A stretch of DNA of 64,000 nt from positions 62,001-126,000 of the forward strand of contig NZ_BCTW01000004.1 in assembly GCF_001590965.1 (NCBI RefSeq), given 5' to 3'. Under the pieces are notes generated by a model, which did no database searches, was not told the DNA's origin, and saw only the letters and a program-made list of their open reading frames with translations. Each line of letters begins with the position of its first letter. Position 1 is the first letter of the stretch. The translations under genes and the position numbers were made by a program. The stretch is from Novosphingobium lentum NBRC 107847 (GTDB lineage: Bacteria > Pseudomonadota > Alphaproteobacteria > Sphingomonadales > Sphingomonadaceae). Positions 1-64,000 of the stretch are shown in pieces.

Positions 1-79
1 CAAGCGGCGGTCCGCTTCGCTAAGGGGTCCGCTCTCGCGCGCGGCCCCACGTTGTGGTCGTTCGCGCTCGTACTGGAAC

Positions 80-155
<76 letters not shown>

Positions 156-162
156 TTCCAGT

Positions 163-208
163 GCGTTGACCGGCCGGAGCGTTGACTGGCCAGTGCGTTG
201 ACTGGATC
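163..208. repeat. Three tandem 16-bp repeats between tRNA-Ala and obgE
   Basis: GCGTTGAC begins at 163, 179 and 195, exactly 16 bp apart. The rest of each unit is close to tGGCCaGt, degenerating in the third copy. The array starts eight bases after the tRNA CCA end and lies in the obgE leader. No function is evident; it could be slippage-derived spacer or a binding-site array. Confidence 0.6.
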
Positions 209-294
209 AGGCAAATGCCCGATCCACGAACGGCACCGGCCCGGCGGACGGCGCGGGGCAAGGCGACGATTTCGCCCAACCACCGGACCCGAAC

Positions 295-1353
295 ATGCAT
301 TTTCTCGACCAGGCCAAAATCTTCATCAAATCGGGCGCGGGTGGCCCCGGCGCGGTCGGCTTCCGGCGCGAGATGTACGTCGAATATGGCGGCCCCGATG
401 GCGGTGACGGCGGCAAGGGCGGCGACATCGTGTTCGAGGCGATCGCCGGACTGAACACGCTGATCGATTTCCGCTACACCCAGCACTTCAAGGCCCGGCG
501 CGGCACCGGCGGCGCGGGCAAGAACCGCACCGGCGCGGGTGGTGAGGATCTGGTCATCAAGGTGCCCGTCGGTACGCAAGTGCTCGACGATGATCGCGAG
601 ACGGTGCTCGCCGACATGACCGAGGTGGGCCAGCGCGTGACGCTGCTGCGCGGCGGCGATGGCGGACGCGGCAATGCCAGCTACAAGTCGAGCACCAACC
701 GTGCGCCGCGCCAGTCTGGTCCCGGCTGGCCGGCCCAGGAAATGTATGTGTGGCTGCGGCTCAAGCTGCTCGCCGACGCGGGCCTTGTCGGCCTGCCCAA
801 CGCGGGCAAATCCACGTTCATCAACGCGGTGACCAACGCGCAGGCCAAAGTCGGCGATTATCCGTTCACCACGTTGCGCCCCCAGCTGGGCGTGGTGCTG
901 TACAAGCAGCGCGAGTTCGTGGTGGCCGACATTCCGGGTCTGATCGAAGGCGCGGCCGACGGCGCGGGTATCGGCGACCGGTTCCTGGGGCATATCGAGC
1001 GGTGTCGCGTGCTGCTGCATCTGGTCGATGCCAACGACGAGGATGTCGCCACCAGCTATCGCATCGTGCGCGACGAACTGGAAAACTATGGCGCGGGATT
1101 GACCGACAAGCCGGTGGTGGTTGCGCTCAACAAGATCGACATGCTCGACGATGAACTGATCGCCGTGCTGTGCGCCGAACTGGAAGAAGCCAGCGGCGTT
1201 GAGGTCATTCCGGTGTCCGCCGCAGCGGGCACGGGCGTCGACTGGGTGTGCGACAAGCTGCTGGAGGCCATGGGCGAGGGCGTGCCCAAGCCGGGCACTG
1301 TAGAAGTCGCATCAAACGATCCCGGCGAGGCCATCGAATGGTCGCCGCTGTAA
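295..1353 (+). CDS. obgE: Obg family GTPase ObgE/CgtA
   Basis: Essential GTPase that binds the 50S ribosomal subunit and takes part in late ribosome assembly and stress control. The 352-residue product has the glycine-rich Obg fold over about residues 1-158 ([12 protein letters not shown] near the N-terminus, GGDGGRGN near 120). The G domain follows, with P-loop GLPNAGKS at 166-173, a DIPGLIEGA switch region and NKID for guanine recognition. It ends soon after the G domain, so the variable C-terminal OCT extension of some homologues is absent. It starts the rightward core block, with an LD-carboxypeptidase gene 61 bp downstream. Confidence 0.97.
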
Positions 1354-1414
1354 GCCATCGCCGCGGTAGCCATCCGGGCGTGACCTGATCGCATTTCGAT
1401 CCTAGAGCGTCCTC

Positions 1415-2248
1415 ATGTCCCGCATTGCCATCTGCGCGCCGTCCACGCCGTTCACCCGAGAGGATGCCGCGCGTGTCATCGCGCTGGCGGAGGCGGCATT
1501 TCCGCAGGCCGATCTGCGGTTCCACGATCAGTGCTTTTCCGAACACGGCCACTTCGCCGGGACCGATGACGAACGGCTGACGGCGTTCCTCGAATGCGCC
1601 AATGATCCCGGTACGCAGGCGGTGTGGTTCGTCCGCGGCGGCTATGGCGCGGGGCGGATTGCAGGGGAGGCGATAGCCCGGCTTGGCCCGGCTGCGGGCG
1701 AGAAGACATACCTTGGCTATTCCGACGGGGGCATGCTGCTGGGGGCGCTGTACCGCGCGGGCATCGGCAGGCCGGTGCATGGGCCGATGTCGGGCGATAT
1801 CCGCCGCGACGGGGGCGAGGCGGCGGTGCTGCGCGCGCTGGGTTTCCTGTGCGGTTCGGGCGAAGGGCTGGAACCCGACCTCGACGGTCGCCCCACAGTG
1901 GCGTTCAACCTGATGACGCTGGCGATGCTGGTCGGCACCGATCTGATGCCCAGCCTTGCCGGGCATGTCGTGCTGATCGAGGAAGTCAGCGAATATCTCT
2001 ATGCTGTCGACCGGCTGCTGTTTCATGTCACCGCCCATCTGGCGCCGATGGGGATCGCCGGGCTGCGGCTCGGCCGGGTCAGCGACGTGCCCGAAAACGA
2101 CCGCTCGTTCGGCATGGAACCCGCAGACATGGTGCGCGATTGGTGCGCGCGGACCGGCATCGCTTTCCTCGGAAGGGCCGACATCGGGCACGACGCTGCC
2201 AACAAGATTGTCCCGTTCGGGGTTGCAGGGGCGACACAACGCCCATAA
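1415..2248 (+). CDS. Muramoyltetrapeptide (LD-)carboxypeptidase, S66 family
   Basis: Predicted serine peptidase that removes the terminal D-alanine from murein tetrapeptides during peptidoglycan recycling. The 277 residues carry the S66 signatures: VRGGYGAGR, the nucleophile motif GYSDG, an acidic IEEV segment and a C-terminal GHD...NKIVPFG histidine block, giving the family's Ser-Glu-His triad. No signal peptide is seen, consistent with a cytoplasmic recycling enzyme of the LdcA type. It sits between obgE and fabD on the same strand. The fold also covers MccF-like microcin immunity peptidases, but the length and core-gene context fit LdcA better. Confidence 0.9.
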   Translation: MSRIAICAPSTPFTREDAARVIALAEAAFPQADLRFHDQCFSEHGHFAGTDDERLTAFLECANDPGTQAVWFVRGGYGAGRIAGEAIARLGPAAGEKTYLGYSDGGMLLGALYRAGIGRPVHGPMSGDIRRDGGEAAVLRALGFLCGSGEGLEPDLDGRPTVAFNLMTLAMLVGTDLMPSLAGHVVLIEEVSEYLYAVDRLLFHVTAHLAPMGIAGLRLGRVSDVPENDRSFGMEPADMVRDWCARTGIAFLGRADIGHDAANKIVPFGVAGATQRP

Positions 2249-2275
2249 CCGCGCGGCGCATAAGGAGAGGTCACG

Positions 2276-3211
2276 ATGCGTGCATTTGTATTCCCGGGGC
2301 AGGGCAGCCAGAAAGTCGGCATGGGCGTGGAACTGGCCGGTGCCAGTCCGGCAGCGCGCGCGGTGTTCGAGGAAGTCGACGATGCGCTGGGGCAAAAGCT
2401 GTTCGCGATCCTGCGCGATGGTCCCGAAGACCAGCTAACCCTGACCGAAAACGCCCAGCCGGCGATCATGGCCAACGCCATCGCGGTGCTGCGCGTGCTC
2501 GAAATCGAAGGCGGGATCACGCTGGCCGACAAGGCGGACTTCGTCGCCGGGCACAGCCTGGGCGAATACACCGCGCTGTGTGCCGCGGGCGCGTTCTCGC
2601 TGGCCGACACCGCGCGGCTGCTGAAGCTGCGCGGGCAGGCGATGCAGGCGGCGGTGCCGGTGGGCATCGGCGCGATGTGCGCGCTGCTGGGCGCCGACAT
2701 CGTCAAGGCGCAGGCGTTGGCTGATGCGGCGGCCGAGGATGACGTGTGCGCCGTGGCGAATGACAACGATCCGACGCAAGTCGTGCTGTCGGGGCACACG
2801 GGCGCGATCGAGCGCGCCATCGCGCTGGTCAAGGACTTCGGGATCAAGCGCGGCATATCGCTGCCGGTATCCGCCCCGTTCCACTGCTCGCTGATGCAGC
2901 CCGCCGCCGATGCGATGGCCGCCGCACTGGAAAAGACTCCGCCCGCCAGCTTGCGCGTGCCGCTGTTCGCCAACGTCACCGCCGCGATGGTCACCGATCC
3001 GCAGGACGTGCAGCGCCTGCTGGTCGAGCAGGTGACCGGCCGTGTGCGCTGGCGCGAAAGCGTGCTGGCGATGCAGGCGGCAGGGGTGGAGCAATTCGTC
3101 GAACTGGGCGGCAAAGTGCTCGGCCCGATGATCGGGCGCACCGTGGCCGATGTTGCGGTCACCAGCGTGATCGGCATGGCCGACATCGAAGCATTCGCAA
3201 AGGAACTGTGA
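2276..3211 (+). CDS. fabD: Malonyl-CoA:ACP transacylase FabD
   Basis: Transfers malonyl from CoA to acyl carrier protein, the entry step of fatty acid elongation. The 311-residue protein has the N-terminal GQGSQ oxyanion motif, the nucleophile elbow GHSLGEY (catalytic Ser), and a later PVSAPFHCSLM segment with the catalytic His. A good ribosome site (aaggagagg) precedes the ATG. The gene is followed within 2 bp by fabG, so the two are almost certainly cotranscribed. Confidence 0.97.
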   Translation: MRAFVFPGQGSQKVGMGVELAGASPAARAVFEEVDDALGQKLFAILRDGPEDQLTLTENAQPAIMANAIAVLRVLEIEGGITLADKADFVAGHSLGEYTALCAAGAFSLADTARLLKLRGQAMQAAVPVGIGAMCALLGADIVKAQALADAAAEDDVCAVANDNDPTQVVLSGHTGAIERAIALVKDFGIKRGISLPVSAPFHCSLMQPAADAMAAALEKTPPASLRVPLFANVTAAMVTDPQDVQRLLVEQVTGRVRWRESVLAMQAAGVEQFVELGGKVLGPMIGRTVADVAVTSVIGMADIEAFAKEL

Positions 3212-3213
3212 CC

Positions 3214-3993
3214 ATGGAACACCGCATGTTCGATCTGCACGGCATGACGGCGCTGGTGACCGGCGCCAGCGGCGGCATCGGTTCCGCGATCGCCCGCGCG
3301 CTGGCCGCGCAAGGCGCGCGGCTGGCCGTGTCGGGTTCCAACGCCGCCAAGCTGCGCGCGTTTCGCGATGAACTCGACGAGCACAGTCCGCAGCACATCC
3401 AGCAGGTCGATCACGTGGCGATCACCTGCGACCTGTCCAATCCCGACGACGTCGAGAAGCTGGTTCCGGCGGCGGTGGATTCGCTCGGCAAGCTCGACAT
3501 CCTCGTCAACAACGCTGGCATAACTCGTGACAACCTGGCGATGCGGATGAAGGACGAGGAATGGGACGCGGTGATCCGCGTCAATCTCGAAGCCGCGTTC
3601 CGGCTGATGCGCGCCGCGTCCAAGCCGATGATGAAGGCGCGGTTCGGCCGGATGATCTCGATCACCAGCGTGGTCGGCGCCACCGGCAATCCGGGGCAGA
3701 TCAACTACGCGGCGGCCAAGGGCGGGCTGGTCGCGATGTCGAAAAGCCTGGGCCAGGAGCTGGCCAGCCGCAACATCACGGTCAACTGCGTGGCGCCCGG
3801 CTTCATCCGCACCGCGATGACCGACGGGCTGCCCGATGCGCAGAAGGACCTGCTCAACGCCCGCATCCCGATGGGCCGTATGGGCGAGGGCAGCGATATC
3901 GGCGCGGCCGTGGCGTATCTCGCCAGCCGTGAGGCCGGGTACGTCACCGGGCAGACGCTGCACGTCAACGGCGGCATGGCGATGATCTCGTAA
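3214..3993 (+). CDS. fabG: 3-oxoacyl-ACP reductase FabG
   Basis: NADPH-dependent short-chain dehydrogenase that reduces 3-oxoacyl-ACP in fatty acid elongation. It shows the Rossmann motif TGASGGIG, the NNAG motif, the catalytic Ser in SITSVVG, the YAAAKGG catalytic Tyr-Lys pair and a C-terminal LHVNGGM. I chose the ATG at 3214 because AAGGAA lies about 9 bp upstream. A GTG at 3208 is too close to that site, and the ATG at 3229 is too far. The gene follows fabD directly. No acpP follows; the next gene is dnaN. Confidence 0.95.
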   Translation: MEHRMFDLHGMTALVTGASGGIGSAIARALAAQGARLAVSGSNAAKLRAFRDELDEHSPQHIQQVDHVAITCDLSNPDDVEKLVPAAVDSLGKLDILVNNAGITRDNLAMRMKDEEWDAVIRVNLEAAFRLMRAASKPMMKARFGRMISITSVVGATGNPGQINYAAAKGGLVAMSKSLGQELASRNITVNCVAPGFIRTAMTDGLPDAQKDLLNARIPMGRMGEGSDIGAAVAYLASREAGYVTGQTLHVNGGMAMIS

Positions 3994-4169
3994 CGCTGCG
4001 GCAGAGCGTGGGGCCAATGCGGGAATTTCCGGCATTTATCCCCAGATTCGCCCTTCCAACCGGGCTTCGCGCTTGCCGAGCGGGCCGCCCGCGTTAAGGA
4101 AGGTGGTCCGAATTGACGGCGCGGGGCCGATTCCGGACCTGCGTTCGCCCTAGGGGGACGTTGTACGCA

Positions 4170-5297
4170 ATGAAGGCCACGATCGAACGCGCGACCCTGT
4201 TGCGATGCCTGTCCCACGTCCAGTCCGTGGTGGAACGGCGCAATACCATTCCCATCCTGTCCAACGTGCTGATCGAAGCTTCGGCCGGCGGCGCGGTCAA
4301 GCTGATGGCGACCGACCTCGACCTGCAGATCATCGAGACGATGGTGGCGGTCTCGGTCGAAAGCCCCGGCGCGATCACCGTGTCGGCGCACCTGCTGTTC
4401 GACATCGCGCGCAAGCTGCCCGACGGCAGCCAGGTCAGCTTCGAAACCGCCGACAACCGCATGACGGTGAAGGCCGGGCGCAGCCGCTTCCAGCTGCCCA
4501 CGCTGCCGCGCGACGATTTCCCGGTGATCGTGGAAGGTGACCTGCCGACCAGCTTCGAAGTGCCCGCCCGCGTGCTGGCCGAACTGATCGACCGCACGCG
4601 CTTTGCGATCTCGACCGAGGAAACGCGCTACTACCTCAACGGCATCTTCCTGCACGTGTCGGAAGAAGACCGCCCGGTGCTGAAAGCCGCAGCGACCGAC
4701 GGCCACCGCCTGGCCCGCTACACCATCGAACGCCCCGACGGCGCGCAGGGCATGCCCGACGTGATCGTGCCGCGCAAATGTGTCGCCGAAATCCGCAAGC
4801 TGCTCGACGATGTGCTCGACACCGCCGTGCTGGTCGATCTTTCCGCCAGCAAGATCCGCTTCACCCTGGGCGGCGAGAACGGCGTGGTGCTCACCAGCAA
4901 GCTGATCGACGGCACGTTCCCCGATTACAGCCGCGTGATCCCCACCGGCAACGACAAGCTGCTGAAACTCGATCCGCGCAGCTTCTTCCAGGGCGTGGAC
5001 CGCGTGGCGACGATCGCCACCGAAAAGACCCGCGCGGTGAAGATGGCGCTGGAACCCGACAAGGTCACGCTGTCGGTCACCAGCCCCGACAACGGCACCG
5101 CGGCGGAAGAACTGGCCGCCGAATACAGCGCCGCCGGGTTCGAGATCGGCTTCAACGCCAACTACCTGAAGGACATCCTCAGCCAGATCGACGGCGACAC
5201 CGTGGAACTCCACCTCGCCGACGCCGGCGCCCCCACGCTGATCCGCCAGGACGACAAGAGCCCCGCGCTCTACGTGCTGATGCCGATGCGGGTGTAG
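4170..5297 (+). CDS. dnaN: DNA polymerase III beta subunit (sliding clamp)
   Basis: Processivity clamp that encircles DNA and tethers polymerase III. The 375-residue product begins MKATIERATLLRCL and has the three repeated clamp domains. Typical segments include RRNTIPILSNVL near the N-terminus, ATDGHRLA in the second domain and a C-terminus ending in YVLMPMRV, which contributes to the partner-binding pocket. The frame is open further upstream, but the ATG at 4170 has an AGGGGGA site and matches the family N-terminus. It is not beside dnaA here, as is usual when dnaN lies away from oriC. Confidence 0.96.
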   Translation: MKATIERATLLRCLSHVQSVVERRNTIPILSNVLIEASAGGAVKLMATDLDLQIIETMVAVSVESPGAITVSAHLLFDIARKLPDGSQVSFETADNRMTVKAGRSRFQLPTLPRDDFPVIVEGDLPTSFEVPARVLAELIDRTRFAISTEETRYYLNGIFLHVSEEDRPVLKAAATDGHRLARYTIERPDGAQGMPDVIVPRKCVAEIRKLLDDVLDTAVLVDLSASKIRFTLGGENGVVLTSKLIDGTFPDYSRVIPTGNDKLLKLDPRSFFQGVDRVATIATEKTRAVKMALEPDKVTLSVTSPDNGTAAEELAAEYSAAGFEIGFNANYLKDILSQIDGDTVELHLADAGAPTLIRQDDKSPALYVLMPMRV

Positions 5298-5394
5298 GGC
5301 ACCCACAACCGGCGACGGAAAGCGGCCGCCGGCTTCCGCATCTTCTCTATGTTTGCCCGTATCGCGCAGGGAATGTTTATCGCAGCGAGTCGTG

Positions 5395-5836
5395 GCGGTG
5401 GGCGAGAATATCGTGGTTTGGCAAATGGTTGGGCGCGTCTTCGGCATCTCCGCGATGATAACGCGGGCGGAGCTTGTAGGAAAATTCGGCGCGGGGCGGT
5501 GCTGGATAACGTCGAGCCCGGCTCAACCGTCGAACTCTACAGCTACAGCTTACGCAAGAGTGGCGGCTTCGAGCATGGCCGCGTAAGTCATGGCAAGGGC
5601 GAATATGCGGTGTGTGCAACCGCGGCGGCAACACGTTCTACGTCAATATTGTCGAACGCTTCTGGCGGTTGTTCAGCGCTTCGATCCGGTCAACCCATGT
5701 GCAGAACAACGGCGAGCATATGCAGTGCTATCGGTCGGAGTTCAATTTCCGCGCAACGCACCGCGAGCGCGTGAACGGCGTGTTCGAACATCTGGTAGAT
5801 GCGCTAAGATTTTCGTCAAAACAATGTAAATTTTAG
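5395..5836 (+). pseudogene. IS1595-type (ISXO2-like) transposase remnant
   Basis: Pieces of one DDE-type transposase appear in at least two forward frames. One frame contains VEPGSTV, then GGFEH, then SHGKGEYA, matching the mid-region family pattern (pGST..., G..H..V.H..gEy). After a frameshift near 5600 a second frame reads NTFYVNIVERFWRLF, then EFNFRATHRERVNGVFEHL, the usual NTIE-FW...F.fR.nhR C-terminal block. A third frame further upstream (ENIVVWQMV) may be the N-terminal side. No intact reading frame or terminal inverted repeats were found. The relic ends where the A+T-rich orphan gene region begins. Confidence 0.75.
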
Positions 5837-5839
5837 AGA

Positions 5840-6343
5840 TTATGGCTTTGAAAGTTCCCAATATTTTCTAATCTTACTCTCAGTCCACATCGGGAGTGTC
5901 GATCCTGTGTGCACTGAGGAGAGATCATTTTTTGTAACGGTAGAATATATTCGGCCATTGTTATCATTATAAGTCGCTCCAAGCATTCTGACATTGTCAG
6001 AACCAACCCATTGCAATGAAAAACTCGCATTGACTGGAATTGAAGGAATTCGCACCGGATTTTCCCATTGCTTATCATCCCAAGCCAACTGAACTAAAGG
6101 GTTCAACGCTGGCCCGGCCCCTATATTCCTCACCTTCCAACCATAATTTTGTTCGTATTCGAAAACTAGTGAAGGCTGGATTGCTAGTCGTTCAGAACGA
6201 TTGAAATTAATTTGGCTGAAGGCGAACGATGCAACAGAAACCGACAATGCCATTACAGATAAGATTCGCGAAGGATCGGCCGTCCATCTGCCGCGTTTCG
6301 GAGCCGGTGGTTTTGACGATTTCTGCTGGGGCTTTTGGGCCAT
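5840..6343 (-). CDS. A+T-rich orphan membrane-anchored protein
   Basis: I do not recognise this family. The 167-residue product has a basic, proline-rich N-terminus (KPQQKSSKPPAPKRGR) and one transmembrane segment at about residues 28-47 (ILSVMALSVSVASFAFSQI). A soluble domain of roughly 115 residues follows, with several Trp residues, as in globular extracytoplasmic or membrane-surface domains. The ATG at 6343 is preferred to an in-frame GTG three codons upstream; neither has a strong ribosome site. Base composition is far richer in A+T than its neighbours, and the gene abuts a transposase relic, so recent acquisition is likely. Confidence 0.65.
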   Translation of the reverse strand: MAQKPQQKSSKPPAPKRGRWTADPSRILSVMALSVSVASFAFSQINFNRSERLAIQPSLVFEYEQNYGWKVRNIGAGPALNPLVQLAWDDKQWENPVRIPSIPVNASFSLQWVGSDNVRMLGATYNDNNGRIYSTVTKNDLSSVHTGSTLPMWTESKIRKYWELSKP

Positions 6344-6400
6344 GGCACACACTGTCTCTGATGCTAAATCGAGCGCTAATTTTTAGCCTCGCGCCCACCC

Positions 6401-8164
6401 CTACTCCGCCGCCTCCAGCAGCTCCGCCCGCTGCGGCCCCCGTATCAGCCCGCCCGGCGTCGCGCCCGTCCACGCACCTTCGCGGAACGTCACCACGCCG
6501 GCCTTGATCGTGGCGACGTAACCTTCGGCCTTTTGCAGCAGGCGCTTGCCGCCGGCGGGGAGGTCGAACGCCAGCCAGGGTTTGCCCAGCGCGAGGCGGT
6601 CGAAGTCGATCAAGTTCACATCGGCGATCATGCCGGGCGCGAGCACGCCGCGATCGTTGAGGCCATAGAGCCGCGCGGTGTCGTGACTCTGGCGCTTGAC
6701 CGCCTGTTCCAGGCTGATCCGGCCGCCCACCCGATCCCGCCCGCGCGGGCGATCGCGCACCCAGTGCTGGAGCATGAAAGTGGGGCTGGCGGCATCGCAG
6801 ATCGTGCCGCAGTGCGCGCCGCCGTCGGACAGCGAGTTCACGCAATCGTCGCGCGCCTGCAGGCTTTCGAGGAAATCGAGGTTGCCGTCGGCGTAGTTGA
6901 GGATCGGCAGGTAGATGAACCCGCTGCCGTCGCCCGCGCTCATCAGATCATAGGCGTATGCGGCGGGCGAGACGCCCGCCTGCGCGGCGCGGGCTGCGAT
7001 GCTGGCCTCGGGCTGCGGTTCGTAATCGAACGTGTCGTCCATCTCGAACTGGTTGGTCCAGCCTTCGCCGACCATCCGAAGCAGGCCGATGATGTCGCTT
7101 TGCGGGTATTCGTTGGTTTCCGCCAGCAGCCGCGCCTTGAACGCCGGGTCGGCCAGGTACGCGCGCTGTTCGTCCCACGGCAGGTCGGCGATGGCGACGT
7201 AACTCGGGCGGAAGCGGAACGGGTGGACCGTGCCGCGCCACGCCATGACGATGCCGTTGCCGCGCAAGGCGATCTGCGCGACGATGTTGGCCCCAGCGGC
7301 GTTCTCGTGCTCCATCGCGGCGATCTGTTCGTCGAGCGAGAGTTCCTTGGCGATCGACTGGAGCGCGGCGAACGTCACCGGCAGCCCGGTTTCGCGGCTC
7401 AATGCGCCCATCCACGCAAATTCGTTCCAGGCGCGGCGCATGTCGCTGGCCATTTCAAACACGCCGTGGCCGACGCGGCCCATCGCGCGGCCGATGCGGA
7501 TCAGCTCGTCGGCGGTGGCGGTGGTGCCGGGGACCAGCTCGCCGTCGACCGACTTGTGGATCACCGTGCGGCTGGTTGAAAAGCCCAGCGCGCCCGCGCG
7601 CAGGCCGTCCTCGACGATGGCGGACATCGCGTCGATATCGGCGTCGGTGGGCACCGCGCCGGGTTTTTCGCGGTCGCCCATGACATAGGCGCGCACCGCG
7701 CCATGGGGCACATGGGTGCCGATATCGACCGTGCGCGGCATCGCCTCCAGCGCATCGAGGTATTGCGGGAAGGTTTCCCAGTTCCACGTCATGCCCTCGG
7801 CCAGCGCGGTGCCGGGAATGTCCTCCACGCCTTCCATCAGCCCGATCAGCCAGTCGTGCCGATCGGGCGCGGCGGGCGCGAAGCCGACGCCGCAGTTGCC
7901 CATGACCACGGTGGTCACGCCGTGCCACGATGACGGCGCCATTTCGGCGTCCCACGTGGCCTGGCCATCGTAATGCGTGTGGATGTCGACCCAGCCGGGC
8001 GCGACGATCAGGCCGTGCGCGTCGATTTCCTCGCGGGCATCGCCGTGGACCGTGCCGACAGCGGCGACGAGGCCGTCCTTGATCGCGATGTCTCCGGCAA
8101 AGCGGGCGCCGCCGGTGCCATCGACGATGGTGCCATGGCGGATGATCAGGTCATAGGCGGGCAT
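6401..8164 (-). CDS. N-acyl-D-amino-acid deacylase family amidohydrolase
   Basis: A metal-dependent hydrolase of the amidohydrolase superfamily (D-aminoacylase/dihydroorotase-like), predicted to cleave N-acyl or cyclic amide bonds. The 587 residues begin with the beta-sandwich strand set ([15 protein letters not shown]) and then the metal-binding HTHYDGQ at 62-68. SDGGAHCG near the C-terminal third supplies the conserved Asp. [19 protein letters not shown]-type segments close the sandwich. AAGGAG sits eight bases before the ATG. Sphingomonads carry several such genes and the substrate cannot be inferred. The C-terminus ends in an Ala/Glu-rich tail. Confidence 0.88.
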
Positions 8165-8420
8165 CGTTGTGCTCCTTCTCTCCGGGGCCAGTCTTTGCCG
8201 GCAGTCTCGCAGCGAATCGGACGGGTGTCGAGCATCGTTGGCGGTGAAGCGGTCCGCTCCGTCGCCCAGTCGATGAACAGGAAACTACAGTTTCGTTCAT
8301 CTGCGGGACAGTACGGACGAACCGACCCAAACCATGCGACGAGACGAGCCCACCAAGCGCAATTCGTTGTTATAGTGAGACTTCGCCAATCAGCGCGAAA
8401 GCTATTCACGGAGTACTCAC

Positions 8421-8735
8421 ATGCGTAAGTTGATGTTCACGGCCGTTATGGCAGCCGGACTTGCCTCTACCGGCGCGATGGCGCAGTCGACTGCCGGGAC
8501 CGAACCGGGTGCCGCCACGACCACCACCGCTCACAAGAGCCATGCCAAGCACGGCAAGAAGGACGCCACGACCGAGGCGCCCGCCGCCGCGATGACCGAT
8601 ACCACCACCACGACGACAACCACGGCGCCGGCCCCGGCTGCGATGCCCGATTCCACTGCGCCCACGGCTCCCGCTGCAACGCCGGCCACCCCGGCGGATC
8701 CGGCAACGCCTGCCACGCCGCCCCCGGGTCAGTGA
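8421..8735 (+). CDS. Small secreted Thr/Ala/Pro-rich protein
   Basis: The 104-residue product has a clear signal peptide (MRKLMFTAVMAAGLASTGAMA, cleavage before Q22). The mature part is low-complexity: a short basic HKSHAKHGKK stretch, then runs of Thr, Ala and Pro. No domain is recognisable. The composition recalls periplasmic acid-shock or cell-wall linker peptides, but that is only a resemblance. An ACGGAG site precedes the ATG. The gene is monocistronic, between a leftward amidohydrolase and a leftward ferredoxin reductase. Confidence 0.75.
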   Translation: MRKLMFTAVMAAGLASTGAMAQSTAGTEPGAATTTTAHKSHAKHGKKDATTEAPAAAMTDTTTTTTTTAPAPAAMPDSTAPTAPAATPATPADPATPATPPPGQ

Positions 8736-8774
8736 GCGCCTGACGGCGCTTTGCAAAGAGGCGGGGATTTGCAA

Positions 8775-8799
8775 GGAGGCGGGCCGGCGGCTCGCCTCC
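8775..8799 (+). terminator. Possible terminator hairpin after the Thr-rich protein gene
   Basis: GGAGGCG at 8775-8781 pairs with CGCCTCC at 8793-8799, and inner GCC/GGC extends the stem. No proper T tract follows, so this is a weak call. Confidence 0.3.
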
Positions 8800-8823
8800 G
8801 CGGTGTTTGATTTGATCACCGTT

Positions 8824-8847
8824 CATGTCGAGCGAAGTCGAGACACG
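8824..8847. repeat. Fragment of an interspersed intergenic repeat
   Basis: The short sequence catgtcgagcgaagtcgag and its flanks resemble a dispersed intergenic element I recall from sphingomonad genomes. Only one copy is visible here, so repeat status rests on recollection rather than on this window. Confidence 0.3.
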
Positions 8848-8955
8848 TTGCGCTACAGGCGAACCTGGCGCGGCGTTCCTCGATTTCAGCCCTAAGGAAC
8901 GAAGCTTGTCCAGAGCTTGGCGATGGGCTCGGATGAGGGAAGCAAGGCCTGTGGA

Positions 8956-10272
8956 TCAAGGCGTCTCGCGCGCCGCGATCATCTCGGCCACGTCGGTGAA
9001 CTTTTCGCGCGGGGCGCCCTCGCGGGCGCGGCCCGCCTCGGCTTCCTCGATCTTCTTCCAGTCGCGGAACGTCACCACATCCAGCTTGCGCGCCTGCGCC
9101 AGTGCATCGAAGCCGGGGCGACCCTGCTTGCCGCCGCCGCTGCCGATGTCCTCGGCAATCCGCTCGATCACGCCGAAGCCGTCGGGGCGGTTGGTGCCGA
9201 TCGTGCCCGACGGCCCGCGCCGCGCCCAGCCCACGCAATACAGCCCCGGCACGATGCGCCCTTCGTGGTTGGCAAAGCGCCCCGCCGCTTCCTCGAACGG
9301 CACGCCGGCGATGGGCGAGGTCTTGTAGCCGATGCAGGTCACCACCAGTCCGCAGGGGATCTGGTAGGTCTCGCCCGTCCCGACCGCGCGGCCTTGTTCG
9401 TCGAGCCGCGTGCGTTCGACCTCCACCGCGCGGACGCGGCCATCCTGTTCCACGATGCGCAGCGGTGAGGCGAAGAAGTCGAATTCGATCTCGACCGGCT
9501 TGTCGCAACGGAAATCCTCGGGGATCACGGCGAAACTGCGCAAGTGATCGACCGACTTGCGCTGCCCCGGTTCGAGCAGCGCGTCATCCTCGCGCGGGGG
9601 CAGGTCAGCCGGATCGACGCGCGGGCAGCCGCGCGACAAGTGCGCCAGCTCGCCCAGTTCCTTGGGCGTCATCGCGATCTGGTGCGGCCCGCGCCGCCCC
9701 AGGATCACGACATGATCGATATGCGAGGCTTCCAGCGCGTGCAGCGCGTGGCCCACGATGTCGCTGCCGGTGAATTCGGCGGTGGTCTTGGCCAGGATGC
9801 GCGCGACGTCGAGCGCGACGTTGCCGTTGCCGATGACCACGGCGGTGCCGACCGACAGGTCGGGGGCCAGTTTGGCGAATTGCGGATGGCCATTGTACCA
9901 GCCGACGAACGAGGCACTGCCGAACACGTTTTCGGCGCCTTCGCCGGGGATGCCCGCCGGCTTGTCGTTGGGCGCGCCGGTGGCCAGCACGACCGCATCG
10001 TACAGCGATTGCAGTTCGGCGATCGAGACATCCTCACCCACCGCGACATTGCCGACGAACCGTACGTTGTCCGACAGCGCGGTCTGTTCGTAACGGCGCG
10101 AGACGGCCTTGATCGACTGGTGATCGGGCGCCACGCCGGTGCGGATCAACCCGTACGGCACCGGCAGCATGTCGAAGATATCGACCTTGACGTCGTCCCC
10201 CCAATGCTTCTGCGCCGCTTCGGCCGTGTAATACCCTGCCGGGCCTGACCCGATTATCGCGATATGCCGCAT
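8956..10272 (-). CDS. fprA: Ferredoxin/adrenodoxin-type NADP reductase (FprA-like)
   Basis: A FAD flavoprotein that passes electrons between NADPH and a ferredoxin. The 438 residues start with the FAD-binding GSGPAGYYTAE. The adrenodoxin-reductase signature VPYGLIRTGVAPDH follows, then a second dinucleotide motif GNGNVALDVARIL for NADP and GRRGPHQ. The C-terminal GWARRGPSGTIGTNR segment is typical of FprA and mammalian adrenodoxin reductase. A GGGAGAG site precedes the ATG. It is a single gene with no ferredoxin beside it; partners could feed P450 or Fe-S enzymes. Confidence 0.93.
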   Translation of the reverse strand: MRHIAIIGSGPAGYYTAEAAQKHWGDDVKVDIFDMLPVPYGLIRTGVAPDHQSIKAVSRRYEQTALSDNVRFVGNVAVGEDVSIAELQSLYDAVVLATGAPNDKPAGIPGEGAENVFGSASFVGWYNGHPQFAKLAPDLSVGTAVVIGNGNVALDVARILAKTTAEFTGSDIVGHALHALEASHIDHVVILGRRGPHQIAMTPKELGELAHLSRGCPRVDPADLPPREDDALLEPGQRKSVDHLRSFAVIPEDFRCDKPVEIEFDFFASPLRIVEQDGRVRAVEVERTRLDEQGRAVGTGETYQIPCGLVVTCIGYKTSPIAGVPFEEAAGRFANHEGRIVPGLYCVGWARRGPSGTIGTNRPDGFGVIERIAEDIGSGGGKQGRPGFDALAQARKLDVVTFRDWKKIEEAEAGRAREGAPREKFTDVAEMIAARETP

Positions 10273-10365
10273 GCGCTCTCCCGCGCGGTTACTGAAACTG
10301 CCGCCGATTCTTGGGGGTGATGCTATCGCATGAAGCGGAAAAGGAAAGCGGCGTTCGCCAACAAC

Positions 10366-11205
10366 CTAGCCGTTCGCGCAGGCAGGGTCGGGCTCGTCCA
10401 GAAACTGTCGCACCGCAGCGACGAACCGTTCGCGCAGCGCCAGCATGAACAGATGGCCGCCGCCTGCGAACATTTCGAGCCGGCTGCCCGGAATGGTCTG
10501 GTGCAGGAACCGCCCGTTGGCGGGCGGGACGATCTGATCGTCCTCGTCCGCCATGACCAGTACCGGCACGTCGATCAGCGGCAGGAACGGAATGCTGGTC
10601 CAAGTGGCGAACGCGGCCACCTGGCAGGCCCAGCCAAGCGGCGACGGCGGTGTCACTGAATTGAGCGAGAACGCACCGTTGCCGCCGCCCGCATACAGCG
10701 AGGCCAGGTTGCGACGCAACGTGCGTTCGACCGTGTATTCGCGCGGATCGGCCAGATGGCGCAGCATGTTGGGGTTGCCCGGCGCCATCACGAAGCCCGC
10801 GCCGGTGGCGGCGAGGATCAGTTTGCCCGTGCGGGCGCGGTGCTGGAACGCAAACTGCTGGGCGATGGCGCCGCCCCAGCTGATGCCCATCACGTCGACC
10901 CGGTCCACGCCCAGCTGATCGAGCAGCGCGATCGCCGTCAGCGCCATGCACGGGATGGTGTAGGGGAAAATGGGGTCGGGCGATTTGCCGACACCGGGCA
11001 TGTCGAAGCTGATGACCTCGCGTTCGGCCAGGTCGAGCGCAACCGGCTCGAACAGTTCCAGGTTGATGCCGATCCCGTTGAACACCAGCAGCGGCCGACG
11101 CGCGGGCGCCCCGTCGGGCAACCCCTGGCCGCCCGCGCCGGGATGCCACCGCGCAACGCGCAGGCGCCGCCCCGCCGCGCCGACCATCGAATAGCTTGCC
11201 GGCAT
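10366..11205 (-). CDS. Alpha/beta hydrolase resembling intracellular PHA depolymerase PhaZ
   Basis: A cytoplasmic serine hydrolase with the architecture of medium-chain polyhydroxyalkanoate depolymerases. It has the signature LLVFNGIGINLELFEP, then FDMPGVGKS, the nucleophile elbow GISWGGA, LAATGAGFVMAPG, an acidic DEDDQIVP loop and the catalytic His in GGGHLF. These segments follow the order known from pseudomonad PhaZ proteins. I place the start at the ATG 11205, with an AGGACC site upstream, rather than a TTG three codons earlier. No PHA synthase is nearby, so the substrate is inferred from sequence alone. Confidence 0.75.
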   Translation of the reverse strand: MPASYSMVGAAGRRLRVARWHPGAGGQGLPDGAPARRPLLVFNGIGINLELFEPVALDLAEREVISFDMPGVGKSPDPIFPYTIPCMALTAIALLDQLGVDRVDVMGISWGGAIAQQFAFQHRARTGKLILAATGAGFVMAPGNPNMLRHLADPREYTVERTLRRNLASLYAGGGNGAFSLNSVTPPSPLGWACQVAAFATWTSIPFLPLIDVPVLVMADEDDQIVPPANGRFLHQTIPGSRLEMFAGGGHLFMLALRERFVAAVRQFLDEPDPACANG

Positions 11206-11409
11206 TGCGACCAAGGTCCTGTTTCCTTCAAATGGCGGCGATTCCTGCGCCGATTAACACGGTCGGGTTGGCCGCAACAGCGCATCATGGCCCAACCCGG
11301 GTACAGGTCTCTTACCGCCAGCTGGATCGGGGCCCCGGGGCAGCGACAATACGTGCTCGGCCCCGAATGCTTAACCGTTTATCAAACGCTTGTGGTGCAA
11401 GAGGCCGTC

Positions 11410-14082
11410 ATGTCGGAGACGGTCCCGCAGATCAGCGAACAGCAGACGGTTGCTGCCCCGAAGGGTGCGCCGGATTTTGCGCGCACAGCACGCAGGCGCG
11501 ACCGTTCAACGTCGCCCGGCCAACCGGCGATCCGCACCCCGACCCAGTTCATCGCACCCGAATGGCCGCAAATGGCCGTGGCCATGGCCGCAGGGCTGGT
11601 CTTGCTTGGGCTGATGGGCTGGTCGGTCCCGCCGGTGGTCAGCATCGTGCTGGGTGTGGTGGCTGTCGCCATCGCCGGTTCGGCACGGCTGGTTCAGGGA
11701 TTCGACGTCGCGACCGATCACGGCACCGGCCTGCGCATGTCGCTGATGGGGCTGGTGGTCGCGCTGCCGCTGCTGCTGTTCGGATCGAGCGTCGGCATCT
11801 GGGCCCACGCCCAGGCCGACCTGTGGTACTACTCGTTCGCGTTGCTGATCACCATTTCGCTGCTGGCGACGGTGATCGAGTCCGGGCGGCTGGCTGGTGT
11901 GCTGGCGGCGCAAGTGGGAATGTGGGCCGGCGTGGCGTGCGTCACCAGCAAGCTGGGCGGGTTCATCACGCTGGCGGTGGGGGCGGCCATCGCGCTGACC
12001 GCGTTCGTGCGGCAGACCGCGATCGACGCCAAGCTGCGCGAACAGACCGAACAGGATCAGCGCGTCCAGACCCGCGCCCAGGAAATTCTCGCCGATTACG
12101 AGGAAACCGGGCAGGGCTGGTTCTGGGAAACCGATCGCAAGGGCGCGATTTCATACCTGTCGCGCCCCGTGGCGGAAGCACTGGGCCGCCCGGTCGAGGA
12201 ACTGGTCGGGCGCCCCTTTGCCGAACTGTTCAACCTTGCGGCGTTGTCGGGCGAGGGGGAGCGCACGCTGGCCTTCCACCTTTCGGCCCGGTCCGCGTTC
12301 AGCGAACTGGCGGTGCGGGCGGCCACGGCCGACGACGACGAACGCTGGTGGTCGGTCACCGGACGCCCCACTTACGATACCTTCAACAACTTCCAGGGGT
12401 TCCGTGGCTCGGGTTCGGACCTCACCGAAAAGCGCCGGTCGCAGGAACATGCCTCGCGGCTCGCCCATTTCGATTCGCTGACCGGGCTGTCCAACCGCTT
12501 CCGCATGTCGCAGACGCTGGAAAAGATCCTCAACGCGCCGCAGGCCCAACATCGCGCCTGCAGCGTGTTCCTGCTCGATCTCGATCGATTCAAGAGCGTC
12601 AACGATACGCTGGGCCATCCGGCCGGCGATGCGCTGCTCAAGCAGGTGTCGCAGCGGCTGGAGCGCGTCGTCGGCAAAGTGGGTCGCGTGGGGCGCCTGG
12701 GCGGCGACGAGTTCCAGGTGATCATTCCCGGCAAGATCGAACGCGAGCAAATGGGCCACCTGGCCGCGCAGATCATCGAATCGCTGTCACAGCCATATTC
12801 GATCGAGGGCAGCCGGGTGACGATCGGCGCGTCGATCGGCATCGCGATCGCGCCCGACGACGGAGTGACGAGCGAGGCACTGATCCGCAACGCCGATCTG
12901 GCGCTGTATGCCGCCAAGGACGGCGGACGCGGGCGCTACCACTTCTACGCCGCAGACTTGCACAGCGACGCCGAAGAACGCCGCCAGATGGAAGACGACT
13001 TGCGCGATGCGGTCGCCCATGGCGGGCTCGAACTGTACTATCAGCCGGTGGTCCAGACCGCGACCGAGAAGATCACCGGGTTCGAGGCGCTGCTGCGCTG
13101 GAACCATAAGACGCTCGGCTGGATCTCGCCGGCGCGGTTCATCCCCGTGGCCGAAGATGCCGGCATGATCGCCACGATCGGCGAATGGGCGCTGCGCACC
13201 GCCTGCCAGGCGCTGTCGCGCTGGCCCGACGACGTTCGCGTCGCGGTCAATGTCTCGGCCTTGCAGTTTGCCAACCCGTCGCTGCCCACGATCGTCACCA
13301 ACGCGCTGGCGAGCGCCCAGGTCGCATCAGACCGGCTGGAGCTGGAAATCACCGAAAGCGTGTTCCTCAACGACGATGAGGGCACCGAGGCGATGTTCAA
13401 GGCGCTCAAGGGCATTGGCGTGCGGCTGGCGCTCGACGATTTCGGCACGGGCTATTCCTCGCTCGGCTATCTCAAGAAAGCGCCGTTCGACAAGATCAAG
13501 ATCGACCAGAGCTTTGTGCGCGGCGCCACCGAACCGGGCAGCCGCAACGGCGCGATCATCGCCTCGATCGTCAGCCTGGCCGAAGCGCTGGGGATGGAAA
13601 CCACCGCCGAAGGTGTCGAGACGCTCGACGAACTCGATCTGGTGCGCATGCTCGGCTGCAGCCATGTGCAGGGCTATATCTACGAGCGCCCGCTGTCGAC
13701 GATGAACGCCACCGCACGGCTCTCCACCGGGCTGATGGCGATTGCCCAGGGGCCGCGATCGGCGCGGGCGGCGCGGCAGTCGATGCTGCGCAAGGTCGTG
13801 CTCGATCACGGCGGCCATCGCTACAATGGCACGGTGCGCAACATCTCGCAGACCGGCGCGCTGATCGAAGGGCTGTGGAACGTTCCCGCCGGCACGATCT
13901 TCCGCGTCCAGCTGTCCGATGGCCATGCGGTGACGGCGACATCGCGGTGGAGCCATGACGATCGCATGGGGCTGGAATTCTCCGCGCCGCTGCGGCTCGA
14001 TGCGCAAGGGCGGATCGCGGCGGTGGCGGGCAAGGCACCCACGCCGGAGCCTGAATCCACGCCGCAGCGCAAGGTTGGTTGA
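11410..14082 (+). CDS. Membrane PAS-GGDEF-EAL-PilZ cyclic-di-GMP protein
   Basis: An 890-residue signalling protein for c-di-GMP. Four to six transmembrane helices occupy about residues 55-200, and a PAS-like domain follows (WFWETDRKGAISYLSRP). The GGDEF domain has an intact GGDEF at 431-435, and the EAL domain has EALLRW at 559 with LDDFGTGYSS and the late AEGVE motif. A C-terminal PilZ-like domain begins RKVVLDHGG and contains NISQTGALIEG. Both enzyme motifs look catalytically complete, so it may be bifunctional, with PilZ as product sensor. The frame is open far upstream over the opposite-strand hydrolase, but the ATG at 11410 begins the coherent protein. Confidence 0.92.
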   Translation: MSETVPQISEQQTVAAPKGAPDFARTARRRDRSTSPGQPAIRTPTQFIAPEWPQMAVAMAAGLVLLGLMGWSVPPVVSIVLGVVAVAIAGSARLVQGFDVATDHGTGLRMSLMGLVVALPLLLFGSSVGIWAHAQADLWYYSFALLITISLLATVIESGRLAGVLAAQVGMWAGVACVTSKLGGFITLAVGAAIALTAFVRQTAIDAKLREQTEQDQRVQTRAQEILADYEETGQGWFWETDRKGAISYLSRPVAEALGRPVEELVGRPFAELFNLAALSGEGERTLAFHLSARSAFSELAVRAATADDDERWWSVTGRPTYDTFNNFQGFRGSGSDLTEKRRSQEHASRLAHFDSLTGLSNRFRMSQTLEKILNAPQAQHRACSVFLLDLDRFKSVNDTLGHPAGDALLKQVSQRLERVVGKVGRVGRLGGDEFQVIIPGKIEREQMGHLAAQIIESLSQPYSIEGSRVTIGASIGIAIAPDDGVTSEALIRNADLALYAAKDGGRGRYHFYAADLHSDAEERRQMEDDLRDAVAHGGLELYYQPVVQTATEKITGFEALLRWNHKTLGWISPARFIPVAEDAGMIATIGEWALRTACQALSRWPDDVRVAVNVSALQFANPSLPTIVTNALASAQVASDRLELEITESVFLNDDEGTEAMFKALKGIGVRLALDDFGTGYSSLGYLKKAPFDKIKIDQSFVRGATEPGSRNGAIIASIVSLAEALGMETTAEGVETLDELDLVRMLGCSHVQGYIYERPLSTMNATARLSTGLMAIAQGPRSARAARQSMLRKVVLDHGGHRYNGTVRNISQTGALIEGLWNVPAGTIFRVQLSDGHAVTATSRWSHDDRMGLEFSAPLRLDAQGRIAAVAGKAPTPEPESTPQRKVG

Positions 14083-14138
14083 CGACGTCGGCAAGCGCGG
14101 GGGCTGACTCGGCCAAACACCACTGCTAACGGCGCGGC

Positions 14139-15941
14139 ATGACCGAATTATCCCTGATCCGCAATTTTAGCATCATTGCCCATATCGACCATGGCAAGTC
14201 GACGCTGGCCGACCGGCTGATCCAGTTCACCGGCGGGCTCACCGCGCGCGAGATGAGCGAGCAAGTCCTTGATAACATGGACATTGAACGCGAACGCGGG
14301 ATCACCATCAAGGCGCAGACCGTCCGTCTGGCCTATACCGCCGACGATGGGCTGGAATACGAGCTCAACCTGATGGACACCCCCGGCCACGTCGACTTCG
14401 CCTACGAGGTCAGCCGCAGCCTGGCCGCGTGCGAGGGCGCGCTGCTGGTGGTTGATGCCGCGCAAGGGGTCGAGGCGCAGACGCTGGCCAACGTCTACCA
14501 GTCGATCGAGCACAACCACGAGATCGTGCCGGTCATCAACAAGATCGACCTGCCCGCCGCCGAACCCGAAAAGGTCAAGGCCGAGATCGAGGAGATCATC
14601 GGGCTCGACGCCAGCAACGCGGTGCTCACCAGCGCCAAGGCCGGCATCGGCATCAAGGAAGTGCTCGAGGCGGTCGTCACCCGCATCCCCCCGCCCACGG
14701 GCAGCCGCGATGCCCCGCTCACCGCCATGCTGGTCGACTCATGGTACGATCCCTACCTCGGCGTGGTCATCCTCGTCCGCGTGATCGACGGCGTGATCAA
14801 GAAGGGCCTGCAGGTGCGCTTCATGGCCGGCGGCACCGAACATCTGATCGACCGCGTCGGCTGCATGCGCCCCAAGATCGAACAGCTCGCCGAATTGGGC
14901 CCGGGCGAGATCGGCTTCATCACCGCGCAGATCAAGGAAGTGGCGCAGGCGCGAGTCGGCGACACCATCACCACGGTCAAGAACGGCGCCACCATCGCGC
15001 TGCCCGGCTTCAAGGAAGTCCAGCCGGTGGTGTTCTGCGGCCTGTTCCCGGTCGACGCCGCCGATTTCGAGAAACTGCGCGAAAGCATCGGCAAGCTGCG
15101 CCTCAACGACGCCAGCTTCAGTTTCGAGATGGAATCCAGCGCCGCATTGGGCTTCGGCTTCCGCTGCGGCTTCCTCGGCCTGCTCCACCTCGAAATCATC
15201 CAGGAACGCCTGACCCGCGAATACGATCTCGACCTCATCACCACCGCGCCGTCGGTGGTCTACCGCCTGACCATGAACGACGGCTCCACCCAATACCTCC
15301 ACAACCCCAGCGACATGCCCGACCAGGTCAAGATCCGCGAGATGGAGGAACCGTGGATCAAGGCGGTGATCTACACGCCGGACGAATACTTGGGCAGCAT
15401 CCTCAAGCTGTGCCAGGACCGTCGCGGCGTCCAGACCGGCCTGACCTACGTCGGCGGCCGCGCCCAGGTCAGCTACGAACTGCCGCTCAACGAAGTGGTG
15501 TTCGATTTCTACGACCGCCTGAAAAGCATATCGCGCGGCTATGCCAGCTTCGATTACGAGCAGATCGGCCTGCGCGAAGGCGACCTCGTGATGATGAACA
15601 TCCTCGTCAACAACGAACCCGTCGATGCGCTCTCCATGATCGTCCACCGCAGCCAGGCCGACGCGCGCGGACGCGGGCTGGTCGAACGGCTGAAAGACCT
15701 CATCCCCCGCCACATGTTCAAGATCCCGATCCAGGCCGCGATCGGCGCCAAGGTGATCGCCCGCGAAACCATCAGCGCCATGCGCAAGGACGTCACGGCC
15801 AAATGCTACGGCGGCGACATCAGCCGCAAGAAGAAGCTGCTCGACAAGCAGAAGGAGGGCAAAAAGCGGATGCGCGAGTACGGCAACGTCAGCATTCCGC
15901 AGGAAGCGTTCATCGCGGCGCTGCGGATGGGCGAGGAGTAG
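14139..15941 (+). CDS. lepA: Elongation factor 4 (LepA)
   Basis: Ribosome-associated translational GTPase that acts on stalled or mistranslocated ribosomes. The 600-residue product begins with [15 protein letters not shown] (P-loop), then DTPGHVDF and NKIDLP. It carries the LepA-specific C-terminal domain with [14 protein letters not shown] and ends at AALRMGEE. Length and motif order match the family exactly. It is the last core gene before the A+T-rich insert; base composition changes abruptly within a few bases of its stop codon. Confidence 0.98.
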
Positions 15942-15994
15942 GTACATATAAACTCAAAAGTGGGAGCCGCCCCGCCCTTGCACTTTAATGATTT

Positions 15995-16073
15995 TTAGCG
16001 ATAATCCCTTCTAGCTACAGACGCATAATTAGCCAAATGCCAATGATTGGTTCAGGCTTTTATCTATCGCTAA
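15995..16073. promoter_or_regulatory. Separated inverted repeat in the leader of the MPE-STAND gene
   Basis: TTAGCGATA at 15995-16003 is matched by its reverse complement TATCGCTAA at 16065-16073, with 61 bp between. The right arm ends next to the ribosome site (AGAGGGA) of the downstream gene. The arms could be paired operator half-sites or form a long hairpin occluding translation. Confidence 0.45.
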
Positions 16074-16086
16074 GAGGGAATGTCAT

Positions 16087-19000
16087 TTGAGCAAGCTCAC
16101 CATTATCCACTTGTCGGATGTGCATTGGAGCTCGCGGACCAGACAAGGTCAAATGAAGATCATTTCCAGTCTCGAAAAAGACTTAGTTGCAATGGCTGAG
16201 CGTGGAGTAAATCCAGACTGCGTAATTTTTTCTGGCGATCTAGTTCAATCCGGAGATGCTTTAACTGATTTTGCGTGTGCCGACAGGGAGGTCCTCACCC
16301 CAATATTGCACAAATGCAATTTAGAGGTTGCTAACCTACTGGTGAGCCCCGGAAATCATGACATTTCGCGTTTGGAAGCTCGTAAACAAGAAACACTAGA
16401 AAGTGGATTGAAGGTTCAATTAAGTGAGCAACATGGTCTGGAAAAATTCTTTAGATCATACCGTGAAAACAACGATGTTGCCATTATTGCTCTATGGCGA
16501 ATGCAAAATTTTTACGAATGGTATGATAAAAAATTCCCGATTGATTACAAGATAGGCAATTTCTGTCGAATTAGAAAATTGAAAATCGGCACGAAAACTA
16601 TCGGTGTTGTCCTTCTAAATAGTGCTTGGCGTGCAACCGGTGAAGCGGGTGATGTCGATGATGGCAACCTCATAGTGGGCCTTGAAAATGTCGAGCGAGC
16701 GGTCTCGTATTTGGGCGAATGCGACTATAAAATATGCGTACTCCATCACCCATTCGAAAATCTGCTACATTTTGACAGAGTTTCTGTTGAAGCGCGGATC
16801 GCAAAAGAATTTGATCTGGTTTGCAGCGGCCACACGCATCGCCCTCGACCAGAGCGAGTCGAAGACATTTACGGATCAAGTGTCCGGAGTTCGGCGGGCA
16901 GCCTGTACGCTGGGTCAGAATGGTTTAACGGCTATCAAATAATTGAAATTGATTTTGTGCAAGACACAACCTCAATATATTGCCGTGAATATTTTCAATT
17001 AACTGACCGTTTTGCCGCTGCAGCAAACCTTACGAGCGCTGATCCATTGATTCTAAATTTTGCAGTGAAAATAAGAAATCCTGCCGATCAAATAGAGTTA
17101 ATGCTACAGAACAATAGAGGCATTATTTCAGATAAATTCATCGACCATCTGAATTTTGCGCATAACGAAATTGATGATCAAAAATCATTCATAGACGGCT
17201 ATGCTTGTCCAAAGCTATATACGCTTGATGAAACAAAATTAGACGAAGCGGGTAATTTAACTGAAAATTTTAAGAAAAAATCGCTCGATGAAATAATAAA
17301 ACTCCCGGAAAATGTATTTTTTCATGGAAGTAGGCAGTCAGGAAAAACCGGACTGAAGCTACACGTTGCTTACAGATACGCTCTTGGCATTGGCTGTGAT
17401 TTAAAAATCCCTGTCTTTATTGATGCTAATGATTTTTCTTATAATCTTTATGGAATTAGAAGAGCTGTTCAAAGAGATTATGATATTCCTAATAAATTTG
17501 AATTCGAAAGCGCTGTAAAAAATGGTCAATTTGTCTTTCTAATAGAAGATATCGGCCAGATGGACGATGATAGCTTGCGGATGCTGAATAAATTCTCCGA
17601 AAATTTCAAACCCTGTCGAACGTTCGCATTTGGATGTCCAGACGAAAATTCACTTTCTAAACAGCGGCATTTTAAAAAACTTCTGCCCGAGTTTGTTGGT
17701 GTGGGGTTGGGCCAACTGACTCGTAGTGCAATTCGAAAAATGACTCATACTTGGTTTGGTGATGGCGTTGAAGGAAAAAGCAAATTTGATTTGGTTGTAG
17801 GGCAAATTAATAGAGATGGTTTGCCAAAAACGGCCTACATGGTTGGCTTATTACTTTGGGCAGCTAAGCAGGGTCAGCAGGGAGACCGTCTAAATGAGGC
17901 CATCTTACTTCAAAATGTACTAGATCATTTGCTCGGAAGATCAGATTTCCGTTCTGCAAAGCGTGGTAGTCTGACCACGAAAGGCAGGGAATTGCTCCTC
18001 AACACTATCGCTAATAAACTAGATCAAGCCGGTGGATCTGTTAGATCAGGTGATTTGGTGGTATGGGTGGAGGAATATTTTTCAAAAAAGAAGCTGCGTC
18101 ATGATTCAGTTGATGTCGTGGGTGATCTCGTGAATTGTGGCATATTGAAACGAGATAATGGTGATATATCTTTTAGATATAAATGTTTTCAGGAATTTTA
18201 CATAGCTCTGGGAATGATTGACCCGGTTGAGCGCGATAACAAGTCGAGTGGCCTGCAATTTCTTCGTCGAGGACGAGAGATTGAACTATTGTCGGGCCTG
18301 CAGTCCGAAAATAATTCGCTCATTGAAAATATTTTGGACGTTCTGGAGAAAAGAACTCCCAGAGATTTAGCGAAAGTAACATACGCAGATTTCGAATCCG
18401 CAGCCTTTGGCACCTCAAAGGCTTTCGTAACTCGGGACAGAATGCGAAGTATTAGACGTACGAGACTTACTGATGATCAACTGGATCAGGTAATGGATGC
18501 ACTTGATGACCGGGCGACCTCGCGCGGGGATCGGCCGTTAAGTGAAAGTTTAGAAGAATCTGGTGGAGATTTAGTAGGAGCAGCCTCACTTCGTCAAGCT
18601 GAAGCGGTAAAGATGGATGTTGACTCAGATTCGGAAAATCTTCGGCCAGGCACATTTATGGCGGGACTAACGATTTTAGCTCGGGTACTCCGTAATTCAG
18701 ACCATACCGATTTTGAGGTCAAGGGCCCTGCTGTTGATCGTCTACTTGATGCTTGGTGCAGAATTCACGTCATGTTGACTGCAGAGCTACGTTGGATTTT
18801 GGAAAGGTTGGAGGATAAGCAGAAAGATAAACTAACGGAGCAAGAGTTTGAGACGTTGGTAACAATTATCGCGAAGATGTTATTTGGAGTTATCGCTGAA
18901 GGGATTGTTTCCGATCTTTCGACTCCTGCACTTTGTGAATCTCTACATGAGCTGGATTCAAGTGGTTCTTTGGTCACTGGCAAGAAATTGATTAGCTTGA

Positions 19001-19278
19001 TGCTGCTTGAGGATGCTGATGATCCGACATGGCCCGATAAATGGAAGGGCGTGATTGATCAGGGTGATTCCACTCCTTTCGAAATTGATGCGTTGGTCGA
19101 TAGGCTCTGGCGATGCGTCAATCGGAAAGCATTGGATAGTGATCAGGATCGGCGGGTGATTAAAGTTGTCGATGCTATCGAATCACGCTTTGGTTGGTCC
19201 AACGAGAAAAAATCTTCCGTGATAGAAGAAATTCGAGGAATGGCTACAATCAAGAAGATTACAGAGGAAAAAGAATAG
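16087..19278 (+). CDS. Metallophosphoesterase-STAND NTPase fusion, candidate phage-defence protein
   Basis: A 1063-residue protein of three parts. The N-terminal calcineurin-like phosphoesterase has all its metal motifs: DVH at 11-13, GD at 50-51, GNHD at 89-92, a histidine pair at 220-221 and GHTH at 248-251. A P-loop NTPase domain follows, with Walker A GSRQSGKT at 414-421 and Walker B FVFLIED at 482-488. A helical part typical of STAND/NACHT proteins includes LTRSAIRKMTHTWF near 544 and FRYKCFQEFYIALG near 696-709. The C-terminal 350 residues are helical and unassigned, a likely sensor. The start is TTG with AGAGGGA upstream. The gene is very A+T-rich (17 G/C among 60 bases from 16501) and stands alone, as many horizontally moved single-gene defence systems do. 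Function is inferred. Confidence 0.82.
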   Translation: MSKLTIIHLSDVHWSSRTRQGQMKIISSLEKDLVAMAERGVNPDCVIFSGDLVQSGDALTDFACADREVLTPILHKCNLEVANLLVSPGNHDISRLEARKQETLESGLKVQLSEQHGLEKFFRSYRENNDVAIIALWRMQNFYEWYDKKFPIDYKIGNFCRIRKLKIGTKTIGVVLLNSAWRATGEAGDVDDGNLIVGLENVERAVSYLGECDYKICVLHHPFENLLHFDRVSVEARIAKEFDLVCSGHTHRPRPERVEDIYGSSVRSSAGSLYAGSEWFNGYQIIEIDFVQDTTSIYCREYFQLTDRFAAAANLTSADPLILNFAVKIRNPADQIELMLQNNRGIISDKFIDHLNFAHNEIDDQKSFIDGYACPKLYTLDETKLDEAGNLTENFKKKSLDEIIKLPENVFFHGSRQSGKTGLKLHVAYRYALGIGCDLKIPVFIDANDFSYNLYGIRRAVQRDYDIPNKFEFESAVKNGQFVFLIEDIGQMDDDSLRMLNKFSENFKPCRTFAFGCPDENSLSKQRHFKKLLPEFVGVGLGQLTRSAIRKMTHTWFGDGVEGKSKFDLVVGQINRDGLPKTAYMVGLLLWAAKQGQQGDRLNEAILLQNVLDHLLGRSDFRSAKRGSLTTKGRELLLNTIANKLDQAGGSVRSGDLVVWVEEYFSKKKLRHDSVDVVGDLVNCGILKRDNGDISFRYKCFQEFYIALGMIDPVERDNKSSGLQFLRRGREIELLSGLQSENNSLIENILDVLEKRTPRDLAKVTYADFESAAFGTSKAFVTRDRMRSIRRTRLTDDQLDQVMDALDDRATSRGDRPLSESLEESGGDLVGAASLRQAEAVKMDVDSDSENLRPGTFMAGLTILARVLRNSDHTDFEVKGPAVDRLLDAWCRIHVMLTAELRWILERLEDKQKDKLTEQEFETLVTIIAKMLFGVIAEGIVSDLSTPALCESLHELDSSGSLVTGKKLISLMLLEDADDPTWPDKWKGVIDQGDSTPFEIDALVDRLWRCVNRKALDSDQDRRVIKVVDAIESRFGWSNEKKSSVIEEIRGMATIKKITEEKE

Positions 19279-19292
19279 GAGAGGTTGTTATG

Positions 19293-19316
19293 GTACGAAT
19301 TGCGTCGTACGGTTTT
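19293..19316 (+). terminator. Weak terminator-like hairpin after the MPE-STAND gene
   Basis: GTACGA at 19293-19298 pairs with TCGTAC at 19305-19310 and is followed by GGTTTTG. The stem is short and the T run brief, so termination efficiency is doubtful. Confidence 0.3.
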
Positions 19317-19372
19317 GCTTGTAAGGCTTTTGACTGATAGTAACTTTACAGTTAGCAAGTACACACATAATT

Positions 19373-19585
19373 TTATCCCCCACCAATCCGCCCCGCTTCC
19401 ACATGCGCCAGCCACTCCAGCGCCGCGCGTTCTGCCTGCACCGCCGGGTTGTGGCCGTCGGCGGATGGGGGTGGGGGCAGTTCGGGGAAGCGGATGGCCT
19501 TGTGCCGCGGGCGGTCGGGCCAGGCTTGGCCCGAAAGCGGGGTGGCGGCCTTCATCCAGTCGTCGGGGAGGCTCGTGAGCGTCAT
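19373..19585 (-). CDS. Small hypothetical protein at the edge of the A+T-rich insert
   Basis: A 70-residue frame starting MTLTSLPDDWMK and ending EWLAHVEAGRIGGG. I do not recognise a family. Composition is that of the GC-rich core, but its TAA stop (19373-19375) lies exactly where the A+T-rich insert begins. The C-terminus may therefore have been truncated or altered by the insertion. There is no strong ribosome site, so it could be non-coding. Confidence 0.4.
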   Translation of the reverse strand: MTLTSLPDDWMKAATPLSGQAWPDRPRHKAIRFPELPPPPSADGHNPAVQAERAALEWLAHVEAGRIGGG

Positions 19586-19649
19586 CGGGGTGGGGCTTTC
19601 TGGCTTTGCGCGGCGGTGGGGTGCGGGGGTTGCGCTTTGATGGCATGAG

Positions 19650-19669
19650 GTCCCCGCCTTCGCGGGGAC
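19650..19669. repeat. Short perfect hairpin repeat
   Basis: GTCCCCGC at 19650-19657 and GCGGGGAC at 19662-19669 enclose a CTTC loop. Such elements are common between genes in this bacterial group. It lies between two leftward small genes and may protect or terminate the upstream transcript. Confidence 0.5.
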
Positions 19670-19687
19670 GCACAGTCGGGAGCGCGC

Positions 19688-20461
19688 CTAGGGATGGATG
19701 CGCGGGCCCTGGGGGGGGCGGTCTTCCGGTGGCGCGGCGAGCGCGGGCAGGGTGGGTGCGGGCTCATGGTCCTGCGGCGCAGGCTCGGGCGGCGGGGCGA
19801 CGCCGGCGGCGGCGAGCGCTTTGGCCACGGCCTCGCGGATCGCGTCCTGCTTTTCCGCTTCGCGTTGCGCCATCACCTTGTCGCGCATTGCGGCGACCTT
19901 GCGCAGGATGCTGTCGTTGATCTGCTTCACGCTGACGTGTTCGGCGCGGGCGCGTTCCTGTTCCCATTCGCGCCGCCATTCCTTCTTCATCCGCTTGAGC
20001 ATGCCGCGCGTCGCCGCGTTGGGGCGGCTGTCGGCGGCAAAGCGATTGGCGCTGCGGTTGCGCAGGATGAACATCAGCAGGCGGTCGTTGTAGACGCGGC
20101 GTGTGCCGACGATCTGGCCGAAGTGGTAGACGGGCACTTCGGTGCCGTGGAGCGCGCGCTCCATCGCCACGTCCTCCAGCCGTTTCACGCCCAGCTTGAG
20201 CGCGGCCTCCCACGCCTTGCGGAACGGGCCGCCCTCGGCATGGCGGCGCAGCAGGTACGCGCCTTCGGGCGTCATCCCCACGGTGTGCGCGGCGGCGCGT
20301 ACGCTGCCGAGGTCCGCCAGCGCCTCGATGAAACCGCGCTGGCGTTCCGGCGTCCAGCCATCGTGCCGGGTGGTGCCGCGCGGGACGGGGGCGAAGGCGG
20401 GAAGCAGGGGCTTGGGTGCGGGCGGTGGTGAGGGCGGTGGGGAGGGCGGTGGTGAGGGCAT
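19688..20461 (-). CDS. Conserved hypothetical protein with HTH-like core and Pro-rich ends
   Basis: The 257-residue product has a proline-rich leader, then TRHDGWTPERQRGFIEALADLGSVRAA-type sequence (about residues 30-60). This resembles the N-terminal helix-turn-helix of terminase-small-subunit-like proteins. A conserved core ending in FILRNRSANRFAAD follows, then a long charged helix and a Pro-rich tail. I recall similar proteins in sphingomonads, with unknown function. I chose the ATG at 20461 because AAAAGGA lies nine bases upstream; the frame stays open to 20542. That ribosome site lies inside a perfect 16-bp palindrome. Confidence 0.7.
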   Translation of the reverse strand: MPSPPPSPPPSPPPAPKPLLPAFAPVPRGTTRHDGWTPERQRGFIEALADLGSVRAAAHTVGMTPEGAYLLRRHAEGGPFRKAWEAALKLGVKRLEDVAMERALHGTEVPVYHFGQIVGTRRVYNDRLLMFILRNRSANRFAADSRPNAATRGMLKRMKKEWRREWEQERARAEHVSVKQINDSILRKVAAMRDKVMAQREAEKQDAIREAVAKALAAAGVAPPPEPAPQDHEPAPTLPALAAPPEDRPPQGPRIHP

Positions 20462-20472
20462 GGCAGCGGCGT

Positions 20473-20488
20473 CCTTTTCGCGAAAAGG
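20473..20488. promoter_or_regulatory. Perfect 16-bp palindrome over a ribosome binding site
   Basis: CCTTTTCGCGAAAAGG reads the same on both strands. On the minus strand its right arm supplies the AAAAGGA ribosome site of the hypothetical gene starting at 20461. It could be an operator or a self-pairing element that masks translation. Confidence 0.45.
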
Positions 20489-20701
20489 CGCGCAGCGTGG
20501 AACAAAAAGGGACCTGTAGGACAGTTGTTTTTTGCGGGGCACCGTCGTGGGGTCCGGACTGTTAATACAATTGCGTTCAATTATGAACGGATTCTGCCGA
20601 TACCGTGTCTCTGCGGTTCACCTCGGGGAGCCGATACCGGTCAGCGAAGACCCCGATCGCGGCGAACACGTCACCGCGCAGGGCCTTGCAGGAGACGTAT
20701 C

Positions 20702-20983
20702 ATGACCATCATCAGGAACAGCGTGCTCGGCCTCGTGCTGGCGATCGGCGGGCTGGCTGCGGCCGCTCCGGCGCAGGCGCACGAGACGCAGCGTTACGGC
20801 TACAGCCAGAACGCGTATGGCAACGGCTATCGCGACAACTACCGCCACGCTTCCCGCCGCGACGACTGGCGCAGCGACCGGCAGCGCTACGAATGGGCGC
20901 GCCACCACCGTCACCATGGCTGGGACCGCCGCGATGAGCATCGCGACTATCGCCACGACGACCGCCGCGACTATCGCCGCTGA
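20702..20983 (+). CDS. Small secreted Arg/His/Tyr-rich protein
   Basis: The 93-residue product has a signal peptide (about residues 1-24, ending APAQAH). The mature part is hydrophilic and dominated by Arg, Asp, His and Tyr, such as RDDWRSDRQRYEW. No domain is recognised. AGGAGA sits before the ATG. Two direct copies of CCGATACCG (20597 and 20631) lie upstream and might be activator sites. It is followed by a good intrinsic terminator and then by a second small secreted protein, suggesting an envelope-stress pair. Confidence 0.72.
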   Translation: MTIIRNSVLGLVLAIGGLAAAAPAQAHETQRYGYSQNAYGNGYRDNYRHASRRDDWRSDRQRYEWARHHRHHGWDRRDEHRDYRHDDRRDYRR

Positions 20984-20989
20984 ATGACG

Positions 20990-21034
20990 GCCCCCGGTGC
21001 TGCTGCGAATATCCGTGCGGCGCCGGGGGCTTTT
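20990..21034 (+). terminator. Intrinsic terminator
   Basis: GCCCCCGGTGC at 20990-21000 pairs with GCGCCGGGGGC at 21020-21030 (one T-G pair), followed by TTTT. It lies seven bases after the stop of the Arg/His-rich protein gene. Confidence 0.8.
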
Positions 21035-21037
21035 CAC

Positions 21038-21062
21038 GGAACCGTCACGCCCGCGCTTCGTT
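21038..21062 (+). promoter_or_regulatory. EcfG-type general stress promoter
   Basis: GGAAC at 21038-21042 and CGTT at 21059-21062 are separated by exactly 16 bp. This matches the promoter consensus of the alphaproteobacterial general stress sigma factor EcfG. It lies 58 bp upstream of the secreted protein gene at 21121. Confidence 0.65.
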
Positions 21063-21120
21063 CGCAGCGTGACACGCAACAACAACAACCGCGTGATCGC
21101 GTTTTGAAAGGCAACTTCCC

Positions 21121-21528
21121 ATGAAAAAACTTATCCTGATCGGCGCAGCGATGCTGTCGCTGGGCACGGCGGGCGCCGCCAGCGCCCAGATGTCGAACCA
21201 GACCAGCACCACGATGCAGATGCCCAACGGCAACGTGCGCACCACCAGCCACGTCGAAGGCCCCGGCGGCACCGCCACCACCCGCACCGTCGACCGTCCC
21301 GATGGCTCGCGCACCGTCGTCCACCGCCAGACCGACACGATGGGCGACAGCCGCACCGTGCGTCGCGACGTGTCCGACAGCCGCGACCACCGCGACTGGG
21401 GCCGCAACGACAACATGGGCCGTCACGACAACATGGGCCGTCATCGCGGCTGGAACAAAGTGAAGGTGTGCCGCAACGTATGGCGCCACGGTCACCGCGA
21501 GCGCACCTGCACCTGGCAGCGCCGCTGA
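21121..21528 (+). CDS. Small secreted Thr/Arg-rich protein
   Basis: The 135-residue product begins with a signal peptide (MKKLILIGAAMLSLGTAGAASA, cleavage before Q). The mature protein has Thr-rich, beta-prone sequence (TTSHVEGPGGTATTRTVDRP), a tandem GRNDNMGRHDNMGRH segment and a basic Cys-containing end (VKVCRNVWRHGHRERTC). I recognise no family. An EcfG-type promoter lies upstream, so expression under general stress is likely. A strong terminator follows. Confidence 0.75.
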   Translation: MKKLILIGAAMLSLGTAGAASAQMSNQTSTTMQMPNGNVRTTSHVEGPGGTATTRTVDRPDGSRTVVHRQTDTMGDSRTVRRDVSDSRDHRDWGRNDNMGRHDNMGRHRGWNKVKVCRNVWRHGHRERTCTWQRR

Positions 21529-21551
21529 TCGCCTGATCGCGTGAACACACG

Positions 21552-21595
21552 ACGGGCCGGGAACTGCACCAGCGGTTCCCGGCCCGTTTCGTTTT
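21552..21595 (+). terminator. Strong intrinsic terminator
   Basis: A perfect 13-bp stem (ACGGGCCGGGAAC at 21552-21564 with GTTCCCGGCCCGT at 21575-21587) is followed by TTCGTTTT. It ends the transcript of the gene at 21121. Confidence 0.85.
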
Positions 21596-21647
21596 GTGCG
21601 CAGCGGATGGGGCGGGTGACCGTTACCAGCCGCCCACCCCTTGCGCC

Positions 21648-22073
21648 TTACCAGCCGCGCCGGCCTTCCCGTTCCTCGTGGCCGATGCGGTGGCCGATCT
21701 CGTCATAGCGCCGGTCGATCTCGCGCAGGCGCCAGCGGTCGCCCGAGCGGCAGGCATAGCGCTGCTGGTCCTCGGTGCGGTCGACCATCTGGTGCAGATA
21801 GCGCGCGGTGCCGCGATCGATGTCGCCTTCGTCCAGTTCGTGCCCGATCCGCGCTTCCAGCGCATGGGCGCGCTGGCCGCTGCAGATGTCGCGCGCATCG
21901 TCGTTGTCGTACCCGCCGCGGTCGTAGCCGCCGCGATAGTTGCCGGCATAGCCCTGGTATCCTGGGTTGCCCCAGCCGCTGCGCACCTGCACGCCCCATT
22001 GCTGGGCGGATGCGGGCGCGGCGGCGGTGAGCGCCGTGGCGAGCGAGGCAATTGCAAGCATGGTCTTGTTCAT
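21648..22073 (-). CDS. Secreted Gly/Tyr-rich hypothetical protein
   Basis: The 141-residue product has a signal peptide (residues 1-23, ending ASA before QQWG). A Gly/Tyr/Arg-rich segment (YQGYAGNYRGGYDRGGYD) follows, then a charged helical C-terminal half with ICSGQRAHALEARI and YLHQMVDRTEDQQRY. Two Cys residues in the C-terminal half could form a disulfide. I recall similar proteins in sphingomonads without function. GGAGGAGAA precedes the ATG. The gene converges on the secreted protein gene at 21121 across its terminator. Confidence 0.75.
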   Translation of the reverse strand: MNKTMLAIASLATALTAAAPASAQQWGVQVRSGWGNPGYQGYAGNYRGGYDRGGYDNDDARDICSGQRAHALEARIGHELDEGDIDRGTARYLHQMVDRTEDQQRYACRSGDRWRLREIDRRYDEIGHRIGHEEREGRRGW

Positions 22074-22213
22074 GGCGGTTCTCCTCCGTCTGGCGACGCC
22101 GGCGGTCCGGCATCATGCAAGGCAGAATATCCACGCCAGGCTGGTAGCGGCCTGAACGCTACGATTAGCGCAGGTTCAGGAAACCGCGACGAGTTGTGAA
22201 CGGTCGCAGGCGT

Positions 22214-22699
22214 TCAGGTGACCGGCATCGCGCGGCCCTGCACCTCCTCCTCGGAGTAGAAGATTTCCGACCAGTCGGTCACCAGCGCGGGCCTGTCTTC
22301 ACCCTCGACCTCGATCACGCAGCCCACGCTGACGATGGTGCCGCCCCGGCGCTGCTGCGGTTCGCGCATCGTTGCGCGCAGCCGGATGCGCGCGCCGGCG
22401 CGGACCGGCGCGGTGAAGCGCGCCTTGTCGATGCCATAGTTGTAGCCGCCCTTGAACTCGGTAATCCGCGCGATCGTGCCCCACAGCACCGGCACGATCG
22501 ACAGCGTCAGGAACCCGTGCGCGATGGTGCCGCCCATCTCGCGGGTGGCCCGCTCGACGTCGATGTGGAACCATTCCTTGTCGCCCGTGGCTTGCGCGAA
22601 ATCGTCGATCTGGTCCTGGCTGACGGTGTGCCAGTCGGACACGCCCAGCTCCTGGCCGACCAGGCCGGCGACGTCGTGCAGCGGGATAAGGCGGGTCAT
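22214..22699 (-). CDS. MaoC family (R)-enoyl-CoA hydratase/dehydratase
   Basis: A single hot-dog-fold hydratase of 161 residues. It carries the signature IDDFAQATGDKEWFHID, with the catalytic Asp and His positions of the family, and GGTIAHGFLTLS. Such enzymes hydrate enoyl-CoA in fatty acid or PHA metabolism; NodN-like members share this length. The ATG at 22699 has TGGAGC upstream and begins the family N-terminus. The longer open frame to 22912 contains no family sequence. The gene diverges from the oxygenase gene at 22848. Confidence 0.9.
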   Translation of the reverse strand: MTRLIPLHDVAGLVGQELGVSDWHTVSQDQIDDFAQATGDKEWFHIDVERATREMGGTIAHGFLTLSIVPVLWGTIARITEFKGGYNYGIDKARFTAPVRAGARIRLRATMREPQQRRGGTIVSVGCVIEVEGEDRPALVTDWSEIFYSEEEVQGRAMPVT

Positions 22700-22847
22700 G
22701 GGGCGCTCCAGTATAGTGGCCGGGTTATTTGTGCGCCAGCTTACTATCACCTCTCCCGACTGTCGAAAGTTTTCCCGCAGCGCGCGGATATTGTAAGTAA
22801 CACTAACGAATGGTACGATCGGCGCGGAGCAGGATGGAGCGCGCATA

Positions 22848-23762
22848 ATGGCGAGTCTGGCAGAAGACACCGACAGCATCGAGGACCGCGCACGGCAGGC
22901 CCCGGCGCTCATCCGCTATCTGGGCGATGGCGACTACGTCACCCGGCGCTATGTCAGCCGCGGGGCGGAGATCAACACCGGCGAGTATTTCGACCATGCC
23001 GCCGTGGTGCGCGATGGCATGCCGATCCGCGATCACTTCGCCTTCCACACCCACGGCTTCATGCTCGCCACCAGCCCCACGGCGGTGACCGATTTCACTG
23101 AAAGCGACACCATCGACCGGCTGTACATGGCCGAGACCGAGCGGCTGGTGCAGCGCCTGACCGGCGCCAGCCAGGTCGCCGCGCAAGGCTGGATGATCCG
23201 CACCTCGGCCGATCTGTCCGCCCGCGCGCAGGAAAAGGTCGAGGGCTACCAGCACGTCGGCGGCATCCAGCCGCCTGCGGGCGAAGCGCACGTCGATTAC
23301 AACGAAGCCACCGCCCACCGCGCCGCGCAGCGCATCTATGCCGAACGGTTTCCCGACGGGCCGGGCTTTTCGCGCTTCATCGCCACATCGCTGTGGCGCA
23401 CGTTCTCGCCCGGCCCGCAGGACTGGCCGCTGGCGGTGTGCGACGGCCGCACCGTCGCCGCCGCCGAGGGCAAGAGCAACACGCTGTTCGTGGTCGACGA
23501 ATTTCCCACCGGCGACGCGCTGACCGCGCCGGTGCCGGGCGAGGACACGATGATCGCCGCCACCATCTTCCGCCACCGCGCCGCGCACCGCTGGTGGTAT
23601 TTCTCCAACATGACCGCCGACGATGCGCTGCTGTTCAAGTTCTTCGACAGCGACCATTCCGTCACCTGGCGCTGCCCGCACACCGCGTTCCACGACACCA
23701 GCCTGCCCGACACCAGAACGCGATCGAGCATTGAAGTAAGGTCGATCGCGTTTTTTGATTAG
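22848..23762 (+). CDS. CmcJ/NvfI family oxidoreductase
   Basis: A 304-residue member of the family containing CmcJ (cephamycin hydroxylation partner) and the fungal endoperoxygenase NvfI, related to iron/2-oxoglutarate enzymes. Family marks include EINTGEYFDH, the metal-type HVDY at 148-151, a central LWRTFSPGPQDWPLAVCD block, and near the C-terminus HTAFHD then SIEVRSIAFF. The substrate is unknown and no biosynthetic cluster is present. The last codons overlap an intrinsic terminator. It is transcribed away from the MaoC gene. Confidence 0.82.
   Translation: MASLAEDTDSIEDRARQAPALIRYLGDGDYVTRRYVSRGAEINTGEYFDHAAVVRDGMPIRDHFAFHTHGFMLATSPTAVTDFTESDTIDRLYMAETERLVQRLTGASQVAAQGWMIRTSADLSARAQEKVEGYQHVGGIQPPAGEAHVDYNEATAHRAAQRIYAERFPDGPGFSRFIATSLWRTFSPGPQDWPLAVCDGRTVAAAEGKSNTLFVVDEFPTGDALTAPVPGEDTMIAATIFRHRAAHRWWYFSNMTADDALLFKFFDSDHSVTWRCPHTAFHDTSLPDTRTRSSIEVRSIAFFD
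23717..23756 (+). terminator. Intrinsic terminator inside the 3' end of a coding sequence
   Basis: AACGCGATCGA at 23717-23727 pairs perfectly with TCGATCGCGTT at 23742-23752, and the T run continues to 23756. The stop codon of the CmcJ-like gene is at 23760-23762, so the whole hairpin is translated. Confidence 0.75.
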
Positions 23763-23780
23763 GGAGCGATAATACTGACC

Positions 23781-24395
23781 CTACGGAGTTTTGGCGGGGG
23801 GCGTGTTCAAATTTTTAATCGCAGTTATTATGTTGTTTAAGCTATTTTCCGCCGCGTCGCGCTTTGCAGTTTCCTGGGCGAGCGCAGCATTCACTTTCTC
23901 TGTCGAAGCTTGTGAAGCTGCAATAAGTGCCACTGTTCCATGAATCAGGTAGGTATCAGCCTCAGTTTTCGCGTTATTCATGAGTAGCAAGCAGTAATTA
24001 TATGACGTTGTTCGCCACATCTCAACCATCTCTGTCCTAGATGATAGAATAATACTTGTCAGAATCGCAGAATCCGAAAACGATGCATTCGGCTTTTTAT
24101 CGTCAGCCGTTGAATTGGCTGACGCAGATAACGCCGTTTGAGTGGCCTGATTTACGCCTGTATCGGGCGGAGGTTCCGAGCAAGTAAATCTTGAGCTATC
24201 GCTGCGATTAGAGACGACCAACCTGCGATTGGAATTTAAGGATATGCCGGCTACGGGAGCATCTCCATTATGGTGTGTTGGCCCTCTTACGACTGGCTCA
24301 GTTCTTGTACTTCTTTCTAAGTATGTTTGAAGAGACGATGTGCAGCCGGATAAAGAGCTGACGCATAACAGCGCCAATGCTACATTTTTGAACAT
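23781..24395 (-). CDS. Putative lipoprotein, A+T-rich
   Basis: The 204-residue product has a lipoprotein signal (LCVSSLSGC, lipobox LSGC with Cys18). The mature region includes RRLVVSNRSDSSRFTCSEPPPDTG, resembling a widespread uncharacterised family I recall with a C-EP-PD motif. A largely helical C-terminal half follows, ending in Ala- and Lys-rich helices. It is clearly lower in GC than its neighbours and is flanked on its 5' side by about 430 bp of A+T-rich non-coding DNA, so it is probably acquired. Confidence 0.65.
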   Translation of the reverse strand: MFKNVALALLCVSSLSGCTSSLQTYLERSTRTEPVVRGPTHHNGDAPVAGISLNSNRRLVVSNRSDSSRFTCSEPPPDTGVNQATQTALSASANSTADDKKPNASFSDSAILTSIILSSRTEMVEMWRTTSYNYCLLLMNNAKTEADTYLIHGTVALIAASQASTEKVNAALAQETAKRDAAENSLNNIITAIKNLNTPPAKTP

Positions 24396-24824
24396 ACAGC
24401 CCCCTATATTTCACTAGGATACTATAAAAATTTTCAAAAATGACCCGATTATGCGTCTGTTATTTTAAATAAACTATCATATTTTTGGACGAATCGAAAG
24501 CGAAGTCTAAACTTTTTTATCACATTTCATTTTATTGACGTTCTAATCACTTAGGGAGCTGCGTGGTTTGAACTTCGCCGCAAAAATGATCCACACTCCC
24601 GACTCGATGTGTTTCGAACTGCTTCGAATCACATCGAGCCTCGGCAGGTCTGCGGACGTGACGCGTTTATGAGAAACGCCGCCGAGCCCCGAGTCACGAT
24701 GGCGTACTTATTGACTTACACGATGGGTTCCGTGCCGCAATTGCCAGAGACCAGGTGAGGCGCAACTCATGGCTCGCTTCGCCCCGCCAGACATTCAGCA
24801 ACGCACCATCCCAGCCCCCACCAG
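24396..24824. other. Gene-free A+T-rich stretch
   Basis: I see no convincing gene here. The left part (24396-24560) is A+T-rich and holds the presumed promoter of the lipoprotein gene. The centre has a long near-perfect inverted repeat (24603-24638). GC content rises to core level after about 24760, towards the katE stop codon. Confidence 0.6.
24603..24638. repeat. Near-perfect 16-bp inverted repeat (hairpin)
   Basis: CTCGATGTGTTTCGAA at 24603-24618 is followed by CTGC and then TTCGAATCACATCGAG at 24623-24638. The arms match at 15 of 16 positions. No T run follows, so it is probably not a simple terminator. It could be an element end, a protein site or a structured RNA. Confidence 0.6.
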
Positions 24825-26939
24825 TCACGCCAGCATGCGCACGTTTGGCTCCCGGTCCCAGTGGCGGGCCGGGGCGATGGCGAGGAATTCGCCGTTGGGG
24901 ACCACGCCGGCGTCGGGTTCGATCCCCAGCTTGTCGAGGATTTTCGCCTTGGTCGCCGGGCAGTAGCCGATGGTCTTGCAATGGCCGAAGGCATCCATGA
25001 ACCAGCCGAGCGCGGCGCCGTCCATCGCCAGTTTCGCGGCGGCGTCGGGCATCAGGATCGCGGCGACCGCGTCGAACAGCACCGAGGGTGATCCGGCCAG
25101 CTGCCCGTCGGCTTTGAGCGCGCCGCCCTTGAGCTTCAATTCGCCGACTTTGGGCGCGACGAGGAACGCGGTGCCGCCGGCCTTTTCCACGCCCGCCTTG
25201 ATCGCGTCGATCGCGGCCTTGTCCGAACCTTCATCGAACAGGATCGCGATCTTGCGGCCGTTCATGTCGGGCGCGTGGTTCTTCTGGATCGACAGCGCGG
25301 GGCTTTCGTCCATGTCGAGCGGTTCGCGCGCCGCCGGGGCCTTGGCCGGCAGCGGCATGGCAAGGCCGGCGGCGACGCGCGTCGCCAGATCCTCGTCGAT
25401 GTTGCGCAGGCGTGAGAGCACGCGCGTGCGGATCGCCTCGATCACCACCTTGCTCAGCTCGAAGGTCAGCGCACTGGCGATATGCGCCTGCTCGTTTTCG
25501 GTCTGCGAGCGGTAGAACAATCGCGCCTGGCTGTAGTGATCGGCGAACAGTTCGCCGCGCTCGCGCACTTTCATGCCGCCGTCGTTGCGCTCGTCGTTCG
25601 CGCGGAACGAGGCGAAGCCGGTGGCGGGGCATTCGCGCGGGCCGCCGTCCTCGCCCGCGTCGGCCAGGCTGTTGGGCTCATAGTTGGCGCGGCCCTTGGG
25701 CACCGCGGTCTGCATGTGCCCGTCGCGCTGGAAGTTGTGCATCGGGCACTTGGGCGCGTTGATCGGCAGCTGGTGGAAGTTGGTCGAGCCCAGCCGCTTG
25801 AGCTGCGTGTCGAGGTAGGAAAACAGTCGTCCCTGCAGCAGCGGATCGTTGGAAAAGTCGATGCCGGGGACGATGTTGGTCGGGCAGAACGCGACCTGCT
25901 CGGTCTCGGCGAAGAAGTTGTCCGGGTTGCGGTTGAGCGTCATCGTGCCGACCTTGCGCGGCGCCAGCACTTCCTCGGGGATCAGCTTGGTCGGATCGAG
26001 CACGTCATAGGGCAGCGACGCGGCGAACGCCTCGTCGAACACCTGCACGTACAGGTCCCATGCGGGGAAACCGCCGGCCTCGATCGCTTCGTACAGGTCG
26101 CGGCGGTGGTAGTCGGGGTCGGCACCGGCGATCTTGACCGCTTCGTCCCACACCGTCGACTGCACGCCAAGGTGCGGCTTCCAGATGAACTTGCAGAACG
26201 TGCCGTTGCCCTTGGCGTCGACCAGCCGGAAGGTGTGAATGCCGAAGCCTTCCATCATCCGCAGCGAGCGCGGGATGGCGCGGTCGCTCATCGCCCACAT
26301 CACCATGTGCATCGCCTCGGGCATCAGGCCGATGAAATCCCAGAACGTGTCGTGCGCGCTGGCCGCCTGGGGATAGCCGCGATCGGCTTCCATCTTCACG
26401 CTGTGGATCAGGTCGGGAAACTTGATCGCGTCCTGGATGAAGAACACCGGGATGTTGTTGCCGACCAGATCCCAGTTGCCTTCGTCGGTATAGAACTTGA
26501 CCGCGAACCCGCGCACATCGCGCGGCGTATCGACGCTGCCCGCGCCGCCCGCGACGGTGGAAAACCGCGTGAACAGCGGCGTCTGCTTGCCTTTGGTGGC
26601 AAACAGCGAGGCCTTGCTCAGCTCGGGGATCGGATCGGTGCATTCGAACACGCCGTGCGCGGCAGACCCGCGCGCGTGGACGATGCGTTCGGGAATGCGC
26701 TCGTGGTCGAAATGGAAGATCTTCTCGCGCAGCACGAAGTCCTCGAGCAGCGTGGGCCCGCGCGCGCCGGCCTTCAGGCTGTTCTGGTTGTCGGCAATGC
26801 GCAGGCCCTGGTTGGTGGTGAGGTGCGACGTTTCGCTGGCGTGATCGCCCTTGGCAGCAACCTGCTGGTGCGTCTCGCCACCGGGGCCGCGCTGGAAGGC
26901 AAAGGCGTCGCCGCCGGGGCTGTCGGGCTTCTGGGCCAT
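24825..26939 (-). CDS. katE: Catalase HPII, large-subunit clade
   Basis: Haem catalase that disproportionates hydrogen peroxide. The 704-residue length marks the large-subunit clade. The distal haem pocket shows RIVHARG (catalytic His88) and [12 protein letters not shown] (Asn). The proximal ligand motif RLFSYLDTQ supplies the haem-binding Tyr. The last 150 residues form the DJ-1/PfpI-like domain of this clade ([13 protein letters not shown] onwards). GGAGAG lies upstream of the ATG, and a candidate EcfG promoter suggests general-stress control. Confidence 0.97.
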
Positions 26940-26974
26940 CGGGATCTCTCCAAGTGATAAAGTGTCCTGTGCGA

Positions 26975-26999
26975 GACGGACGGACGCTCCGCACGTTCC
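26975..26999 (-). promoter_or_regulatory. Candidate EcfG-type promoter of katE
   Basis: Read on the minus strand, GGAAC (26999-26995) is followed after 16 bp by CGTC (26978-26975). The -35 is perfect and the -10 has one mismatch to CGTT. It lies 36 bp upstream of the katE start. Confidence 0.45.
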
Positions 27000-27201
27000 C
27001 CGCCGGCCGAATAAATTGATCGATCACTGTGGGTGGATCGCCCGATCATCGGCACTGCCCGCGCGCTGCCCGCGCCGGTAATGTCCGGTTGGCGCACGCA
27101 TGGCTTTGCGTTCGGCGCCGGTTGGCTTATGGGCGGGCCGGGTTTCGGCGCGCCGCGCGCTGAGTCCCGTTCAACACCTAGCCCGGGGGCCCAGTAGCTT
27201 A

Positions 27202-27555
27202 ATGCCGTCATATACACCGCCCAGCTTTCAGGAACGTACCGCGCTGGCCGCCAAGGCGAGGCAGGCCGCGCTCGACAAGCTGAAGGCCAAGGCGCCGCCG
27301 AGCGAGGCCGAAGTGGCCGAGCGGATCGCCGCACAAGCCGCACGCGAGGCCGCGCAGGCCGCCGCCCGCGCCGAAAAGATCGCCGCGCGCGAGGCCGAGA
27401 AGGCCGAGCGCGAAGCCGCCAAGGCACAGGCCGCCGCAGAGGAAGCCGCGCGCATCGAAGCCGCCTCGATCAAGGCGCCGGTGCTCTCCGAAGAAGAGAA
27501 AAAGGCGCTGCGCGACGCGCGCTATGCCGCGCGCAAGAAGCGCAAGGGACGGTAA
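27202..27555 (+). CDS. DUF6481 family protein
   Basis: A 117-residue, highly charged protein. The N-terminal motif YTPPSFQERTALAAKARQAAL marks the DUF6481 family, and the rest is Ala/Glu/Lys-rich and predicted as a single long helix or coiled coil. It ends in basic KKRKGR. The family is common in alphaproteobacteria with no assigned function. The ATG at 27202 begins the family sequence; the frame is open upstream but unrelated. Divergent from katE. Confidence 0.8.
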   Translation: MPSYTPPSFQERTALAAKARQAALDKLKAKAPPSEAEVAERIAAQAAREAAQAAARAEKIAAREAEKAEREAAKAQAAAEEAARIEAASIKAPVLSEEEKKALRDARYAARKKRKGR

Positions 27556-27691
27556 TCGCACACCCGACGGCGTGACGGCACAGCCGTTGCGTTTCAAGTT
27601 GCCGGTTGCAACGGATCGACGCAAAACTGCCATCGTTCCGTCACTGCGGTGCCACCAAAATCGCGCGATACCGTCATGTGACGAACCTATC

Positions 27692-27721
27692 GGAAGCCCT
27701 CGACCATAACAGGGGGCTTCC
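27692..27721 (+). promoter_or_regulatory. Hairpin covering the ribosome site of the TonB receptor gene
   Basis: GGAAGCCC at 27692-27699 pairs with GGGCTTCC at 27714-27721. The only ribosome-site candidate for the ATG at 27725 (AGGGGG) lies in and next to the right arm. Folding would mask it, so translation could be conditional. Confidence 0.45.
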
Positions 27722-27724
27722 TTC

Positions 27725-30019
27725 ATGCGCACGACCATCGCTTCGATTCTTGCCGGCACCGCGCTGTGGGCCGTGCCCGCGTGGGCCGACGCCCCGGTGC
27801 TCCCGGCCGCCGAAGCCGATGCCGCGGCCGATGCCGGCGAAGGCTCGGCGATCATCGTGTTCGGCAAGGGCGAGACGCGGCAGGTGTCCGAAATCAGCCA
27901 GGCCGACATCGCCATCCTTGCGCCCGGCACGACCGCGCTCAAGGCGCTCGACAAGCTGCCCAGCGTCAACTTCCAGTCGGCCGATCCGTTCGGCGCCTAT
28001 GAATGGTCGGAACGCATCACCGTGCGCGGGTTCGACCAGAGCCGTCTGGGCTTCACGCTCGACGGCATTCCGCTCGGCAACCAGAACTACGGCAACAACA
28101 ACGGCCTGCACACCAGCCGCGCGATCAGCCCCGAAAACGTCGCGACGACGCGGCTGACGCAAGGCGCCGGTTCGGTCGGCACGCAGGCGACCAACAACCT
28201 TGGCGGCACGATCGAGATCGGATCGCGCGACCCCTCGCGTGAGTTCGCGATCGACGCCAACGGATCGTACGGCAACCACAACACCATCCGCGGCTTTGCC
28301 CGGATCGACACCGGCGGCGACACCGCGCGCGCCTGGCTGTCGTACGGCTACCTCAGCACCGACAAGTGGAAGGGCGTGGGCAAGCAGTACCAGCACCAGG
28401 TCAACGCCAAGGGCGTGATCGATGCCGGATCGGCCAAGATCACCGGCTTCTTTGACTTTTCCGACCGGCGCGAGCAGGATTACCAGGATCTCAGCCTCGA
28501 CCAGATCAAGCGGCTGGGGCTGAACCTCGACAACATCGCGGGCAACTTCCCGCTGGCGGTGCTGCTGGCCGACATCGCGGCCAATCGCGGCGAAAGCGGC
28601 GCGCCCGCGCTCAACCCCGCAGCGGGCAAGGTCTACCCGGCGCCGTATGGCGCCGCCGGTACGGTCGACGATTCGTACTTCGATGCCTCGGGCCTGCGCC
28701 GCGACTACCTCGGCTCGCTCAACGTCACCGCGCCGCTGGGCGACAAGGTGGCGGTGTCGCTGACCGGATATTATCACAACAACCACGGGCAGGGCACGTG
28801 GTTCACCCCGTACGTCCCTTCGCCAAGCGGCGTGCCGATCTCGGTCCGCACGACCGAATACGACATCAAGCGCAAGGGCGCGTTCGGCGACGTGACGGCG
28901 GACCTGGGCTGGAGCAACCTGACCGTCGGCGGCTGGTACGAACGCAACGATTTCCACCAGGCGCGGCGGTTCTACGCGCTCGACAGCCGCACCGTGCCGA
29001 CCCGCTCGGCGCTGCAGTTCCAGGCCAACCCGTTCTTCACCCAGTGGGAGTTCGATTACACCACCGACATCGTCCAGTATTACGTGCAGGACAAGATCGC
29101 GCTGGGTGCCGCCACGATCGACCTGGGCTGGAAGGGCTTCACCGTGAAAAACACCGCCACCCCGGTGATCCAGGCCGGCCGCGCCGCCGGATCGATCAAG
29201 GCGACCGACTGGTTCCAGCCCAGCGTGGGCGTGAACTACAAGCTGAGCGACATGGTCGAGGCCTATGCCAGCTTCTCGCAATCGACCGAGGCGTATGTCT
29301 CGGCGTTCACCGCCGGGCCGTTCTCGACCACGCAGGCCGGGTTCGATGCGATCAAGGGCACGCTGAAGCCTGAATCGTCGGACACCTACGAAGTCGGCGC
29401 GCGCGTGCGCAGCGGCGATTTCAACGCCTCGATCGGCGGCTACCTCGTCAACTTCCACAACCGCCTGTTGGGCATCACCACCGGCGCCGGGATCATCGGC
29501 AACCCGGCGGTGCTGCAGAACGTGGGCGGCGTGCGCTCGGCGGGCGTCGAGGCGGCGCTGGCCTACAAGTTCGGCAACGGACTGAGTGGGCTGGTGACCT
29601 ACAGTTACAACGACGCGACGTATCGCAACGACGTGGTCAACGCGGTCGGCACCGTGCTGGCGGCAACCGCGGGCAAGCGCGCGGTCGACGCGCCCGAACA
29701 TCTCGCGAAGGCCGAACTGGTCTATGACAGCAGCACGCTGTTCGGCCGGGTCGGCGTGAACTACATGAGCAAGCGGTACTTCACCTACCTCAACGACCAG
29801 TCGGTCCCCGGCCGCGCGCTGGTCGATGCGACGCTGGGCTATCGCTTCACCCTGGCCGGGTTGCGCACGGCGGAAATCCAGCTCAACGCCAGCAACCTGT
29901 TCGACAAGGCCTATATCTCCACGATCGGGTCGAACGGCTTCGGCAACAGCGGCGACAACCAGACGCTGCTGGCCGGCTCGCCCCGCCAGGTGCTGGTGAC
30001 ACTGAAGATCGGGCTGTAA
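27725..30019 (+). CDS. TonB-dependent outer membrane receptor
   Basis: A 764-residue outer-membrane transporter. It has a signal peptide (cleavage near WADA), then a TonB-box-like stretch (SAIIVFGKG). The plug domain contains ITVRGFDQSRLGFTLDGIPLG and the conserved NNLGGTIEIGSRDPS end, followed by a beta-barrel with repeated aromatic-ended strands to the C-terminus. There is no N-terminal STN signalling domain, so it is a plain transporter rather than a transducer. The substrate is unknown. It converges on a LuxR gene. The 5' leader of about 170 bp has a hairpin over the ribosome site. Confidence 0.92.
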   Translation: MRTTIASILAGTALWAVPAWADAPVLPAAEADAAADAGEGSAIIVFGKGETRQVSEISQADIAILAPGTTALKALDKLPSVNFQSADPFGAYEWSERITVRGFDQSRLGFTLDGIPLGNQNYGNNNGLHTSRAISPENVATTRLTQGAGSVGTQATNNLGGTIEIGSRDPSREFAIDANGSYGNHNTIRGFARIDTGGDTARAWLSYGYLSTDKWKGVGKQYQHQVNAKGVIDAGSAKITGFFDFSDRREQDYQDLSLDQIKRLGLNLDNIAGNFPLAVLLADIAANRGESGAPALNPAAGKVYPAPYGAAGTVDDSYFDASGLRRDYLGSLNVTAPLGDKVAVSLTGYYHNNHGQGTWFTPYVPSPSGVPISVRTTEYDIKRKGAFGDVTADLGWSNLTVGGWYERNDFHQARRFYALDSRTVPTRSALQFQANPFFTQWEFDYTTDIVQYYVQDKIALGAATIDLGWKGFTVKNTATPVIQAGRAAGSIKATDWFQPSVGVNYKLSDMVEAYASFSQSTEAYVSAFTAGPFSTTQAGFDAIKGTLKPESSDTYEVGARVRSGDFNASIGGYLVNFHNRLLGITTGAGIIGNPAVLQNVGGVRSAGVEAALAYKFGNGLSGLVTYSYNDATYRNDVVNAVGTVLAATAGKRAVDAPEHLAKAELVYDSSTLFGRVGVNYMSKRYFTYLNDQSVPGRALVDATLGYRFTLAGLRTAEIQLNASNLFDKAYISTIGSNGFGNSGDNQTLLAGSPRQVLVTLKIGL

Positions 30020-30086
30020 GAGTCCTTTCCGCTATCGTGGAAGCGGCACCGCCCTGTTTCAGCCTCGCTGAGACAGACTTCAAACA

Positions 30087-31211
30087 CTACGCCAGCGGCA
30101 CCAGCCCGGTCAGGACGATCCGCACCAGATCGGCCTGACCGCGCGCGCCGGTCTTGGCGTAAAGGCGCTTGGAATAGTTGCGCGCGGTCTCGGGCGTGAG
30201 GCCCAGCGCGGTGCCGGCCTCGACGATGCCGCGCCCGCTGGCCAGTGCGTGGGCCAGCCCCGCTTCCTTGGCCGAGAGGTGCCACGTCGCGGCCAGCACC
30301 GCCTGCTCGCGCGCGGCTTGTCCTGCCGAGCCGGGTGCGGCGCGCAGCGTGCCGATCGCAATGGCGCGAGGGGCGAGCAAGGTCGCTTCGCCATCCGGCA
30401 GCGCGGGTTGCAGCAGCAGGTCGAGCGGTTCGTCGGTGCCCAGTGCGATGAGGCGCGGCGGCTCGCTGGCATCGAGCGCGAACGCAGCGCAGCCGCGCGC
30501 CAGCACGCGGTCCGCTTCGGTGGCGAGGGGCAGGCGCCGACCACCCGGAGTGGCGGACAGCGCGATGCCGTGTCCTGACAGCAGCGCGGCGGCGCGATCG
30601 TCGCAGCGCACCACGCGAGCCCCGCCGTCGAACGCCAGCACGCCGATGCCGAGCCGGGCAAGCGGGCGCGCGGCGTCGGCAGCGACCAGCCGTGCATCCT
30701 CGAACCGGCGCAAGGTGGCCAGCGCCAGCGCCAGATGCGGGGCGAGCGCGGACAGCAGCGCGCTGTCTGCTGCGCCAAACGTGCCGCGTTCGCGCGCGAT
30801 GGTCAGCCAGCCGCTGAGGCCCGGCGCCGATTCGACCCGCATCAGGCGGCCCTCGGTCATGCCGAGGCGATCGATGTAGTCCTGCTGGAACGCGCGATGG
30901 GCGGGATTGTCGAAATCGAGCAGTTCCTCGGGCGCATAGACGCGGCCCGGGCGCATAGCGGCATACGGCAGCGGGTCGGTCTGTCCGATCGCGGCGGCCG
31001 ATGCGGCAAAGCGGCGCTCCAGATCGGCGCCGGCAAAGCGCGTGGCGACGATGGCGTGGGGCTCGTCGGCGCGAGCCAGTTGCACGATGGCGTGGCTCGA
31101 CCGCGTGCGCGCCAGCAACCGGCGCAGGAACGTGGGCCACAGCGGGCGCTGGTCCAGCTCCTGCCACAGCGGCAGCAGCAATTCCCTTTCATCGCCCCAA
31201 GAAAGACTCAT
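30087..31211 (-). CDS. LuxR family transcriptional regulator
   Basis: The 374-residue protein has an uncharacterised N-terminal sensor region (about 1-300) with no recognisable receiver or autoinducer domain. A C-terminal LuxR-type helix-turn-helix follows ([17 protein letters not shown], then [19 protein letters not shown]). I prefer the ATG at 31211, which has GGGAG seven bases upstream, over one five codons earlier inside a palindrome. It diverges from cysD. Targets are unknown; the neighbouring TonB receptor and cys operon are candidates. Confidence 0.87.
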
Positions 31212-31278
31212 ACCGCTTGCTCCCATATGGGAGTATCGAGGTCAAGCGCCGGGGGGCACATCGCATATGGCAAGCGGT
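31212..31278. promoter_or_regulatory. Palindromic region between the LuxR gene and cysD
   Basis: A perfect 14-bp palindrome, CTCCCATATGGGAG (31220-31233), overlaps the LuxR ribosome site. Around it, ACCGCTTGC (31212-31220) recurs inverted as GCAAGCGGT (31270-31278), the latter beside another CATATG core. Autoregulation of the LuxR gene and control of cysD are plausible. Confidence 0.5.
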
Positions 31279-31304
31279 CCACCGCACCATGGGAAAGGCA
31301 TCAC

Positions 31305-32225
31305 ATGAACGAGGTCTCGTCGGGCAACACCCTGACGCATCTCCAGCGGCTCGAAGCCGAAAGCATCCACATCCTGCGCGAAGTGGTGGCTGAGGCTGAA
31401 AAGCCGGTGATGCTGTATTCGGTGGGCAAGGACAGCGCGGTGATGCTGCATCTGGCGCGCAAGGCGTTCTATCCTTCGCCTCCGCCGTTCCCGCTGCTGC
31501 ACGTCGACACGACGTGGAAGTTTCAGGAGATGTACAAGCTGCGCGACCGCATGGCGGAAGAAAGCGGCATGGACCTGCTGGTCTATCACAACCAGGAGGC
31601 GATGGATCGCGGGATCAACCCGTTCGACCACGGCGCGCTGCACACCGACATGTGGAAGACCGAAGGGTTGAAGCAGGCGCTCGACAAATACGGCTTCGAC
31701 GCGGCGTTCGGCGGCGCGCGGCGCGATGAGGAAAAAAGCCGCGCGAAAGAGCGCATCTTCTCGTTCCGCACCGCTTCGCATGGCTGGGACCCCAAGAACC
31801 AGCGCCCCGAGCTGTGGAACCTGTATAACGCCAAGAAATCCAAGGGCGAGAGCATCCGGGTGTTCCCGATCTCGAACTGGACCGAGCTTGACGTGTGGCA
31901 GTACATCCACCTCAACGACATCCCGATCGTGCCGCTGTATTTCGCGGCCAAGCGCCCCACGGTGGAGCGCGACGGCATGTTGCTGATGGTCGACGACGAC
32001 CGCTTTCCGCTCGAACCCGGCGAAGTGCCGGTCGAACGCTCGATCCGCTTCCGCACGCTGGGCTGCTACCCGCTGACCGGCGCGGTGGAGAGCGAGGCGG
32101 CGACGCTGCCGCAGGTGATCCAGGAAATGCTGCTGACGACCACGTCCGAACGGCAGGGCCGCGCGATCGACAAGGATGCGGGCGGTGCCGGCATGGAGAA
32201 AAAGAAGCAGGAGGGGTATTTCTGA
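31305..32225 (+). CDS. cysD: Sulfate adenylyltransferase subunit 2
   Basis: The catalytic subunit that makes adenosine phosphosulfate from ATP and sulfate, with CysN driving the reaction by GTP hydrolysis. The 306 residues show the PP-loop [33 protein letters not shown] and the C-terminal [15 protein letters not shown], all hallmarks of CysD. AAAGG lies before the ATG. The stop overlaps the start of cysNC (TGATG), so the two subunits are translationally coupled. Confidence 0.97.
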
Positions 32226-34180
32226 TGACCGAGGCCCCGACCACCACGGATTCCGTGTACCAGACCGAAGCGCTCATCGCCGAGGACATCGACGCCTATC
32301 TCGACGTGCACCAGCACAAGACGATGCTGCGGTTCATCACCTGCGGTTCGGTCGACGATGGCAAGTCCACGCTGATCGGGCGGCTGCTGTATGACAGCAA
32401 GATGATCTTCGAGGACCAGCTCGCCGCGCTCGAGGCCGACAGCAAGCGCGTCGGCACGCAAGGGCAGGAGATCGACTTCGCGCTGCTGGTCGATGGGCTG
32501 GCGGCAGAGCGCGAGCAGGGCATCACCATCGATGTCGCCTACCGCTTCTTCAGCACCGAAAAGCGCAAGTTCATCGTCGCCGATACCCCGGGGCATGAGC
32601 AGTACACGCGCAACATGGTCACTGGTGCCTCCACCGCCGATCTCGCGGTGATCCTGATCGACGCGCGCAAGGGCGTGCTCACCCAGACGCGCCGCCATTC
32701 GTTCCTCGCGCACCTGATCGGCATCCGCCACATCGTGCTGGCGGTGAACAAGATGGACCTGGTCGAATATTCGCAGGCCCGTTTCGACGAGATCGTGGCC
32801 GAATACCGCGCGTTTGCCGACAGCATCGGCATCGCCGCGTTCACCGCGATGCCGATCTCGGGCTTCAAGGGCGACAACATCACCGCGCCTTCCGAGAACA
32901 CGCCGTGGTACACCGGGCCCAAATACGCTGGAATAAGCCTGATCGCGCACCTGGAAACGGTCGAGGTCAACGCCACCGCCGATCAGGCCAAGCCGTTCCG
33001 CATGCCGGTGCAGTGGGTCAACCGGCCCAACCTCGATTTCCGGGGCTTTTCCGGGCTGATCGCCAGCGGCAGCGTCAAGCCGGGCGATGCCGTGCGCGTG
33101 CTGCCGTCGGGCAAGACCAGCACGATCAGCCGCATCGTGACGATGCCGGGCAAGGACGCAACCGACGGCGATCTGCCGCAGGCCGTCGCCGGCCAGTCGG
33201 TCACGCTGTGCTTTGCCGACGAGATCGACTGTTCGCGCGGCGACGTGATCGCCATGGCCGATGCCCCGCCGCAGGCCGCCGACCAGTTCGAGGCGAGCGT
33301 GGTGTGGATGGCCGACGAAGCGCTGATCCCGGGCCGCGCCTATTGGCTGAAGCTCGGCACGCAGCTGGTTTCGGCCACGGTGCAGGCGCCCAAGTACGTC
33401 GTCAACGTCAACACCATGGAGCATCTGGCGGCCAAGACGCTCGAGCTCAACGCGATCGGCGTGGCCGAGGTTTCCACCGACAAGCCGGTGGTGTTCGAAA
33501 GTTATGAGGCCAACCGCACGCTGGGCGGGTTCATCCTGATCGACAAGATCACCAACGCCACCGTGGCGGCAGGGATGATCCACTTCAGCCTGCGCCGCGC
33601 GCAGAACGTCCACTGGCAGGCGCTCGACATCACGCGTGAAGCGCACGCGGGGATGAAGAACCAGCAGCCGGCGGTGCTGTGGTTCACCGGGCTGTCGGGA
33701 TCGGGCAAGTCGACCATCGCCAATCTGGTCGAAAAGAAGCTGCACCGGATGAACCGGCACACGTTCCTGCTGGATGGCGACAACGTGCGCCACGGGCTGA
33801 ACAAGGACCTCGGGTTTACCGAGACCGACCGCATCGAGAACATCCGCCGCGTGGGCGAAGTCGCGCGGCTGATGATCGACGCCGGGCTGATCGTGATCAC
33901 CGCGTTCATCAGCCCGTTCCGCGCCGAACGCGAAATGGTGCGCGCCATGATGCCCGACGGCGAGTTCCTCGAGGTGTTCATCGACACCCCGCTGGCCGAA
34001 GCCGAGGCGCGCGACGTCAAGGGCCTGTACAAGAAGGCCCGCGCCGGCGCGCTCAAGAACTTCACCGGCATCGATAGCCCGTATGAGGCACCGTATGCGC
34101 CCGAAGTGCGCATCGATACCACAAAGATGACGCCGGAGCAGGCGGCGGACATGATAGTCGAAAGGTTGCTGGGCTGGTAG
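32225..34180 (+). CDS. cysNC: Bifunctional sulfate adenylyltransferase subunit 1/adenylylsulfate kinase (CysNC)
   Basis: A 651-residue fusion. The N-terminal two thirds is the GTPase CysN, with [22 protein letters not shown] and NKMDLV. The C-terminal third is APS kinase CysC, with P-loop [11 protein letters not shown] near residue 490, [10 protein letters not shown] and the PYEAP substrate loop. Together with CysD it turns sulfate into PAPS for reduction or sulfation. It overlaps cysD at its start and is followed by DUF2061 and cysQ genes in the same operon. Confidence 0.97.
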
Positions 34181-34181
34181 G

Positions 34182-34209
34182 ACCCGCCGTCCGGTTTCGG
34201 ACGACGGGT
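34182..34209 (+). other. Intra-operon hairpin after cysNC
   Basis: ACCCG-c-CGTCCG and CGGACG-a-CGGGT fold around a GTTT loop just after the cysNC stop. No T run follows immediately. It may be a processing or attenuation element lowering expression of the two downstream genes. Confidence 0.35.
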
Positions 34210-34238
34210 GCCGCGAGCGACTTTTCAGGGGGAATGCG

Positions 34239-34520
34239 ATGTTTCTATTCAGGGGCCACGAGACACACTCGCGCTCCATCGTCAAAGCCGCAAGCTGGCG
34301 GGCGCTGGGCAGTATCGACACGTTCGTGCTGAGCTTCATCTTCTCGGGCAATGCCAAGATCGCGGCGTCGATCGCGGGAACCGAGGTCATCACCAAGATC
34401 GCGCTGTATTACTTCCATGAGCGGGCGTGGAGCCTGGTCCACTGGGGCTTCAAGCCCGAAACCCTGCCACCCGAAATGGCGGCTGCCGCCGACGACGAAC
34501 TGGAGCACGCCCCGACATGA
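34239..34520 (+). CDS. DUF2061 membrane protein
   Basis: A 93-residue protein with the DUF2061 pattern: SIVKAASWRALGSIDTFVLSF, a first hydrophobic segment near 20-35, AGTEVITKIALYYFHERAW around a second segment, and a polar tail. The family often accompanies cysNC and cysQ in proteobacteria, and a link to sulfur assimilation has been suggested from that association only. Its stop overlaps the cysQ start (ATGA), so coupling is likely. Confidence 0.88.
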   Translation: MFLFRGHETHSRSIVKAASWRALGSIDTFVLSFIFSGNAKIAASIAGTEVITKIALYYFHERAWSLVHWGFKPETLPPEMAAAADDELEHAPT

Positions 34521-35254
34521 CCGACGACGCAACGCTGGCCCGCGAACTGGCCGATGGCGCCGGGCGCATCCTGATGGACTTGCGCGCCGAGGGCGGCCTT
34601 GAAGGCAAGGAACTGGGCAAGGCGGGCGATGCCCGCGCCAATGCCTGGCTGATGGACCAGATCGCGCTGCAGCGGCCCGATGACGGCGTGCTCTCGGAAG
34701 AGACCAAGGACACACCCGCGCGCCTGGCCAAACGCCGGGTGTGGATCATCGATCCGCTCGACGGCACGCGCGAATATGGCGAGGGCCGGGGCGACTGGGC
34801 GGTGCATGTCGCGCTGGCGATCGACGGCAAGGCCGCGGTCGGCGCGGTGGCGCTGCCGGGGCAGGGCGTGACGCTGGACAGCGCCGCACCGGTGGGCCTG
34901 TCGCCCGCCGCCAGCCCGCTGCGCATGCTGGTCAGCCGCACGCGCCCCGCCGCCGAAGCGGTCGCCGTGGCCGAAGCACTGGGCGCCGAACTGGTGCCGA
35001 TGGGCTCCGCCGGGGCCAAGGCGATGGCGGTCGTGCTGGGCCAGGCCGAGATCTACCTGCATTCCGGCGGTCAGTACGAATGGGACAACTGCGCGCCGGT
35101 CGCGGTGGCGCAAGCCGCCGGCCTGCACGTCAGCCGCATCGACGGCAGCGCGTTGTGCTACAACTGCGAGGACGTGTATTTGCCCGACCTGCTGATCTGC
35201 CGGCCCGAGCTGGCGGACGATGTGCTGCGGCTGACGCGCGAACTGGCCGCCTGA
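34517..35254 (+). CDS. cysQ: 3'(2'),5'-bisphosphate nucleotidase CysQ
   Basis: Removes the 3'-phosphate from PAP or PAPS, preventing build-up of the sulfate-assimilation by-product. The 245 residues have the inositol-monophosphatase fold: SEE metal ligands (VLSEETKD), the DPLDGTREY metal motif and the late WDNCAPVAVAQAAG motif. It ends the cys operon with a 4-bp overlap with the DUF2061 gene. Confidence 0.95.
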   Translation: MTDDATLARELADGAGRILMDLRAEGGLEGKELGKAGDARANAWLMDQIALQRPDDGVLSEETKDTPARLAKRRVWIIDPLDGTREYGEGRGDWAVHVALAIDGKAAVGAVALPGQGVTLDSAAPVGLSPAASPLRMLVSRTRPAAEAVAVAEALGAELVPMGSAGAKAMAVVLGQAEIYLHSGGQYEWDNCAPVAVAQAAGLHVSRIDGSALCYNCEDVYLPDLLICRPELADDVLRLTRELAA

Positions 35255-35327
35255 TTTTTCCCGCGCCAAGCCCGCTCCCCTCCAAAGGCAGGTTGACAGG
35301 CACCCGCCCGATGACAAGGCACCGGCC

Positions 35328-35813
35328 ATGATCGAACCCAACCAGTTCCGCACCGTGCTCGGCAGCTTTCCGACCGGGGTCTGCGTCATCACCGCCAGCG
35401 ACGATGCCGGCGGCCGCCACGGGCTGGTGGTCGGCTCGTTCAGCTCGATCTCGCTCGATCCGCCGCTGGTGGGGTTCTTCCCCGACAAGCGCTCGTCCAG
35501 CTGGCCGGCGATCGAGCGCACCGGGCGGTTTTGCGTCAACGTGCTGGGATCGGACCAGCTCGAGCTGTGCAAGCGGTTCGCCGCCAAGTCCGACGACAAG
35601 TTTGCCGAACTCGCGCACGGCCACACGCCGTCGGGTCAGCCACGGCTGGATGAGGCGATCGCGTGGATCGACTGCGCGATCGAGCGCGTGGTCGAGATCG
35701 GCGATCACTGGCTGGTGGTCGGGCATGTCGAAGCGCTGGACAAGCGCGAGGCGGGCACGCCGCTGGTGTTCTATCGCGGCGCCTATCACGATCTGGCCTG
35801 CCTGACCGATTGA
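35328..35813 (+). CDS. Flavin reductase family protein
   Basis: A 161-residue FMN-binding split-barrel protein. It contains the family motif GSFPTGVCVITA, then VGSFSSISLDPPLV for flavin phosphate binding, the mid-region RFCVNVL and a C-terminal HVEALDKREAGTPLVFYRG. Such proteins supply reduced flavin to two-component monooxygenases, or use FMN as a bound cofactor. No oxygenase partner lies beside it. It is monocistronic between cysQ and the FNR-type regulator. Confidence 0.9.
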   Translation: MIEPNQFRTVLGSFPTGVCVITASDDAGGRHGLVVGSFSSISLDPPLVGFFPDKRSSSWPAIERTGRFCVNVLGSDQLELCKRFAAKSDDKFAELAHGHTPSGQPRLDEAIAWIDCAIERVVEIGDHWLVVGHVEALDKREAGTPLVFYRGAYHDLACLTD

Positions 35814-35858
35814 GCCGACGCCACGTCTGCCGGCCTGATCGACTGAAAATGTGCTGAT

Positions 35859-35872
35859 TTGACCGGGATCAA
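35859..35872. promoter_or_regulatory. FNR box upstream of fnrL
   Basis: TTGAC-CGGG-ATCAA matches the FNR/FixK consensus TTGAT-N4-ATCAA at nine of ten positions. It lies 188 bp before the fnrL start, which suggests autoregulation. Confidence 0.7.
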
Positions 35873-36059
35873 CGCGGGATGGCGCGCGGGGTTGCAAGAC
35901 CCATGGCGACGCAGTTGCCTGGCAGCCCGCCGCGCGATTGCGTCTTTCTCCCCAACTCGCGGCGACCGGCTTCGGCTGGTCGCCTCTCTTTCCCGGTCGC
36001 ACGCGGGATAGGCCAAAGCCCGATTGGCGCAGCGTGGTCCAACGTGCTACGGCAACGCC

Positions 36060-36758
36060 ATGAGCTCCTGCGATACCTGTGTCGTGCGTAACCGCGCCAT
36101 TTGCGCCGGGCTCGACAATGCCGAACTGGTCACGCTCAACGCCATCGGCCGCCGCCGCACGATTGCCGCCGGCGAACCGCTGATCTGGGAAGACGACGAT
36201 TCGCTGCTGGTCGCCAACGTGATCGACGGCGTGCTCAAGCTGGTCACCAGCACCGAGGACGGGCGCGAGCAGATCGTCGGCGTGGCCTATCCATCCGATT
36301 TCATCGGCCGCCCGTTCGGGCAGACGACCAAGGCCAGCGTCGTCGCGCTGACCGAAGCGAAAGTCTGCGTGTTCGCGCGGCGCGATTTCGACCGGTTTGC
36401 CGGGGAACATCCCGCGCTGGAGCACAAGCTGCTGGAACGCACGCTGGCCGAACTCGATCGCACGCGCAGCTGGATGATGCTGCTGGGGCGCAAGAACGCG
36501 GCGGAAAAAGTCGCGACGTTCCTGCTCGAAATGGCCGACCGGCTGGACGACAATCGCGGGTGCCAGGCGGCGGCGGGCCCGGCGACGCGCTTTGCCCTGC
36601 CGTTCTCGCGCCAGCAGGTGGCCGATGTGCTGGGGCTGACGATCGAGACGGTCAGCCGCCAGTTCAGCCGGTTGAAGGCCGACCGCGTGATCGACCTGCC
36701 CTCGCGTCGCGATGTCGAAATCCTCGACCGGCGCGCGCTGACCGCGCAGGCGGGGTAG
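36060..36758 (+). CDS. fnrL: FnrL-type oxygen-responsive Crp/FNR regulator
   Basis: A 232-residue global regulator of microaerobic genes. Cys4, Cys7 and Cys15 (SSCDTCVVRNRAICAGL) plus Cys103 are placed to hold an oxygen-labile [4Fe-4S] cluster, as in FNR. A cyclic-nucleotide-like beta-roll and dimer helix follow, then a helix-turn-helix (QQVADVLGLTIETVSRQFSRL) with the E..SR recognition pattern for TTGAT half-sites. The ATG at 36060 is chosen over a TTG twelve codons upstream. It stands beside ompW and the cco cluster, whose promoter carries an FNR box. Confidence 0.93.
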   Translation: MSSCDTCVVRNRAICAGLDNAELVTLNAIGRRRTIAAGEPLIWEDDDSLLVANVIDGVLKLVTSTEDGREQIVGVAYPSDFIGRPFGQTTKASVVALTEAKVCVFARRDFDRFAGEHPALEHKLLERTLAELDRTRSWMMLLGRKNAAEKVATFLLEMADRLDDNRGCQAAAGPATRFALPFSRQQVADVLGLTIETVSRQFSRLKADRVIDLPSRRDVEILDRRALTAQAG

Positions 36759-36762
36759 GATT

Positions 36763-36842
36763 CGTCGTCCCGGGCTCGACCCGGGACCGCTGGCGGACAA
36801 GCGCTTTCCGGCCCGCGGTCCCGGATCAAGTCCGGGACGACA
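36763..36842. repeat. Paired REP-like palindromic element
   Basis: Two palindromes lie in one intergenic gap: GTCCCGGG/CCCGGGAC (36767-36774 and 36780-36787), then GTCCCGGA/TCCGGGAC (36818-36825 and 36831-36838). The outer parts are also inverted relative to each other (CGTCGTCCCGG versus CCGGGACGACA). The element sits between two converging genes and may act as a bidirectional terminator. Confidence 0.7.
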
Positions 36843-36856
36843 CAGCTATTCTGGGT

Positions 36857-37555
36857 TCAGAAGCGGTACGCCACGCCCGCGCTGAGCACCCATGGGTCGA
36901 TCTTGTGGCGGGTGACCAGCACTTCGGTGGTGCCCGCGAACCAGTGGGCGGAGGTGCGCAGGAAATAGCGCTTGGCGTCGAGCGTCAGCCCGAACCCGCT
37001 CTGGCCCAGCGGCACGTCGGCGCCCGCCTGCAGCGCGAAGCCGAAGTGATCGTTCATCCGCTGGCGCGTGGCGCCAAGCGCCGCGGCGGTGGCGCCGGGC
37101 TTTTCGCTGACGAAGATGAAGTAGCTCGGCCCCGCTCCGATATAGGGCTTGAACCCCGGCAGGCCGGTGAAGTGGTACTTCAGCGTGAGCGTGGCGGGAA
37201 TGATGTTGGCGTTGGACACCAGCCCCGCGCCGGCCAGCGCGCCGGTGCCGGTCACCTTGTGGCGGGTGACGCAGCAGATTGTCTCGGCCGAAATCTGCGG
37301 CGTGAGGAAGTACTCGATCGCGATCGTCGGCACGTAGTTGTCGTTCGCCTCGGTCTGCGTGCCGGCGGGCAGGCCGATCAGGTCCTTCTCGATGCGCGTG
37401 ATCTTGCCGTCGGGCAGCACGGCGGTGCCGAGCAGCTTGACCTGGATCTTGCCCGCCGGATTGCCGGCGGCCAGCGCGGGCGCGGCGGTCAACAGCGCGG
37501 CGCCGAATCCGGTGCACAGCGCGGCGCGGAGGGCTTTGCGAGCAAACTTCGTCAT
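36857..37555 (-). CDS. ompW: OmpW family outer membrane protein
   Basis: An eight-stranded beta-barrel porin of 232 residues. It has a signal peptide (residues 1-29, ending ALAA) and OmpW marks: KIQVKLLGTAVLPDG, a PTIAIEYFLTPQISAE segment, LTLKYHF with FKPYIGAG, and a C-terminus ending in YRF for barrel assembly. OmpW proteins move small hydrophobic compounds and are often FNR-regulated in other bacteria. It is divergent from ccoN and shares the intergenic region that holds the FNR box. Confidence 0.92.
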   Translation of the reverse strand: MTKFARKALRAALCTGFGAALLTAAPALAAGNPAGKIQVKLLGTAVLPDGKITRIEKDLIGLPAGTQTEANDNYVPTIAIEYFLTPQISAETICCVTRHKVTGTGALAGAGLVSNANIIPATLTLKYHFTGLPGFKPYIGAGPSYFIFVSEKPGATAAALGATRQRMNDHFGFALQAGADVPLGQSGFGLTLDAKRYFLRTSAHWFAGTTEVLVTRHKIDPWVLSAGVAYRF

Positions 37556-37662
37556 GACTCATATCCCTTGCCGTGATGGTCCCGCCCCTCGCGGAACCGT
37601 CGTTGTCACGGCGCGGTCTGCTTACTGGGATCGCCTTGATGTGCTTTCCTTGACCAAGCGCA

Positions 37663-37676
37663 AAATTACGTAATTT
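37663..37676. promoter_or_regulatory. AT-rich perfect 14-bp palindrome in the ompW-ccoN intergenic region
   Basis: AAATTACGTAATTT is self-complementary and stands out in a GC-rich genome. It lies 29 bp from the FNR box and could bind a second regulator of either gene. Confidence 0.5.
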
Positions 37677-37704
37677 CAGAATTTTATTGCCAGGTCCGGT
37701 AATT

Positions 37705-37718
37705 TTGACACGGATCAA
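37705..37718. promoter_or_regulatory. FNR box of the cco operon
   Basis: TTGAC-ACGG-ATCAA differs from the FNR/FixK consensus at one position. Its centre is about 69 bp before the ccoN start codon, consistent with activation of a promoter whose start site lies about 40 bp downstream of the box. Confidence 0.85.
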
Positions 37719-37780
37719 TGTTGCAACTGCGAATGCGGCCCACGCCTTGCCCCGACATTACTCATGGAAGGGAAGGCTCC

Positions 37781-39439
37781 ATGGAATCGGTACTCTCGCG
37801 CGCAGGCCTGTGGCTTGTGGTGCTCGTGCTCGCGATTATGGCGAGCGCGGTTTCGGTCGATTTCGGCTTTGGCGTGCACATGGTCATCGTGGCGATCGCC
37901 GCCGCGATCGGGCTGGGCTTCATGCTGTACAAGGTCGACGGCGAAGCCATCGCCAAAGGCATCATCCGGTCGCCCGCCGATCCGGGGCGCTATGACGACG
38001 AGGTGATCCGCTGGGGCGTGATCGCCACGGTGTTCTGGGGCATGGCCGGCCTGCTGGCGGGCCTTTACATCGCGCTGGAGCTGACCTGGCCCGCGCTCAA
38101 CTTCGGCATCGAATATATCGGCTTCGGGCGGCTGCGGCCGCTGCACACCTCTGCCGTGATCTTCGCCTTCGGAGGCAACGCGCTGATCGCCACGTCGTTC
38201 TATGTGGTTCAGCGTACTTGCCGGGCGAGGCTGGCCTTCCCCGGCCTCGCCCGTTTCGTGTTCTGGGGCTATCAGCTGTTCATCGTGCTGGCCGCGACCG
38301 GCTACCTGTTGGGCATCACCCAGGGCAAGGAATACGCCGAGCCCGAATGGTACGTCGACATCTGGCTGACGATCGTGTGGGTGTCGTACCTCGCGGTGTT
38401 CGTCGGCACGCTGGTGCGCCGGTCCGAACCGCACATCTACGTCGCCAACTGGTTCTACCTGTCGTTCATCCTGACCGTGGCGATGCTGCACCTGGTGAAC
38501 AACATCAACATTCCGGTGAGCTGGGTCGGATCGCGCAGCTATCCGATCTTCGGCGGGGTGCAGGGCGCGCTGGTGCAGTGGTGGTACGGCCACAACGCGG
38601 TCGGCTTCTTCCTGACCGCCGGCTTCCTGGCGATGATGTACTACTTCGTGCCCAAGCAGGCCGAGCGCCCGATCTACAGCTACCGACTGTCGATCATCCA
38701 CTTCTGGGCGCTGATCTTCCTGTATATCTGGGCGGGCCCGCACCACCTGCACTACACCGCGCTGCCCGACTGGGCGCAGACGCTGGGCATGGTGTTCTCG
38801 ATCATGCTGTGGATGCCCAGCTGGGGCGGCATGATCAACGGACTGATGACGCTCAACGGCGCATGGGACAAGGTCCGCACCGATCCGATCATCCGCATGA
38901 TGGTGCTGGCGCTGGCGTTCTACGGGATGAGCACGTTCGAAGGGCCGATGCTCAGCGTGAAGAGCGTCAACGCGCTGTCGCACTACACCGACTGGACCAT
39001 CGGCCACGTCCATTCGGGCGCGCTGGGCTGGAACGGCATGATCACGTTCGCCTGCCTGTACTACATGACGCCGCGGCTGTGGGGCCGGACCAGGCTGTAC
39101 TCGCTGCGCATGGTGAACTGGCACTTCTGGCTCGCGACCGTGGGCATCGTCTTCTACATCGCCGCGATGTGGGTGGCGGGCATCACCCAGGGGCTGATGT
39201 GGCGCGAATACGGGGCCGACGGCTATCTGGTGAACAGCTTTGCCGACACCGTGGCCGCGATCCATCCGATGTACGCGCTGCGTGCCTTCGGCGGGCTGCT
39301 GTACCTGGCCGGCGCGGTGGTCATGACCATCAACATCTGGCGCACGATCCTGGGCCACTTGCGCGAGGAAGCGCCGCTGCGCGACGCCACTTACGATCCG
39401 GCGGCCGATCGTCCGCTCGTTCCCGCAACCGCCAACTGA
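37781..39439 (+). CDS. ccoN: cbb3 cytochrome c oxidase subunit I
   Basis: The catalytic membrane subunit that reduces oxygen at a haem b3-CuB centre with very high affinity. The 552 residues form about 12-14 helices. Family sequence includes [17 protein letters not shown], a [11 protein letters not shown] metal-ligand helix, [10 protein letters not shown] and [11 protein letters not shown]. The ATG at 37781 has GGAAGG upstream and the FNR box at 37705. First gene of ccoNOQP. Confidence 0.97.
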
Positions 39440-39451
39440 GGGGGGCAACCC

Positions 39452-40204
39452 ATGGCTTTGTCCATCATGGAGCGTCACAAGACGCTTGAGCGCAACGTCA
39501 CGTTGCTGGCGGTGTTCGCCTTCCTTGCGGTGATCGTGGGCGGGATCGTGGAAATCGCGCCGCTGTTCTGGATCGACAACACGATCGAGAAAGTGAAGGG
39601 GATGCGCCCCTACACCCCGCTCGAACAGGCCGGGCGCGACATCTATGTGCGCGAGGGGTGCTACCTCTGCCACAGCCAGATGATCCGCCCGTTCCGCGAC
39701 GAGGTCGAACGCTACGGCCACTACAGCCTGGCCGCCGAGAGCATGTACGACCATCCGTTCCAGTGGGGATCGAAGCGCACGGGGCCCGATCTGGCGCGCG
39801 TCGGCGGGCGCTATTCGGATGCGTGGCATGTCCAGCACCTGAAAGACCCGCGTTCGCTGGTGCCGGAATCGGTAATGCCGACCTACGCGTTCCTGGCCGA
39901 TCGCGATCTCGAACAGGGCGATCAGGTGGCCGAACTGCAGACGCTGTACGACGTGGGCATTCCCTACACCAAGGCCGACATCGCCAAGGCCAACGACGAT
40001 CTCAAGGCGCAGGCTGATCCGACGCTCGACGCGGGCGATTTCGCCAGGCGCTATGGCAAGGCGAACATCCGCGACTTCGACGGCAACCCCGGCCGGCTGA
40101 CCGAGATGGACGCGCTGGTCGCCTACCTGCAGGTCTTGGGCGCGATGGTCGACGTCAACGCCGCCGCCGCGCAGGAGCAGTCGGGCGAGGAGGGCGGTCG
40201 GTGA
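39452..40204 (+). CDS. ccoO: cbb3 oxidase subunit II (monohaem cytochrome c)
   Basis: A 250-residue electron-entry subunit anchored by one N-terminal helix ([18 protein letters not shown]). The single haem c motif is CYLCHS, near residue 70, followed by [14 protein letters not shown] and [13 protein letters not shown] Met axial ligand is likely within VMPTYAFL. It starts 12 bp after ccoN and its stop abuts the ccoQ start. Confidence 0.97.
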
Positions 40205-40374
40205 TGACCGCGACGCAGACCTACGACGCGCTGCGGCATCTGGCCGACAGCTGGGGGCTGGTGGCGATGGGGGTGTTCTTCACCCTGTTCGTGGCGTGGC
40301 CGTTCCGGCCCGGCGCCAGCAACCGCAACCAGGCCGCCGCCACTTCCATCTTCGAGGACGACGATGATGACTGA
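40204..40374 (+). CDS. ccoQ: cbb3 oxidase small subunit CcoQ
   Basis: A 56-residue protein, [17 protein letters not shown] onwards, with a single transmembrane segment (LVAMGVFFTLFVAWPF). The family-typical R-PG sequence follows, then an acidic tail EDDDDD. It overlaps ccoO by one base and ccoP by eleven, giving the canonical N-O-Q-P order. CcoQ stabilises the assembled oxidase. Confidence 0.9.
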   Translation: MTATQTYDALRHLADSWGLVAMGVFFTLFVAWPFRPGASNRNQAAATSIFEDDDDD

Positions 40375-41320
40375 TCCGCACACCGGGGCCAATTCGCGCA
40401 AGCGCATCGACGAGCCCACCGGCACCGAGACGATGGGCCACGAATGGGACGGCATCGAGGAACTCAACACCCCGCTGCCGCGCTGGTGGCTGTGGACGTT
40501 CTACGCCTGCATCGCGTTCGCGATCGGCTATGTGATCGTCTACCCGGCGTTCCCGATGCTCCATTCGGGGTCGAAAGGCCTGTGGGGCTGGTCGAGCCGC
40601 GGCGCGCTGGCCGCCGACATACAGGCCGAGGACGCGCGGCGCGGGCCGCAGATGGCGGCGCTGGCCGCCGTGCCGATCGAGCAGCTGCCCAACGATCCCA
40701 AGCTGCTGCGCGCGGCGATCGACGGCGGGCGCGCCGCGTTCAAGGTCAACTGCGTGCAGTGCCACGGCGCAGGGGCGGCGGGCGGCAAGGGCTATCCCAA
40801 CCTCAACGACGATGACTGGCTGTGGGGCGGCGATGCCAAGGCGATCGAATATACCTTGACCCACGGCGTGCGGCAGGATGCCGACAAGCAGACCCGCACC
40901 AGCCAGATGCCCGCATTCGGGCGCGACGGCATCCTCAACGCCGCGCAAGTGCAGGACGTGGTCAGCCATGTGCGCGTCATCAGCGGGCAGGACAAGCCGG
41001 GTGCTTCGGCGGCGCGCGGCACGGCGTTGTTCGCCGCCAACTGCGCGGTGTGCCACGGCGCGGGCGGCGAGGGCAGCCGCAGCGTGGGCGCGCCGCGCCT
41101 GACCGATGCGATCTGGCTTTACGGCGGTGACCGCGCGACGCTGACCGAGACGGTGACCAACGCGCGTTACGGCCAGATGCCCAACTGGGGCGCGCGGCTC
41201 AGCCCGGTGACGATCAAGATGCTGGCGACCTATGTCCACTCGCTGGGCGGCGGCGAGGATGCGCCAGCGGCATCGGCCCCGACCGCTCCGGCAACCGCGC
41301 CGGCGGGCACGGCAAAATGA
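40364..41320 (+). CDS. ccoP: cbb3 oxidase subunit III (dihaem cytochrome c)
   Basis: Membrane-anchored dihaem cytochrome that passes electrons from soluble cytochrome c to CcoO. The 318 residues have the N-terminal HEWDGIEELNTPLPRWWLW motif, one transmembrane segment, and two haem c sites, CVQCHG near 129 and CAVCHG near 228. A Pro/Ala-rich tail ends the protein. Two adjacent ATGs (40364 and 40367) are possible starts. It overlaps ccoG by four bases. Confidence 0.97.
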   Translation: MMTDPHTGANSRKRIDEPTGTETMGHEWDGIEELNTPLPRWWLWTFYACIAFAIGYVIVYPAFPMLHSGSKGLWGWSSRGALAADIQAEDARRGPQMAALAAVPIEQLPNDPKLLRAAIDGGRAAFKVNCVQCHGAGAAGGKGYPNLNDDDWLWGGDAKAIEYTLTHGVRQDADKQTRTSQMPAFGRDGILNAAQVQDVVSHVRVISGQDKPGASAARGTALFAANCAVCHGAGGEGSRSVGAPRLTDAIWLYGGDRATLTETVTNARYGQMPNWGARLSPVTIKMLATYVHSLGGGEDAPAASAPTAPATAPAGTAK

Positions 41321-42801
41321 ACAGCCCCGCACCTGTCCCCACCGATCACGCATCTGAGATCGGCTACTACCAGAAGCGCAAGGGCGTGTTCCCGCGCAAG
41401 ATCGACGGGCGCTTCCGGCGGTTCAAGTGGCTAATGATGGCGCTGTGCCTGCTGGTCTATTACGCCACGCCGTGGCTGCGCTGGGATCGCGGGCCGTATG
41501 CGCCCAACCAGGCGGTGCTGGTCGATCTGGCGCATCGCCGGTTCTTCATGTTCGCGATCGAGATCTGGCCGCAGGAGTTCTACTTCGTCGCGGGCCTGCT
41601 GATCATGGCGGGCATCGGGCTGTTCCTGGTGACGAGCGCGGTGGGCCGGGCGTGGTGCGGCTATGCCTGCCCGCAAACCGTCTGGACCGACCTCTATCAG
41701 CATGTCGACCGCTTCATCGACGGCGATCGCAACGCGCAGATCCGCCTGCAGGCCGCGCCGTGGACCCCTGCCAAGATCGCGCGGCGGCTGCTCAAGTGGT
41801 CGATCTACCTGACCATCGCGTTCTGGACCGGCGGCGCGTGGATCCTGTATTTCGCCGACGCGCCGACGCTGACCCACGATTTCTGGACCGGGCAGGCGGC
41901 CGCCGTCGCTTATGCCACGGTGTTCGTGCTGACGATGACCACGTTCGTGCTGGGCGGGTTCATGCGCGAGCAGGTGTGCATCTACATGTGCCCGTGGCCG
42001 CGCATCCAGACCGCGATGCTCGACGAGAAATCGCTGCTGGTGACCTACAAGGACTGGCGCGGCGAACCGCGCGGTTCGGTCAAGGCGCACAAGGCTGACG
42101 ATGCCAAGCTGGGTGCCGAGAAGCTGGGAGACTGCATCGATTGCCTGCAGTGCGTCGCGGTGTGCCCCACCGGCATCGACATCCGCGAAGGGCCGCAGAT
42201 CGGCTGCATCACCTGCGGGCTGTGCATCGATGCCTGCGACCGGGCGATGGTGCAGACCGGGCGTCCGCGCGGGCTGATCGATTACGCCACGCTCGACGAT
42301 GCGGTGCGGGAAAAACGTGGTGAGGCACCCACGCCGATCCTGCGCACGCTGCTGCGCCCGCGCATGCTCGTCTATCTCGGCGTGTGGTCCGCGCTCGGGC
42401 TGGCGATGCTGTTCATGCTCGGCGCGCGCACCCGGATCGACGTGTCGGTGGCCAAGGACCGCAACCCGCAGTTCGTGACGCTGAGCAACGGCTCGGTGCG
42501 CAACGGCTACACGATCAAGCTGCGCAACATGGAGGACCGCCCGCGCCGGATGACTCTGGCGCTCGATGGCCTGCCCGGCGGTGCGCTGTATGACGACGAG
42601 ATGGATGCTGCCGCCGCGACCCGCGTGCTGGAACTCGCCGTCCCCGCCGACGCCACGCGCACCGTGCGGGTCTATGCCGTGGCCGACCGCGCGCACGCCG
42701 TGCCGCAGCATTTCGGCATGGTGCTGCGTGCGCTCGACAGCGAAGGCGGCGGCGCGCGCCGCGACACCAGCTTCACCACCTCGCAGGGAGACGCACCATG
42801 A
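41317..42801 (+). CDS. ccoG: Cytochrome c oxidase accessory protein CcoG (FixG)
   Basis: A 494-residue polyferredoxin-type membrane protein, needed in cbb3 assembly and implicated in copper reduction. It begins with a basic segment (RKGVFPRKIDGRFRR), has several membrane helices with CGYACPQTVW and CIYMCPWPRIQ, and two [4Fe-4S] motifs, CIDCLQCVAVCPTG and CITCGLCIDACD. A periplasmic immunoglobulin-like C-terminal domain completes it. It overlaps ccoP and ccoH by four bases each. Confidence 0.97.
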   Translation: MNSPAPVPTDHASEIGYYQKRKGVFPRKIDGRFRRFKWLMMALCLLVYYATPWLRWDRGPYAPNQAVLVDLAHRRFFMFAIEIWPQEFYFVAGLLIMAGIGLFLVTSAVGRAWCGYACPQTVWTDLYQHVDRFIDGDRNAQIRLQAAPWTPAKIARRLLKWSIYLTIAFWTGGAWILYFADAPTLTHDFWTGQAAAVAYATVFVLTMTTFVLGGFMREQVCIYMCPWPRIQTAMLDEKSLLVTYKDWRGEPRGSVKAHKADDAKLGAEKLGDCIDCLQCVAVCPTGIDIREGPQIGCITCGLCIDACDRAMVQTGRPRGLIDYATLDDAVREKRGEAPTPILRTLLRPRMLVYLGVWSALGLAMLFMLGARTRIDVSVAKDRNPQFVTLSNGSVRNGYTIKLRNMEDRPRRMTLALDGLPGGALYDDEMDAAAATRVLELAVPADATRTVRVYAVADRAHAVPQHFGMVLRALDSEGGGARRDTSFTTSQGDAP

Positions 42802-43292
42802 CCGTCAGGGCCCGCCGGTTCGGCATGATCCGCGCGTTCACCACCGGACCGCTGACCGGACGCCACGCCGCGATGATGATCGTGGCGTTCTTCGCGGTGG
42901 TGATTGGGGTGGACTTTACCCTGGCGCATTTTGCCATCTCCACCTTCGGCGGCACGGTGGTGGAAAACAGCTATGTCGCCAGCCAGAAGTTCAACGGCTG
43001 GCTGGATGAGGCCCGCGCCGAGGAAGCGCTGGGCTGGAAGGTGACGATCGCGCGCGGCGCGATGGGCGAGGCGGTGGTCCAGCCGGTCGATCGCACGGGC
43101 AAGCCGATCGTGGGCGCGACCCTGCAGGGCCTGGCCGAACATCCGCTGGGCCAGCGCCCCGATGTGCCGATGGCGTTCCACGAATATGCGCCGGGCACCT
43201 ATTCGGCGCGGCTGCCGCAAGGCCGCTGGCGGCTGCACCTGACGCTGGTCAGCCACGGCCGCACGTGGCGCACGGTCGGCGACATTTCATGA
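42798..43292 (+). CDS. ccoH: FixH family protein
   Basis: A 164-residue protein with one N-terminal membrane helix (GRHAAMMIVAFFAVVIGVDF) and a periplasmic beta-rich domain, as in FixH/CcoH. The family segment VVENSYVASQKFNGWLDEA follows the helix. CcoH stays associated with cbb3 during assembly. It overlaps ccoG and ccoI by four bases each, so translation is coupled. Confidence 0.92.
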   Translation: MTVRARRFGMIRAFTTGPLTGRHAAMMIVAFFAVVIGVDFTLAHFAISTFGGTVVENSYVASQKFNGWLDEARAEEALGWKVTIARGAMGEAVVQPVDRTGKPIVGATLQGLAEHPLGQRPDVPMAFHEYAPGTYSARLPQGRWRLHLTLVSHGRTWRTVGDIS

Positions 43293-45427
43293 CCGCCGCC
43301 CGGACCGCCAACCCCGCGTGGACGCACAGCGAGCTGGCGGTGCCGGCGATGCACTGTGCGGGCTGCATGGCCAAGATCGAGCGCGGCCTGTCCGCGCTGC
43401 CGGGAGTCCACGCCGCGCGCGCCAACCTCACCGCGCGCAGCGTGGGCGTCGATCACGATCCGGCCCTCGCTACGCCCGAACTGGTCGCCGCGCTCGCCGC
43501 CGCCGGGTTCGAGGCGCAGCCGCGCGAGGCGAGCACACCACCCGTCTCCGCCGTGCGCCCGCTGCTCGCGCCGCTGGCGGTGGCCGGGTTTGCCGCGATG
43601 AACGTGATGCTGCTGTCGGTCAGCATCTGGTCGGGGGCGGACGGCGCGACGCGCGCGCTGTTCCACTGGCTGTCCGCCGCGATCGGCGTGCCTGCGATCG
43701 TGTTTGCCGGGCGCCCGTTCTTCGCCTCGGCGCTGGGCGCGCTCAGGCGCGGGCGCACCAACATGGACGTGCCGATCTCGATCGGGGTCACGCTGGCCAC
43801 CGGGCTGTCGCTGTACGAGACGATCACCGGCGGGCACGACGCGTGGTTCGATGGTACGCTGATGCTGCTGCTGTTCCTGCTCGCGGGCCGCGCGCTCGAT
43901 GCGGCGATGCGCGACAAGGCGCGCGCGGGCGTCGATGCGCTGCTGCGCCAGGCACCGGCGGGCGCGACCGTGATCGCCGCCAACGGGGAAACCGGCTGGG
44001 TCGAGGCGCGGGCGCTGCTGCCGGGCATGGTCATGCGCGTCGCCAGCGGCGAGCGGCTGGCCGCCGATGGCGAGATCGTGACGGGCGAGGGGCGCTTCGA
44101 CCAGTCGCTGCTCACCGGGGAAAGCGCGCCGGTTCCGGCAGGCCCGGGCGCGGCGGTGCTGGCGGGGATGCTCAACATCGATGCTCCGGTCGATGTGCGG
44201 GTGACCGCCGCCGGGCGCGGCACTGCGCTGGCCGAGATCGCCGCGCTGATGGAGGCCGCCGGGCAATCGCGATCGACTTATGTGCGGATCGCCGATCGCG
44301 CCGCGCGGCTGTATGCGCCGGTGGTGCATGTGCTGGCGGCGCTGACGCTGGTCGGCTGGCTGGTGGCGGGCGCGGGGTGGCACCAGTCGCTGGTGATCGC
44401 CATCGCCGTGCTGATCATCACCTGCCCGTGCGCGCTGGGGCTGGCGGTGCCCGTGGCGCAAGTGGTCGCCGCCGGGGCGCTGATGAAGCGCGGGATCATG
44501 GTCAAGGACGGGTCCGCGCTGGAACGGCTGGCCGAGATCGACCGCGCGCTGCTCGACAAGACCGGCTCGCTCACGCTGGGCCGCCCGACGCCCGACGCCG
44601 CCGCGATCGATGCGCTGTCGCCCGCCGAAGCCTCGGTCGCGCTGGCGCTGGCGAGCCACAGCCGCCACCCGATTTCGCTGGGACTGGCGCGCGCGCTGGC
44701 GGCGCGCGGGGTGCGCGGGGCGGTGCTGGCGGGCGTGGTCGAGCAACCCGGCTGGGGCATCGGCGGCACCTGGCCCGAAGGCGCGGACGACGGCGGGCCT
44801 GCGCCGGTGGTCACGCTGGGCCGGCCGAGCTATGCCACGGGCACCGCCGTGGCGCTGGCGATCGCCGGGCGTCCGACGCGGCTGATCGGCTTTTCCGACC
44901 GGCTGCGCCCCGACGCGGCAGAGGCGCTGAAGCGGCTCGACCAACTCAACATCGGCTGCTCGATCCTGTCGGGCGATACCGTGCCCTCGGTCGCGGTGAT
45001 CGCGCGCGAGACCGGGCTGACCGCGCAGGCCGCCGCCTCGCCCGCCGACAAGCGCGAGGCGATCCTGCGACTTCAGCGCGTCGGCTGGAAAGTGCTGATG
45101 GTCGGCGACGGGCTCAACGACGGACCCGCGCTTGCCACCGCCAGCGCCTCGATCGCGCCGGGCAGCGCCAGCGACGTCGGGCGGCAGGCGGCGGACGTGG
45201 TGTTCACCGGCGATTCGCTGCTGGCGCTGCCGCGCGCCATCGCCACCGCGCGCGCCACCGGGCGCGTGGTGCGGCAGAACTTCGCGCTGGCGATCGGCTA
45301 CAACTTCTGCGCGGTGCCGCTGGCGGTGCTGGGCAAGGTCAACCCGCTGATCGCGGCGGCGGCGATGTCGATCAGCTCGCTGGTGGTGGTCGCCAATTCG
45401 CTGCGGCTGGCGCGGCTGCCGAAATGA
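43289..45427 (+). CDS. ccoI: Copper-transporting P-type ATPase CcoI (FixI)
   Basis: A 712-residue P1B ATPase that exports copper for the CuB site of cbb3. Features in order: an N-terminal metal-binding motif (MHCAGCMAK), the actuator loop LTGES, the membrane metal site TCPCALGLAVP, the phosphorylation motif DKTGSLT and GDGLNDGPAL. The phosphorylation motif has Ser where DKTGTLT is usual, a conservative change. The start overlaps the ccoH stop. Confidence 0.95.
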   Translation: MTAARTANPAWTHSELAVPAMHCAGCMAKIERGLSALPGVHAARANLTARSVGVDHDPALATPELVAALAAAGFEAQPREASTPPVSAVRPLLAPLAVAGFAAMNVMLLSVSIWSGADGATRALFHWLSAAIGVPAIVFAGRPFFASALGALRRGRTNMDVPISIGVTLATGLSLYETITGGHDAWFDGTLMLLLFLLAGRALDAAMRDKARAGVDALLRQAPAGATVIAANGETGWVEARALLPGMVMRVASGERLAADGEIVTGEGRFDQSLLTGESAPVPAGPGAAVLAGMLNIDAPVDVRVTAAGRGTALAEIAALMEAAGQSRSTYVRIADRAARLYAPVVHVLAALTLVGWLVAGAGWHQSLVIAIAVLIITCPCALGLAVPVAQVVAAGALMKRGIMVKDGSALERLAEIDRALLDKTGSLTLGRPTPDAAAIDALSPAEASVALALASHSRHPISLGLARALAARGVRGAVLAGVVEQPGWGIGGTWPEGADDGGPAPVVTLGRPSYATGTAVALAIAGRPTRLIGFSDRLRPDAAEALKRLDQLNIGCSILSGDTVPSVAVIARETGLTAQAAASPADKREAILRLQRVGWKVLMVGDGLNDGPALATASASIAPGSASDVGRQAADVVFTGDSLLALPRAIATARATGRVVRQNFALAIGYNFCAVPLAVLGKVNPLIAAAAMSISSLVVVANSLRLARLPK

Positions 45428-45440
45428 CCGGGCCACGACC

Positions 45441-45590
45441 ATGACCGGCATCGCCATCCTCATCCCGATCGCGCTGGGCATGGGTTTGCTCGGCCTCGCC
45501 GCGTTCTTCTGGGCGCTGCGGCGCGGGCAGTTCAGCGACCTCGACGGCGCGGCGGCGCGCATCCTGATCGATGAGGACGACCTGCCGTGA
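45441..45590 (+). CDS. ccoS: cbb3 oxidase assembly protein CcoS
   Basis: A 49-residue protein with one membrane helix (IAILIPIALGMGLLGLAAFFWALR) and the CcoS signature GQFSDLDGAA, then ILIDEDD. CcoS is needed for cofactor insertion into CcoN. It begins 13 bp after ccoI, and its stop overlaps a GTG start for the next small gene. Confidence 0.9.
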   Translation: MTGIAILIPIALGMGLLGLAAFFWALRRGQFSDLDGAAARILIDEDDLP

Positions 45591-45853
45591 AACGCAAGCT
45601 GCTCGGCGGGCTGGGCGCGCTCGCGCTGGTGCAGATCGCCGCGCCGACCCCGGCCAGCGGCGCGCAAGTGCTGCTGGTGCCGCTGTGCGATCATGCCGGT
45701 GGCCGCGTGGTCACGTTGCGGCTGCCCGTGCTGCCCTTGCGCCAGCCCGCGCGCGACGACGGCACCTGCTGCGCCAAGATTTGTCATATCGCAATGCGCA
45801 AGCGCTCGGGCGACCTAGGCTGCTGCACCAAGGAGGACGACGATGTCGCCTGA
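45587..45853 (+). CDS. Small secreted Cys-rich protein between ccoS and hemN
   Basis: An 88-residue protein starting at GTG 45587 (GTGA overlap with ccoS) and ending 11 bp inside hemN, so it is translationally coupled on both sides. It has a signal-like N-terminus (KLLGGLGALALVQIAAPTPASG). The short mature part has a lone Cys (VPLCDHAGG), then CCAKICH and GCCTKEDDD, giving six Cys and two His in about 60 residues. I recognise no family. The composition suits metal or thiol chemistry, and the position in a cbb3 assembly operon suggests a cofactor-delivery or redox role; this is inference. Confidence 0.7.
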   Translation: MKRKLLGGLGALALVQIAAPTPASGAQVLLVPLCDHAGGRVVTLRLPVLPLRQPARDDGTCCAKICHIAMRKRSGDLGCCTKEDDDVA

Positions 45854-47204
45854 GGTGTCACCTGATCGGGCAGCGGAGCCGGAGACGTTCGCGGGCTGGG
45901 CCTATTACCCGGATCTGCTCGAACGCGCGGTGCCGCGCTACACCAGCTATCCCACTGCCGCCGAATTTCGCGACGACGATTTCGCACCCGCGCAGCTGGC
46001 GGGGCTGCGCGCGTTGCGCGGCCCGGTCTCGCTGTATCTGCACATTCCGTATTGCGACAGGATCTGCTGGTACTGCGGCTGCAACACCGGTGCCGCCAAC
46101 CGCACGCAGCGGCTCGCCCATTACCTCGAGGCGCTGCACCGCGAGATCGAACTGGTCGCGGGTGAGCTCGATTCGTCGGTGCGCGTGTCGCGCATCGCGT
46201 TCGGCGGCGGCAGTCCCAACGCGATCGCGCCGACCGATTTCGTGCGGCTGATCGACCGGCTGGTGCTCAACTTGCGGCTGGACGCACCGGTGCTGTCGCT
46301 GGAGCTCGATCCGCGCAGCCTTGATGCCGACTGGTTCACCGCCATCCGCGGCATCGGCATAGAGATGGCGAGCCTGGGCGTGCAGACGCTCGATCCAGGC
46401 GTGCAGCAGGCTATCGGGCGCGTGCAGCCTGCCGCAACCATCGCCCGCGCGGTCGACGGCCTTCGTCGCGCGGGCGTCCGTTCGTTGAACTTCGACCTGA
46501 TGTACGGGCTGCCCGGGCAGGACGACGCGGTGCTGGCCGACACCATCGACCGCAGCATCGCCATGGCGCCCGATCGCGTCGCGCTGTTCGGTTATGCCCA
46601 TGTCCCGCACCTGATCGCGCGGCAGGCGCGGATCGATGCGCGCAACCTGCCCGACCAGCGGGCGCGCTTCCGCATGGCGGCGCAAGGCCACGCGCACCTG
46701 ACCTCGGCAGGCTATCGCGCGATCGGCTTCGATCATTTCGCGCTGCCCGACGACGGGCTGGCCCGCGCCTGCGCGGCGGGCACGATGCGGCGCAACTTCC
46801 AGGGGTTTACCGACGATCCCGCGCCGGTGCTGATCGGGCTGGGTGCTTCGGCGATCAGCGCGTTCCCCGGCCTGTTCGTGCAGAACGACAAGAACGCCGG
46901 CCCCTATCGCACGGCGACCGCGGCGGGGCGGCTGTCGGGAACGCGCGGGATCGAACGCAGCGCCGACGATCGCGCGCGCGGCGCGGTGATCGAGGCGCTG
47001 TTGTGCCGGGGCGATGCGACGGTCGAGGCCGCGCTGCTCGACACGGTCGCCGGCCGGCTCGCGCCGTTCATTGCGCACGATCTGGTGCGACTCGATGCGA
47101 ACCGCGTTATCCTCCAGCGCGGATCGCAGGCTTATGCCCGCTCGATCGCAGCGGTGTTCGACAGCTACCGCAGCGAGGTCCGCAGCTTCAGTTCGGCGGT
47201 CTGA
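45843..47204 (+). CDS. hemN: Oxygen-independent coproporphyrinogen III dehydrogenase
   Basis: Radical-SAM enzyme that converts coproporphyrinogen III to protoporphyrinogen IX without oxygen. The 453 residues have RYTSYPTA near the N-terminus, the cluster motif CDRICWYCGC (Cys-x3-Cys-x2-Cys-x-Cys) and the GGGSPN loop. ELDPRSLDADW and NFDLMYGLPGQ follow. AAGGAGG lies seven bases before the ATG, inside the end of the preceding gene. Its place at the end of the cco cluster puts it under the same microaerobic control. Confidence 0.95.
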   Translation: MSPEVSPDRAAEPETFAGWAYYPDLLERAVPRYTSYPTAAEFRDDDFAPAQLAGLRALRGPVSLYLHIPYCDRICWYCGCNTGAANRTQRLAHYLEALHREIELVAGELDSSVRVSRIAFGGGSPNAIAPTDFVRLIDRLVLNLRLDAPVLSLELDPRSLDADWFTAIRGIGIEMASLGVQTLDPGVQQAIGRVQPAATIARAVDGLRRAGVRSLNFDLMYGLPGQDDAVLADTIDRSIAMAPDRVALFGYAHVPHLIARQARIDARNLPDQRARFRMAAQGHAHLTSAGYRAIGFDHFALPDDGLARACAAGTMRRNFQGFTDDPAPVLIGLGASAISAFPGLFVQNDKNAGPYRTATAAGRLSGTRGIERSADDRARGAVIEALLCRGDATVEAALLDTVAGRLAPFIAHDLVRLDANRVILQRGSQAYARSIAAVFDSYRSEVRSFSSAV

Positions 47205-47260
47205 ACAACGCCAAGCCTCTGAAAACCAACGGTCCGGACGCCGCCGTACGCCGCGCGACG

Positions 47261-47274
47261 CGCATAGCTATGCG
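47261..47274. promoter_or_regulatory. 14-bp palindrome upstream of eda
   Basis: CGCATAGCTATGCG is perfectly self-complementary and lies 96 bp before the eda start. It may be an operator for the eda-ppc pair or part of the hemN 3' region. There is no further support. Confidence 0.3.
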
Positions 47275-47369
47275 GCAGGTGCGCACGGGTTCTTAGCAGG
47301 TGCACAATCGGACGAATCGCGATAGGCTGCGCGCTCCCCCTCCGCCCCGAGCGCCAAGGAGCCCCCGCG

Positions 47370-47984
47370 ATGAAGCTTGTCGAGACCATCATGCGGACGG
47401 CTCCGGTGATCCCGGTGCTGGTGATAGAAGATGTGGCCCACGCCATTCCGGTGGCGCGCGCGCTGGTGGCAGGCGGCTTGCGCGTGCTGGAGGTGACGCT
47501 GCGCACCGCCGCCGCGCTCGACGTGATCCGGGCGATGAAGACGGTGGACGGCGCGATTGTCGGCGCGGGGACGGTCAACAACCCCGATGACCTGTCGCGC
47601 GCGATCGACGCGGGCTCGGAATTCATCGTCTCGCCGGGGCTGACCAAGCCGCTGGGCAAGGCGGCGGTCGCCAGCGGCATTCCGTTCCTGCCGGGCACTG
47701 CGACGGCGGGCGACATCATGCGCGGCATGGATCTGGGGCTCACCCACTTCAAGTTCTTCCCCGCCTCGACCTCGGGCGGATTGCCCGCGCTGAAGGCGCT
47801 CGCCGGGCCGTTCCACCAGTGCCTGTTCTGTCCCACCGGCGGGATCACGGTGGCCACCGCACCCGAATGGCTGGCGTTCGACAAAGTGCTGTGCGTCGGC
47901 GGCAGCTGGGTCGTACCCAAGGGCGTGCCCGACGAGGCGGCGATCGAGGCCGCTGCCCGCGCCGCCGTGGCACTCCGCTCATGA
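47370..47984 (+). CDS. eda: KDPG aldolase (2-keto-4-hydroxyglutarate aldolase)
   Basis: Splits 2-keto-3-deoxy-6-phosphogluconate into pyruvate and glyceraldehyde-3-phosphate, the last step of the Entner-Doudoroff pathway. The 204 residues have the EVTLRT active-site Glu, the GAGTVN loop, the SPGLTK segment and the Schiff-base Lys in THFKFFPAS, then CPTGGI. AAGGAG precedes the ATG. Its stop overlaps the ppc start (ATGA). Confidence 0.96.
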   Translation: MKLVETIMRTAPVIPVLVIEDVAHAIPVARALVAGGLRVLEVTLRTAAALDVIRAMKTVDGAIVGAGTVNNPDDLSRAIDAGSEFIVSPGLTKPLGKAAVASGIPFLPGTATAGDIMRGMDLGLTHFKFFPASTSGGLPALKALAGPFHQCLFCPTGGITVATAPEWLAFDKVLCVGGSWVVPKGVPDEAAIEAAARAAVALRS

Positions 47985-50788
47985 GCGGCCCGATGCGCAC
48001 CGTCGACGAACTGCGCAACCGGTTGCAGGACCTGCACGCTCGGACTGCCGAAACCCCGCTGTTCAACCCGGTGTTCCAGCTCAGCCACGACCTGTCGCGT
48101 CAACTCGAAGGCGGGCCGGGTGCGGACGGCCCGTTCGGGCTCGATGCCATGGAGGCCATCGTCGCCGATCTGGAGTGCGAGGCGCTGCGCAGCCGCGCCC
48201 GGCGCCTGCGCCGGCTGGTCGCGCCGACCGATGCGGGTGAAAACATCGCGCGGATCGAAGGGCTGCTGAACGAGGAGGACGGGTTCGACGCGTTCCGCGC
48301 GCGCTGGGAACGCCCGCTGATGCACGCGGTGTTCACCGCGCACCCCACGTTCCTGCTCAGCCCCGCGCAGTCCGACGCGGTCGCCGCCGCCGTGACCGCG
48401 GGCGACGCCGCCGAAGTCGCGGTGTGCGATGCCAGCGCTGAAGGGCCCAAGATCACGCTCGAGTTCGAGCATGCCGAAGTCTCCGCCGCGATCGCCCGCG
48501 CCGCCGCCGCGCGCGACGCGATCAACACCGCGCTGCTGACGCACGCGCGCACGCGCTGGCCCAAGCGCTGGCACGATTTCCGTCCGCTGCCGTTCCGCTT
48601 CGCCACCTGGGTCGGCTATGACATGGACGGCCGCACCGATATCGGCTGGACCACCAGCCTGTCGTTCCGCCTGCGCGAAAAGGCGCAACGGCTGGATAGC
48701 TATGCCGCCACGCTGCGCTCCATCGACGCCGGTCATCCGCTCGTCGCCACGCTGGAGGCGGCGCAGGCGCACAGCGCGACCATGGCCGGGCTGTTCGCGG
48801 TTCCGCTCGACGATCCTGCGGCGATGTCGGTTGCGGCCAACCAGCTGACGCAGGACGATCCGGCCAAGCTGCTCAGCCTGACCCCGCTGATCGAACGGCT
48901 GGAAGCCGACGCGGTCGGCGCGGGCGAAACGGGCATTGCGCTGGCCGGGCTGGCCGCCGCGATGCGCGCCGACGGACTGGGGCTGGGCTGGATCCACTTC
49001 CGCGTCAATTCCTCGCAGTTGCACAATGCGCTGCGCCGCCGGATCGACCCCGAGGGCACGCTCGACCTTGGCAGCAAGGGGGCGCTGTCGAAACTGCGCG
49101 AGCTGCTGGCCAACGTGACGCCGCTGCGCATCAACTTCGCCACGCTGGCGATCGAGACGTCCACCGCGCTGCGCCAGTTCCTGGCGATGGCGCAGATCCT
49201 CCACCACATCGATGCCGATGCGCCGATCCGCATGCTGATCGCCGAATGCGAGCAGCCGCAGACCGTGCTCGCCGCGCTGTATTTCGCGCGGCTGTTCGGG
49301 ATCGAGGACAAAGTCGACGTCTCGCCGCTGTTCGAGACCGAGACCGCGCTGGAACACGGCGGCCGCTTCCTCGAGGCGCTGCTGAGCGAGCAGGCCTACC
49401 GCGATTACGCGCGGGTGCGCGGGCGTGTGGCGATCCAGACGGGCTTTTCCGACGCCGGGCGGTTCATCGGGCAATTGCCCGCAGCGCTGGCGATCGAGCG
49501 GCTGCAAGGCCGGCTGGCCGAGGCGATGAAGGCCAACGGGCTGACCGACGTCGCCGCGCTGGTGTTCAACACCCACGGCGAATCGATGGGTCGCGGGGCG
49601 CATCCTGCCGGATTTTCCGACCGGCTGTCGTGGCCGCTGAGCCGCTGGGCGCGCGGGCGGTTCACCAAGGCGGGCATCCCGCTGGAACCGGAGGCGAGCT
49701 TCCAGGGCGGCGACGGCTACCTGTTCTTCCGCAGCCCCGACCTCGCGCTCGCCACGCTGGCGCGCATCGTCGAGGCCGAACAGGCGCTGGCGGTCGAGAC
49801 GGGCCAGGACCCGTTCTACGACCGCACCGACCTAAGCCTCGATTTCTACCGCTCGATCCGCCGGGTGCAGCGCGATTTCCTCGAGAGCGCGACCTATTCG
49901 CGCGCGGTCACCGCGTTCGGGCTGGGCTTGCTGAAAGTCACCGGCAGCCGCGTGTCGCGCCGCCAGTCGGACCTTGGCGGCGACCGCACGATGAGCTTGC
50001 GCCAGATCCGCGCGATCCCGCACAACGCCATCCTCCAGCAGCTGGGCTATCCGGTCAACATCATCGCCGGCGCGGGCACGGCGGCGGGCGAGGAGGCGGA
50101 AGCGATCGCCGAACTGCTCGGCCGCTCGGGGCGCGGCCGCCAGCTGGTGCGCCTGCTTCGCGCCGCCAACGGGCTGGCGTCGATCAAGACCGTGGCCGCG
50201 CATGGCGAGCTGTTCAACTCCGCCTACTGGGCCAGCCGCCCCTATCGCGGCACCGAGACGCAGCTGGAATCCGCCTGCCTCGCGCTGGCCGAATACCTCA
50301 CCAAGGATGATCGCGCGGGCGTTTTCCGGCGGCTGGTGTCGCGGCTGCGGGTGGACTGGATGAAGCTGCACCGCCTGCTGGCGCTGGTCCCGGCCGAACC
50401 CGACGAGGGCTATCGCACCGCCGATGACGAACGCCGCACGATCGCGCTGCTGCAGGCGCTGCGGTTGTGCCTGTTGATGCACATGTTCCTGCGCTCGGTA
50501 CAGGTGCCGCCGTTCTCGCGCAGCAACGACGTCAGCCGCGACGACGTGCTGGAAATGGTGCTGTCGCTACGCGTCGACGATGCGCTGGCGCAACTGCGCC
50601 GCGCCTATCCGGTGGTCGAGCCCGAGGTGACCGACTTCAGCGTGGACGAGCCGAGCGACTATCCCGACCATGGCGCGGAAGACTACGGCGCGATCCGCGC
50701 GCGGTTCATCGATCCGATCGAACGCGCGCAGGCGCTGAACTTGCGCATCGCGGTGGCCATCGCCAACCACTTCGGCGCGCACGGGTAG
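47981..50788 (+). CDS. ppc: Phosphoenolpyruvate carboxylase family protein, divergent
   Basis: A 935-residue protein in the PEP carboxylase family, which makes oxaloacetate from PEP and bicarbonate. Length and motif order fit: FTAHPTFLLS (usual LTAHPTE), VGYDMDGRTDIGW (usual GGDRDGNP), TGFSDAGRFIG (usual GYSDSxKDxG), NTHGESMGRGAHP (usual FHGRGGxxGRGG), FQGGDG (usual QGE) and RQIRAIPHNAIL (usual RAIPWxFxWTQ). The active-site His residues and one Arg survive, but several other catalytic or PEP-binding residues differ. The C-terminal RNTG is replaced by GAHG. It may be a lineage-specific active enzyme or have changed function. Coupled to eda. Confidence 0.82.
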   Translation: MSGPMRTVDELRNRLQDLHARTAETPLFNPVFQLSHDLSRQLEGGPGADGPFGLDAMEAIVADLECEALRSRARRLRRLVAPTDAGENIARIEGLLNEEDGFDAFRARWERPLMHAVFTAHPTFLLSPAQSDAVAAAVTAGDAAEVAVCDASAEGPKITLEFEHAEVSAAIARAAAARDAINTALLTHARTRWPKRWHDFRPLPFRFATWVGYDMDGRTDIGWTTSLSFRLREKAQRLDSYAATLRSIDAGHPLVATLEAAQAHSATMAGLFAVPLDDPAAMSVAANQLTQDDPAKLLSLTPLIERLEADAVGAGETGIALAGLAAAMRADGLGLGWIHFRVNSSQLHNALRRRIDPEGTLDLGSKGALSKLRELLANVTPLRINFATLAIETSTALRQFLAMAQILHHIDADAPIRMLIAECEQPQTVLAALYFARLFGIEDKVDVSPLFETETALEHGGRFLEALLSEQAYRDYARVRGRVAIQTGFSDAGRFIGQLPAALAIERLQGRLAEAMKANGLTDVAALVFNTHGESMGRGAHPAGFSDRLSWPLSRWARGRFTKAGIPLEPEASFQGGDGYLFFRSPDLALATLARIVEAEQALAVETGQDPFYDRTDLSLDFYRSIRRVQRDFLESATYSRAVTAFGLGLLKVTGSRVSRRQSDLGGDRTMSLRQIRAIPHNAILQQLGYPVNIIAGAGTAAGEEAEAIAELLGRSGRGRQLVRLLRAANGLASIKTVAAHGELFNSAYWASRPYRGTETQLESACLALAEYLTKDDRAGVFRRLVSRLRVDWMKLHRLLALVPAEPDEGYRTADDERRTIALLQALRLCLLMHMFLRSVQVPPFSRSNDVSRDDVLEMVLSLRVDDALAQLRRAYPVVEPEVTDFSVDEPSDYPDHGAEDYGAIRARFIDPIERAQALNLRIAVAIANHFGAHG

Positions 50789-50874
50789 CGGGCAACGCCG
50801 GGGTTACCCAACCCGCGTTACGGTTCTTCCCGTCCGTCCCGCGCCCCTCGTCTGCCGACCGGGCAAACGGGCGA

Positions 50875-51246
50875 TCAGGCCGAAAGCGCTGCGACGGCGC
50901 CGGTCAGCAACGCTCCGTACGTGGCCATTATGCCGATGGCCCGCAGCGGCGTTGAGCCCGACAGCATTCCTGTGGCATGCGCTGCGCGCCCCACCACCAA
51001 CAGCCCCGCCAATGTCCAGAGCGCGGCTGGCGAGGCTCCGCGAAATTCGGCGAGAGCACACAGGATCAGCGCCAGCGGAACGTATTCCACAAAGTTGCCC
51101 TGGGCACGGATGCGGCGCAGCAGGCCCGGATCGTCGCCCGTGCCGATATCGGTTCCCGCTTTCATCCGCTTCAGGCTTACCGAAAAGCTGAGGCCGACGA
51201 GGGCCACCGCAGCAAGCGCGGCCAGCAAGGTCGTAATCGGCAGCAT
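50875..51246 (-). CDS. MAPEG family membrane protein
   Basis: A 123-residue integral membrane protein with four predicted helices. It has the MAPEG pattern: RRIRAQGNFVEYVPLALIL, where the Asn and Glu are family-conserved, and RAAHATGML. Eukaryotic relatives use glutathione; bacterial members are mostly uncharacterised. It is divergent from an HxlR regulator with a palindromic site between, a common regulator-target arrangement. Confidence 0.9.
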   Translation of the reverse strand: MLPITTLLAALAAVALVGLSFSVSLKRMKAGTDIGTGDDPGLLRRIRAQGNFVEYVPLALILCALAEFRGASPAALWTLAGLLVVGRAAHATGMLSGSTPLRAIGIMATYGALLTGAVAALSA

Positions 51247-51291
51247 CGCAATGTTCCCCTTCCGAATCGTTGCCTGATCATCGATTTTGTT

Positions 51292-51306
51292 CTTGCATTT
51301 TGCAAG
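51292..51306. promoter_or_regulatory. HxlR-type operator
   Basis: CTTGCA-TTT-TGCAAG, a perfect inverted repeat, is centred in the 80-bp gap between the divergent MAPEG and HxlR genes. HxlR-family proteins often bind such TTGCA-type sites next to their own gene. Confidence 0.6.
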
Positions 51307-51326
51307 TTAGAATCCATCGAGGAGAT

Positions 51327-51704
51327 ATGAAGCACTTTCGCTCCGGCTGCCCGATTGCTTCGGCGCTCGATCTTGTCGGCGACAAATGGACGCTGGTGAT
51401 CTTGCGCTCGATGATGATGGGCGCGACGAGTTATTCCGATCTCGCGCGTCAGCCGGAAAGGATCGCGACCAACATTCTGTCCGATCGTCTGTCGCGGATG
51501 GAAGCCTGTGACCTGATCGTCGCCGACCGCGTGCGGCAGGGCTCGATCCGGGGGGCCTACCGCCTGACGCCGAAGGGTGCGGACTTGTTGCCGGTCGTCC
51601 AGGAACTCGCGCGTTGGGGAGAGAAGCACCTCGCGGATCGCTGGCAACCACCCGAGCGGTTCTATGCGATAGTTGCTTCGGACCTTGCGACCGATCGGTC
51701 CTGA
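51327..51704 (+). CDS. HxlR family transcriptional regulator
   Basis: A 125-residue winged-helix regulator. The N-terminal signature is GCPIASALDLVGDKWTLVILR, with Cys6 in the position used for thiol sensing in some relatives. RIATNILSDRLSRMEACDLI forms the recognition region and YRLTPKGADLLPVV the wing. GAGGAGAT lies directly before the ATG at 51327. It probably represses itself and the MAPEG gene in response to electrophiles or aldehydes, inferred from family behaviour. Confidence 0.9.
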   Translation: MKHFRSGCPIASALDLVGDKWTLVILRSMMMGATSYSDLARQPERIATNILSDRLSRMEACDLIVADRVRQGSIRGAYRLTPKGADLLPVVQELARWGEKHLADRWQPPERFYAIVASDLATDRS

Positions 51705-51752
51705 ACCGCCGGAAAGCCGGTCAACCCGGCCACGACATGCAGCGGATGCGCG

Positions 51753-52847
51753 TTACGCCCGCCCCATGCGCATCGGCCGGGCGGGTTCGGAGAACAGCGC
51801 GCCGGCGGCCAGGCGGCTGCCACGCACCACCAGCAGCACGGTGTCATTGGGTTCGATGCGCACATCCTCGCCGGGGTGGGCGATCGACTGGCCGTTGGCG
51901 CGGTCGATCTGGACGATGAAGAATCCGCCGTTCGAGCGGCGCTCGGCGTCGCCGACGCTTTCGCCGGTCAGCGCGCCATCGGGCCTGGCCTCGACCACTT
52001 CGAGATCGAGCCCGAAATCGTGCAGGCTGCGCTTCATCTCCGACATCTGCGCGGAATCGGTCATGACGTTGCTGGTCGCGGGGTAGAGGATCAGCTCGAC
52101 GATGCGTTCGGCGCCGATGTGCGTGGGCAGCACCACTTCGGTCGCGCCGGCGTGGAACAGCTTGCTCTCGGTGGTCGGCGCCTCGCCGCGCGCGATGATC
52201 TCGATCGACGGGTTGAGGTTGCGGGCGGACAGCGTGATGAACACGTTGGCGGCATCGTCGGGCAGCACCGTCGCCAGCACGCTGGCGCGCATCACGCCCG
52301 CCAGCTTCAGCACGTCCTCGTCCGTCGCCTCACCGACCAGGCACAGGAAGCCGTGCGCGCGCGCTTCCGCCGCCTTTTCGGCGCTGCGTTCGAGCACCAG
52401 GAACCCGCGCCGCGCCTCGTGCAGCGCCTTGGCCAGCTGCACGCCGATGCGGCCATAGCCGCACACGATCACGTGATCCTCAAGCTTTTCGATGTCGTTC
52501 ATCATGCGGTCGGTCCCCAGCAGCCTGCGGAATTGAAAAAGCGTGAACACCTGCACCAGCGCACCGGTGAGGATGATCATGCCGGTGCAGCCCAGCACGA
52601 TCGTCACGGCGGTCAGCAGCCGCAGGTAATCGGTGTTGAGCGGCCGGACTTCGCCATAGCCGACCGAAAAGATCGTAAGCAGCACCATGTAGGCGGCATC
52701 GCCCGGCGGCCAGCCCGCCGCGATGTAGCCCACCGTGGCGGCCAGGAACACCACCAGCACATAGACCAGCGTTCCGGCCAGCAGTCGCTGCGGCGAACCC
52801 AGCACGGTGTTCGCCTCGTTCGCGAACGTCGATCCGTTCTTGCCCAA
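51753..52847 (-). CDS. Potassium channel with RCK (TrkA-N/TrkA-C) domains
   Basis: A 364-residue MthK-like channel subunit. It has two transmembrane helices around a pore loop with the filter FSVGYGE, a TrkA-N domain (VIVCGYGRIGVQLAKAL) for nucleotide binding, and a TrkA-C domain near the C-terminus. Four subunits would form the channel. The frame opens with TTG at 52847; a GTG at 52805 with GAGG eight bases upstream may be the true start, shortening the protein by 14 residues. It follows the trans-sulfuration gene on the same strand. Confidence 0.88.
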   Translation of the reverse strand: MGKNGSTFANEANTVLGSPQRLLAGTLVYVLVVFLAATVGYIAAGWPPGDAAYMVLLTIFSVGYGEVRPLNTDYLRLLTAVTIVLGCTGMIILTGALVQVFTLFQFRRLLGTDRMMNDIEKLEDHVIVCGYGRIGVQLAKALHEARRGFLVLERSAEKAAEARAHGFLCLVGEATDEDVLKLAGVMRASVLATVLPDDAANVFITLSARNLNPSIEIIARGEAPTTESKLFHAGATEVVLPTHIGAERIVELILYPATSNVMTDSAQMSEMKRSLHDFGLDLEVVEARPDGALTGESVGDAERRSNGGFFIVQIDRANGQSIAHPGEDVRIEPNDTVLLVVRGSRLAAGALFSEPARPMRMGRA

Positions 52848-52920
52848 CCCGTAAGACCCCCGGAAATCCGCCGCCCGGATGGTGGACCGGCGCGCCGTGC
52901 TTGTCCAGCGGGTGAGGGCG

Positions 52921-54231
52921 TCAGACCATCGAGAGCGCCTGCTCGAAGTCCGCGATCAGGTCGTCGGGATCCTCGATGCCGATCGAGATGCGCACCAGGT
53001 TGTCGGTGATGCCCAGCATCGCCTTGCGCGCATCGGGCACCGACAGATGCGTCATCGCCGCCGGGTGGCTGGCGAGCGTCTCTGTCCCGCCCAGGCTCAC
53101 CGCCAGCTTGGCGATGCGCAGCGCGTCGAGGAACGCGAAGCTTTCCGCCTCGCCGCCCTTGATGAACAGCGAAAACGTGCTGCCCGCGCCGGTGCAATGG
53201 CGCGCGAAGATGTCCTGCTGGCGCGCGTCGGAGTTAAGGCCGAGGTAGCCCAGCCCCGCAACCTTGGGATGGTCCTTCAGCATCGCGCAGACTTTCTCGG
53301 CATTCTCGCCCGCGCGGGTCATGCGCAGTTCCAGCGTTTCCAGGCTGCGCAACAGCATCCACGCGGTGTTGGGATCGCAGATCGTGCCCATCGTGTTGCG
53401 CAACGATCGCACGGGGTCCATCCAGCGCTGCCCGCCCGACAGGCCGCCCGCGACAAGATCGGAGTGTCCGCCCGCGTACTTGGTCAGCGAATAGACCACG
53501 ATGTCCGCGCCATGATCGAGCGGGCGCTGCCACAGCGGTCCCAGGAAGGTATTGTCGATCGCGATCGGGGTGGCGGCGGCGCCATCCTCACCCAGCACCG
53601 CGTCGCGCGCGGCGGCGACCGCTTCGATGTCGACCAGCGCGTTGGTCGGGTTGGCGGGGCTTTCGAGGTAGATCATCGCGATCTTGCCACCCTGTTGGGC
53701 GGCGAGGTCCTGCGCCTGCTCGATCACCGCGTCGAGTTCATCGCGCGTGGCGCCGGCGGGAAAGTCGACATAGCCGATGCCGAACCGCGACAGGATCTTG
53801 GCGATGTAGCTTTCGGTCGCGGCATACAGCGGGCCCGAATGGACGATCACGTCGCCTTGCGAACAGTACGCCAGCAGCAGCGTGGCGATGGCCGACATGC
53901 CGCTGGAGAACACCAGCGAATCCTCCGCCCCGTCCCACACCGAGAGCCGGTCCTCGAGGATTTCCTGGTTGGGTCCGTTGAAGCGCGAATAGACCAGGCC
54001 CGCCGCGTCGCCGGGGCGCTTGCCGGTAAGCTGCTCGAAGTGGCGCTTGCCGTCGGCGGCGCTGGGGAACGCGAACGTCGAGGTCAGGAAGATCGGCGGC
54101 TTGAGCGCGCCTTCGGACAATGTGGGATCATAGCCGTGGCCCATCATCAGCGTCGATGGCTTCAGCGGGCGGCCGCCGAGCGTTTCGATCTTCGCCTTGG
54201 GCAGGCGGCGGGACGTGGGCAGGTCGGTCAT
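52921..54231 (-). CDS. Cystathionine gamma-synthase family PLP enzyme
   Basis: A 436-residue trans-sulfuration-type enzyme. It shows GALKPPIFLTSTFAF, YSRFNGPNQEILEDRL, the cofactor segment SGMSAIATLLLA, ESPANPTN, and the PLP-lysine motif SLTKYAGGHSD. The family includes cystathionine gamma-synthase, O-succinylhomoserine sulfhydrylase and methionine gamma-lyase, and residues seen here do not decide between them. The frame is open 14 codons upstream, but the ATG at 54231 begins the family sequence. It may link to the sulfur-assimilation genes functionally but is not in their operon. Confidence 0.88.
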   Translation of the reverse strand: MTDLPTSRRLPKAKIETLGGRPLKPSTLMMGHGYDPTLSEGALKPPIFLTSTFAFPSAADGKRHFEQLTGKRPGDAAGLVYSRFNGPNQEILEDRLSVWDGAEDSLVFSSGMSAIATLLLAYCSQGDVIVHSGPLYAATESYIAKILSRFGIGYVDFPAGATRDELDAVIEQAQDLAAQQGGKIAMIYLESPANPTNALVDIEAVAAARDAVLGEDGAAATPIAIDNTFLGPLWQRPLDHGADIVVYSLTKYAGGHSDLVAGGLSGGQRWMDPVRSLRNTMGTICDPNTAWMLLRSLETLELRMTRAGENAEKVCAMLKDHPKVAGLGYLGLNSDARQQDIFARHCTGAGSTFSLFIKGGEAESFAFLDALRIAKLAVSLGGTETLASHPAAMTHLSVPDARKAMLGITDNLVRISIGIEDPDDLIADFEQALSMV

Positions 54232-54300
54232 GGCAGGGGTATCCGCAACAGGGGAGGGCGGCACGCAAGGCATGCCGTAATGGTTGCAATTGTAACCTGT

Positions 54301-55596
54301 CTAGACCGGCCTGGCCAGCCCCCTCGCAGGCAGGCGCAACACGGCGGAGCGCAGCAGCACCAAAGCCGAGGCGGCAACGACTGCGGCAAAGCACCACGGG
54401 ATCGCCACCTCGAACGCGGCGGACAGCGGGGTGGTGGTGCCGCTGACGCGTTCGACCAGCCACACTGCCGCAGCGATCCCGATCAGCGTCGCCAGCGTCA
54501 CCCGCACCGGGGTGTAGTGGCTGGAATTGGCGGCAAACAGCAGCGCGGGCAGCGCACACAGCACCACCAGCAGCTGCACCGCCTCGATCCCCAGATTGAA
54601 GCCGAGGATGGCGATGGCGCGGGTGCTCGCATCAAGTCCGAAGTTGGAAATCACCGTGGCGAAAGCCAGCCCGTGCACCAGCCCGAACAGCAGCGCGACC
54701 AGCGGCTCGCGCCCCGGAAAGATTGGCTTGCCCGCGTGGACCGCCGAGATCAGCACCGACAGCGCGATCCCCGCTTCGACCGGCGGCGCGGGCAGGTGCG
54801 CGCTGAACAGGGCGGCCGCGATCAGCGTCAGGCTGTGCCCGCAAGTGAATGCGGTGACGATCAGCGCCAGCCGCCGCAGCGTGTCGCGCGACGGGCGCGG
54901 GCCACCCCAGCGGCCGCTCCACCGGCCCGGCCCGGCGTATCCCGCCGCCAGCAGCGGCGCGGGCAGCAGCAGCGCCAGCAGGAACAGCAAGTGGTCATGC
55001 CCGCCCGCGATGTGCTGCGCGCCCAGCCGCAACGCGTTGACCAGCAGGCGCAGGCTGCTCGGCGTGCCGCGATCGACGCTGAGCAGCGGCCGCGCGGCGG
55101 TGAGCGCACCGACCAGTTCGCGGCCGCCGGTGGTGTGCCCGGCCAGATCCTCGCCGATCACCAGCAGCGCGAAATGCGTTGGCACTTCGCGGGTCAATGC
55201 GTGCCATTCGAAAGTGAAGCGGCGGTCGGTGGCGCCCGGCGGGGGGGTGATGTGCGCGGTGGCGTGCAGATCGGGCGGGCCGATGATCTCGGCAAATTCG
55301 ATCTTGTCGATGGTCAGCGCCCAGTGCCGCCCGTCGGGCGCGATCACCGCGACGTTGCGTTCGAGATAGCGCTGCGCTTGCGCAAGGCTGGCGGGCGAAT
55401 TGTCGGTCGGCAGCGCGGTGGCATAGCCGAACTCGCTTTGCGGCACGACGATGTCGGCGGCGACCGAGCCGGGGCTGAAATCGAGCCGGATTTCCGAATT
55501 GGGCGTGAGGTGCGCCGCCGCCGGCCCGCACAGCGTCACGCCCAGCAACAGCGCGGCGATGGCGGCGAGCAGGCGAATACCGGTCGATCGATGCAA
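54301..55596 (-). CDS. HupE/UreJ-like membrane protein
   Basis: A 431-residue protein. It has a signal peptide (LLAAIAALLLGVTLCGPAAAH), a periplasmic beta-rich domain of about 170 residues, and six to seven membrane helices with the HupE/UreJ_2 marks: GGHDHLLFLLALLLP, FTCGHSLTL, ISAVHAGKP and LFGLVHGLAFA. Histidines on these helices suggest metal (nickel or similar) transport. I place the start at TTG 55596, preceded by AGGAG eight bases upstream; the open frame further upstream runs through a 20-bp hairpin. It is last in the DUF4331 cluster. Confidence 0.8.
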   Translation of the reverse strand: MHRSTGIRLLAAIAALLLGVTLCGPAAAHLTPNSEIRLDFSPGSVAADIVVPQSEFGYATALPTDNSPASLAQAQRYLERNVAVIAPDGRHWALTIDKIEFAEIIGPPDLHATAHITPPPGATDRRFTFEWHALTREVPTHFALLVIGEDLAGHTTGGRELVGALTAARPLLSVDRGTPSSLRLLVNALRLGAQHIAGGHDHLLFLLALLLPAPLLAAGYAGPGRWSGRWGGPRPSRDTLRRLALIVTAFTCGHSLTLIAAALFSAHLPAPPVEAGIALSVLISAVHAGKPIFPGREPLVALLFGLVHGLAFATVISNFGLDASTRAIAILGFNLGIEAVQLLVVLCALPALLFAANSSHYTPVRVTLATLIGIAAAVWLVERVSGTTTPLSAAFEVAIPWCFAAVVAASALVLLRSAVLRLPARGLARPV

Positions 55597-55622
55597 GCGC
55601 CGGGCTCCTGCGAAAAGGACAT

Positions 55623-55668
55623 CCGGTGCCGGACCGGTTGCCATGGAAGGCAACCGGTCCGGCACCGG
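55623..55668 (-). terminator. 20-bp perfect hairpin, probable attenuating terminator
   Basis: CCGGTGCCGGACCGGTTGCC (55623-55642) is exactly complementary to 55649-55668 across a six-base loop. On the minus strand it is followed six bases later by TTTT. It separates the last DUF4331-like gene from the HupE-like gene, where partial read-through would tune HupE level. Confidence 0.65.
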
Positions 55669-55697
55669 CGGACGAAACGGTCCTGGTTCGGTCCTTG

Positions 55698-56450
55698 CTA
55701 GTTCGGCTTGGCGCAGGGTTTCAAGCCCAGTCCGGTCAGGTCATCGCCCAGCTCGTTGGTCAGCGTGGTCAAAGTGGCCTTGAGCTCGGGGACGAAGGTG
55801 CCCGCGGCATCATCGGACGGGTTGGCGTCGTTGTAGGCGGTCTTCATGGCGCTGCCGATCAGCGCCGTGGCGACTGCGGGCATCCCCATCCGATCCACCC
55901 GCACGTAGGCCGATGGCGCATCGGTGCGGAAGTTGAACCCCGTGCCGGTGCCACTGGCCAGTTGCGGCGTGCCCTGCGGCGGCGCCAGGAACGGGAACGT
56001 AGCCGAGGGTGCCTTGTCGCTCGCCGGTGGATTGAGCGGCAGGGTGGCGAACGTCGCCGGGCTCTGTCCCGCCGCGTTGACGTCGAGCAGCAGCACGGCG
56101 AGCGTTACGTCCACCACCGGATCGGCCAGCTGACGCCCGTTGGGAAAGCCCGACGGCTGGGTGAAGTCGAGCTTCAGCACATCGGGCACCACCAGCGAGG
56201 CCGGCGTTGCGCCGCCGGTGCCGGGGATGACCTGGCTGAGGCAGGCGCTCACATCGTAGCTTGCGCCGGTGGCGGTCGGCGTCGGTGTGGGGGTTGGCGT
56301 GGGGGTCGGTGTCGGGCTGGGCATGACGACGACGCCGCTCATGTTGTAGTCCCCGCCGCACGCGCCGAGCGCGAAAGGCAGGGCCAGCGGCGCGAGCAGC
56401 AAGGCGGCGCGGCGAAGCGCGGCGCGGGCGGTTGCGTTACGGTGTTCCAT
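55698..56450 (-). CDS. DUF4331 C-terminal-half-like lipoprotein, copy 2
   Basis: A 250-residue putative lipoprotein (signal ending FALGAC) with a (PT)-repeat linker, TPTPTPTPTPT. The domain contains SQVIPGTGG, SGFPNGRQLADPVVDVTLAVL, FPFLAPPQ and then VRVDRMGMPAVATALIGSAMK with YNDANPSDD. These are motifs I know from the C-terminal half of full-length DUF4331, but in a different order. It overlaps the upstream DUF4331 N-half gene by ATGA, so the pair is coupled and probably forms one complex. It is closely similar to the copy at 58697. Confidence 0.72.
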   Translation of the reverse strand: MEHRNATARAALRRAALLLAPLALPFALGACGGDYNMSGVVVMPSPTPTPTPTPTPTPTATGASYDVSACLSQVIPGTGGATPASLVVPDVLKLDFTQPSGFPNGRQLADPVVDVTLAVLLLDVNAAGQSPATFATLPLNPPASDKAPSATFPFLAPPQGTPQLASGTGTGFNFRTDAPSAYVRVDRMGMPAVATALIGSAMKTAYNDANPSDDAAGTFVPELKATLTTLTNELGDDLTGLGLKPCAKPN

Positions 56451-57112
56451 CACAGCTGCCCTCCGAAGCGAGCGGTGGTAAACCACGCGCTGATGTTGCT
56501 GGTGGTGAAGTTGGCGCGCGGGATCGACAGCACGATGGCGGTGTCGTTCTTGCCGTCGAAGAAGTTGCGCGTCTTGTTGAACATCAGCGTGCCGGTCGAT
56601 TTGGTGTCCTTGAACCCCTGGAGGTCGAAGAAGAACGGATCGTCGAACAGCCCGGCGCGCAGGCTGACCCCGCTTTTGGTCAGCGTGGATTCGACCGGTC
56701 CTTCCAGCGTGCCGGTCACGCCGGGAATGCCGCTGGCCTGGATGCCGAAATCGTTGGCGCCCGCACCTTTGCCGAAGCGGAAGGTGATCGGGATGTCGGC
56801 AGTGGTTCCCGCCTTCTGGGTCGAGAGGTTGAGCGTATAGAGCACATCGCGATCGTAGAACGCGGGCTGCGTCGGCGAACTCGGCCCGGCGAAGGTGATC
56901 ACGAAGTTGACGTTGGTGGCGTCATACCAGGTGAACACGTCGGCAATGTCGGCGGGTGTATCGGGCGTGGAATCGACTGCCGGATCGGTGCGGGCCGGCG
57001 GATCGAGGTGGTCGGCGGTGCGGGCGGCTTGGCCCGTCACCAGAAGCAAAGCAGCGACGGCGGCGATGCCACCCCCTCCGGCTTTGATGAAGCGACTGGT
57101 CGGTCTTTGCAT
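56450..57112 (-). CDS. DUF4331 N-terminal-half protein, copy 2
   Basis: A 220-residue secreted protein (signal to about residue 32). It carries the DUF4331 opening ADHLDPPARTDPAVDSTPDTPADIADVFTWYD, cut here before the C-terminal motifs, then FYDRDVLYTLNLS, DPFFFDLQGF and NFFDGKNDTAIVLSIP. It ends SAWFTTARFGGQL, like its paralogue at 59452. AAGGGG lies before the ATG. Full-length DUF4331 proteins carry both halves in one chain; here the C-half motifs are in the overlapping downstream gene. Confidence 0.8.
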   Translation of the reverse strand: MQRPTSRFIKAGGGGIAAVAALLLVTGQAARTADHLDPPARTDPAVDSTPDTPADIADVFTWYDATNVNFVITFAGPSSPTQPAFYDRDVLYTLNLSTQKAGTTADIPITFRFGKGAGANDFGIQASGIPGVTGTLEGPVESTLTKSGVSLRAGLFDDPFFFDLQGFKDTKSTGTLMFNKTRNFFDGKNDTAIVLSIPRANFTTSNISAWFTTARFGGQL

Positions 57113-57297
57113 GACAATCCCCTTGCTAGACGTGGGAGATACGGCGAGCGACCTCGACCGGATGCAAATTTATTTATCTGCCGTTAATCTTCTCATGTTT
57201 CCAAGCGCGCAGCCGAATATTGGTTCCTGACAATCGTAAGATTATCTCGACTGTGCAAGCAGGCATCGATTTGGCAATCGAATGCATCTATGTTCGA

Positions 57298-58665
57298 TCA
57301 GTCGTGGCCAAACCACACATACAGCGCGGCGGGGTCGGCGATGTGCGGGTTGAGCCGCAGCGCCTGCTTGCGCGCCACCGCGGCATCGTCGGTGCGGCCC
57401 AGCGCCTCGAGCGTTTCGGCTTCCTGCAGCGCCATGAGCCCGGTGCGCCAGCCTTGCGCCTTGGCCCGCTCGATCCAGCGCAGCGCTTCGGCGGGGTTGC
57501 CGGTGAGCAGCAGCGCGCGGACATACAGCCCGATGGTCTGGCCATAGGGACGGCGCGCCACATCGTCGCGGGCCCAGCCGAGTGCGCGTTGCGGATCGCC
57601 GACCGCCAGTTCGTGTTCCACCGCGTGCGCGGCGGCGGCTTCGGGCAGCAGTTTCATCCGCGCGTCCCAGATCGCTCCGGCGCGGCTCGCCCATGCGCGG
57701 CTTTCGGCAGCGCGGCCCTGCAGGCGCAGCAGGTGCGCCAGCGCGTCCATCACTTCGGGCGCCTGCGTGCGGGTGGCGATCTGGGTGTACAGCTTTGCGG
57801 CGGCGTCGGTCTTGCCCTCCACCGCCAGCTGCTGTGCCAGATAGGCCTGGCTCAGCCAGCGACCGGGAAACACGCGGTCGGCCTCGCGCACCCACAGGCC
57901 CGCGGTTTGCCAGTCGCCCTGCGAATAGGCGATGCCGGCGCGCTGCAACGCCACTTCGGTCAGCAGGCCGGGCGACTGGCGCTTGGCCGCAAGCAGCGGA
58001 TCGACCAGCTTGCGCGCGGTCTCGCGGTCGCCGGTGCGCTGGGCCAGCATCGCGCGCCGCAGCACGATGCCGGGGCTGTCGGTCAGCTTGGCGGCGGCGG
58101 TGTAGTGATCGGCGGCGTTCTGCAATTGCCCGCGCTGCATCGCGATATCGCCGCGCAGCGCGGTCGCTTCGGCGATCTCGTCGTCGCCCGACGCCTGCTT
58201 CTGCGCATCGAACCGGGCCAGCGCGGTTTCGCCCGCAGGCAGGCGATGGATCAGCAGCGACACCGCCGCGCGCGACAGCGAAGGGCCCGCCGGAGACGGC
58301 GCGGCGGCCATCGCGGTATCAAGTACCTTGTCCGATTCGGCCATGTCCTCGTAACTGCCGGTCAGCCGATACCGCGCGATCAGTGCGCGGCCCAGCGCCT
58401 CCAGCCGCAGCCATTCTCCGGGCCCGAGCAGAAGATGCTGGCGCGCGCCATCGACCCGCACGTTGACCGCCGCGAGCGCCACGCTGTAGCTGCCCGGACC
58501 ATAGCCCGGATGGATCGTCACCGGATCGGGATCGGCGGAACGCAAATGGTCGTGCCACCGTTGTTCCGCCAGCCCGCCCACCGCCACCAGCAGCGCCGCT
58601 GCCGGGAGCAGCCACCACGCGGGCAACCGCCGCGTGGTGGGAGGTGGTCCCGCCAGACTGGCCAT
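57298..58665 (-). CDS. TPR-repeat membrane-anchored protein
   Basis: A 455-residue protein with one N-terminal transmembrane segment (LPAWWLLPAAALLVAVGGLA), a short extracytoplasmic region, and tetratricopeptide-like helix pairs from about residue 150 to the end (DIAMQRGQLQNAADHYTAAA is a clear one). Such proteins scaffold complexes. It lies between the two DUF4331 gene pairs on the same strand, so it probably binds their products or the HupE-like protein. I recognise no specific family. Confidence 0.78.
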   Translation of the reverse strand: MASLAGPPPTTRRLPAWWLLPAAALLVAVGGLAEQRWHDHLRSADPDPVTIHPGYGPGSYSVALAAVNVRVDGARQHLLLGPGEWLRLEALGRALIARYRLTGSYEDMAESDKVLDTAMAAAPSPAGPSLSRAAVSLLIHRLPAGETALARFDAQKQASGDDEIAEATALRGDIAMQRGQLQNAADHYTAAAKLTDSPGIVLRRAMLAQRTGDRETARKLVDPLLAAKRQSPGLLTEVALQRAGIAYSQGDWQTAGLWVREADRVFPGRWLSQAYLAQQLAVEGKTDAAAKLYTQIATRTQAPEVMDALAHLLRLQGRAAESRAWASRAGAIWDARMKLLPEAAAAHAVEHELAVGDPQRALGWARDDVARRPYGQTIGLYVRALLLTGNPAEALRWIERAKAQGWRTGLMALQEAETLEALGRTDDAAVARKQALRLNPHIADPAALYVWFGHD

Positions 58666-58696
58666 CAGGACGTCCCCCGCGTGGCCAGCCCGTTCA

Positions 58697-59452
58697 TCAC
58701 GATGTCTTCGCGCAGATTTTCAGGCCGAGCCCGGTCAGGTCGTCGCCGATTTCATCGAACAGCTTGGTCAGCTCGGATGCTTCTTCGGGGACGAACTTCT
58801 GGGTGGCGTCGACGGTCGGGTTGGCATCGTTGTACGCCGCCTTCATCGACGAACTGATCAGCGCGGTGGCGACCGCCGGGTTGCCCATGCGATCGACGTT
58901 GACGTAGGCGCTGTCCGCATCGGAGCGGAAGTCGAAGTTGCTGCCCACGCCGCTGGCCACCGCCGGCGTGCCCTGCGGCGGCGCCAGGTACGGGAAGGTC
59001 AGGCTGAACGGCCGGTCGTTGCCGGGCGGATCGAGCGGGATGTTGGCCAGCGTCTTGGGGCTCTGCCCGCCGGCGTTGACGTCAAGGAACAGCACCGCCA
59101 ACGTGACATCGACCACCGGATCGGTCAGCGTGCGGCCGTTGGGGAAACCGGACGCCTTGGTCAGGTCGAGCTTGAGCGTATCGGGGATGATCACCGACAG
59201 CGGCGTCTGGCCGCCGGTTCCCGGGATCACCTGATTGAAGCAGGGCAGCACATCGTATTTCACGGCAGTGCCAGTTGTGGACGGCGTGGGGGTGGGCGCC
59301 GAAGTGGATGGCGCAGGCGCAGGCACGACGACGATGCTGCCGGCACCCTGGTCTCCGCAGGCGGCGAGCATCATGGCCAGCGCCAGCGGCGTGGCGGCGA
59401 ACATCGCGCGGCCCAGCGGGCGGCGCAAAGCGCTGAAACGGTTGGTGTTCAT
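58697..59452 (-). CDS. DUF4331 C-terminal-half-like lipoprotein, copy 1
   Basis: A 251-residue putative lipoprotein (LALAMMLAACG lipobox) with a Pro/Thr/Ser linker. It carries NQVIPGTGG, SGFPNGRTLTDPVVDVTLAVL, FPYLAPPQ, then VNVDRMGNPAVATALISSSMK and YNDANPTVD, and ends near GDDLTGLGLK. It is collinear with copy 2 at 55698. The ATG overlaps the stop of the upstream N-half gene, with GGAGGG inside that gene's end as ribosome site. Confidence 0.72.
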   Translation of the reverse strand: MNTNRFSALRRPLGRAMFAATPLALAMMLAACGDQGAGSIVVVPAPAPSTSAPTPTPSTTGTAVKYDVLPCFNQVIPGTGGQTPLSVIIPDTLKLDLTKASGFPNGRTLTDPVVDVTLAVLFLDVNAGGQSPKTLANIPLDPPGNDRPFSLTFPYLAPPQGTPAVASGVGSNFDFRSDADSAYVNVDRMGNPAVATALISSSMKAAYNDANPTVDATQKFVPEEASELTKLFDEIGDDLTGLGLKICAKTS

Positions 59453-60132
59453 CACAGCTGCCCTCCGAAGCGAAGAGTCTGGCCCCAGATGCCCAGCGGC
59501 GTGGGGTTGGTGCCGAAGTTGGCCTCGGGAATTTCGAGCACGATCGCGGTGTCGTTCTGGCCGTCGAAGAAGTTGCGGTCGTTGCGGATGCGGATCGTCG
59601 AGAGCGACTTGGTCTCGCGGAAGCCGATCAGGTCGAAGAAGAACGGTTCGTCGAACAGGCCGACGCGGGCTTTGACCCCGTCCTTGACCAATGTCTGTTC
59701 CACCGGTCCCTCGATCGTGCCGTTGACACCGGGAATACCTTCGAAACGCACCCCCCAGTCGTTCGCGCCCGATCCCTTGCCGAACCGCGCCTTGATCACG
59801 ATGTCGGCGGTGTCAGCGGGCAAGGCGTTGGAAATGTTGATCTTGTAGAGCACGTTGCGGTCATAGAACATTGGTGCACCGACCGGTTGCGGCCCGGCGA
59901 AGGTCATCGCGATCTTGACCGTGCCGTTGCTGTGCCAGGCGAATACGTCGGCAATGTCGGCGGGCACATCAGGCGTGGTATCGACCGCCGCATCGGTGCG
60001 GCCGGGCGGGTCGAGGTGATCGGCGCCCAAGGCCAGGCTGCCGGGAACAAGCAGCAGCGCGGTCAGGCCGATGACACCGGCCTTGCCCGTGGGGACGATC
60101 CCTTTTGGTATGAACTTCGTGATCCTGCGCAC
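59452..60132 (-). CDS. DUF4331 N-terminal-half protein, copy 1
   Basis: A 226-residue secreted protein. The GTG at 60132 is chosen because GGAGG lies six bases upstream; an ATG nine codons earlier lacks a ribosome site. After the signal (to about residue 35) come ADHLDPPGRTDAAVDTTP, DVPADIADVFAWH, FYDRNVLYKINIS, DEPFFFDLIGF and NFFDGQNDTAIVLEIP, ending WGQTLRFGGQL. These match the N-terminal half of DUF4331. First gene of the leftward cluster. Confidence 0.8.
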   Translation of the reverse strand: MRRITKFIPKGIVPTGKAGVIGLTALLLVPGSLALGADHLDPPGRTDAAVDTTPDVPADIADVFAWHSNGTVKIAMTFAGPQPVGAPMFYDRNVLYKINISNALPADTADIVIKARFGKGSGANDWGVRFEGIPGVNGTIEGPVEQTLVKDGVKARVGLFDEPFFFDLIGFRETKSLSTIRIRNDRNFFDGQNDTAIVLEIPEANFGTNPTPLGIWGQTLRFGGQL

Positions 60133-60387
60133 GGCAAGCCTCCGGTCTGTGAAAAACATCAACGACGACCGTTTATTGCCCGATTCTGACGGATCCACTG
60201 TGCGGGAAGGCACATGGCGGACGATGGAACGTCGCGAATCCGTCGGTGGACTTGACGCAAGCCTACCAGATAGAACCGGCGGGCAAAGCGGAATGTTAAC
60301 TATCAGCAATGATTTTGCGACACCGCACAAGGCGAAGCCGGCGGGTGTGCCGCAGGCCAGCCTTGTGCAAGTATCGATAGCAGCGTG

Positions 60388-60930
60388 TTATTTTGGCGCC
60401 AGCACCATCAGCATCTGGCGGCCTTCCATGCGCGGGAAGGCTTCGACCTTGGCCACTTCGGCCACATCTTCCTGCACGCGCTTGAGCAGGTTCATGCCCA
60501 GCTGCTGGTGCGACAGTTCGCGCCCGCGAAACCGCAGCGTGATCTTGACCTTGTCGCCATCGTCGATGAAGCGGAGCACGTTGCGCATCTTCACATCGTA
60601 ATCGTGGTCATCGATGTTGGGACGCATCTTGATCTCCTTGATCTCCTGCGTCTTCTGCGACTTGCGCGCGGCGTTGGCCTTTTTCTGCGCTTCGTAGCGG
60701 AACTTGCCGACATCGAGGAACTTGCACACCGGCGGATCGGCGTTGGGCGAAACCTCAACCAGGTCGAGCCCTACTTCGGCTGCCTGTGCAATCGCTTCGC
60801 GGGTGTACATGACACCGATGTTTTCGCCGTTCTCATCGATCACGCGGACCTTGTCGGACGTGATCATGGTATTGAAGCGTGGCCCGCTCTTGACGGGGGG
60901 CGTCATCATACGCCGGGGTGGGGGGGCTAT
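60388..60930 (-). CDS. infC: Translation initiation factor IF-3, apparent ATA start
   Basis: Prevents premature joining of ribosomal subunits and checks the start codon. The 180-residue product contains [54 protein letters not shown] and [14 protein letters not shown]. The first ATGs (60909, 60906) have no ribosome site. An in-frame ATA at 60930 has GGAG eight bases upstream (60942-60939), with no stop between. Rare infC start codons (AUU in E. coli) underlie autoregulation, so ATA initiation is plausible. rpmI and rplT do not follow within view. Confidence 0.92.
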
Positions 60931-61044
60931 AAGTCTTTCTCCGTAACGATTTCGGGACTGGCGGGAATCTCTTGACTGGGCGCGCTCATATCACAAAGCG
61001 GCCACAGATAAAGCGCTAAGCGGGCCGGGGCGTTTGCGGGCGCG

Positions 61045-61806
61045 TCAGGCGGCCGCTCGCCACAGCGGGAACTGCGCCAGACGTCCGGCGGCGGGAACAA
61101 AGGCGTCGATCGCACGCGCGGGCTGCAGGGCCGAAAGGATCGCCGGATCGCCGGCGTCCATCCCCCCGGTCAGCGCACCGAACGCGGGCAGGATCATCCG
61201 CCCGCCCCGGTGGTCCGCACGGTCGTTGCCGGCAAGGTCGGTGGATGGCGTGGCGACCACCAGACATGGCCGCGCAATCCGCCGCCCGCGCACGTCCACG
61301 CGCAGCCGGGGGTGGTAGTGGCCCGAGAGTTCGGGCGCGGTCTCGCCCGCTTTCGCGCGGTGACGCAGGATCACGCCCGCGACGGCCAGCTCATCGGCGA
61401 GCGTGCCGCCGGCGAGATTGTCGGCCGCGCCGTACGCCTCACCACCCAGGCCAGCGTCGTGGTTGCCGGTGATCCACACCCAGTCGGTTGCGCGGGTCAG
61501 CGCCGACAGCATCCCCGCCGCATGCGGTTCGAGCCGTTCGGGCCCGGCGCTGTCATGGAAATTGTCGCCCAGGCAGAACACCCGCCGCGCACCGGTGGCG
61601 CGGATCGCCAGCGCCACGCGCTCCAGCGTCTCGCGGCTGTCGTAGGGCGGCAGCATCTGGCCATGGCGGGCAAAGAAGCTCGCCTTTTCGAGGTGCAGGT
61701 CCGCCACCAGCAGCGCCCGCTCGCGCGGCCAGTACAGCGCGCGCCCGGGCGACAGCAGCCATTCCTGCCCGGCAAAGTCGAACGGTGCGAACGAAAGGGG
61801 AACCAT
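61045..61806 (-). CDS. pdeM: Ligase-associated DNA damage response endonuclease PdeM
   Basis: A 253-residue calcineurin-like phosphoesterase. Metal motifs appear in order: DLH at 36-38 (LLVADLHLEK), GDNFHD, GNHDAG and GHYHPR. Their pattern and length match the PdeM family, usually found with an ATP-dependent DNA ligase, a helicase and an exonuclease. Here those partners are absent from the window and the gene stands alone, divergent from hemF across 46 bp. Confidence 0.85.
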   Translation of the reverse strand: MVPLSFAPFDFAGQEWLLSPGRALYWPRERALLVADLHLEKASFFARHGQMLPPYDSRETLERVALAIRATGARRVFCLGDNFHDSAGPERLEPHAAGMLSALTRATDWVWITGNHDAGLGGEAYGAADNLAGGTLADELAVAGVILRHRAKAGETAPELSGHYHPRLRVDVRGRRIARPCLVVATPSTDLAGNDRADHRGGRMILPAFGALTGGMDAGDPAILSALQPARAIDAFVPAAGRLAQFPLWRAAA

Positions 61807-61852
61807 GCAGCGCTCTTGCCGCAGCGCCCGTCCTTTGGCAAGCGCTGGGGCG

Positions 61853-62728
61853 ATGACCGACTGGACCGACCCCGCCACCCCCAGGACCGAGCGCGCGCGC
61901 AGCTGGTTCGAAGCCTTGCGCACCCGCATCTGCTCTGCGTTCGAGGCGATCGAGCGCGAGGCGGGCAGCGATGCCGCGTTCGAATACACCGCGTGGGACC
62001 GCGAGGCCGATGGTGCTGCCGTGACCGATGGCGGAGGCGGCGTGCGCGCGGTGATGAAGGGCAAAGTGTTCGAGAAAGTCGGCGTCAATGTCTCGACCGT
62101 GGGCGGCGCGTTCGCCCCCGAATTCGCGGGCACGATCCACGGCGCGGCGGCGGACAATCCCGGCTTCACCGCCACCGGCATCAGCCTGGTCGCGCACATG
62201 GCCAACCCGCACGTGCCCGCCGTCCACATGAACACGCGGTTTTTGACGACGAGCAAGGCGTGGTTCGGCGGCGGCGGCGATCTCAACCCGCCAATCCCTT
62301 ACACGGACGACACCGCAGAGTTCCACGCCGCGTTCAAGGGGGCGTGCGATGCGCACGGGGCCGATTACTACGACCGGTTCAAGGCGTGGGCAGACGACTA
62401 TTTCTACATTCCCCACCGCAAGGTCCATCGCGGCGTTGGCGGTATCTTCTACGACCACCTCGAATGCGCCGATGACGCGGGCTTCGACGCCAACTTCGCC
62501 TTCACCCGCGACGTGGGCGAGGCATTCCTCTACGTGTACCCCCGGCTGGTGCGGCGGCGCATGGGGATGGAGTTCACGCCGGAGGACAAGCTCACCCAGC
62601 TGCAATGGCGCGGGCGCTATGCCGAGTTCAACCTGGTCTATGACCGGGGGACATTGTTCGGGCTGAAGACCGGCGGCAACATCGACGCGATCCTGATGAG
62701 TTTGCCGCCCGAGGCGGTTTGGAGTTGA
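61853..62728 (+). CDS. hemF: Oxygen-dependent coproporphyrinogen III oxidase
   Basis: Oxidatively decarboxylates coproporphyrinogen III using oxygen. The 291 residues carry GGVRAVMKGKVFEKVGVNVS, GISLVAHMANPHVPAVHMN, WFGGGGDLNP, HRGVGGIFYD and RRGRYAEFNLVYDRGT-like sequence (here QWRGRYAEFNLVYDRGT). These are diagnostic of HemF. The ATG at 61853 begins the family sequence. It is the aerobic counterpart of hemN at 45843. Confidence 0.96.
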   Translation: MTDWTDPATPRTERARSWFEALRTRICSAFEAIEREAGSDAAFEYTAWDREADGAAVTDGGGGVRAVMKGKVFEKVGVNVSTVGGAFAPEFAGTIHGAAADNPGFTATGISLVAHMANPHVPAVHMNTRFLTTSKAWFGGGGDLNPPIPYTDDTAEFHAAFKGACDAHGADYYDRFKAWADDYFYIPHRKVHRGVGGIFYDHLECADDAGFDANFAFTRDVGEAFLYVYPRLVRRRMGMEFTPEDKLTQLQWRGRYAEFNLVYDRGTLFGLKTGGNIDAILMSLPPEAVWS

Positions 62729-62764
62729 TGGGATATTAACCGAAGTGTCTTAAGCGCTGAATTC

Positions 62765-63136
62765 ATGACCAAATCGCCAGCGCCAAAACGACATGTGAAT
62801 CCGTTCAGTTGGGTGATTTGTGCCGGATTGGTCGTCACTGCGGTGGCCTCGGCAAACCACAAGTTAAAGCCATTCCCGCATATCTTGGCTGCAAAGTATG
62901 CTGCGCCCGCGAATTGTCAGGATAAGGCCTATCAGAATGGCGAAGCCATTTCCAAAGGCTGCAAGAGCGATGAATATCGGTTCGAACATCCGGGCGATTA
63001 TGGATTCAACACATTTCGCGAAGGCTCACGCCCTTATTACAGGGTGGGAAACGACCTCGTCTTGATCGCGTGCTATTGGCGTAGTTGCGAGGCGCGAAAT
63101 GTCATTCGTAATGTCTATTTTCAGCGGGCTGGGTGA
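62765..63136 (+). CDS. Hypothetical membrane-anchored protein
   Basis: A 123-residue product with one hydrophobic N-terminal segment (FSWVICAGLVVTAVASA). A small extracytoplasmic domain follows, with Cys residues in ANCQDKAYQNGEAISKGC and in LIACYWRSCEARN, enough for two disulfides. I recognise no family. Base composition is lower in GC than its neighbours, suggesting acquisition. It starts 36 bp after hemF on the same strand. Confidence 0.6.
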   Translation: MTKSPAPKRHVNPFSWVICAGLVVTAVASANHKLKPFPHILAAKYAAPANCQDKAYQNGEAISKGCKSDEYRFEHPGDYGFNTFREGSRPYYRVGNDLVLIACYWRSCEARNVIRNVYFQRAG

Positions 63137-63193
63137 TCCAGTCTCGCCAATATCGATCCGCGCTGAAATCCCAAATCCCTATCGTTTAATCTC

Positions 63194-63297
63194 CGTCGCC
63201 CCAGCGCAGGCTGGGGCCCATCCACGCTGTCCTAGTTGATACCCAGTCCGCGTTCAGCGGCGAGCCCGGATAGGCTCCAGCTTGCGCTGGAGCGACG
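63194..63297. repeat. Compound palindromic intergenic repeat
   Basis: Two hairpins: CCCCAG/CTGGGG (63199-63204 and 63211-63216) and GCTCCAG/CTGGAGC (63274-63280 and 63287-63293), flanked by CGTCGC and GCGACG in inverse orientation. It resembles dispersed palindromic elements of sphingomonad genomes. No gene is seen in the surrounding 63137-63388 gap. Confidence 0.6.
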
Positions 63298-63388
63298 GAT
63301 TTATGTTCGTCGCATCGCTGTTGTCCCGCGCCGCAATCGGCTAAACGCCAAGCAAGCTGCGCCGGAACTGCGCGCACAAGGAACCCCG

Positions 63389-63550
63389 ATGGCCGATCTC
63401 TACCTCAAGGCGCTCGAATCCGAACGCAAGGCGTTGTGGGCCACGTGCCGCCTCAAGGGCCTGCCGCGTGACACGCCCGAGCGGCTGCGCATCGTCGAGA
63501 TCGATGGCCTGCTCGCCGAGCACAAGGCCAAGAAAACGGCGGCGAAATAG
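63389..63550 (+). CDS. Small charged hypothetical protein
   Basis: A 53-residue protein starting MADLYLKALESERKAL and ending in lysine-rich HKAKKTAAK. It is probably a helix-turn-helical hairpin. AAGGA lies seven bases before the ATG at 63389. The next gene begins four bases after its stop, so the two are likely cotranscribed. No family recognised. Confidence 0.6.
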   Translation: MADLYLKALESERKALWATCRLKGLPRDTPERLRIVEIDGLLAEHKAKKTAAK

Positions 63551-63554
63551 GCCG

Positions 63555-64000
63555 ATGGACGTGACCGGACCTCCGCTGGCGCATGGGTTCCACGCGGTCG
63601 ATCCGGCCGATCTGGCGTGCATCGTGACGGCGCTGGAGATGACCGTGCCGCCGGCGGGACTGCGGCGGTTGTCGCCGGAAACCGACGTGCCGCTGCAGAT
63701 GGCGCGGTGGCGGGCGCCGGATGTGGCGAAGTACCGCGCGTTGTTCGTGGCCATCGGCGCGCCGTGGCTGTGGTCCTCGCGGTTGCGGGTGGACGATGTC
63801 GCGCTCGGCGCCATCCTCAACGATCCGGCGGTCGAAGTCTTCGTCGTGACCGATGCGGCGCGGATGGAGGTCGGGATGCTCGAACTCGATTTCCGCACCC
63901 CGGGCGAATGCCTGATCGCGTTCTTCGGGCTGACCCGCGCGGCGTCCGGGCGCGGGCTGGGCCGCTGGCTGATGAAGCGTGCGCTGCAGCTGGCGTGGCG
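63555..64000 (+). CDS. GNAT family acetyltransferase, cut by the window end
   Basis: The frame opens at ATG 63555 and runs off the window after about 148 residues. It contains the GNAT acetyl-CoA-binding pattern: the strand MLELDFRTPGECLIAFFGL followed by SGRGLGRWLMKRAL (the R/Q-x-x-G-x-G/A loop and helix). The N-terminal part includes VTALEMTVPP and LSPETDVPLQ. Substrate unknown. Confidence 0.75.
   Translation, partial: MDVTGPPLAHGFHAVDPADLACIVTALEMTVPPAGLRRLSPETDVPLQMARWRAPDVAKYRALFVAIGAPWLWSSRLRVDDVALGAILNDPAVEVFVVTDAARMEVGMLELDFRTPGECLIAFFGLTRAASGRGLGRWLMKRALQLAW

What the first reader, a model, noticed from the sequence alone, without database searches (positions are those of the whole stretch)
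16087..19278. Single-gene metallophosphoesterase-STAND fusion, candidate anti-phage system
An intact calcineurin-like phosphoesterase (all five metal motifs) is fused to an intact P-loop STAND/NACHT-like NTPase and a long unassigned helical C-terminus. The gene is A+T-rich, alone, and inserted in GC-rich core DNA. STAND proteins with an N-terminal nuclease or hydrolase and a C-terminal sensor include the Avs and bacterial NACHT phage-defence families. The phosphoesterase would be the effector, possibly cutting nucleic acid or a nucleotide messenger after the C-terminus senses a phage product. I do not recall this combination as a described system.
Basis: partly seen in the sequence, partly recalled or inferred. 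Interest (0 to 1): 0.82.

Follow-up and report, generated by a model that had tools for sequence, protein, structure and literature searches.

The report
Phosphoesterase–NACHT defence gene beside lepA
A single foreign-looking gene in this bacterium encodes a metal-dependent phosphoesterase joined to a switch-like ATPase; it belongs to a recently described type of anti-phage protein and sits in a chromosomal slot next to the gene lepA where related bacteria carry different defence genes.

Summary
Window 16087-19278 (+) is one intact 1063-codon gene with all metallophosphoesterase motifs, P-loop motifs and a helical C-terminus, 42.6% G+C in a 65.3% window. The defence reading is supported; the novelty claim is not. 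The protein matches PADLOC candidate PDC-S60 over most of its length (E 2.7e-92) and, far below the equivalog cut-off, NCBIfam DS8_antiphage. DS-8 is a single-gene metallophosphatase-NACHT system of E. coli shown to block phages, both domains essential (Science 2026; passages read). So this is a divergent member of a known kind.

The new part is the site. The gene lies between lepA and a conserved ~284-aa gene, r19688. r19688 was found near lepA in 11 of 76 genus and 20 of 60 family loci; between them lie unrelated genes. One cargo gene from each of the 20 was scanned: 14 of 20 hit a defence profile at E<=1e-7, against 0 of 91 and 2-11 of 47 flanking ORFs. Four of nine family members examined, the window's included, sit directly behind lepA. 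Substrate and trigger remain unknown.

The parts
16087..19278 (+). metallophosphoesterase-STAND/NACHT-like single-gene defence protein, 1063 aa, TTG start
16087..17001 (+). calcineurin-like metallophosphoesterase domain (residues 1-305), predicted effector
   Evidence: Pfam PF00149 at 5-253; all metal ligands present
16117..16125 (+). metal motif I, D11-V-H13
16234..16239 (+). metal motif II, G50-D51
16348..16362 (+). metal motif III, P88-G-N-H-D92
16744..16752 (+). metal motif IV, H220-H221-P222
16828..16839 (+). metal motif V, G248-H-T-H251
17272..18216 (+). STAND/NACHT-like NTPase region (residues 396-710); domain edges approximate
   Evidence: motifs, PF24406 at 657-706, PDC-S60 match 5-931
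17326..17349 (+). Walker A GSRQSGKT (414-421)
17530..17550 (+). Walker B FVFLIED (482-488)
18217..19275 (+). helical C-terminal domain (711-1063), inferred sensor
   Evidence: secondary structure of low-confidence models; 15-19% identity in the five most distant aligned members
15942..19380 (.). low-G+C insert between lepA and the conserved right-hand gene; right edge approximate
   Evidence: G+C step; nucleotide similarity of relatives stops at or within a few bases of the lepA stop codon
14139..15941 (+). lepA (elongation factor 4), left flank of the hotspot
   Evidence: ORF; strong matches in 30 of 31 genomes, own included (the 31st, G130, has only a weak one)
19688..20542 (-). r19688 (my label), conserved ~284-aa gene of unknown function, right flank of the hotspot
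   Evidence: tblastn behind lepA in 11 of 76 genus loci and 20 of 60 family loci; no Pfam hit at E<=0.001

Best explanation
A single-gene anti-phage system of the PDC-S60/DS-8 kind, acquired horizontally into a defence-gene hotspot between lepA and r19688. Most likely mechanism (inferred): the helical C-terminus senses a phage product; the ATP-driven STAND/NACHT-like module switches and oligomerises; this activates the N-terminal two-metal phosphoesterase, which hydrolyses a phosphodiester or pyrophosphate target needed by phage or host (a nucleotide, a signalling nucleotide or nucleic acid) and stops infection. Shown here: architecture, motifs, family, foreign base composition, and a site shared with other defence genes. 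Shown elsewhere for DS-8 (PMC13092281): defence, and its dependence on both domains. Not shown in anything I read: trigger, oligomer, substrate.
For: PADLOC PDC-S60 308.5 bits, residues 5-931 against 2-894 of 1027. NCBIfam DS8_antiphage E 1.1e-35, best stretch 8-505; all 8 relatives scanned also have it as top family. DS-8 blocks phages, and phosphoesterase or NTPase mutants lose defence. Hotspot: one cargo gene from each of 20 family intervals was scanned and 14 of 20 hit PADLOC at E<=1e-7; in the genus 5 of 19 scanned cargo ORFs did. Flank controls: 0 of 91 in the genus, between 2 and 11 of 47 in the family. At E<=1e-30, a threshold chosen after seeing the control, it is 8 of 20 against 0 of 47 and 0 of 91. 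Mobile context of other relatives: a plasmid copy near a recombinase, Dcm, HNH, Vsr and integrase; a split copy between a repressor-like gene and phage tail-type genes. Sporadic: 3 of 195 genus genomes, own included.
Against: The DS8 score (122.8) is far below the equivalog cut-off (790), so equal function is not implied. The structure models are too poor to prove the NTPase fold or name the C-terminal fold. The Walker A lysine is arginine in 2 of 9 rows. PADLOC profiles also ring on flanking genes, as the 47-ORF control shows. The hotspot was studied only where r19688 lies near lepA: the other 65 of 76 genus loci (a few of them listed) and 40 of 60 family loci were not scanned for cargo, G021 apart. 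In the genus, 7 of 11 intervals had no scanned ORF at E<=1e-7. No experiment was possible.
Confidence: 0.8

Rival explanations
1. The phosphoesterase is a nuclease of the SbcD/Mre11 kind that cuts phage or host DNA when the STAND switch closes, rather than a nucleotide phosphodiesterase.
For: The family profile matches SbcD and Mre11 structures (E 1e-5 to 4e-5) nearly as well as lmo2642 and Rv0805 (about 1e-6). PADLOC's 'Effector' model described as endonuclease matches 6-253 with E 1e-16. PHROG 100, named SbcD-like, matches with best stretch 482-805. Foldseek lists Mre11 among its best hits.
Against: These matches cover the shared catalytic fold and do not name a substrate. DS-8 was likened by its authors to SMPDL3A, a cGAMP phosphodiesterase.
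Confidence: 0.35
2. A housekeeping or regulatory partner of LepA (translation), kept in a lepA operon, not a defence gene.
For: 4 of 9 members examined, the window's included, lie directly downstream of lepA on the same strand, with a gap of about 20 bases in G563.
Against: Most relatives lack it: 3 of 195 genus genomes have any match, and tblastn found none behind lepA in 76 genus loci or 60 family loci. The slot holds unrelated genes on both strands in others. Low G+C. Other relatives lie in a phage-like region, on plasmids or elsewhere.
Confidence: 0.05
3. A decayed or inactive remnant.
For: Some relatives are interrupted by transposase-like ORFs (G400, G357) or split in two frames (G009).
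Against: The window copy has an uninterrupted 1063-codon frame and all catalytic motifs; G+C by codon position is 0.54/0.37/0.38.
Confidence: 0.05

Closest known systems
DS-8 (DefensePredictor discovered system 8), E. coli; NCBIfam NF053861
   Same: One protein: metallophosphatase plus NACHT-type NTPase (paper passages); homologous, best stretch 8-505
   Different: Score 122.8 against an equivalog cut-off of 790; best stretch ends at 505.
PADLOC PDC-S60 (PDLC05051), PADLOC candidate single-gene system
   Same: Match over 5-931 of 1063, E 2.7e-92
   Different: A database candidate; no paper naming it was found
DS-9 (metallophosphatase plus HAD phosphatase), NCBIfam NF053862
   Same: Related phosphoesterase domain (E 6.1e-11)
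   Different: Two genes with a HAD partner
Calcineurin-superfamily effectors of GAP1-N1 and vWA-MoxR conflict systems (PMC7159879, passages)
   Same: Calcineurin-type phosphoesterase predicted as effector of NTP-dependent conflict systems
   Different: Multi-gene GTPase or MoxR-vWA systems, not a fusion to this NTPase
Avs / bacterial NACHT (bNACHT) systems (recalled)
   Same: Effector - STAND/NACHT NTPase - C-terminal sensor logic
   Different: Different effector; no such profile of PADLOC was hit
Rv0805 / lmo2642 / SbcD / Mre11 phosphoesterases
   Same: Catalytic fold and metal motifs
   Different: The match covers the N-terminal domain only

Membership tests
PDC-S60 | Match to PADLOC model PDLC05051 over most of its length | tested here: met
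   308.5 bits, 2-894 of 1027 positions
DS-8 (NF053861 equivalog) | Score at or above the curated cut-off of 790 bits | tested here: not met
   122.8 bits
DS-8-like metallophosphatase-NACHT systems (wider kind) | Single protein with intact metallophosphoesterase motifs followed by a P-loop NTPase | tested here: met
DS-8-like metallophosphatase-NACHT systems (wider kind) | Protection against phage, lost on catalytic mutation | not testable with these tools
   shown for DS-8 only (PMC13092281, passages)
STAND/NACHT NTPases | Curated NACHT or nSTAND domain match | tested here: met
   PF24406 nSTAND_NTPase4 above cut-off at 657-706; PF05729 NACHT not matched
STAND/NACHT NTPases | NTPase fold in residues 400-710 on structure prediction | tested here: inconclusive
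   model pLDDT 49.7; Foldseek matches to Sso1545 and NLRP3 NACHT at E 1.5e-3 and 2.5e-3
Avs (AVAST) | Match to an Avs profile in PADLOC | tested here: not met
   only PDC-S60 and the 'Effector' model were hit
Defence hotspot at lepA-r19688 | Conserved flanks with interchangeable, mostly defence cargo | tested here: met
   met for the r19688-bearing subset at family level (14 of 20); weaker in the genus (4 of 11 intervals at E<=1e-7)

The most novel reading that the evidence does not exclude
The lepA-r19688 interval is a long-lived exchange slot in this family-level group (which includes Pelagerythrobacter). Single defence units are swapped there, perhaps by recombination in the conserved flanks (I saw no site-specific integrase in the intervals by eye and did not search for one), and phosphoesterase-STAND proteins have entered it at least twice. 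These proteins would destroy a still unidentified phosphodiester target on phage sensing, that is, a new effector chemistry or signalling nucleotide.
Probability: 0.55. Interest if true: 0.6.

Novelty: new member of a known kind. Interest (0 to 1): 0.47.

Why it matters
The gene adds divergent members to a barely characterised effector class (metallophosphoesterase-NACHT), useful for finding trigger and substrate. The lepA-r19688 slot, which two paper searches did not turn up (open-licence library, most listed papers not opened), gives a simple address at which to look for defence genes in a large bacterial family. Some cargo genes behind lepA (a 715-aa ORF, a DUF6119 protein, a SIR2-TPR protein) had no PADLOC hit and are candidates by position.

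Tried and rejected
A viral-contig search with the nine-row alignment failed because no block was conserved enough. With the single protein it found no relative; with a four-row alignment it found two distant loci. The phage collection gave no tblastn match at E<=1e-5. A Klebsiella plasmid relative used as DNA query found no E. coli match, so DS-8's own sequence could not be compared.

AlphaFold2 was limited by the input rule to the window and related-loci loci (4 and 3 rows) and gave poor models. Foldseek of the C-terminus gave nothing at E<=0.001. Promoter and terminator scans were at chance.

An integration model with a duplicated lepA 3' end was tested. No second copy lies in the window; of 76 relatives only G181 has a clear one, and G117 a 15-base match. 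A lepA-operon model was set aside because of mixed cargo and strands. The tree puts the window with G711 and G502 (98/97) and G563 on a long, unsure branch (71/79); it cannot tell repeated entry from old inheritance with many losses.

Slip in the family count: the cargo gene scanned was meant to be the largest low-G+C ORF of each interval, but in L178 I took a 395-aa ORF (no hit) and passed over one of 482 aa at G+C 0.59.

Papers: PMC13092281 outline, abstract and passages; PMC7159879 passages; PMC9122126 one passage, where 'lepa' is an author's name. Other papers were seen in search listings only.
Full report
Check of the observation. The ORF at 16087-19278 (+) is intact: 1063 codons from a TTG start to a stop. 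It is 42.6% G+C, with 37.5% at third positions, in a window of 65.3%. The low-G+C segment runs from just behind the lepA stop (15941) to about 19380. The own genome gives one match, this gene. The five metal motifs of a calcineurin-like phosphoesterase are present; the ligands are kept in 8 of 9 alignment rows, window included, and the ninth lacks the start of the domain. Pfam Metallophos is above its cut-off. Walker A and B are present. Pfam names nSTAND_NTPase4 at 657-706 but does not hit NACHT. K420 is arginine in 2 of 9 rows.

What it is. PADLOC's candidate PDC-S60 matches residues 5-931 with E 2.7e-92; an 'Effector' endonuclease model matches 6-253 with E 1e-16. NCBIfam's DS8_antiphage matches with E 1.1e-35, best stretch 8-505, but at 122.8 bits against an equivalog cut-off of 790. 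All 8 relatives scanned have DS8_antiphage as top family, at 104-194 bits, also below cut-off. From passages of PMC13092281 (the paper was not read whole): DS-8 is a single E. coli protein with a metallophosphatase and a NACHT domain. It gave phage defence; [quoted passage not shown] what it degrades is not identified; the authors liken the domain to human SMPDL3A. The architecture proposed as new is therefore described. A search for PDC-S60 in print found nothing. Calcineurin-type phosphoesterases had also been predicted as effectors of multi-gene conflict systems (PMC7159879, passages).

Relatives. In 195 genomes of the genus, 3 have a match, the own included. A PDC-S60 search rang in 29 of 397 family genomes at E<=0.001, 6 of 296 order genomes and 16 of 398 phylum genomes at E<=1e-15, own included each time; many of these are short matches to the phosphoesterase part, and 7 of 14 control genomes ring at the loose threshold. 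I looked at the neighbourhood of nine members within the family: own, G711, G502, G444, G357, G563, G400, G063, G009; others, such as G577, were not placed. Identity to the window is 35% (G711), 34% (G502), 30% (G444) and 19-23% for the five other aligned members; G563 aligns at 30% over 292 residues of the N-terminus. The C-terminus falls to 15-19% in the five distant members while the phosphoesterase stays at 23-32%, as a sensor might. Mobile settings: a Sphingomonas parapaucimobilis plasmid copy near a recombinase, Dcm, HNH, Vsr and an integrase; a Sinorhizobium plasmid copy with a tyrosine recombinase some 5.6 kb on; and a viral-collection contig, identical over the gene to G009, in which the gene is split into two frames between a repressor-like gene and tail-type genes (gene names by eye).

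The site in the genus. Nucleotide similarity to relatives stops at or within a few bases of the lepA stop codon. I fetched the region behind lepA from 76 other genomes of the genus, chosen mostly by lepA similarity, not at random; 6 of 76 reach less than 3 kb. The window's right-hand gene r19688 lies within 9 kb of lepA in 11 of 76. One interval is nearly empty (G043). The others hold different genes: HNH+Dcm (G181), HNH (G183), a NACHT protein (G010), a ParA-like protein with a sub-threshold HEPN match (G017), NsnA plus a second gene (G160), NsnA+HEPN+Dcm (G019), DUF6119 (G029), a 715-aa protein without hit (G077), a 514-aa protein that looks like a membrane glycosyltransferase by eye (G027), and transposase-like ORFs by eye (G117). 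G021, without r19688, has a SIR2-TPR protein convergent with lepA. PADLOC at E<=1e-7 rings for 5 of 19 cargo ORFs scanned, of 24 found, in 4 of 11 intervals, against 0 of 91 flanking ORFs of the same loci; Fisher p about 1e-4. In the remaining 65 loci the cargo was not scanned beyond G021 (some are listed and include ordinary genes); a low-G+C island (under 0.56 over 750 bases) lies within 6 kb of lepA in 15 of the 70 loci long enough.

The site in the family. One genome from each of 60 genera was fetched; three loci were cut short by contig ends. r19688 lies within 8 kb of lepA in 20 of 60. One cargo ORF per interval, meant to be the largest low-G+C one (one slip, see Tried and rejected), was scanned: 14 of 20 hit PADLOC at E<=1e-7, among them Dcm, type IIG R-M (2), type II REase models (2), HEC-01A, a reverse transcriptase, PD-Lambda-5_A, LmuA/SIR2, an AriA/Old-like ATPase, NsnA/REase and HNH. 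The matched control, 47 ORFs beyond r19688 in 19 of the same loci, was not clean: 9 families rang, in between 2 and 11 of 47 ORFs (the tool tallies by family), best E 4.7e-27 for a Pycsar-cyclase model. Even at 11 of 47 the contrast holds (p 7e-4); at E<=1e-30, chosen after seeing the control, it is 8 of 20 against 0 of 47 (p 2e-5). No tblastn match to the window protein lies behind lepA in these 60 loci or in the 76 genus loci.

DS-8-like genes at the site. Of the nine members examined, four lie directly behind lepA on its strand: window, G711, G563, G400. r19688 follows in the window, G563 and G400; in G711 tblastn found none. G400's copy is interrupted by a transposase-like ORF. G502's contig starts about 0.8 kb before its ORF and shows no lepA there. 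The tree groups the window with G711 and G502 (98/97); G563 is on a long branch of unsure place. This fits at least two entries into the slot, but old inheritance with much loss is not excluded.

Mechanism. By analogy with DS-8 and STAND proteins: sensing by the C-terminus, NTP-driven switching or oligomerisation, and activation of the two-metal phosphoesterase. Only the parts list and the motifs are shown here. Structure prediction gave no reliable model under the input limits (pLDDT 49.7 and 60.1). Foldseek's first hit is 9a6c_B, titled YYDD-YYDB, E 4.3e-10; then Rv0805 (1.2e-6), Mre11 (6.4e-5) and NadN (2.1e-4), and weaker Sso1545 (1.5e-3) and the NLRP3 NACHT domain (2.5e-3). For the C-terminus nothing is significant. 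The substrate class is open: the family profile matches lmo2642 and Rv0805 at about 1e-6 and SbcD/Mre11 at 1e-5 to 4e-5.

Verdict. Observation confirmed; defence interpretation well supported; novelty claim not supported. The gene is a new, divergent member of a known kind. The added finding is a defence hotspot between lepA and r19688 that two searches of an open-licence paper library did not turn up (of the papers listed only PMC9122126 was looked into).

Noticed in passing
L173:4157-7338 (identical in G009 contig 9): A phage-like region carries a divergent phosphoesterase-STAND gene split into 155-aa and 910-aa ORFs overlapping by 19 bases, between a repressor-like gene and tail-type genes; frameshifted or two-gene form not resolved.
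   Followed up: partly
L108:13010-13060 (G181): A second, diverged copy of the lepA 3' end (about 50 bases) lies just behind lepA, followed by HNH and Dcm genes, suggesting import together with another lepA tail.
   Followed up: partly
L096:7001-11376 (G400) and L095:8403-13292 (G357): Two relatives of the gene are interrupted by transposase-like ORFs, judged by eye.
   Followed up: no
L102:9729-13286 (G021): A 1186-aa SIR2-TPR protein convergent with lepA, with no PADLOC hit; candidate defence gene by position.
   Followed up: no
L161:9031-11175 (G077) and L170:9264-10901 (G029): Low-G+C cargo genes at the lepA site without PADLOC hit: a 715-aa protein without Pfam match and a DUF6119 protein; candidate defence genes by position.
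   Followed up: no
window 19688-20542: r19688 has no Pfam match but three more distant matches (33-45% identity) in the own genome; its function and why it flanks the slot are unknown.
   Followed up: partly
window 23781-25000: A second, weaker G+C dip (0.505 in 24001-25000) with a 204-aa lipoprotein-like ORF on the minus strand nearby.
   Followed up: no
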